A stretch of 36,664 bases of DNA from Candidatus Methanomethylicia archaeon (GTDB taxonomy: Archaea > Thermoproteota > Methanomethylicia > CALHIW01), in NCBI GenBank assembly GCA_938030905.1, contig CALHIW010000013.1, positions 1 through 36,664 on the forward strand. Direction: 5' to 3'. The translations under genes were made by a program, and so were the position numbers. Shown piece by piece: positions 1 through 36,664 of the stretch. The notes under the pieces are model-generated. The model worked only from the letters and a program-made list of their open reading frames with translations, had not been told where the DNA came from and ran no database searches. Every line of letters starts with the position of its first letter. The first letter of the stretch is position 1.

Positions 1-99
1 TAAGCAATATAGCAATAAAGCTCCTCCTGCTAACCATACTATAAATACAGTTAGAGACATAAATATCTTACATCTTAAGCAACTCCACATAGAATACAT
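1..99 (-). CDS. Possible N-terminus of a membrane protein running off the left edge (MYSMWSCLRCKIFMSLTVFIVWLAGGALLLYCL...)
   Basis: Minus-strand frame open from ATG (complement 97-99) to the window edge; CxxC followed by a hydrophobic helix; too short to assign. Confidence 0.25.
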   Translation of the reverse strand, partial: MYSMWSCLRCKIFMSLTVFIVWLAGGALLLYCL

Positions 100-549
100 T
101 GAACTATTTGCTGGAACTGTACTAAAATTTATTAGTTAAACCTCGCTAACCCATCTTAAATAATAGGATATCAAACTACATATGGGTAATGTATAATGCT
201 ATTTATGCTTAACTAAACTAATTCGTACAAGCTCAATACATTCCTCTACTCATAGTTAACATATTAATGTGATGCTGAGTTCATAATGAGCCGCCTAAAT
301 ATTTAACAGTTAAAATTCTTATGTTTTATTATATTTATAATACCATCTCCTTATACTTGAATCGTTTCAAATATATGACTTTGAATATTCAATATGAATT
401 AAGTGGAGGCTGTGATGGAATTTTATTATAGACGTGATTGAGATAAAGTTAATAAAATCCATTTACACTAGGAGGCTTTCCAGCATTATTTCTACACTAC
501 GGATTATAATAATACTATGAAGTATTGCAGTAGTTTTATAAGTATTTGA

Positions 550-2289
550 ATGTTTAGGTTTAGCGCTGTTACTGGGATGATTGTCTTGGGCAAACCTGAT
601 TTAGTACTTATTCATCCGCCAAGCATATACGATTTTAGAGAGAAGACTATACTTTATGGTCCTATTAGCGATGTTGTACCTTCAACTCCTATTTTCGAAA
701 TGTATCCTATTGGCTTCATTAGCTTAATGGGGTATCTTGAATACAATGGATTTCACATACATATCATTAACCTAGCTGTTAAAATGCTTAGAAGGAGAGA
801 CTTTAATCCTGAGAACTATCTTTCAAAAATAGAGGCTAAAGCATATGGCGTAGATATTCACTGGCTTGTCCACTCCCATGGAGGAATTGAGGTTGCAAAA
901 ATATTGAAGAAAATCAGGCCAAATAGACCAGTTATAATTGGCGGGCTTTCATCAACGTATTTCCATAGGGAAATCATTAGGAACTATTTAGAGATAGATT
1001 ACATTGTTAGAGGAGATAGTGGAGAATACCCATTGCTTAAACTCATGGAGTGTATTGAAGGTAATAAGCATCCAGTAGATGTTCCAAACATTACATGGAG
1101 GGGTGATGACGGGAAAATTCATGAGAACCCATTAACACATGTTCCAGAATCAATCGATAAATACACTATCAACTATGAATATGCTGTTAAAAATGTTGTT
1201 AGGCATTTAAATATTGAGGATTACCTACCATATGGGGACTGGCTTAGCTATCCATACTGTGCTCTTATAACATGTAAGGGATGTAGCCAAAACTGCATTA
1301 CATGCGGAGGATCAGCATATAGCTTTAGTAAAATATATGGTAGGGGGAAAGTAGCTTTAAAAAGTCCTGAAGTACTTATAGACGAAATGAGAATTATCCA
1401 AAGCTACTTTAAATCTCCAATATTCCTTCTCGGAGATATTTGGCAGTATGGTGATGAGCATGGCTTAAAAATATTAAAGCTAATAAGAAGGGAGGGAATA
1501 GATAATCCGATAACATTTGAGCTTTTCAACCCAATAAATATAGAGAAAATTGTGGAAATTGAGCGGTCATGTAGTGAATTCAGCATTGAAATATCTCCTG
1601 AAAGCCATGATGAAGACATAAGGAGGATGCAGGGAAGACTCTATAGTAATGAGATGCTTGAGAAAATGATTGAAGATAGCTTAAATCATGAATGCGCAAA
1701 GCTCGATGTATTCTTCATGATAGGGCTGCCAAGACAAACACCCAAGTCAGTTACTGAAACTATTAACTACTGTGATAGACTACTATCAAAATATAGTGAT
1801 GGAAGACTACATATATTTATAGCACCACTAGCACCATTCCTTGATCCTGGAAGTATAGCGTTTGAGAATCCGGATACTGTAGGGTATATAGTCATATTTA
1901 AAACCTTTAATGAACATAGAGAAGCACTTACAAAGCCAAGCTGGAAACATTATTTAAACTATGAGACGGTATGGATGAATAGAAGCCAAATTGTAGATTC
2001 AACATATAATGCCGCTAGGGCAATGAATTATATTAGATTTAAACATGGTATAGTTGATGAAGACCATTATGAAGCAACTAGGATGAGAATAGATTTCATA
2101 GAGAATATTACTAGAAAAATAGATAAATTCATAGCTAAGAGGAGTGGCTTAGAGAGGTTAAGAGAATATGTAAGGAAGACATATAGTATTCTATGTCCAA
2201 GAGAGGAGTTGAAAAGTGTACCGATGGCTAAGGTGAAATGGCTTAGGGGAGGATTAACATTAATGTTAAAATACCTACATATACTCTAG
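550..2289 (+). CDS. B12-binding domain / radical SAM protein
   Basis: 579 aa ORF; N-terminal cobalamin-binding-like domain (VLIHPPSIYDFR..., YPIGFISLMGYLEYNGF, IIGGLSSTYFH), radical SAM CSQNCITC motif inside CKGCSQNCITCGG. Confidence 0.85.
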   Translation: MFRFSAVTGMIVLGKPDLVLIHPPSIYDFREKTILYGPISDVVPSTPIFEMYPIGFISLMGYLEYNGFHIHIINLAVKMLRRRDFNPENYLSKIEAKAYGVDIHWLVHSHGGIEVAKILKKIRPNRPVIIGGLSSTYFHREIIRNYLEIDYIVRGDSGEYPLLKLMECIEGNKHPVDVPNITWRGDDGKIHENPLTHVPESIDKYTINYEYAVKNVVRHLNIEDYLPYGDWLSYPYCALITCKGCSQNCITCGGSAYSFSKIYGRGKVALKSPEVLIDEMRIIQSYFKSPIFLLGDIWQYGDEHGLKILKLIRREGIDNPITFELFNPINIEKIVEIERSCSEFSIEISPESHDEDIRRMQGRLYSNEMLEKMIEDSLNHECAKLDVFFMIGLPRQTPKSVTETINYCDRLLSKYSDGRLHIFIAPLAPFLDPGSIAFENPDTVGYIVIFKTFNEHREALTKPSWKHYLNYETVWMNRSQIVDSTYNAARAMNYIRFKHGIVDEDHYEATRMRIDFIENITRKIDKFIAKRSGLERLREYVRKTYSILCPREELKSVPMAKVKWLRGGLTLMLKYLHIL

Positions 2290-3485
2290 GTAAACATACT
2301 TAAAATCCTGGCAAGTATTAGGTGGGGAGTATTTTCAGCTTTCAACACTTTTGCCAGCACTTTCCTACCGAGAAATAGAGCTCCTAATCTTATAAGCTTC
2401 CTATTATACATTAATAAGTCACCTGTCTTCCTGTATAGTAGGCCGTTTTCAATAACCTTTCCAAGCACTCTATGAAGCTCCAAGCTATAGCTTAATCCTC
2501 TACCCTCAACAATCGATTTTAAACAGTTACTTGCAATACATCCTGAAATCATAGCATTAACTATTCCAGCACCATTAATAGGCTCACATGTTCCAGCAGC
2601 ATCCCCAATAAGCATTACACACCCACTTTCAACATTACTTACAATTCCACCTACAGGTACAGTTTTCAAGTAGAAAAGTTCAGTCGGTCTAGCTCCCTTA
2701 AGAAATGAGGACTCAACATCACTCAGAAACTTCTTAAAACACTCAACTATCTTAAAACCCTTCTTAACTAAATACATTCTAACTCCAAGCCCTACATTTG
2801 CTCTACCACCACCCTTAGGTATTATCCATCCAAATCCTCCAGGAGCATAGCGTGGCGATATAAATACATAAACCTTACTTTCATCAATTTTAAGACTTGA
2901 AAACCTCTGGTTAATACATAGAGCAATATCCTTATCATCATATCCACTATCAATACTGAATACTTGAGAAACTCTTGATGGAGTGGAGTCAGCACCAATA
3001 AGATAGTCAACTTTAAAACTCAACTCAACACCTCCCCTCTTAGCCTTAAATATAATTACTCCATCTCTATATTTAGCATCTGTAAAAAATGCAGAGTTAA
3101 CCAGCTTTACACCATTTCTCTCAGCATCATCAACTATTTGCTGAATCATTAAATCCTTACGTATAACGTAACCATCAAGCTTAATATCTAGAAGTGGTCT
3201 TCCACCCTCTAGATAAATTTCTATAAGAGATATTTTATTCTCTACAATATTTCTACCTACAATGTACTTATATGATTCATCAACATCTCTACTATCACGT
3301 ATAATTCCACTATCTACGTAAAGCCTCCTGGTTTCATTAGGTGTTAGTAGAAACTCCCCGCATACAATGTGTGAGCTAGGCTTAGCTTTACGTTCAACAA
3401 CTAAAACATCAAAGCCCAACTTTGCAGCTAATAGTGAAAACAAAGCACCACTAGGACCAGAGCCAATAACAGCTACTGAAACCAT
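2286..3485 (-). CDS. Geranylgeranyl reductase family FAD-dependent oxidoreductase
   Basis: 399 aa; N-terminal Rossmann GSGPSGALFSLLAAKLGFDVLVVER, later GDAAGTCEPINGAGIVNAMISG typical of the GGR/FixC flavoprotein family. Confidence 0.85.
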   Translation of the reverse strand: MVSVAVIGSGPSGALFSLLAAKLGFDVLVVERKAKPSSHIVCGEFLLTPNETRRLYVDSGIIRDSRDVDESYKYIVGRNIVENKISLIEIYLEGGRPLLDIKLDGYVIRKDLMIQQIVDDAERNGVKLVNSAFFTDAKYRDGVIIFKAKRGGVELSFKVDYLIGADSTPSRVSQVFSIDSGYDDKDIALCINQRFSSLKIDESKVYVFISPRYAPGGFGWIIPKGGGRANVGLGVRMYLVKKGFKIVECFKKFLSDVESSFLKGARPTELFYLKTVPVGGIVSNVESGCVMLIGDAAGTCEPINGAGIVNAMISGCIASNCLKSIVEGRGLSYSLELHRVLGKVIENGLLYRKTGDLLMYNRKLIRLGALFLGRKVLAKVLKAENTPHLILARILSMFT

Positions 3486-3551
3486 ACAATACCAAGCTAA
3501 TAAAATTTAAATATTTAACTCGCAATTCAAGTCAAACCATATTGGTGAGTA

Positions 3552-4250
3552 ATGCTGAACACTAGGAATTTATGGATTAATATTATTGAAAGCCTAAGAG
3601 AGATAATTCCATATTATGATTTAATGAATAAAATAATATCACTTAGTAGGGATATTAAGTATAGAGTTGAGGGGTTGAAGATGATTGTAAAAGGAGGAGA
3701 GTTAATGCTTGATGCAGGTAGTGGTGCAGGAATATTGACATTAATAGCTTTTAAAATAGGAGTTTTAGAGTCAGTACTTCTCGACCCATTAATTGAAATG
3801 CATATTGAAGCTAGAAGAAGAATGAGAAACTATAAAAACATGTATAGTGTTAGAGGTGTTTTCGAATATCCACCATTTAGAAAGAATGCGTTCAACATTA
3901 TAGGATGCGCATTCTCTCTTAGAGATGCTAGAAACATTATTAGAGCAGCTAAAATGCTAACTGAAAAACTAAAACCTAATGGATATATACTAATAGTTGA
4001 TATAGGAAAGCCGGAAAGCCATATTTTAAGCTTTACACTACACATCTATTGGAGATATATAGTCCCAATAATAGCTGCAATAATAGTAAGAAGGAAGTGG
4101 AGAAAATATACAGCTCTAGGTGAAACATATCTTAAACTACCTGAAAACAACCAGCTAAAGAGACTTCTTAAAACACTCTATAAAGTAGTAGTGTTCAAAG
4201 AGAAGTTTATGGGTGGGGGATTAATAGCCATAGGGAAGTTTAGAAGATAA
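3552..4250 (+). CDS. Class I SAM-dependent methyltransferase (UbiE-like)
   Basis: MLDAGSGAGILTLIAFKIG motif I; 232 aa; upstream GGTGAG Shine-Dalgarno-like sequence. Confidence 0.75.
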   Translation: MLNTRNLWINIIESLREIIPYYDLMNKIISLSRDIKYRVEGLKMIVKGGELMLDAGSGAGILTLIAFKIGVLESVLLDPLIEMHIEARRRMRNYKNMYSVRGVFEYPPFRKNAFNIIGCAFSLRDARNIIRAAKMLTEKLKPNGYILIVDIGKPESHILSFTLHIYWRYIVPIIAAIIVRRKWRKYTALGETYLKLPENNQLKRLLKTLYKVVVFKEKFMGGGLIAIGKFRR

Positions 4251-4497
4251 TTAGTATTCTATTATAGTTAAGGCTATAATTAGGTTTCCCAGTTTAAGCT
4301 ATGGTGAAAGCTAAGTGAAAAATAAAGAATCTTAGAATAACATCACATAAACTTAATAGAGAGAACTAAAGTTTAAAGTGGAATAAATTGTCTTAAAATT
4401 TAAATCATTATTTAGAATTCATAGAGTTAGATAAATTGTCAGTGGGTTTAAATAGTGTTATGCTTTATAGTGCTGGAGAGTACTGGTAGGTGAGCTA

Positions 4498-5346
4498 ATG
4501 GTTAAAGCATACATGCCCCTTCCACTATTTCCAGCGATATCTATAACTGGGGAATGGTGTGGCTTAAAATGTAAGTATTGTGGGGGGGAGCTTCTTAAAG
4601 GTATGTTAAGAGTTAATACACCCCATGAGCTTTACAGTCTATGTAGGAGGCTTAAGGAGAATGGGGTTATTGGCTGCCTGATTAGTGGAGGATTTAACAA
4701 GAATGGAATACTACCTATTAAACCATTTATACAGGCTATACGTGATATTAAGAGGAATTTAGAGTTTATCATTAGTATTCATGTTGGTTTTGCTGGTAGA
4801 GATTATGCTAAAATATTAAGAGATTGTGGTGTTGATATAGTGGATTTAAACATTATTAATAGTATTAGGGTATTTAGAGATGTTATGGGTTTAAATGCTA
4901 ATTCAAGCATTATGGAGGAAACAATTAAAAACCTTAGAGACTACGGCCCACCATACATTGCACCACATATTATGATTGGGGCAGATTATGGTAAAGTATA
5001 CTGGGAAATTGAAGCTATTGATCTTTTAAAAGACATAGATTTGGATACTCTAATATTTGTTGTATTTTCACCAATACATGGTACAGATATGGAGTATGTT
5101 TCAAGCCCAAACATCATAGATGTAGTTAAAGTATTTCAACAAGCCAGGAGAAAGCTTTCAAATATTGAAATCGGGCTTGGATGTGCTAGACCTCGAGGAA
5201 GCTATAGTGTAAAGCTTGAGAAGAAACTCATACAAAATAGACTTGTTGATAGAGTAGTAATACCTAGTAGAGCTAGTGAATACTTAATGTCATGCTGTTC
5301 AATACCTAAAGAGCTTGAAGACAGAATTCCAAGAAAACACTTATAG
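4498..5346 (+). CDS. Radical SAM protein, biotin-synthase-like archaeal family (possibly LipS-related)
   Basis: CGLKCKYCGG radical SAM cluster motif, LISGGFNKNG; GGTGAG upstream of the ATG. Confidence 0.75.
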   Translation: MVKAYMPLPLFPAISITGEWCGLKCKYCGGELLKGMLRVNTPHELYSLCRRLKENGVIGCLISGGFNKNGILPIKPFIQAIRDIKRNLEFIISIHVGFAGRDYAKILRDCGVDIVDLNIINSIRVFRDVMGLNANSSIMEETIKNLRDYGPPYIAPHIMIGADYGKVYWEIEAIDLLKDIDLDTLIFVVFSPIHGTDMEYVSSPNIIDVVKVFQQARRKLSNIEIGLGCARPRGSYSVKLEKKLIQNRLVDRVVIPSRASEYLMSCCSIPKELEDRIPRKHL

Positions 5347-5393
5347 ATATTTAAACAGCTGGAAAAATTTAAGTTTTACAGCTACGCATATAT

Positions 5394-6116
5394 GTGATGC
5401 CGGTACACATTATAGCTAAGCCTGAAGACATAGCGAAAAGAGCTATTATTGCAGGAGACCCTGCGAGAGTTGAGCAGATAGCTGGAATGCTTGAAAACCC
5501 ATATCTAGTAAATAGTAATAGAGGATACATAACATATACGGGATACTATAAGGGTGAGAGAGTAACTGTAGCAACACATGGTGTTGGAGCTCCATCAGCA
5601 GCTATTGTAGTTGAGGAGTTGAAAATGCTTGGAGTTGAAGTAATCATTAGGCTTGGAACAACGGGGGCGCTTATTAATAATCTTGAAATAGGGGATATAG
5701 TAATACCTACAGGTGCATCATATCCATATGGTGGTAATACTACAAGTATGTATACACCAGATGGCTACATGGCAGCTGTACCTAACCCTATAGTTCTAGG
5801 TAAGCTAATAGAGAAAGCTAGAATATTCAATGTAAGATTTACTGCTGGACCAATATTTAGCAGTGATGCATTCTATGCAGAGGATCCACTATTCGTTAGG
5901 AGGTGGGCTTTAAGAGGAATGATATCGGTTGAGATGGAATGCGCAGCGGTCTTCATAGTTGGATTACTAAGAAAAATTAAAACAGGAGCTCTACTAATTG
6001 TAAGTAATAATTTAACTAGAGAAGATAGAAAGGAGATACCGGTTGCTGAAGGTCTTAAAAAATATGTAGATGTTGCTTCAAGAATAGCTCTTGAAACAAT
6101 AGTAGAGATACAGTAG
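5394..6116 (+). CDS. Purine/uridine nucleoside phosphorylase family protein (PNP_UDP)
   Basis: IIAGDPARVEQIA, RLGTTGALI, ISVEMECAAVF motifs; GTG start at 5394 or ATG at 5397. Confidence 0.9.
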   Translation: MMPVHIIAKPEDIAKRAIIAGDPARVEQIAGMLENPYLVNSNRGYITYTGYYKGERVTVATHGVGAPSAAIVVEELKMLGVEVIIRLGTTGALINNLEIGDIVIPTGASYPYGGNTTSMYTPDGYMAAVPNPIVLGKLIEKARIFNVRFTAGPIFSSDAFYAEDPLFVRRWALRGMISVEMECAAVFIVGLLRKIKTGALLIVSNNLTREDRKEIPVAEGLKKYVDVASRIALETIVEIQ

Positions 6117-6164
6117 TAAGTAGCTAGCTACTAGTAATATAGAACCATCGGTTTTGAAGTTGAG

Positions 6165-7200
6165 AAGATGTTGTTTCCCCCTATGTTAAGATTGCGAGGA
6201 AAGATCATTTGGACCTTAAGAAGGAGGCGGAAAGAAGCTATGTGATGAATTGCTAAAAGATCAGGAGTTTTCAAAGCACTACGTTGATTTCACGGTCAAT
6301 TCGGTCATAGGACCCGTTAAAGGATTGATATCGCTCTACAATCAGGGGAGGGTGAAGAGAAAACCTGAGATAATAAAAGGAATAGTCTTTTCAGCCTTAG
6401 AAATAACATTTTGAGAATTAGCATCAAGCCAAATAAAAGGTTTCTCGATTTAACGAAGTATTTCCTGGCTTCCAAAAGATTTCGATAGAGTCGGTGGCTG
6501 CTTTTGACTGAAAAGAAGCTTATAATCCCGTTCAAGAAAAGCGTAGAGCAAAAGCGGAGAAATTCGCCTCATTCAACGTAAACTTAACAAATATAACTGC
6601 TTTCATAGATGGGGGAATAGAATGCTACGATCTAAGGGGCTTTACCACATTCACAGAACTTACAAGATAAAGTGAAGAAGGATTCAGAAACTCACAAAGT
6701 TCAAGCCGAAGACTTTGAAAAAGCTTTTGGAGAAGTATTCGAAGCGTGAAAGAAATAGAGCAAAGGACTTCATGTACAAGCTCACAACTTTGATAGCAAA
6801 GACTTAAAGAGCTTAAAAGCGGAGCAATTCTTAGGGCATCAAGAGAATCAGAGAAAGAGTTTTCACGACTCTAAAAAATGAACAGAAAGCTTTCAACATG
6901 GAACGCGAGGACTTTTCAATTCATGCTTGAATACAGGCTGGATTGGTTGGAACTACTTGTGAAACACGTTGATTCAAAAACAGCTCCAAGACGCCCTCTC
7001 TGCTCTGGAAGCTTAGCCTCCTATGAGGGTATGTTGATGAGATGTGAGAGATGTAATTTAGCGGTGGATAGAGATGTTGTAGCTGTTTTGAACCTTCAGA
7101 TGTGGGGGTTTGGATTCACCCCGAAGGCCTCAATGAGCTAATCGAGAGGGATGGGTTAGGTAGGAATGAAAGTAATGGAAAGCTATATATTCCTATTTAA
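6165..7200 (+). pseudogene. Degenerate TnpB (IS200/IS605-type OrfB) with multiple frameshifts
   Basis: Recoverable TnpB-like segments in changing frames: DELLKDQEFSKHYVDFTVNSVIGPVKGLISLYNQGRVKRKPEIIKGIVFS, NLTNITAFIDGGIECYDLRGF, STWNARTFQFMLEYRLDWL, zinc-ribbon remnant LCSGSLASYEGMLMRCERCNLAVDRDVVAVLNLQM, tail LNELIERDGLGRNESNGKLYIPI*. Confidence 0.85.
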
Positions 7201-7405
7201 CTCAGAACCCGTCATTAGAGTTGAGGTGAAGGTTGAGGTTGATGCCCTAAGGCTTAAAAATGTATTTATGAATTTTACATTGGCTAAAATGCTAAATCCT
7301 GATGTAAAAACAATTCTAGTATATGTTAATTGGAATGTGTTAGAGATTCTTAAATATATTATGTTGAAATATGTTGATAGGCTTTACTGGTTTGGATCTG
7401 GATGA
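7166..7405 (+). CDS. Small hypothetical ORF (79 aa), 5' end overlapping the TnpB remnant in another frame
   Basis: ORF only; no recognisable motif. Confidence 0.25.
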   Translation: MKVMESYIFLFNSEPVIRVEVKVEVDALRLKNVFMNFTLAKMLNPDVKTILVYVNWNVLEILKYIMLKYVDRLYWFGSG

Positions 7406-7473
7406 ATGGGTAATGTGAATGAATTTATAGATTATTTAAATCAAGCTATATCATAAATATATTGATAAGTCTA

Positions 7474-9822
7474 CTAAAAGAAGGATTCAAGTCCTCTACC
7501 GGCAGATTTAATAAGCTTTTCAAGATCTTTTTCCTTCACCCCAACAGTTTCAAGTATTCTAGCGCATACTGGAATTAGCTGCTTTTCAATATAGTATTCT
7601 AAATCAACCTCATTTAGAGATGTTTTTGAATAGTGTTTAGCTCTTGTATATATTGGTCCAGTACCCTTGGTTACTATAAACCCTATATAATCCCCCTTAT
7701 CCACACTCCATTCATCTTCTTTAAGAGCATGAGCTACAACAACATGTGGAGCATTTACCTCATACTCTTCAAGCCTCTTTGCGAGCTGCTTCCATATAAT
7801 AAGGCTTTCTAAATTAACCTGCCTATTTCTTAGCTTAGCTACTCTATCCCTAACAAAATCTATTAAACTACTTCTATCTTCACCTTTAAGTAGCTTCTCC
7901 ACAAGGGCTTTCTGTATTTCCTTAGCATACCTACACCAGTCCCCTCTAACAGCCTCCAGCCCTACTATATCTAGAACACCATCAACAGTTATACCTGCAT
8001 ACTTCTTCTTAGCCTCTGTAAATACTACCTTACTATATATCTTATCTATTTTAGCTTCCAATCCAAGATCTCTATTAATCCATTCAAGAAGTTTACCTAT
8101 TCTCTCCTCATCATACTTTATAAATATGCTATCAGTATCTCCATAAATAACTTCTAATCCTAGTTCTGATGCCTTCCTTATGGTTTCAGAAATTATTCTA
8201 CGACCTAGACTCGCTACTGTTTCAGCTCCCTCTTTAAGATACCATCTAGCACCTACCCACCCCATATATCCATACATAGCATTAGCTAAAACCTTCAATA
8301 TCTTCTGAGCTGAATCTAGAAACCTATACTCTGCACTATCCTTAGGATACTTATTCATCTCCACTCTTACCCTCTCTCTCTCCCTAATGGTGGTTTCCAG
8401 AATATGGGTGAAGAAGCCCTTTCTATCCTGTATTATGCATGTATTAGCATCCTTAACCTCAATAATATTTCTAAACCCTACACATGGTAGAGGCTTTACA
8501 GTATCTGGTGATATATTGTATTTCAACATTAAGCTCGGATACATTGCCTTAAAGTCAACAACAGCTATTTCCTCATGTACACCCATTCTAGGTGTAAGTA
8601 CTCTCCCACCTGGATAGCTTGGGAAAACCTTTCCCTTCACTTTAGGTATAAGTTCACCACGTTTAACAGCCTCCCTCATTAAGAAGTTTTCAAGTCGGAA
8701 GCCTGCAGCCGCCGTGAAAACATGGTCTACAGGTATACCTGTAATTGCTGAGAGACTAAATACATAGTCTGATATCATGTTGAAAATAGTTAGATATGTT
8801 TTAGCTCTCCACATAGAGTATTTTAAAAGCATACTTCTCCCATCTTCATCAATCCAGTATTTTGAATGGTAGAATTCATCTATAGATTCAGTATCAACTC
8901 CAATACCTAAATACTCAGCAAGCTCTTCAATGGTTCCCCTTTCAAGCTCAGCTATTTCATCAGCATACTCCTTTAAGTCGAAGTTTATCCTACCAGCTAC
9001 TGAGAAGTGGCCGTAGAGGCTTTGATGAGGTTCACTATTAATCTTACCTACTTCAAGCTTTAACTCATGCCTACTACATCTCTTAAGTAGGAAGGGCCAG
9101 TGAAATGTGTTTAGCTTAAACCCAACAATTACGTCGGGATCAAAGCTTTTAATAGCTTCTATAAAGGACTTTAAAACTTCATATTCACTACCTGCGAACT
9201 GTATGTTTTCACCATTGCTTTTAGCTATTGAAATAGCTACAATAGGATTTATTTCAGGCTTTGGTGAGCCTTTATCAGAGTAATATATGAAGTCAACCCC
9301 TATAATTTTCAAGTTTGGATTAGAAGTAGTTTCAACTCTACGTATAGAATTGAGAATATATACTTTATCTACACCATCCCTAAATGTAACATCGGAATTC
9401 TCAACTTCAGCTTCATACCATGATGAGGGGGAAATGTCATTATCTAGTAGAAACCTATTAGAGAAACGTACATCATCCTCGAAAAGCTCCCCATTAAATA
9501 CTCTGCTCTTAATAGCTTTAATAACATCCTCGGATTTTGAGGGTATACATGAAACCTCAATAGTGTTCTTCTCATCACCGAAGCTTCTCTTAATAGTAGG
9601 TTTACATTCAATAACACCAGGTAGATCTCTAATACTGTTTAGAACCCTATCCAACTCCGCATCATTACCGATTACTACATAGAATTTCTGCTTCTGATTT
9701 AAACATCTAAAAATACATCTCCTACCATCTCTTGTAATCCCCCATATCCAAATTTCATCAAATCCATTAACCTGCTCAGCTGATACGTCAACTAGCCAGA
9801 AAACCTCCCTCATCATCCCCAA
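7474..9822 (-). CDS. Family B DNA polymerase with degenerate 3'-5' exonuclease motifs
   Basis: Motif A VVDFKAMYPSLMLKYNISPDTV, motif B KILKVLANAMYGYMG, motif C YGDTDSIF, thumb TEAKKKYAG. Confidence 0.93.
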   Translation of the reverse strand: MGMMREVFWLVDVSAEQVNGFDEIWIWGITRDGRRCIFRCLNQKQKFYVVIGNDAELDRVLNSIRDLPGVIECKPTIKRSFGDEKNTIEVSCIPSKSEDVIKAIKSRVFNGELFEDDVRFSNRFLLDNDISPSSWYEAEVENSDVTFRDGVDKVYILNSIRRVETTSNPNLKIIGVDFIYYSDKGSPKPEINPIVAISIAKSNGENIQFAGSEYEVLKSFIEAIKSFDPDVIVGFKLNTFHWPFLLKRCSRHELKLEVGKINSEPHQSLYGHFSVAGRINFDLKEYADEIAELERGTIEELAEYLGIGVDTESIDEFYHSKYWIDEDGRSMLLKYSMWRAKTYLTIFNMISDYVFSLSAITGIPVDHVFTAAAGFRLENFLMREAVKRGELIPKVKGKVFPSYPGGRVLTPRMGVHEEIAVVDFKAMYPSLMLKYNISPDTVKPLPCVGFRNIIEVKDANTCIIQDRKGFFTHILETTIRERERVRVEMNKYPKDSAEYRFLDSAQKILKVLANAMYGYMGWVGARWYLKEGAETVASLGRRIISETIRKASELGLEVIYGDTDSIFIKYDEERIGKLLEWINRDLGLEAKIDKIYSKVVFTEAKKKYAGITVDGVLDIVGLEAVRGDWCRYAKEIQKALVEKLLKGEDRSSLIDFVRDRVAKLRNRQVNLESLIIWKQLAKRLEEYEVNAPHVVVAHALKEDEWSVDKGDYIGFIVTKGTGPIYTRAKHYSKTSLNEVDLEYYIEKQLIPVCARILETVGVKEKDLEKLIKSAGRGLESFF

Positions 9823-9863
9823 TAAATTTAGTAAACATCCTTAAAATACTTTCCTATAGTATA

Positions 9864-9965
9864 GTGGCTTTATGAACTTAGATGTGAAAGTATATGTGGC
9901 TAATGACTTAACTTACAGAACAGTATAATGGGGAAATGGCTAATACTTTAAGTTAAGTTTTACTA
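9864..9965. repeat. Dispersed non-coding repeat, copy 1
   Basis: ATGAACTTAGATGTGAAAGTATAT and downstream sequence similar to 25452-25560. Confidence 0.6.
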
Positions 9966-10014
9966 TATGTAACTCCACACATACCAACTTGGCAGGGCTT
10001 AATAGTTGAACGTA

Positions 10015-10024
10015 AAATTTAAAG
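10015..10024 (+). promoter_or_regulatory. Archaeal TATA-box-like element AAATTTAAAG for L35Ae (leaderless spacing)
   Basis: About 24-30 nt upstream of the ATG at 10048. Confidence 0.5.
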
Positions 10025-10047
10025 CTTCAACTTTAGTCTAGCTAACT

Positions 10048-10320
10048 ATGGTTAGAGGAGTAATATTGAGGATTGGCTATAGTACAGGTAATAGAAGACT
10101 TAGTAGAAGAATTAGGGAATGTATAGTGAAGTTTAATGGATGTAACAGTGCTAGTGAAGCAGCAAAGCTAATAGGTAGAAGAATTGTAGCTACATTTAGG
10201 AAGAGGAAGTATCTAGGTAAGGTAATTCGAACACATGGTAATAATGGAGCTGTTGTTGTAAAGTTTAAAAAAACACCTCCAACAGAGTATTTTAGCGAAA
10301 TTATTTTAGAAGCTATTTAA
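10048..10320 (+). CDS. rpl35ae: 50S ribosomal protein L35Ae
   Basis: 90 aa; VRGVILRIGYSTGNRR..., GRRIVATFRKRKYLGKVIRTHGNNGAVVVKF typical of L35Ae. Confidence 0.9.
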   Translation: MVRGVILRIGYSTGNRRLSRRIRECIVKFNGCNSASEAAKLIGRRIVATFRKRKYLGKVIRTHGNNGAVVVKFKKTPPTEYFSEIILEAI

Positions 10321-10501
10321 TACACTGTTTTGATTTAGTATTAGGCTAAAATGAATTAGTAAAGCTGTTAAGAAGTTATGCAGCTCACTACACTTAGTAA
10401 TCCACAGAGTATTAAATAAATCTAAATATAACTTATCAACTCTTAATGTAATTAGAGAATTTAACGTTAAGTAAATATATTAGTATTCTAATCCTTTATG
10501 T

Positions 10502-11392
10502 ATGATGAGAATTACTGGTCAGGCTGTAGGTATGGATTTATTATCTTTTATCGTTAGTAATTTATGGATTATACTATTCCTATTCTTCTTCCTAACACCA
10601 GTAATTCAGAAGTATATTTTAAACTCTGCGAGGAGAAATGTTTTAATGAGGCTTTCAAGAAAGAGGAAAGCACAGGTTATAACACTAATACATAGACAGG
10701 AAACTATAGCCTTTCTAGGAATACCTATCTCTAGATATATTGATATTGAGGATAGTGAAGAGATTCTAAGAGCTATTAGAATGACTCCTCCAAATACGCC
10801 AATAGATCTTATAATTCATACTCCAGGTGGAATAGCTTTAGCAGCAGCTCAAATAGCAGCTGCACTTAAAGCACATTCAGGTAAGAAAACAGTTATAATA
10901 CCACACTACGCTATGAGTGGGGGGACTCTAATAGCTTTAGCAGCAGATGAAATATTGATGGATCCGCATGCTGTTTTAGGACCTATTGATCCGCAAATCA
11001 TTGATCAGAATAGATCATACTCAGCAGCATCAATACTTAAAGTATTGGAGAAGAAGGATATTAACAGTATTGATGATAGAACCCTAATACTAGCTGAGGA
11101 GGCACGTAAAGCAATAGATCAGATGAAAACATTTGTAGAGTGGCTTTTATCAGGTAAATGTGGGGAGGAAACAATTAGGAAAGTCATTGAGGAATTGGTA
11201 AGTGGGAAATATACACATGACAAGCCAATATTTCCGGAGGATATAAAAAAGCTTTTAGGAGAATGTGTTAAAACCGAAATACCTGAGGAAGTATATACGT
11301 TAATGAGATTATACAAGATGGAGATAAGACCTAGAAGACCAGGTGTTGAATTTACTCCAATAGTACCTACAAAACCACAAGCTCAACAGTAA
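10502..11392 (+). CDS. SDH/SppA-type membrane-anchored ClpP-class serine protease
   Basis: N-terminal TM segment; LIIHTPGGIALAAAQIAAALKAH, PHYAMSGGTLIALAADEILMDPHAVLGPIDPQ. Confidence 0.9.
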   Translation: MMRITGQAVGMDLLSFIVSNLWIILFLFFFLTPVIQKYILNSARRNVLMRLSRKRKAQVITLIHRQETIAFLGIPISRYIDIEDSEEILRAIRMTPPNTPIDLIIHTPGGIALAAAQIAAALKAHSGKKTVIIPHYAMSGGTLIALAADEILMDPHAVLGPIDPQIIDQNRSYSAASILKVLEKKDINSIDDRTLILAEEARKAIDQMKTFVEWLLSGKCGEETIRKVIEELVSGKYTHDKPIFPEDIKKLLGECVKTEIPEEVYTLMRLYKMEIRPRRPGVEFTPIVPTKPQAQQ

Positions 11393-11448
11393 TAGATTTA
11401 ACAAACATAATTAACACATTATATAGCTAGATACTAATAATGGAGTAG

Positions 11449-12042
11449 TTAAATTAGAAAGTCTGCTAAGGTTTTTTTCTTCTTAATTCTCGGAAATTTA
11501 TCAGTAATATCGAAAACACCATCTGGATGATATGTTATAAGTTCAAGATCGAGAAGCTTCCTTATAAATCTCCTAGGATTCTGTATCCCCATCTTCTCAA
11601 GATCATTCATAATCTTTAAATCACCAACACTCCAATGTTCACTTAAATATTCAATAACTCTAAGCATTTCAGGATCTTTTAAAAGCTCATCAACATTAAC
11701 CTTTCCAACTCCAGTATTTACTTTGACTTTAACAATATCCTCTCCAGGATGAGGTATGTTGATAGTAGGCTTTACCACACTAGGCTCTAAACCTTTAACT
11801 CTTATAGCTTTAGGAACTGATTTTTTAAATAGTGGAAAGGATAATTCTGGGGGAGTGAAGAATTCACCTTCAGGCTCAACAATTCCTCTAGATAGAAGCT
11901 CCTCTATAATTACTGATAATGTGATTGATGATATATTTTCAGTATTAGCCCATTTAACCATTTCATCATAGGTTACAATACTACGTTTCTCAATAAACTC
12001 CTTAGCCTTCATAACCAATCTATTAAACAAATCACTCGACAA
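11449..12042 (-). CDS. Conserved hypothetical protein with winged-helix-like segments
   Basis: 197 aa; helix-rich N- and C-terminal segments (DEMVKWANTENISSITLSVIIEELLSRGIVEPEGEFF; MNDLEKMGIQNPRRFIRKLLDLELITYHPDGVFDI). Confidence 0.6.
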   Translation of the reverse strand: MSSDLFNRLVMKAKEFIEKRSIVTYDEMVKWANTENISSITLSVIIEELLSRGIVEPEGEFFTPPELSFPLFKKSVPKAIRVKGLEPSVVKPTINIPHPGEDIVKVKVNTGVGKVNVDELLKDPEMLRVIEYLSEHWSVGDLKIMNDLEKMGIQNPRRFIRKLLDLELITYHPDGVFDITDKFPRIKKKKTLADFLI

Positions 12043-12814
12043 TTCAGCTCCAACATAATAACTATAAATACTAATACTTAAAAATAACTGTAAAACTAAA
12101 TCATGAATATCACTCTACAATTTAGCTTTACGTCTTGATTACTTTTTACAAACACCTTATCCATATTCAGTATTCGAAATAGTAATTGGGATGAATTATA
12201 TAGAGTATTGGAAGAGAGTTAAACTGCAAAGCCTAGTTTTAAAATTCATTAATATTAACACCATTAGATGAAATATTAAGCCATAAGCATCTAGCTTTAA
12301 ATATCGAAGCATAACTGCAAATTAACTTCAACCACAACTATGAAGCTAGCATCAGGTAACGATAGATATACAATAATTCATCAATATCCATGGCTTCTAC
12401 TCGAACCCATGAAGCCCTGAAGACAAGTTGGCATAGTACACGGCTCCAAACATGGGAATGTATAGCGTAAACTGGAAGCTAGCTAATTATGGATACATCA
12501 CATAACGGTAAAACTTATAGCTTCTTAAACTAAGCAATTCTAATGAAGTATCTTAATAGATATGCCCGTAAACTTCTGAAAAACATGCTTAAACTAAATA
12601 GAAATAGCCATAATGGTAGAAGATGGAGGATAAATATTGATAGTAGTAAGGGTATTATAGAAGTATTTGATGAGAAAAGTAGAAGGAAAAACATTCTATT
12701 CATATAGAGCTTTAAATAATCAACTACGCTGAACATCATAATTCCTAATGAATTCAACTATAGCTATAGTCTTGAATGTAAGTCCACTAATAGAAAGATG
12801 TTTAATGCCAAGCC

Positions 12815-12835
12815 ATCCTCTAATAGATAGAGGAT
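12815..12835. other. Perfect 8-bp-stem inverted repeat ATCCTCTA-ATAGA-TAGAGGAT in a long intergenic region
   Basis: Direct sequence inspection. Confidence 0.6.
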
Positions 12836-12956
12836 AAATAATGACTGTAGCCTCAAGAGTTACAATACTTAAAAGTCTATTCAACTCAAATTCTGACTAC
12901 TAAGTTGATTTATTATGAGTGGAGAAAATATAAGAAGCTACTGGATAATGCTATAG

Positions 12957-13547
12957 ATGTATAGAAGCTATGATGGTTTAAAGTTTATAGTTTCAAGGGA
13001 TGTTTATGAGCCGGCAGAGGATACATATCTACTCATATCAGCTATTATGGGGGAGGGGGGAAAGAAGGCTTTAGATCTTGGATGTGGATGTGGACTCATA
13101 GCTTTAATCCTTGCTAGAAAGTTTGATGAAGTTATTGCTGTAGATATAAATCCAAATGCAGTAAAACTTACAGCATGTAATGCTAAGCTTAACAATATAA
13201 GCAACATCTATACAGTTAGATGTAGCTCAGGATCATCATTAAGGGGTCACATATTCGACGTTGTAGCATGCAATCCACCATACATACCAGTTACTGAAGA
13301 AGGGGGCTGGATTCATAAAGCATGGAGTGGGGGGTTAACAGGTAGGGAAGTCACATATAAAATGGCTGAGGAGGCATGGAGACTTCTTAAGGAGAATGGG
13401 AGACTATATATTGTAGCCTCAAGCCTCTCAAAAATTAAACATATTAAGAATCATCTAGTAAAATTAGGATTTAAAAACATTAGGAGGATATTATCTAGAA
13501 AGTTCTTTTTTGAGGAATTAACAGTTATTAGGTGTGTAAGATGTTAA
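12957..13547 (+). CDS. HemK/PrmC-family (Mtq2-like) release-factor glutamine methyltransferase
   Basis: VYEPAEDTYLL, LDLGCGCGLIALILA, ACNPPYIPV (NPPY) motifs. Confidence 0.9.
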   Translation: MYRSYDGLKFIVSRDVYEPAEDTYLLISAIMGEGGKKALDLGCGCGLIALILARKFDEVIAVDINPNAVKLTACNAKLNNISNIYTVRCSSGSSLRGHIFDVVACNPPYIPVTEEGGWIHKAWSGGLTGREVTYKMAEEAWRLLKENGRLYIVASSLSKIKHIKNHLVKLGFKNIRRILSRKFFFEELTVIRCVRC

Positions 13548-14007
13548 ATAATGCTATCTCTCTCATACAGTCTAAAGAAGGCCAATATCGAATCCTATAT
13601 GTAAATACGTAGAAACTCCAATAAATGAATTAAGAATTGCTGGAAGCATAAAGAATCAATTAGAATAATTTAAGATACCTCATAACATAGACATATCTAT
13701 ATAATACATTTTATCAAAATCCGGTAAACAACTAAACATTTTAGAATGTGGAGGAAAACTTAACACTCAACTCATATTAAGCTACATATGTGTTGAAGAT
13801 ATGAAGATAGATATAATCTGAAATATAGAAGTCATCTCCTATAAACTGAAACATTATTTCTTAATAATTTAAACAGCTCTCTACATACTAATATTTTACA
13901 GGCTTCCCACTGATATTTTAGATGGCTTCAGTAGTTCTCAGCCTACATTTAAAGTATTTTCCTTACTCATGAAGTACACAATACCGTCGTGAATGATGGT
14001 GATTAAG

Positions 14008-14017
14008 TATTTAAATA
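14008..14017 (+). promoter_or_regulatory. TATA-like element TATTTAAATA upstream of the DUF359 gene
   Basis: Centre about 23 nt upstream of the ATG at 14036; leaderless geometry. Confidence 0.5.
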
Positions 14018-14035
14018 TAGTATAGCATAGTTCTT

Positions 14036-14620
14036 ATGTATACCTGTCTAAAAATCTCCGATAGGTTGAGGAATGCTTTAAGAAAGCCTTTAGGCTACTT
14101 CATAGCTGAACCCAATGCAGAGTTTAAAGCGAAGAAATACATTGAGGATATCAATCCAGTAAAGATAATTACTGTTGGTGATGTTGTTTCATCAACTCTA
14201 TATGAAGCTAAACTCCATATAAATATGGTAGTAGTTGATGGAAAAACCTTAAGAAGTATAGGTAGATATTATGGTTTTAAATCAAACCGTATTTTTAGGG
14301 TTGAAAACTATCCAGGTACAATAAGTATTAATGCATGGAATATCTTAAAAGAGGCTTTAAAGATTAATGATGATGTTCTAGTATTAGTATATGGGGAGGA
14401 GGATCTGCTTGTAATACCAGCAGTTATTCTAGCACCTGAAAACTCAGTGGTTGCTTATGGTCAGCCTCCACTATGGGGTGAGGGGGGAATTGTTATTGTA
14501 AAGGTAGATATGGAGAAGAAAAAAGAGTTTATTAATTATTTAAGGGAAATGGAGGTTGAAGAGGAAGGTAAGGAGGAGGTTCTTAGTAGGATGCTAGATG
14601 AATATATGAATTATACTTAG
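14036..14620 (+). CDS. GTP-dependent dephospho-CoA kinase (DUF359)
   Basis: AEPNAEFKAKKYIED, ITVGDVVSSTLYEAKLHINMVVVDGKTLR, NVWN-like NAWNILKEAL, VYGEEDLLVIPAVILAPENSVVAYGQP. Confidence 0.9.
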   Translation: MYTCLKISDRLRNALRKPLGYFIAEPNAEFKAKKYIEDINPVKIITVGDVVSSTLYEAKLHINMVVVDGKTLRSIGRYYGFKSNRIFRVENYPGTISINAWNILKEALKINDDVLVLVYGEEDLLVIPAVILAPENSVVAYGQPPLWGEGGIVIVKVDMEKKKEFINYLREMEVEEEGKEEVLSRMLDEYMNYT

Positions 14621-15073
14621 GGTTGAAAGCCATACTATCAATACAGTAGCTGAAACACCTATACTTATTGCTACTATTGATCTACCATATTTTAAACCTA
14701 ATATGTAGGCTAATGCAGACCCAGTCCATGCACCGGATCCAGGTATAGGTACCGCAACAAATATTGTTAATCCTAGTAAGCCATATTTATCAATGTATTT
14801 ACGTCCTCTACTCCTAATATTATCTAGCATGTTTAGATATAGAGCTATTAGACACTTAACTCTACCATTTAATCTAGATCTTCTTAAAACCCTCTCTATA
14901 AGGTTAAGTACTGGAATTAGTATTGGAGCTATAGCTAGATTTCCAGTAAGTGAGATAGCTAATACTTGAAGAGGATTTAACCCAACAGCTATGCCGTAAA
15001 CTATACTTCCACGAGCCTCAATTATAGGCATCATAGATAGAAACAATACTGTCAAAATCTTAAAATCATACAA
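14594..15073 (-). CDS. COG2426-type small multidrug-export/membrane protein
   Basis: MPIIEARGSIVYGIAVGL, FVAVPIPGSGAWTGSALAYILGL. Confidence 0.85.
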   Translation of the reverse strand: MYDFKILTVLFLSMMPIIEARGSIVYGIAVGLNPLQVLAISLTGNLAIAPILIPVLNLIERVLRRSRLNGRVKCLIALYLNMLDNIRSRGRKYIDKYGLLGLTIFVAVPIPGSGAWTGSALAYILGLKYGRSIVAISIGVSATVLIVWLSTLSIIHIFI

Positions 15074-15659
15074 TTAAATCACCAGGTTTAGGTAGAATCA
15101 TTAAGACCTCTCTAGGATCCCCTATTTCTAAAGCCTTACCCTCAAGGTAAAGCCTACCAGTAACCGCACATGTAATGGCGTCAAGCTCATGAGCTGAAAG
15201 CTTTAAATCAATACTTCCATAAAGACTAAATCTATTCTTTAACATTAACCTTAACCTTTCAGGATCAGATTTACTTCTAGGTAGCTTAAGTATATCTTGA
15301 GCCCCTCCAGGATATGTTTCAACAACTCTTAATCCTCTAGACTCAAGTATAATTCTAAGTCTTATACCCCTCTCAGTAAGCTTTCGCATACCTGCAAAAT
15401 TTATTGGGAAAAACCTTATACCCATACGTCGAAGCTCACGGTCACAATTTCTTATACATTCCTTAGAGTCTAATGTTTTACCTAAAGGCAATGCTAGTGG
15501 AGCATCTATAGCTACAATCTGAGGATTAAAGGATACTGTGGTTAATATTATTTCATCATCATGGCGTACAATTAAGGTTTCAACATGACTACCTCTAAGC
15601 AAACATATTCCAGTATCTCTACTCTCAACCCCAGCTAGATCAATACCTACAACTCTCAC
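15066..15659 (-). CDS. DUF429 domain protein
   Basis: VGIDLAGVESRDTGICLL, VAIDAPLALP, ETYPGGAQ, SAHELDAITCAVTGRLYLEGKA. Confidence 0.85.
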   Translation of the reverse strand: MRVVGIDLAGVESRDTGICLLRGSHVETLIVRHDDEIILTTVSFNPQIVAIDAPLALPLGKTLDSKECIRNCDRELRRMGIRFFPINFAGMRKLTERGIRLRIILESRGLRVVETYPGGAQDILKLPRSKSDPERLRLMLKNRFSLYGSIDLKLSAHELDAITCAVTGRLYLEGKALEIGDPREVLMILPKPGDLIV

Positions 15660-16467
15660 TAAGCCTCAACTCACCAGTTATCTCAAGAAGTAATTTTCTT
15701 GTAGCTGAAGCTATGAATGGGGTTGTTGATGGGGGGTAGATGGGTATTTCAAGATCATTACCTTTAACATCAACCACTACACCTCCAGCCTTCCTAACTA
15801 TGAATACAGCAGCTGTTAAATCTGTACTTCTAAGAAAACCTCTTAAATCAATAAAGGCATCAGCAGCGCCTGAAGCTACAAGACAAATTTCAAGAGCATC
15901 TGTACCTAAAAACCTTACATGTGCGGCCTTTTCAAGTATTGATGAAATCCTAGCAATATAGCCTGGAATCCTACCCTTAACATTTAGATCAGCAGATATT
16001 AATGCCTCCCTAATACTTTCAATACTTGAAACCCTAATAGACTTACCGTTTAAATATGCTCCATAATCTCTTTCAGCATAGTATACATCTCCATTAACAA
16101 TGTTTACTACACCACCAGCAATAACACTACTTAACATAACTCCCTCAGCAATAGCTATTGAAGTACTAAAGCATGGATAACCACGTACAGCATTAACACT
16201 ACCATCTATTGGATCAACAATAATGTATGGAGAACCACCACACCCAATAATAATTTCTCCACTCTCCTCACTTACAATAGTAGCATTATTAAAATACCTC
16301 CTCAACGACTCAATAATAGACTCCTCAGCAACAAGATCTATAAGCTTCATTTCATCACCGAAGACGTTACGTTGAATAGGCTGTTTATAGCTTGAATACT
16401 TCATACAGTCTAAAACCCTACTCCTACATTGAAGTAGAGTCTGCACTACAATATTAAAATATTTCAT
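15640..16467 (-). CDS. Inositol monophosphatase / archaeal fructose-1,6-bisphosphatase family
   Basis: VSEESGE, IVDPIDGSVNAVRGYPCFSTSIAIA motif. Confidence 0.92.
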   Translation of the reverse strand: MKYFNIVVQTLLQCRSRVLDCMKYSSYKQPIQRNVFGDEMKLIDLVAEESIIESLRRYFNNATIVSEESGEIIIGCGGSPYIIVDPIDGSVNAVRGYPCFSTSIAIAEGVMLSSVIAGGVVNIVNGDVYYAERDYGAYLNGKSIRVSSIESIREALISADLNVKGRIPGYIARISSILEKAAHVRFLGTDALEICLVASGAADAFIDLRGFLRSTDLTAAVFIVRKAGGVVVDVKGNDLEIPIYPPSTTPFIASATRKLLLEITGELRLSESCRY

Positions 16468-16524
16468 AAATGCTCAACTATAAAACAATATTTAAACTTT
16501 AATAACTATAAATTTAAATACTGT

Positions 16525-17206
16525 ATGCAGATACCATTGGAGATTATAAATAAGCTTGAGGATTGGTATGGTAGAAACTGGTGGAGTAAAGAGGAGGAGT
16601 TTGATGGGATACTCTATAATCCATTTAAGAACTTAATTTTCACAATTCTCTCACAGAGTACCTCAAGTATAAATGCTTATAGGGCATATAGGGGTTTAAG
16701 CTTAAAGTTTTCAATAAATCCTAAAACCCTAGCAAATACTAATGAGGAGGAGATAGCTGAAGCTATTAGGACTAGTGGACTATATAGAGTTAAAGCTAAG
16801 AGAATTAGGGAGGCATCAAAATACATAATCGAGGAACTGAATAGTAGACTAGATGAAGTGTTAAAGCTACCAAGAGAGAAAGCACGGGGAAATACTTAAG
16901 CAGATTCCAGGTGTAGGTGATAAACAACTGATGCAGTTTTATCATGTATATATAGTCCATGTGAGGTAATAGTTATTGATACTCATATGGATAGACTGGC
17001 TAAACATTTAGGTATAGCTAGTGGGGGTATGAAGTATAGTGGAGCACAGAATGCCTTAATAAACTTTATACTTGGAGTAGAATTCTAAGTTGGAAGTAGA
17101 GTAGAGTTTAGGATTACTATGGCTTCTTGCAAAACATACATGTAAAACTAGAAATCCTAGATGTAGTGAGTGTGTTTTAAACATTGTATGTTCCAAGATA
17201 ATATAA
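16525..17206 (+). pseudogene. nth: Endonuclease III (HhH-GPD DNA glycosylase) with frameshifts and a stop
   Basis: N-part ORF 16525-16899 (FKNLIFTILSQSTSSINAYRAYRGL, AEAIRTSGLYRVKAKRIREASKYI); after frame changes IPGVGDKTTDAVLSCIYSPCEVIVIDTHMDRLAKHLG and Fe-S motif CKTRNPRCSECVLNIVC. Confidence 0.88.
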
Positions 17207-17259
17207 GTATTTATTTGGAATTTTAATACTACTATACTTAGTATTATTTTGAGTTAAAC

Positions 17260-17940
17260 TTGATAAGCTATATATTCTCTATTGGGTATGTTGATAGAGA
17301 GATTATGTCGGAGAAATTTAGTAAGAAATGGAGTAGAAATGAAAACTCTATTCTCAGCCGAGTAAAGAGGTTATTCCACTCAAAACAGTCACTTAGCGAG
17401 AAGATATTAATGGTAACATTTAGAATTAATAGTTTAAAAACGAGACTTGAACAGGAATCCTATAAGCTTCTACAGCGTGATAGAGATTTATTTGAGAAAT
17501 GCATCCAGGCATTAACATCTAGGGATGAGCTTAGAGCTAAAATATATGCAAATGAGGTTGTAGAGCTTAGAAAGATTACGGGATTAGTTCTGAAGAGTAA
17601 GCTTGCCTTAGAGCAGGTTTCGCTAAGACTTGAAACCATACGTGACTTCGGAAACCTAGTAGCAGTAGTAGCTCCAGTATCGAGGGTTGTAGGAGACTTA
17701 AGAAGTCAGCTCTCAGGATTTATGCCTCAAATAGGTAGTGAACTTGGAGAAATTAGTGAAAGCCTACAGACAATGATTAATGAGGCTGGAATTAATGTTC
17801 AGACAGGATTTGAAATTGAGGCATCAAATGAAGCGCAGAAAATACTTAGTGAAGCAACAGTAGTTGCTGAACAGAAAATGAAGGAGAAACTACCGGAAAT
17901 ACCAATACATCTACCAATAGCATTAAGGGAGAAGATATAG
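17260..17940 (+). CDS. ESCRT-III/CdvB-family (Snf7-like) protein
   Basis: Basic helical N-terminus, long coiled coil, Snf7-like QESYKLLQRDRDLFEKCIQALTSRDELRAKIYANEVVELRKI; actual start may be the internal ATG (MSEKF) rather than TTG at 17260. Confidence 0.82.
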   Translation: MISYIFSIGYVDREIMSEKFSKKWSRNENSILSRVKRLFHSKQSLSEKILMVTFRINSLKTRLEQESYKLLQRDRDLFEKCIQALTSRDELRAKIYANEVVELRKITGLVLKSKLALEQVSLRLETIRDFGNLVAVVAPVSRVVGDLRSQLSGFMPQIGSELGEISESLQTMINEAGINVQTGFEIEASNEAQKILSEATVVAEQKMKEKLPEIPIHLPIALREKI

Positions 17941-17962
17941 TTAAAATAGCAGTCTCACCAGC

Positions 17963-17970
17963 TATTTAAG
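17963..17970 (+). promoter_or_regulatory. TATA-like element TATTTAAG upstream of the ROK kinase
   Basis: Centre about 24 nt upstream of the ATG at 17991. Confidence 0.45.
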
Positions 17971-17990
17971 TAGTTTAATCTATAAATATT

Positions 17991-18971
17991 ATGGATAGTT
18001 TAGCTTTAGGAATTGATATTGGAGCAACTCATATTAGAGCTGCTATTGGAAATTCAAGTAGAATTCTATTTAAAACATTTGAGGAAACAGTTAATCAAGG
18101 AGATGAATATGCAATTGCAAATCAAATAATTAAACTAGCTAGAAAAATCCCGGAGAAACTCATTAGTAAAATAGTTGGAGTAGGTATTGGATCAATAGGT
18201 CCAGTCAATATTAGGAGGGGAGTAATAGTTAAACCTTCAAACCTACCATTTAGAAAAATTGTTATTACAGAGCCTTTAATAGATAAGTTTAAAACTCCAA
18301 TATATCTAGTTAATGACTGTGTTGCTGCTGTTATTGGTGAAAGATTTTTTGGAGCTGGTAGAAATATAGATAATCTAGTATATGTTACCATTAGTACAGG
18401 TATTGGATGTGGAGCATATGTTAATGGCGGCTTACTCCTAGGTAAGGATGGAAATGCTCATGAGGTTGGGCATATGGTAATAGATTTTAATGGAAGACTT
18501 AAATGTGGATGTGGGGGAAGAGGACATTGGGAAGCATACTGTTCAGGCAAAAACATACCGAAATATGCAAGATTAATATTGAAAAAAGCAGATAAAGTAA
18601 AAGCTGAGAAAAGCCCTCTATACAGGCAGCTTGAAAACCTAACATCTGAAACCATATTTCTAAATGCTAGAATAGGTGATTACCTAGCTTTAAGAATAGT
18701 TGAAGAAGTCGGTAGATTAAACGCTGTAGGATTCGCTAACATTATAAACATGTATGATCCAGCATTAATAACTGTAGGTGGAGCTGTAATCCTTAGAAAT
18801 ATTGATATTACAATACCAATAATAAGGAGAAACATAAACAAATACGCTATAAATAGAATACCTAAAATAACTCCTACACCACTAGGTGAAGATATAGTAT
18901 TGTATGGAGCAATAGCTACAGCGCTTAACCCACCAATACAGCTACAAGATATGGTTAAGACTTCTTTATAA
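17991..18971 (+). CDS. ROK-family sugar kinase
   Basis: LGIDIGATHIRAAIG, GNAHEVGHMVID, ROK zinc motif CGCGGRGHWEAYCSG. Confidence 0.93.
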   Translation: MDSLALGIDIGATHIRAAIGNSSRILFKTFEETVNQGDEYAIANQIIKLARKIPEKLISKIVGVGIGSIGPVNIRRGVIVKPSNLPFRKIVITEPLIDKFKTPIYLVNDCVAAVIGERFFGAGRNIDNLVYVTISTGIGCGAYVNGGLLLGKDGNAHEVGHMVIDFNGRLKCGCGGRGHWEAYCSGKNIPKYARLILKKADKVKAEKSPLYRQLENLTSETIFLNARIGDYLALRIVEEVGRLNAVGFANIINMYDPALITVGGAVILRNIDITIPIIRRNINKYAINRIPKITPTPLGEDIVLYGAIATALNPPIQLQDMVKTSL

Positions 18972-20136
18972 GTCTAGCTATGAAGTATCCAGATGTATCG
19001 TGAGCATCAGGATAAAACCTCTGTAGTAAATCATAATTCTCAACAATATTTAAGCCTCTTGAAGCAATATAGATAGGCTGCTCATCAACTTTTAAGTTAA
19101 GACTTCTAACAGCATAATCAACTATGAGCTCATTCTCCTCAGGTGTTATTGTACATGTAGAGTATACAATTACACCTCCATCTTTAACTATCTTAGCAGC
19201 TACCTTAATAAATTGTTTCTGATAGTCTGCAAGAGCCTTAACAATTCTATACGTCTTAACATCTTGAAGCTTAGGTCTTACACCAATAGTTGAGCATGGA
19301 GGATCTATAAGAATCCTATCAGCCTTAATCCATGGATAGTAAACATCTAGATAACGTGAATCAGCCTTAAAAACACGAATACAGTTAGCACCAACCCTAC
19401 AAACCTCCCTCCTCAACCTATTAATTCTACGATTAGAATTATCGAAAGCTAAAACTAAGGCATTATCACCTGTAAGCTGAGCTATATGTGTTGTCTTACC
19501 ACCAGGAGCAGCACACATATCAACAATAACCTCACCAGGCTTAGGATCTAGAACAATACTTGTAATTATTGCTGGTAGACTCTGATCAAATATGAGGCCG
19601 CTCCTATACTCCTTAAGATTCTGAATCTTCGGAGTCTCATAAACAGATCTTAATACACGAACTGCAAGCCCATAATTGCACTTAACCATTTCACAACCAT
19701 CAATCTCAGCAATACCCCAACCAACAGGCTCACCATGGGGTGTAGTGATGAGAACCTCATTACCTTTAAAAACACCATCAGCTCTTACAACACCAGGAGC
19801 ATAGAGATCAGCACCCTGATAAACACTTTCAGAAGCATACTTATCAGCAACAACAACCTTACAAGCTACTGGAAGCCTATTAGGACCTTTAACTCTAAAA
19901 TAGAGAGCATCCCTAACCAAACAATCCTTGTAAACCTCAAAGCCTCTAGATAATAAACTCTCATAAACATCGTTAATAGATGCCTTTAAAGTATTAACCC
20001 TAACATAGTATCTACCTGGAGGCTTCCTTAAAGCCTCAATAATACTTTTCAATCTATCCCCAAATACACTACTAAGATTCTCTATAAGCCTCTCATCTAG
20101 AAGTATAGCTTTCGAATACTCAATAAGACCTACCAT
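18955..20136 (-). CDS. NSUN/Nop2-Sun RNA m5C methyltransferase with PUA-like domain
   Basis: VDMCAAPGGKTTHIAQL, DPPCSTIGVRP, YSTCTITPEENE motifs; PUA-like segment VVADKYASESVYQGADLYAPGVVR. Confidence 0.92.
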   Translation of the reverse strand: MVGLIEYSKAILLDERLIENLSSVFGDRLKSIIEALRKPPGRYYVRVNTLKASINDVYESLLSRGFEVYKDCLVRDALYFRVKGPNRLPVACKVVVADKYASESVYQGADLYAPGVVRADGVFKGNEVLITTPHGEPVGWGIAEIDGCEMVKCNYGLAVRVLRSVYETPKIQNLKEYRSGLIFDQSLPAIITSIVLDPKPGEVIVDMCAAPGGKTTHIAQLTGDNALVLAFDNSNRRINRLRREVCRVGANCIRVFKADSRYLDVYYPWIKADRILIDPPCSTIGVRPKLQDVKTYRIVKALADYQKQFIKVAAKIVKDGGVIVYSTCTITPEENELIVDYAVRSLNLKVDEQPIYIASRGLNIVENYDLLQRFYPDAHDTSGYFIARLIKKS

Positions 20137-20139
20137 AGC

Positions 20140-20631
20140 TTACAGTAAAGAGTCTGGAAGTTTATATAGATAGATTTTATGGATATGAATGCCATGAGTA
20201 TCAATATATTCAACTCTTAAAGGCTTTAATACTGGAACCTCATAGTCATGAGATACTATACGTGAACCATTCTTCATCTCCTCAACTATACGTTTACTAA
20301 GAACCCCTAATGCTTTAGGTGTTAAGTACAGGGTAAGAATATCTACATCACTAATATCAGCCTTAAAAAGGTCCCTCCTAAATATCTTAACATTCCTAAT
20401 ACCCCTACTTCTAATCTCCCTAACTGCTTCACAAATAAGATTATTATCAATCTCATATCCTATACATCTACATCCATACAGCTCAGAAGCAAGAATAAGT
20501 ATTCTACCATCACCACATCCAAGATCAACCAGCAACTCACCTCTTAAAGGCTTAGTAAGCTCAAGCATTCTTAAAGCAACTTCAATAGGTGTCGGTAAAT
20601 AAGGAATTTCCAACCTATATAATCGATACAT
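20140..20631 (-). CDS. Class I methyltransferase resembling archaeal protein lysine methyltransferase (aKMT family)
   Basis: YLPTPIEVALRMLELTKPLRGELLVDLGCGDGRILILASE..., LTLYLTPKALGVL, RIVSHDYEV. Confidence 0.75.
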   Translation of the reverse strand: MYRLYRLEIPYLPTPIEVALRMLELTKPLRGELLVDLGCGDGRILILASELYGCRCIGYEIDNNLICEAVREIRSRGIRNVKIFRRDLFKADISDVDILTLYLTPKALGVLSKRIVEEMKNGSRIVSHDYEVPVLKPLRVEYIDTHGIHIHKIYLYKLPDSLL

Positions 20632-21031
20632 AATAATACTTAATACAAATTATTTTAAAAGCTTATCCCATACTACGCCGCCATAGACTCCCAGCCACAA
20701 TTAAGTAAAGATATACATTAACAGTTTACCCCCACCCAAATCCTAATTTTACACAGTACACCATAGCCACTTCACTTACTAACTGTCTTCATATATTCCA
20801 GTTTTCTATGCTGTGCTTCTTTAAAACATATTTTCAAGACTCTTACATATTAAGCCACATTTATATTATACCTACTAAACATTAATTCTGATTTACATCA
20901 TTAATAGATTACATCAGGAGAGTAATGTCCATAATAGCATATTGTAGCTATGAGACTACATATCGGTAAGCAGTAGACAACATGTAGGGGAATAAATAGC
21001 ATAACATATACAATTACATGATTAGAAGAAT

Positions 21032-21868
21032 CTAGCTTATATTTGATAGTAGGAATCCTATAAGTGCTACTAGCATTATGTATATCATTACGTTTTTTAC
21101 AGTTTGAGCTTTTTCTGGATTTAGAATTACCTTCAAAATGAGTAGGATATAAAGAACCCCACATACTCCTAGAATTACTGTATATACTAACCCTGCTAGT
21201 TTTGTTAAACCTATTACTATAGCTACTATAACTCCTACTAATGATAGTAGGAATGCTACCTTAGCTGAATTTTCAATACCATATACTGTTACTACTGTTT
21301 TGTAGTTGTATTTTAAATCCCCGCTCATATCCGCTATACTCTTAATGAATTCTCTAGAAGTATTTACCAGGAAAACAACTATTGAGAATAAAATTATAAA
21401 TACCGTTTTCTCGGTTTTAGCTAGTGTTAAGCCGTATATGAATGGACCTGTTACAGCTAAGCTAACTAGAAACTGGCTATATAAATTCCTCCTTAGGAAG
21501 CTATAAATATAGGCTATTATGGAGTATATGAGGGATGTTATGAGGGATGTGAGCGAGGTAAAAACATTTATTACCACTCCTGTTATTAAGAATGCTAGGC
21601 TAATATTCATTATAGATTTAGGTTTAAATATGCCTCTCGGTAATGGCTTCCAAGGCTTATTAATCTTATCCACCTCTAAATCAACAACATCATTAATAAG
21701 CATTGCGGCTGATGAAGCTAGAAACCCTGTAAGAAAGCCTATAATAATATTAATGTAGTTACCAGTTGTATAGTTTTCAGCTACAAAAATAGTGGAGATA
21801 ACAGCCAATCCAGCCATACTGCAGTTCACACATCTAATCATCCTAGTAAACTCAATAATCCTACTCAT
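21032..21868 (-). CDS. UbiA-family prenyltransferase (likely digeranylgeranylglyceryl phosphate synthase)
   Basis: NDVVDLEVDKINKPWKPLPRG and DMSGDLKYNYKTVVTVYG motifs in a polytopic membrane protein. Confidence 0.85.
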   Translation of the reverse strand: MSRIIEFTRMIRCVNCSMAGLAVISTIFVAENYTTGNYINIIIGFLTGFLASSAAMLINDVVDLEVDKINKPWKPLPRGIFKPKSIMNISLAFLITGVVINVFTSLTSLITSLIYSIIAYIYSFLRRNLYSQFLVSLAVTGPFIYGLTLAKTEKTVFIILFSIVVFLVNTSREFIKSIADMSGDLKYNYKTVVTVYGIENSAKVAFLLSLVGVIVAIVIGLTKLAGLVYTVILGVCGVLYILLILKVILNPEKAQTVKNVMIYIMLVALIGFLLSNIS

Positions 21869-22364
21869 CCTATCAACATTTCAACAAGCAATATAAACCT
21901 ATCTCTAATACTCTATAAATCTACTCATTTAGAAATATATAGATACCAATTCAGTACATGGGAAGCTGATGTCTTTCAAAATTTTAAAACAACATTGGGA
22001 AGCAATTTAACTCTATCTACTATAAATTTAAGCTATCAATTCATTTAAGTTTACATATTCCATTTCCAACTCTACCTACTCTCTTTACGAATTTACTACT
22101 TAAGAATATAAGCTATATAACTGCATAGCTTTAGGCTTACAATCATAACTATTAAAATCTAAGAAGTTTACTACATCTAATAAGTTCATAATCAATACTT
22201 CCCTAAATCATAAATTAAAGTTAAAAGTTAATATGCAAGCTATAGTTTAAGGGTTGAGGTAATAAATATGTTTACTGAAGGTAAAATTTCAAGAGCAACT
22301 AGCTATCTTAAATGATTTAGTAGGTTCACTGAATATTTATATTTATGTATAAAATTAGTAATCT

Positions 22365-22979
22365 ATGTCTCAAACTAGGTTAAAGGAGAAACTTCTAAAA
22401 TTACTTAGTGAAGATGTAGAGTTTAGATATGCTGTACTTGGCTTACTAGGTATTCAGGAAGTATTAAGTGCAATCAAATCACTCCAAGAACAAGTAGCTA
22501 ACAATACAAGTGCAATCAAATCACTCCAAGAACAAGTAGCTATGCATACTGAGATACTTGAAGTTCATGCTAGAAGTGTTGAGAAAATATCTTCTAAGAT
22601 AGATGCTCTCGGAGTTAGGTGGGGGATCATTACTGAGGAGACATTTAGAGAATCAATAAAGTACCTAGTTGAAGATTTACTAAAGATATATAAGACTGAT
22701 AAATGGATTCATTATGATAGGGACGGATTTGTATATGGTTATCCTAGTACAGTAGAGGCAGATCTCCTAATTAAGAATAAGGAGCACATAATCGTAGAGT
22801 TTAAATCTCATGCTGACAGATCAGATATTAGCGAACTATTTAAAATAGGACAGCTATATGGAAAAATAACTGGAGTAAAACCAAAAATGCTTATGATAGC
22901 CTCAGCAATTAGGAGAAAAGCAAAGGAATTAGCAGATAAGATAGAAATAGAATGTAGGGGAACAGTACTAGAATACTAG
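22365..22979 (+). CDS. DUF3782-like coiled-coil protein with PD-(D/E)XK nuclease-like C-terminus
   Basis: Coiled-coil heptads (AIKSLQEQVA)x2, C-terminal VEADLLIKNKEHIIVEFKSHAD matching a D...ExK pattern. Confidence 0.7.
   Translation: MSQTRLKEKLLKLLSEDVEFRYAVLGLLGIQEVLSAIKSLQEQVANNTSAIKSLQEQVAMHTEILEVHARSVEKISSKIDALGVRWGIITEETFRESIKYLVEDLLKIYKTDKWIHYDRDGFVYGYPSTVEADLLIKNKEHIIVEFKSHADRSDISELFKIGQLYGKITGVKPKMLMIASAIRRKAKELADKIEIECRGTVLEY
22466..22542. repeat. Two exact 35-bp direct copies (period 42 bp) inside the DUF3782-like gene
   Basis: AAGTGCAATCAAATCACTCCAAGAACAAGTAGCTA at 22466-22500 and 22508-22542. Confidence 0.95.
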
Positions 22980-23281
22980 TTATCACTCTTATAAAGTCCT
23001 CATAACCATTAGATATTAGTATCTAAACTTGTATTAGATAGTATATAAGCCTTTTCTATACGGCTTTCCATATGACTTATATGTAGATGTAGAAATGTTA
23101 AGGGATCCCGGGAAGTTGTGGGTTTAAGATAAATACTTAGCTTTCTATTATCTAAGAGTATGAATAAGGCAGCTGTAGATAGATAACTCTAGAGGCTAGG
23201 GGAAATGATAAGTTATGATGATTCAAATAGGGAGGTAAAAATTTATGCAATAGATATTTAAGAATTGCTATTTATCAAAAG

Positions 23282-23340
23282 GATACTGTCAAGTTAGTAC
23301 ATGTAAGCATGTACGGTTAATGGCTTAACTTGACAATATC
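23282..23340. repeat. 59-bp nested inverted-repeat mini-element (MITE-like)
   Basis: Outer arms GATACTGTCAAGTTA / TAACTTGACAATATC (14/15), inner GTACATG-TAAG-CATGTAC, and GTTAA-TGGC-TTAAC; outer arms resemble IS ends at 24770 and 25446. Confidence 0.8.
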
Positions 23341-23366
23341 TACTAAAAGTGAGGAGTATCCTAACT

Positions 23367-24719
23367 CTAATAAGATTGCTTGGTCTTCATGGCTTCATTA
23401 ATCATTCTAATTTCAGCCTTTACAACTTCATCCCATGATCCATAAGTTTCTAAGAGCTTGAGAGTTAACATATCTTCGTGCAGCTCAGCTAATCTATCTA
23501 AATCCATTTTTAAGGATATTAATAATTTTATAAGCCATAGCATTAATATCATACTCCGAAACGGTTAGAACAGCTTTAATACCACTATAAGTAGACTTTA
23601 TTGCTGGAATATCATATGCAACTACAGTTGTTCCAAGAGCTAAACTTTCCAAAACAATTAGAGGAAAAGCATCTTTATGTGATGGATAAATAAGAGTTCT
23701 TGCCTTAGATATGATTTTAATATGATTATTTCTATCTACATATCCTAAATACTCCACATTTTTACTAAGATTAAACCTTCTCAGCAATCTTTCAAACTCC
23801 CCCCTTACCCTTTGCTTAGTGAAAGCGCCAGTTATAATTAGCTTTGCATCTGGAAGCTTTGATATTACTTTACGCCAAATATAGGGTATTTCTAAAACTC
23901 CTTTTTCACATGTAAGCCTAGCTGAAAATACAGCATAGTTGTCTTTAGTATAACTCCTATACTTAATTAATTCATTATCGTAAGCATTAGATGGATGTAA
24001 AAACCCTACTACACTTACAATATTTCCTTAGCCCTGAAACTATAAATGGAGCTTCGGAAACTGAAGCTATGAACCCCAATCTAGGGCTTCTAATAATATC
24101 ATTATATACTTTCTTTATGTACATATTAGTATATGAGGCTAAGAGATGCTTTATGCTTAATCTAAGTATATTCCACTTCTCCATGGAAAGAAAGTGAAAC
24201 ATAACCTTTAAATTTTCATAGTAAGGTTCAAGCTGAAGCAAAATACCAAAGGGTTTTTTGGAGCTTGTTAGCAATATAGCTTGCCATAATTACAGCATCC
24301 ATAGCTTCATGGAGGGAGTATATGAAGTCCACCTTAAATGTTTTTATATCCTCCAGGTACTTGTTTGAGGTTTCATACTCAATCTTCCTAATCCTTAATA
24401 GTTTATGAGCTGTCACTCTCCTTTTAAGATCAATCTCTACCTCATCTAATACTTCTTCCAATATATTCCATACATTACTAGGAATAATAACTCCCTTTAT
24501 GGATAGGTAGTTAAATATCTTGTTGAATTCATTTAGAATGTCTTCCCTATTAGCTAAGCCAATACGTATTTTAGCTAGTACATCACTATATAATTCATTA
24601 TATGGTATAAATAGTACTGGCTCAACATTATAATTAATGTAACGTGTAATAACATTAAAAGCTCTTCTTGCACCGCCGCCAAGCTCTAAGAAGGGGTTTG
24701 CAACTACTATAAGCCTCAT
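23367..24719 (-). pseudogene. Family 4-like (GT-B) glycosyltransferase disrupted by about three single-base frameshifts
   Basis: ORF pieces 24228-24719, 23987-24274, 23494-23787 and 23367-23552 read as one GT-B protein (ANPFLELGGGARRAFN... ; VVGFLHPSNAYDNELIKY...NYAVFSARLTCEKGVLEIPYIWRKVISKLPDAKLIITG ; IYPSHKDAFPLIVLESLALGTTVVAYDIPAI). Confidence 0.85.
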
Positions 24720-24769
24720 TAAACTAAAATGGTTTTCAAGGAATTTAAATATTTTTCGATAATGTTAGA

Positions 24770-25446
24770 GATACTGATAAGATAAGCTCACCATCCTAAA
24801 GGTGGAGTCTGAGGCTTTGATGGATTCTTAAGTAGTTATACTCATATGTTAGGATTTGATCTGTGGCTTCAAAATCTACAATTCCTCTTGATGTGGCATT
24901 TAAATTGTTATGGAGGCTTTTAGATGCTCTTCACTGCTCTGAAGTAGTGCTTTATAGTATTTAAGCTAGGCGATTTCAAAGCTCATGGATACATGAACCA
25001 CCTCCACAGAATCCAGGCTTATTCCCTACATGCCCTCAGGACCATCTTATGAACTTATAGGTGTAAAGGCTAGACTGATACTTGGGCATAAATGGCTATT
25101 ATTTCCCGATTCTACATCAATCACCCCCAAGATAGAGCCATCTACCCCCTGAAGCTTTGCCTCCACCCTATCAATTACTACATGACCCCCTGTTTGGAGG
25201 CCATGATGAGCTAGAGATTCAAACCTATGAATCATAGCCCTACAGCCCCCGCTTACCCTAACAAGCCAACAATGCCCAGCCATCCCCATGCCTAAACAGC
25301 TAAATAAGGATTACCCCAGCCTCAATAAAACATCACTACGTATGAAGAGCCATTTATCCTTACAGCCTCCAAAGCTTAAGGCATCCATAAATACTAACCC
25401 AAAGAAAGCCTGAAGGAGTTTCTAAAAACCTTATCTTGTCAGTATC
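24770..25446 (-). mobile_element. Degenerate IS with terminal inverted repeats and DDE/integrase-type transposase remnant
   Basis: TIRs GATACTGATAAGATAAG (24770-24786) and CTTATCTTGTCAGTATC (25430-25446), 16/17 match; minus-strand fragments VVIDRVEAKLQGVDGSILGVIDVESG and YEYNYLRIHQSLRLHL. Confidence 0.7.
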
Positions 25447-25451
25447 ATATT

Positions 25452-25560
25452 AGAAGCTATGTGAACTTTAGATGTGAAAGTATATTAGTTAATGGTTTAA
25501 GTTAACAAACTAGCATTAAATGGGTTTGCTGAAAACTTCAATAATTAAGTTAGGTCTGCG
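25452..25560. repeat. Dispersed non-coding repeat, copy 2, abutting the IS end
   Basis: TGAACTTTAGATGTGAAAGTATAT... aligns with 9864-9965. Confidence 0.6.
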
Positions 25561-25893
25561 TGTGATTCTTCTAATTTTCTTTTACTTATATTGTTTATGA
25601 GTCTAGAACTCTTTATTTGTCTGATGGGAAGATGCCTTCTTTACATGTCTTCATGAGGGGGATAAAGGGTATAAAAGGGATAAGCAATAATTATGAGGTT
25701 TGAGAATTTATAATCTAGATATAGCTTAAGCAGGTTGTTATGGAAGTTGTTAAGTAAATAATAGGTATAAGATACTGAGCTTGATAGATTAAGGGTAAGC
25801 TTAGGCTTGATGAGGAGTCTAGACTTAGTAGTAAAGATGAAAGATTGCAGCTTCATAAGAAGTACCAATGTGTAGATTTCTATTATTTCGTCC

Positions 25894-26743
25894 TTAATAT
25901 CTAGTGTATAAATACTTTGTGGGGCATAAGTACCCCTGAAGTTTACCAGCCTCAGTAACCATTACGTAAGGAATTATTAATGGATTACCTCTACTTATAG
26001 ATGCAATAATTGATTTCAATATGTTTTTAATTATTAATTTATAAATTGATTTGCTATTAATGAATTCCATCATTTTAATACCAGCTGAATTCCATCTAGA
26101 TTTCTTAAATGCTTCCTACATAGATGTAGGAGTATAATGCTTTGCAGTATAGTCTAATAGTATCCTCCACTTGTATCCTTGAGTAACTACGTGTCTAAGT
26201 AAATGATAATCTTCATATGCTGCAAGCCATGCTGGTGGGTTCCAGCTTGCAACTATATCAGTTATTAGATATTGTATTTGTAGTATAACCTCTAAAAGCA
26301 TAGGGATTTATAGATGTTACATCAATAATTCTACTTGGATATATTTTATATAACCTTTTTAAATTCCAGAGAGAATATTCAGTAGCGTACGTTAAGTTTA
26401 TATTTATATGTAATCCATGAACTGCACCTACACCACCATCTAGTATGCTTGTAAGTTTAGTAAACCATCCACTAGTTAACTCAATATCGTCGTCGATAAA
26501 TACAAAGGAGTCCGTATCAACATACTTAACTCCGAGTCTTCTTGCATATGCAAGCTTAGCTCTAGTCTTCACTATAATAGCATCTGGAAAAATTGATTTA
26601 ATAGTATGAACTGTATCATCATATGAATAATTATCAACAACTACCAAATGACAAATAGGTACTTCACGTTTAATTGATGATAGACATCGTTTAAACCATG
26701 GTTTACAACTATTATACGTACACATCACAGCATCCAGTACCAT
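25894..26743 (-). pseudogene. Family 2 (GT-A) glycosyltransferase with a frameshift and an in-frame stop
   Basis: DAVMCTYNSCKPWFKRCLSSIKREVPICHLVVVDNYSYDDT..., FVFIDDDIELTSGWF; continues in ORF 26116-26301 and past a stop as KKSRWNSAGIKMMEFINSKS...VMVTEAGKLQGYLCPTKYLYTRY*. Confidence 0.8.
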
Positions 26744-27029
26744 ACATACTAAATTTACTAAAGAAACTTATAAACTGTAAACTTAGTTGCAGTTAAGGTT
26801 TATGGAGCATATTGGATAGACTAACTTAAACAATGCCTTGCCACATGATTTCGCTTTTTATACTTCTTTACTGGTCCTAGTCTAAGTTACAAATGCTTTT
26901 CGAATTGCGAATCAAGGTAAAACAGTGGAGGTCATTCCTTCGCTATAAGAAAGCTTAATTACGCAACAAAACAACATTAAGCTTCCTAACATAAGGTTAA
27001 GAGATATATTGATAGGATAGAATATATGT

Positions 27030-27720
27030 TTTAGATGATGATGTTAAGATAAGGCTTTGGGTTCAAGGAATGTTTTCTTTGGAGAGTTTGTTTAGATGTT
27101 TAAGTGGTTTCTCGAAGCTGTTAGAAAGCTAAGATATTTAAGCATAATGAGGATTCGCTTACTCATAAGGTTAGCTGTATTAATGGCTGTTTAAGTTACG
27201 GGTTATGACCATTATGTTGGCTCAGATCCTTAGGTCAAGGCTCTGCTATTATTGGTTCAAAGTTAGGAAGCTCCAGTCTATGTAAGCTAGGTAAGAGGGA
27301 TATTGCAGTTAATGAAGCAAACTGAGGGTGGAAAGCTGTGACTATTTGTTGCTACAGTGTGAATTCCAAAGAATAGCCGTACATGCTAACTAATAGTGTT
27401 CAGCAATGAATACTGTATATGTTCTTAAAGAGGATTAGGCTCTACCTTATAAGTCATTAATTCTAGTTGATAAGGCTCATGGTATTTGAATGTTCCTTAA
27501 GAGCTTTAGGATCAAATAGACACATATTACTGCGGATTAAGAAACGGGATTGAAAAGCTATTCAGAGCTCTGAAGGATAGGATGAAGGTTTCACAATAAC
27601 TTTCCATCTAAGAGGGAGAAGGAAAGATTAGGAAAATTTTGATGACTGATGTTTGCTATTTCCTCAAAAGCTAAGGATTTACCTTTAGTACTATTGGAGG
27701 CTATGGCTTTAGATAAGGCG
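27030..27720 (+). mobile_element. Degenerate DDE transposase remnant (second, different IS)
   Basis: Frame-shifting segments: IAVNETKL, SLILVDKAHWYLNVLKELRIKYTHI, LRNGIEKLFRALKDRMKVFHNNFPSKREKE, resembling archaeal IS transposase C-termini. Confidence 0.65.
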
Positions 27721-27969
27721 ATCATTGCATTTAAAGCCGGCAGTGTATCTGAGGTTATTAGGATAAATATAATAATAGTATTCTTACAGAAACTGAATAT
27801 AGTTTAATTAAAAATTCAATAAAAAATTAATTTGCAATGAAGAATTACATAGAAAATTAGAGGCTATACTCACATACAGCTTGTAAGTTTCCTACATACG
27901 AAAATTTTATTAAAACTATAAAAACACTTAAGACAGTAAAAATATAAATTTTAAAGTTTCACTTCTACT

Positions 27970-28992
27970 ATGACCCATATAGTTTATATAGTTGATTCAC
28001 TATCTTCATTTAGACTACGTGACTATAAGATACTTAAGGAGATGGGATTTAAAATAGAGGTTGTAGAGGCACAATCAATTATTAGATTAGCGAGTAAAAG
28101 CTTTATTAAAGGTTTTAAGGGGGATGTTTTTTATGCATGGTATGCTACCTCACCCGGTCTTACAGCAGTAATTTTAGGTAAATTTTACCGAAAGCCAAGC
28201 ATCGTAAATGTTGCTGGATTTGAAGTCTGTAAGCAAGAAGATATTGGATACGGTTTAAGAATAACCAACCCTGAAAAAGTTAAATATGTAAAGTATACTT
28301 TACGAAATGCTACAAGAATTATTGCTGCTTCTCAATATTTAGCTGATGTGATTAATGAAGTTGAACCTCAATCTAATACTGAAGTTATATACAATAGTGT
28401 TGATACTTCTAAGTTTTCCCCCTCACAAGCCTTAACCAAGAAAAGATTACTTGTAAGTATTGGAATTTTATCCAAGGAAAATATTGTTAAAAAGGGCTTC
28501 CATACTTTACTTAATGCTATGCCGATTATTCTGAAGCATGATAAAAATATTAGGTTAATACTTATTGGAGAGAAGAGAGATGGCTACCCAATACTACTTA
28601 GAATGGTGAAAAAACTAAAAATTGAGAATAACGTTACTTTCACAGGGTTCATTGATGAAGATATGCTGATATCTATTCTAAGAAAAGCAATGGTATATGT
28701 GCATCCAGCTGGTCATGAAAGCTTTGGTATCTCTATAGCTGAGGCTATGAGCTGCAGCTTACCAGTTATAACAACTAGAAGAGGAGCTATACCAGAGGTT
28801 GTTGGTGATGCTGGATTATATGTTCCATTTAATGATGAATACTCACTAGCTGAAAACATTCTAACACTACTAAGCAATGAAGAACTTAGAAGAGAACTCT
28901 CTGTAAAGGCTAGGGAGAGAGTTGTTAAAATGTTTGATGTAAGGATTAGAGCTAAAAGATTAAAGGAGTTAATTAGCAGAGTTACAGCTTAA
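27970..28992 (+). CDS. Glycosyltransferase family 4 (GT-B)
   Basis: VHPAGHESFGISIAEAMSCSLPVITTRRGAIPEVVGDAGLYVP motif. Confidence 0.9.
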   Translation: MTHIVYIVDSLSSFRLRDYKILKEMGFKIEVVEAQSIIRLASKSFIKGFKGDVFYAWYATSPGLTAVILGKFYRKPSIVNVAGFEVCKQEDIGYGLRITNPEKVKYVKYTLRNATRIIAASQYLADVINEVEPQSNTEVIYNSVDTSKFSPSQALTKKRLLVSIGILSKENIVKKGFHTLLNAMPIILKHDKNIRLILIGEKRDGYPILLRMVKKLKIENNVTFTGFIDEDMLISILRKAMVYVHPAGHESFGISIAEAMSCSLPVITTRRGAIPEVVGDAGLYVPFNDEYSLAENILTLLSNEELRRELSVKARERVVKMFDVRIRAKRLKELISRVTA

Positions 28993-29166
28993 AGATTTCC
29001 TTAACTATATTAACCATTCTTCATAAATCCCTCCATTATTAAATGATGGAGAGAATGAAGGTTTACTAATTCATTGAATACCTTTCTCATCTCTACCAAT
29101 ATGGATTTGTTTATACTACCTTGACAAATCAGTCTTTACCGTTTTAGGTCTCTCAATAGATGCTTT

Positions 29167-30510
29167 TTATATATTACCAACACCTAAATAAACGAATCCT
29201 AACTTCGAAACCTCCTTACTCAAAACATTCCTTCCATCTATGATTACCCTGCACCTCATTTCTCTTGCCATCTTTTCTAAATTAAGGCTCTTAAATTCCT
29301 CATGATCAGTTGCGATTATTACAGCATCAATGCCTTTAAAATCCTCTTTCCATTTAGCTCCGAATTTTTCTGCGTCTCCTCTACTGCAGAGAGGATCGTA
29401 GGCGTAAACCTCAACATTCCGTTTCTTTAGTTCTCTTATTATTTCTAAAGCTGGACTATTTATGAATTCCTTAACGCCACCCCTAAAACTTAATCCTAAA
29501 ACCAAAATTCTGCTACCATTTAAAAGCTTCTCAACTTCGTTAAGTCCCTTTATTGCCAGCTCAACTATATGCTTCGGCATTGCATCGTTTATCTCTCTTG
29601 CAGTTCTTATAAGTCTTGGATTTGTCTTTTTAGCTAAGTTTATTACAAACCAAGGATAGACTGGAATACAGTGTCCGCCAACACCGGCTCCAGGCATGTG
29701 GAGATGACAGTAGGGCTGGGTGTTTGCAGCTTTAAAGATCTCTAAAGCATTTAACCCATGCTCTTCACACCATAAGGCCAACTCATTTGCTAGGGCAATA
29801 TTAACGTCTCTGTATATCCCCTCAAAAACCTTGACAGCCTCGGCGGTTTTTATTGAGCTAACTGGGATAACCCCCTTCTTGTTTATTGCCTCATAGATTC
29901 CAATAACAGCTTCAAGGGTTTCCTTATCACTTGCACCAACTATCTTTGGATATTTTTCAGTTATATCTCTTATTGCGGTCCCGCTCATTACCCTTTCAGG
30001 AGCGTGGGCTAAACCAAATTCTCCAAGCTTTAATCCACTTTTCTCTAGAATTGGAATTAAGCTTTCAGTAGTGCCTGGGGGCATTGTAGCCTCGGTTATA
30101 ACTATATCTCCCTTCTTCAAACCTTGAGAAATTTTATAGGTAACATCATAAACAGGCTCAAGCTTAATTTCCCTGTCATTAGCTAAGGTTGGAACCAGAA
30201 TTACCATAACATCTGCCTTTTTTGCTGCTTCAACACCATCATTTGTGGCTTCTAGCCTACCCTCCTCAACGTTTCTTCTTACGAGTTCATCTAATTCAGG
30301 CTCTTCTTTAATGTGATTTTCTCCCTTATTTACCATCTTAACAATTTTTTCGTTAACATCAACACCTACTACCTTAGTGTGTTCTGCAAATATAGCGGCT
30401 AAGGGCAATCCAATCCTACCAAGACCATAAACAGCTATAGAAACCTTTCCTTCTTTAAGGACCCTCTTAACCTCCTCCCTATTCAGACCAATCAGCTTCA
30501 CCTCAATCAC
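29167..30510 (-). CDS. wecC: Nucleotide-sugar dehydrogenase, UDP-N-acetyl-D-mannosamine dehydrogenase type
   Basis: SIAVYGLGRIGLPLAAIFAE, catalytic GAGVGGHCIPVYPWF, GLSFRGGVKEFINSPALEI; GTG start at 30510. Confidence 0.88.
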   Translation of the reverse strand: MIEVKLIGLNREEVKRVLKEGKVSIAVYGLGRIGLPLAAIFAEHTKVVGVDVNEKIVKMVNKGENHIKEEPELDELVRRNVEEGRLEATNDGVEAAKKADVMVILVPTLANDREIKLEPVYDVTYKISQGLKKGDIVITEATMPPGTTESLIPILEKSGLKLGEFGLAHAPERVMSGTAIRDITEKYPKIVGASDKETLEAVIGIYEAINKKGVIPVSSIKTAEAVKVFEGIYRDVNIALANELALWCEEHGLNALEIFKAANTQPYCHLHMPGAGVGGHCIPVYPWFVINLAKKTNPRLIRTAREINDAMPKHIVELAIKGLNEVEKLLNGSRILVLGLSFRGGVKEFINSPALEIIRELKKRNVEVYAYDPLCSRGDAEKFGAKWKEDFKGIDAVIIATDHEEFKSLNLEKMAREMRCRVIIDGRNVLSKEVSKLGFVYLGVGNI

Positions 30511-30874
30511 CTAGTCTAACAGCTTTGCTCCCCTTGGTATTTTCTAAGGTCTTTATAGCAATTTTTAAGGCATGCAATTTATCTTTTTCAGACACAATCA
30601 ACCCTCCCATTTACAATACATTCAATGAAATACTTAAACTCTACTTTTAAAGGCTCCATTTTCTGACTCTTTACTTCTCTCATCCATTTCTCATCACATA
30701 TTCCACGTAATCTTTAAAAGTCTTCGTTTCAAACTGGAGGCAACTTCTTTAGTTCTCTTGAAGTTTGTATCTGTCACTTCAATTAGTTTAATTTCCCCCT
30801 CTAGCTAATTCTGAATAGATTCTGGCATGATGAAAACCTATATTTTCGACGTCAACAACTCCGACTTTTATCAT
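30503..30874 (-). pseudogene. Internally deleted Gfo/Idh/MocA-family oxidoreductase remnant
   Basis: Start MIKVGVVDVENIGFHHARIYSELARG and C-terminus FKYFIECIVNGRVDCV / SEKDKLHALKIAIKTLENTKGSKAVRLGD* recovered in different frames; stop overlaps the wecC start. Confidence 0.75.
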
Positions 30875-31149
30875 GATAACACTATTTGAAATCTAATAAA
30901 ACTTCGCTCATAAATAAGACTTTGGGTACTATGTAATTATAGGTTGCTCTCTCTGTTATGCTTATCTTAGTGAATGACTTGTTATGGATATAAGTGTTTC
31001 AAATTAATTATGAAGTGGTTGTTAGTGTACCTTATGAGGACTATGACAAGTATGTTTCTAAGCTCTTCTGTTGAGACTAGTGTATCAATTTATGTTTGTA
31101 TATTTGAAACTCCATCAGTCTCTCTATTTGGTTTGTAATGTAGGTATTT

Positions 31150-32010
31150 CTACATCTTCTATTACTAGCTTGTAAAGAGAATCATGAAGCCTATGTTTCT
31201 AACTGTAAATGATGATTATTTAGTAGCCTTCTTCCTCAAGGTCATCAGCTATCTTGCAGAGCCTCTAAGTATCTTTCAATTCTAGCTTTCAGCCATTTCA
31301 TCTCTTCTTTACCAAGTTTACCAGCATGAGGAATACTTATTGACTGCTTCTCGACATCTGTCTTCTTTGAGTTATTCTAGAGGTTGGTGTAGATGTTTCA
31401 GGTATGTAGTATGCTCAGCCACCCTTTTAGCCTTAACAACATTTATTAATTCCCATCATCTAATATAAGGATCTTAGCCTTTAATGTGGCTATTTACCGC
31501 TAATCCAGATGTAAAGCCTTCAAATAGGAGTACATGAACATTACTCATTCCCACTCTAACACTCTTACTTCTGCGGAGCAGCATCACCATTCCAGACTTA
31601 CCATTCATCCTTGCCATGGAAGCTTGGAAGTCATCTCCTCTAAGAAGCTATGGCAGTCCCTTTGAGAAGTTTAATAGTAGTATTGATTCCCTGAAGGCAG
31701 CCTTATAACTCACTGAAACGAACTCTAGGAGCTTCATTCAGACATCGTAGAGTACCTATTATGTCTACATCTAAGAGCTCAAGAGTTAAGAGTCTGCCTT
31801 CTCTGTGATTTCCTCACCTTGAACCATCTTTCCTGCATCTGTGATTAGGATTTTTCAGTATAAGCTATACCTTCCGTAGAGATAATTATGGGAATCTTTT
31901 TACCTGCAAGCTGATTGATAAGCTGCTTCTCCTCAACTTAATCAGCTGGGTGAGGTTTCTCTAAACATAAATAACCATTAGAATGCTCAATGAGATATAA
32001 AAAGATCCAT
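31150..32010 (-). pseudogene. Decayed protein-coding region of unknown family
   Basis: Minus-strand segments across frames: VEEKQLINQLAGKKIPIIISTEGIAYTEKS, DAGKMVQGEEITEKADS, DDFQASMARMNGKSGMVMLLRRSKSVRVGMSNVHVLLFEGFTSGLAVNSHIK, LGKEEMKWLKARIERYLEAL. Confidence 0.45.
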
Positions 32011-32488
32011 AGTAGTGAAGTGATATACTCTTTCAGGCTTATTTTTATCTTCGTATTATATGCATAATATAGAGAAAATGAAAGGTAGGCCTAAAAGCTA
32101 ACTTACAACTGCACACCATGAATTTTTCTGAAAAGTAGCTTAAGTTTTATAGGCTGAGGACAAAATTTCTTAGGAGGCCGCAGAAGATAAATCTCAAAGA
32201 GGAGGTATGAGGTGATAGTTTTAATATCAATAAAATTCTACTCTATATAATGTATTCAAAAATTTGACCTGAACTATTACTTCATGGAGGTTTTCAAGGG
32301 AATAAATTCATTTCCTTCAGTCCCGGAGGACACATAACCTAACTATGTAAGCTGGCAGATTTTTGGGATATCTTTTTATATTAAAGTTTTTATACTGAAT
32401 GGCCTGTTTAAAAAGGGTAGTGAATAAGGGAATAGTAAAACTGGTAGGAAGAGGAGTAGTAAGGACATGAAAATGGAGGTGAATAAAA

Positions 32489-33547
32489 ATGAAAATAGCA
32501 TCTATTATTGGAGCAAGACCAAACTTCATTAAGCTTGCACCTGTTTCAAGGGAGATAAGGGGAAAGTTTAATGAAATCATTATCCACACAGGGCAGCACT
32601 ATGATTATGAGATGGATAAAGTTTTTTTCGATGAGCTTGGGATTCCTGAACCTGATTACCATTTAGATGTTGGCTCCGGATCCCATGGAGAGCAAACTGG
32701 GGAAATGTTAAAGAGGGTGGAAAAGGTACTAATTAGGGAGGAACCGGATTTAATCTTGGTTTACGGTGATACAAATACTACTTTAGCAGGAGCTTTAGCA
32801 GCTTCAAAGCTACACATTAAAGTCGGCCATATTGAAGCTGGATTGAGAAGCTTTGATAGGAGGATGCCGGAGGAGATAAATAGAATTTTAGTTGATCATT
32901 GCTCTGACTTATTGTTTTGCCCTACTAAAACAGCAGTTAAAAACCTGGAAAAAGAGGGAATTGTAAGAGGTGTCTATCTAACGGGGGATGTGATGGTTGA
33001 TGCTCTGCAAAGAAGCATAGGAATTGCAGAGAGGAACTCCAGAATTTTGGAGAAGCTAAATTTGGGTCTAAGAGATTATTATTTGGCAACTATTCATAGA
33101 GCAGAAAACACAGATGATTTTAAAAGATTAAAGGCTATTGTAGAGGCATTTTGTGAAATTGGGAACATAGTATTCCCCTGTCATCCAAGAACTGAGAAAT
33201 GTTTAAAAAACTTTGGCTTGTGGGATACACTAAAGCAAGTTAAAGTTATAAAACCAGTTGGCTATCTTGATATGCTTATATTGGAGAAAAATGCAAAGAA
33301 AATTATAACAGACTCTGGTGGTGTGCAAAAGGAGGCATATATTTTCAGGGTTCCGTGTATTACGTTAAGGGAGAATACAGAATGGATTGAGACCGTAGAA
33401 GATGGATGGAATCTACTTGTTGAAGCAGATAAAGAAAAAATTGTTAAAGTGGTGAGGGAGTTTGAGCCTAGGAATAAACAGAGAAATGTTTTTGGTGATG
33501 GAGTGGCAAGTAGGAAAATCGCAGAGATAATAGGAGGAATAAAATGA
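32489..33547 (+). CDS. wecB: UDP-N-acetylglucosamine 2-epimerase (non-hydrolysing)
   Basis: GARPNFIKLAPVSREI, HTGQHYDYEMDKVFFDEL, VYGDTNTTLAGALAASK, HIEAGLRSFDRRMPEEINR, ITDSGGVQKEAYI. Confidence 0.95.
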   Translation: MKIASIIGARPNFIKLAPVSREIRGKFNEIIIHTGQHYDYEMDKVFFDELGIPEPDYHLDVGSGSHGEQTGEMLKRVEKVLIREEPDLILVYGDTNTTLAGALAASKLHIKVGHIEAGLRSFDRRMPEEINRILVDHCSDLLFCPTKTAVKNLEKEGIVRGVYLTGDVMVDALQRSIGIAERNSRILEKLNLGLRDYYLATIHRAENTDDFKRLKAIVEAFCEIGNIVFPCHPRTEKCLKNFGLWDTLKQVKVIKPVGYLDMLILEKNAKKIITDSGGVQKEAYIFRVPCITLRENTEWIETVEDGWNLLVEADKEKIVKVVREFEPRNKQRNVFGDGVASRKIAEIIGGIK

Positions 33548-33939
33548 GGAAAAATTAAAAAATCTCTTTGTACACTTATCTTCTCCATCATTTATTCAGA
33601 TAGACTTGGATATGCTAGGAAGTCTTTAATGTGTGGGTTGCGTATTATAAGGCAAGAAGAGATTGTTAAATTTCTTGATAGGACACTAAAAAGACATTTT
33701 GTAGTCAAAACAATATTTTCATAGTTTGCAGGAATTCATGTTTCCATAGTAATTCCGCCCCTAAGGCATTTAGATGAGATCAGTTGTAGTTGTTGGCAGT
33801 TATGAAGTGGTAAAGTGTACTAAAGTAGGATGTGAAGCATTGTTAAACCCATGTTCCTATAGTGGAGTATATGTTGGGAAATGTAGAAAAAGTTTTAGTA
33901 GTTAATAATTTCTTAAAGTTAGATGCTGTTAAGAATTTA

Positions 33940-34470
33940 GGTTATGGATGGCAAAATATTTTATGATTATAGGAAGCCCAACCTGAAGAGAAAAAGAAAA
34001 TTTAGTAACGAGAAGGGTTTTAGCGATACTTAGAGAAGAATTCGGCTGGAGGGTTTGGATGTACTTGTAGAATTAGCTAAATTTCTTCCAGATGTAATTT
34101 TTAGTGATGGTATCCAAGAAGATACGTTTAATAGACTTAAAGAAGACGCATCTTCAAATGTAGAATTCTTGGTTCTTTAACCAACATGAGCCTTACTCTC
34201 TATTATTAAAAAGCAAAACTTTATTGTCGGCTCTTGATGTGGGAAGCTTCTAAATGCTTTATGTGAAAATGCTTTGTGAATGTATGCCTGTTAAAATTGA
34301 GACAGTGGAATTCCAATAGTAATTGGTAATGTTGGATTTTATATTCCTTACGAAGATGCAAAGGCAACAGCAGAGGTGAGGAAAGGATTAGGAAAACATT
34401 TTCAATAGGGAATTAAAAGGAATAATAAATATTTGACATGGAGGTTATAAGAGGTAAAGGAATCAATAAC
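33940..34470 (+). pseudogene. Decayed glycosyltransferase family 4 remnant
   Basis: N-terminal-like MAKYFMIIGSPT..RENLVTRRVLAILREEFGWRVW and C-terminal-like IPIVIGNVGFYIPYEDAKATAEVRKGLGKHFQ. Confidence 0.55.
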
Positions 34471-34490
34471 TAATCCTTTTTATTTTGTGC

Positions 34491-34680
34491 TCTAAAGGTT
34501 AAGACTGTAGTAGACAGAATGAACTATGTCATAGAAATATTCAAAAGAAAGAAAGTTTTGTGTCTAGAATGCGTTGATGGAAGACTGACTCACGGAAGGA
34601 TTCAAAAACAGAAAATTCCTATATTTAAGATTATAAGTGATGCTAAAGATATATGAGATATCAGATATAAATAAATGATT
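34491..34680 (+). pseudogene. Truncated class I methyltransferase N-terminal remnant
   Basis: VVDRMNYVIEIFKRKKVLCLECVDGRLTHGRIQKQKIPIFKIISDAKDI resembles the archaeal glycan-cluster methyltransferase motif (VLHLGCVD..LT.ER). Confidence 0.45.
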
Positions 34681-34772
34681 TTAAATTAGAGACTTAACTA
34701 GATATGATAATATGAAAAACCTAATAGGAGGAATGATGAAATGATATATTATCTAGGATTGGGGTAGAATGT

Positions 34773-35834
34773 ATGAGGGTAACTCTTATAGGGGCTAATC
34801 CTTGGAAAATGATTAGGTTAAGGCTCATAGCTAAATCCCTAATAAAGCATGGATTCGATGTTAATGTCTTTACGCCTAGAGTTGATGTGAGATTTAGACC
34901 AAAAGTTCTCTCAGCATTTCTAAGATACTCGGCGTTTATTATTCAGGAGTTATTTATGGGTTCAGATATAATTCACTTCTTTAATATTCCTGACATATAT
35001 GGTTTAGTTCCTCTCTTAAGGAAGAGCTTTGGAAAAGCTAAACTAATTTATGATGTTAGAGGTCCTTGGGGTGATGAGCTAGTAGAGTTTGGCTATAAAT
35101 CATTGCATGGTTTGGCTGAAAGCATAGAGAGAATATTAACAGTTAAGGCTTCACTGGTTACTACGGTTAATAATATACTTGCTGAGAGAGCTAGAAAATG
35201 GGGTGCAAGAAGAGTATATGTTATCCCTAACTATCCAAGTATGGATTTTAAACCCTTAGTTAATCCTTTAGAGTTTAAACGTAAACTGGGTTTGGAGGGG
35301 AGGGTGTTGCTTTTTGTTGGTTCATTTACGAGTATTGAGTGTGCTTTAGATGTTGTATTCATTTTTTATAGGGTTTATAGGAGGATGCCTGATGTTAGAT
35401 TGGTGATGGTTGGAGATGGGGGTTTAATGCCTGAAATTAGGAGGAGTATTTTAAAGTTAGGATTAAGAGATAAGGTAATATTAACAGGATGGATTCCTCA
35501 TAGGGAAGTTGCGGATTGGATTTCTATAGCTGATCTATGTCTTCTACCTAGAAGAGAAGAGGGGGAAGCTTCCAAGTTTTTCGCTCCCGAATCTATATTG
35601 AAAGTTAATGAGTATTTAGCTTTAGGTAAACCTGTAGTTACTACTCCAGTTGGAGGCTTTAAGAATGCACCATCACCACCATTCATTATAGCTCCATTTA
35701 ATAGACTTAGTGATGCTATAATTAAAGCTTTAGAGGAACCTATTAAAGTTAAAGATCAATTAAAATATACATGGAATACATCGGAGAAAATCCTCATTAA
35801 AGCATACAATGAGTTAATTGAAAATAGTGTATAG
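34773..35834 (+). CDS. Glycosyltransferase family 4 (GT-B)
   Basis: LIYDVRGPWGDELVEFGYKS, VLLFVGSFTSIECALDV, LLPRREEGEASKFFAPESILKVNEYLALGKPVVTTPVGGF. Confidence 0.9.
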   Translation: MRVTLIGANPWKMIRLRLIAKSLIKHGFDVNVFTPRVDVRFRPKVLSAFLRYSAFIIQELFMGSDIIHFFNIPDIYGLVPLLRKSFGKAKLIYDVRGPWGDELVEFGYKSLHGLAESIERILTVKASLVTTVNNILAERARKWGARRVYVIPNYPSMDFKPLVNPLEFKRKLGLEGRVLLFVGSFTSIECALDVVFIFYRVYRRMPDVRLVMVGDGGLMPEIRRSILKLGLRDKVILTGWIPHREVADWISIADLCLLPRREEGEASKFFAPESILKVNEYLALGKPVVTTPVGGFKNAPSPPFIIAPFNRLSDAIIKALEEPIKVKDQLKYTWNTSEKILIKAYNELIENSV

Positions 35835-35972
35835 ATGTAATCGATTAAAACATAATTATGGCAAAGCAACGTATGAGGTGGCGTGTTGATGAGGAAGTAT
35901 TTGAGTGAGGTGTAAATTTCACTATGGCTAAATATACTAGTTGAAGTATAACATATTATGGTAAATTGATGA

Positions 35973-36664
35973 TTATTGATAAATTCTGAATATTCTAAAG
36001 TTGTATAATCTATCGATTAAGCTAATGTTAATATGTGAATTAAACTTAATAACCCCCCCTTTAAGAATAGATCTAGCCTCAAGAGGGAGATCATCAATGT
36101 TTAAAATTAAAATTGTAGCATTATATTTCTCAATAATACTATAGATACTTGTTAAATTTGCATTTCTTGGAATTGCTACTATCTCCCTATCTGTTATCCA
36201 GGCAAAAACTCTTGATGGACCATGTATAGCTATAATTTCCCCATTATCAACACTACTCATTACTCTATTAGCTAAATCTGTTAGCTGCTTTGTTGATGAT
36301 TGATTTATTGTTTTCAATACATCTTGATATTGATATGTATGGTATGTTATGGCTAGGAGGGCTATGATAAGAATAGCTAATAATAGCTTTAAACTATTAA
36401 GCCTAAATGTTCTGGATCCTCTAGTAATTTTAAGTCTTACTTGGAGTTTTGAGGATACTATGTTAATTATGGATGATGATGTTAACGTCATCATTATGAA
36501 TACTGAGAGGAGAAATCTCTTCTCAAGCCAGCCGAGTGGAAAGTATAGTGAGTATAGTATCATATGTGATGCTATAAATATTAATGGTATAGCTTTAACT
36601 ATACTATTTACTTGAGTTAAGTATAGTATTGTTAGTATTATGAATGGAGGGGTTATCCATAAAT
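35973..36664 (-). CDS. C-terminal part of a polytopic membrane protein (partial, continues past the right edge), possibly a membrane glycosyltransferase
   Basis: Minus frame stays open from 36563 to 36664 (LWITPPFIILTILYLTQVNSIVKAIPLIFIASHMILYSLYF...); hydrophobic helices then a soluble C-terminal domain IIAIHGPSRVFAWITDREIVAIPRNANL. Confidence 0.65.
   Translation of the reverse strand, partial: LWITPPFIILTILYLTQVNSIVKAIPLIFIASHMILYSLYFPLGWLEKRFLLSVFIMMTLTSSSIINIVSSKLQVRLKITRGSRTFRLNSLKLLLAILIIALLAITYHTYQYQDVLKTINQSSTKQLTDLANRVMSSVDNGEIIAIHGPSRVFAWITDREIVAIPRNANLTSIYSIIEKYNATILILNIDDLPLEARSILKGGVIKFNSHINISLIDRLYNFRIFRIYQ

Follow-up and report, generated by a model that had tools for sequence, protein, structure and literature searches.

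The analysis of a 36,664-nucleotide stretch of archaeal DNA (hereafter, the window) identified a 59-bp nested inverted repeat that is almost certainly a MITE, consisting of two 15-bp archaeal IS6-family ends around a gene-less 29-bp core and copied in trans to at least 20 sites. A minimal MITE was one of the options put forward for this unit in the first-pass annotation, alongside nearly back-to-back TIRs, a recombination product and a transposase-bound site, and it is the option supported by about 20 dispersed copies, a common core, duplications of 8 or 9 bp and the presence in the same genome of longer insertion sequences (ISs) with the same ends. The element is of a known kind, an IS6-type MITE, that is unusually small and new in its size. 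The importance of the finding lies in unusually short mini-transposons, bearing clear scars, within a family known from its studied members for cointegrate formation.

Organization and distribution of the 59-bp family

The unit lies at the position in which the first-pass annotation had placed it, and the pairing of its outer arms was confirmed at 14 of 15 positions (Table 1). Both inner hairpins ascribed to it, GTACATG-TAAG-CATGTAC and the alternative GTTAA-TGGC-TTAAC, were likewise found, the former as a perfect stem of 7 bp and the latter as a stem of 5 bp. The perfect inner hairpin is a trait of the window copy, and not of the family. The symmetry that had been described as extending beyond the unit proved to be coincidental: the AG preceding GATACT comes from the target duplication, and AGTATCCT (23355-23362) falls beyond the element.

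Table 1. Features of the 59-bp element and of IS6-like remnants in the window.
Feature	Position	Strand	Remarks
59-bp micro-MITE, window copy (contig C13)	23282..23340	+	One of 20 genome copies; 89% identity to family consensus
Left terminal inverted repeat, GATACTGTCAAGTTA	23282..23296	+	Identical to IS6-family element ends in other genomes
Right terminal inverted repeat, TAACTTGACAATATC (GATATTGTCAAGTTA on minus strand)	23326..23340	-	Pairs 14/15 with left arm
29-bp family-specific core, with GTACATG/CATGTAC hairpin in the window copy	23297..23325	+	Core common to all copies; no compensatory pair changes
Target site duplication, left copy, TATCAAAAG	23273..23281	+	7/9 against right copy; both mismatches are transitions
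Target site duplication, right copy, TACTAAAAG	23341..23349	+	Partner of left copy TATCAAAAG
Decayed full-length IS6-like element, 677 bp, ends GATACTGATAAGATA / GATACTGACAAGATA	24770..25446	-	Flanks ATGTTAGA/ATATTAGA (7/8)
Further IS6-like remnant, in a more advanced state of decay; right boundary not delimited	27035..27700	+	DNA matches and tblastn

The genome that contains the window is a bin of 987 kb, in 110 contigs and 62% complete. A search of this genome with the window unit returned 19 other places (E-values of 1e-15 to 1e-6), 78-88% identical to the query; these matches are far beyond chance and outline a family of at least 20 dispersed copies on 19 contigs. The first-pass annotation had named a single occurrence without related IS ends as the outcome that would speak against its reading; the genome instead holds about 20 copies, along with IS copies that have matching ends. 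Fifteen of the 20 copies measure 59 bp (one of them after boundary correction) and the others 54, 58, 58, 58 and 61 bp. Multiple dispersed copies in one genome and a short length (54-61 bp) without a transposase gene are both as expected of a MITE.

The alignment of the copies, with consensus GATACTGTCAAGTTAGTATATGTGGACATGTATAGTTAATGGCTTAACTTGACAGTATC, revealed that all of them have the 15-bp inverted ends and the 29-bp core in common. Mean pairwise identity among copies is 0.85, and identity to the consensus reaches 96% and 93% in the two ends and 87% in the core, with 68 transitions versus 15 transversions among the substitutions. Nineteen of the 20 copies lie outside ORFs of at least 80 aa, with one overlapping such an ORF. 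In addition, weaker matches to the unit were detected on two contigs (C83 and C22), and may represent further decayed copies.

Target site duplications

The left and right flanks of all 20 copies were compared with each other against shuffled pairing. Flank identity reached 0.51 over 8 bp (z 5.6) and 0.53 over 9 bp (z 6.7), versus 0.31 for shuffled pairs in both cases, and none of 20,000 shuffles was as high at either length; the other flank lengths between 4 and 13 bp yielded nothing beyond a weak z of 2.0 at 5 bp. Perfect 8-bp duplications were identified in three copies (C16, AGAAGTAG; C34, ACTTCAAG; C103, ATTCTAAG), and the flanks of four further copies match at 8 of 9 positions. At a threshold of 6/8 or 7/9, a duplication was present in 12 of the 20 copies and in none of the remaining eight.

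The search for target duplications that the first-pass annotation had recommended hence returned duplications of 8 or 9 bp across the family, and these differ in sequence from copy to copy. A duplication of 8 bp is expected of IS6; it is 8 bp in some copies and 9 bp in others. The same two lengths were observed for the longer elements with matching ends described below, with 8 bp in three of them (C31, L083 and L099) and 9 bp in another (C34), so that the mini-elements and their partner ISs agree in duplication length.

Partner insertion sequences and assignment to the IS6 family

Inverted pairs of matching ends delimit decayed elements of 548-703 bp in the genome of the window. These include an element of 680 bp on contig C31 and one of 703 bp on contig C34, both with ends as in the 59-bp unit and with duplications CTCTGAAT and AAGAAGCAG, respectively, as well as a shortened IS copy of 548 bp (C51). 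Within the window, the element at 24770-25446 contains a weak transposase remnant (tblastn E 0.001). The remnant at 27035-27700 presents DNA matches to an element of the same genome (C66) at 27042-27125 and 27562-27588, and an IS6 transposase match at 27328-27639 (tblastn E 0.006); it is also related to another element of this genome (C99).

The first-pass annotation had linked the left arm of the 59-bp unit to the IS end at 25432-25446, and the 13/15 match to the reverse complement of this end, GATACTGACAAGATA, was verified. The type of link was correctly recognised, although the GATACTGTCAAGTTA subgroup (C31 and C34) is a likelier partner than the adjoining GATACTGACAAGATA copy. The 29-bp core of the family could not be traced to internal sequence of the full-length ISs.

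No IS copy of this genome was observed to retain an intact transposase reading frame, and the assembly (62% complete) returned no match to PF13610. Profile searches of the decayed transposase pieces against Pfam and NCBIfam also returned no match, and relatives from other genomes were therefore used. Among 398 genomes of the phylum, 12 besides that of the window contain relatives of the longest remnant, that of the C31 element, and the better-preserved of these relatives belong to the IS6 family according to both Pfam (PF13610) and NCBIfam (NF033587). In particular, an element in a Bathyarchaeota genome bin (L137) encodes an intact transposase of 226 aa, with 152 bits to the NF033587 IS6 model (cut-off 125) and 56% identity to the C31 remnant over 81 aa. 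This element is 731 bp long; one of its ends is GATACTGTCAAGTTA, and the other differs from it by a single mismatch.

The consensus end of the 59-bp family matches the ends of ISs at 15 of 15 positions, one of these ISs having an intact transposase, and it is through this element that the partner transposase is assigned to NF033587/PF13610. In further genomes, IS6-type elements occur whose ends are either exact or deviate by two mismatches each. Among these elements, L083 is flanked by an 8-bp duplication, TCAAGTTC, and L099 is a shortened copy of 313 bp with duplication GTAGGTGG; shortened IS copies of 358 and 313 bp were identified in one genome (G084).

Most probably, a transposase acting in trans recognises GATACTGTCAAGTTA and joins the element to staggered target cuts, giving rise to a target duplication of 8 or 9 bp. 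The IS6 subgroup with GATACTGTCAAGTTA-type ends would be the source of the enzyme, and the 59-bp family would have grown from one founder and drifted since.

Mini-elements of 69-71 bp in the Bathyarchaeia

A pattern scan of a species-genome collection detected four 70-bp elements with exact ends, all in the Bathyarchaeota bin QZM_A2_bin_23 (G398, by its contig coordinates the same genome as G513, which belongs to the genus of G084). DNA searches of G398 and G084, each with many IS6 transposase matches, delimited 12 mini-elements of 69-71 bp, with ends as in the 59-bp unit and cores of two types. Ten of the 12 present a perfect duplication of 8 or 9 bp, the other two matching at 8/9 and 6/8. 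Two elements of G084 (L123 and L125) have similar flanks and may occupy paralogous sites; because of this likeness, the 12 mini-elements amount to at most 11 independent events. Three 70-bp copies are identical to one another over all 70 bp, and the 69-71-bp elements are younger than the 59-bp family.

One 70-bp element (L120) interrupts a reading frame: once the 70 bp and one 9-bp duplication are removed, a 112-aa ORF becomes part of a continuous frame of 233 aa. The two pieces of this frame returned no Pfam match. The interrupted frame is the best evidence for the mobility of such mini-elements, and it concerns a 70-bp relative rather than the 59-bp family itself.

Searches for the 59-bp family in 60 relatives, across 398 genomes of the phylum and in collections of genome contigs and viral contigs gave no hit save for one locus (L053; G007:C10, approximately 42984-43009), which belongs to a genome from the same class. 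This locus spans about 60 bp and has a similar core, GTATAGTTAATG, making it a possible divergent homologue of the 59-bp element. Two IMG/VR contigs that resemble one same phage contain a 75-bp inverted repeat with CTGTCAAGTTA arms (L163:1977-2051 and L164:1121-1195); this palindrome lacks a target duplication and was judged to be unrelated to IS6.

Comparison with known systems

The IS6 MITEs of ISfinder, MITEBth2 and MITEHarch3, likewise combine IS6 ends with the lack of a transposase gene (PMC7986276, PMC6807381). A review of the IS6 family, which gives its duplications as 8 bp, counts two such MITEs, of 227 and 336 bp (PMC7986276), and the 59-bp element is set apart from them by its size. 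Archaeal IS6 elements, for which there were no experimental data as of 2019 and whose separation from the family has been proposed (PMC6807381), resemble the elements studied here in their PF13610/NF033587 transposase (about 226 aa in the intact relative), their length of 731-745 bp and the 8-bp duplication of some copies, but in the elements studied here 9-bp duplications are about as common as 8-bp ones. Furthermore, the ends described here begin with GA, whereas bacterial IS6 ends begin with GG; many archaeal IS6 ends also lack GG (PMC6807381).

As in other archaeal MITEs (PMC3852290, Table 4), only the terminal repeats are common to the mini-element and its partner IS. The smallest MITE in that table is an IS630-type element of 89 bp, compared with 59 bp here, and none is IS6-derived. 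The QMITE1 family of Coxiella also includes some very short copies, with a range of 39-400 bp (PMC10969869), but its full length is about 400 bp and its short copies have low identity to it, whereas in the present family the amplified unit is itself 59 bp long. The internal eliminated sequences of Paramecium are similarly very short pieces of DNA, below the persistence length, that are handled by a DDE-type transposase (PMC3464196); they are eukaryotic and undergo programmed excision by a piggyBac-derived enzyme, and the likeness concerns the physics only. REP sequences and other short dispersed palindromes share with the 59-bp family a small size and a dispersed, mostly extragenic location. 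REPs, which are associated with HUH transposases, generate no target duplication; the 59-bp family, in contrast, presents clear duplications and the ends of a DDE-type IS.

Mode of transposition

Movement through replicative cointegrates, resolved later by host homologous recombination between the 59-bp copies, has a little under an even chance of being the route taken by these elements. According to the authors of the IS6 review, every member investigated so far seems to transpose by forming replicative cointegrates (PMC8722142), and in several cases their resolution relied on recombination by the host (PMC7986276, PMC8722142). Several longer relatives (L137, L141 and L084) lack target duplications, as unresolved replicative events would give. 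Recombination between repeats of 59-70 bp should, however, be inefficient, and matching duplications were observed in 24 of 32 mini-elements versus 6 of 12 longer elements, a difference that also counts against this route but is not significant (Fisher p 0.15).

More tentatively, and with odds below even, it can be proposed that an archaeal IS6-like transposase is able to move each 59-71-bp element as a unit of its own, in excised linear, hairpin or circular form, producing simple insertions with duplications of 8 or 9 bp. If true, such discrete movement would set these elements apart from the IS6 elements studied so far, which are described as forming cointegrates, and the ends of the 59-bp element, 29 bp apart, would need to be brought into synapsis on DNA far below the persistence length. 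Helical-phase limits on length could perhaps apply as well: 59 and 70-71 bp differ by approximately one helical turn, in a comparison of two or three families.

The clean insertions of 59-71 bp are mechanistically interesting because the review counts only two, larger, IS6 MITEs and the studied IS6 elements form cointegrates; they are not proof of another pathway. With their defined ends, elements of 59-70 bp provide a handy substrate with which to test archaeal IS6-like enzymes for simple insertion, and they also suit the question of the minimum distance at which transposon ends can be synapsed.

Alternative origins of the palindrome

A structured RNA, terminator or other host regulatory palindrome, spread by selection and not by transposition, is a very improbable explanation for the 59-bp family. 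The strong predicted hairpin (RNA folding z of -5.0 on the plus strand and -7.1 on the minus strand versus shuffles) and the location of 19 of 20 copies outside ORFs of at least 80 aa would fit such a role, but no compensatory change was detected at any pair of the nested hairpin in 14 full-length copies, and the paired-cell fraction does not exceed that of shuffles. In the RNAalifold consensus, which pairs the bases differently, a single pair shows a double change. Given the lack of covariation, of Rfam matches and of terminator-like sites in the 59-bp element, this explanation was rejected, and it would also leave the fixed-length target duplications at the element edges unexplained. The palindromic hairpin is not itself the selected function, and results from the inverted ends being so close together. 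The independent generation of IS6 fragments at each site by internal deletion or recombination, leaving back-to-back ends and no mobile unit, is scarcely credible: the shortened IS copies of other sizes described above would fit such losses, but independent deletions would not yield a common core and near-equal length, and the common core together with the differing target duplications refutes it.

Other features of the window

Several minus-strand ORF pieces occupy window positions 23494-24719. The piece closest to the MITE matches glycosyltransferase group 1; the remaining pieces resemble the rest of one broken gene, and those scanned returned no family match. At positions 6878-7141, an 87-aa ORF matches the Cas12f1-like/TnpB domain PF07282 and is probably an IS605-type TnpB remnant. 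Two tandem 42-bp copies with 93% identity at positions 22466-22549, corresponding to a 14-aa repeat, lie within an ORF (22365-22979) with DUF3782 and PD-(D/E)XK nuclease domains.
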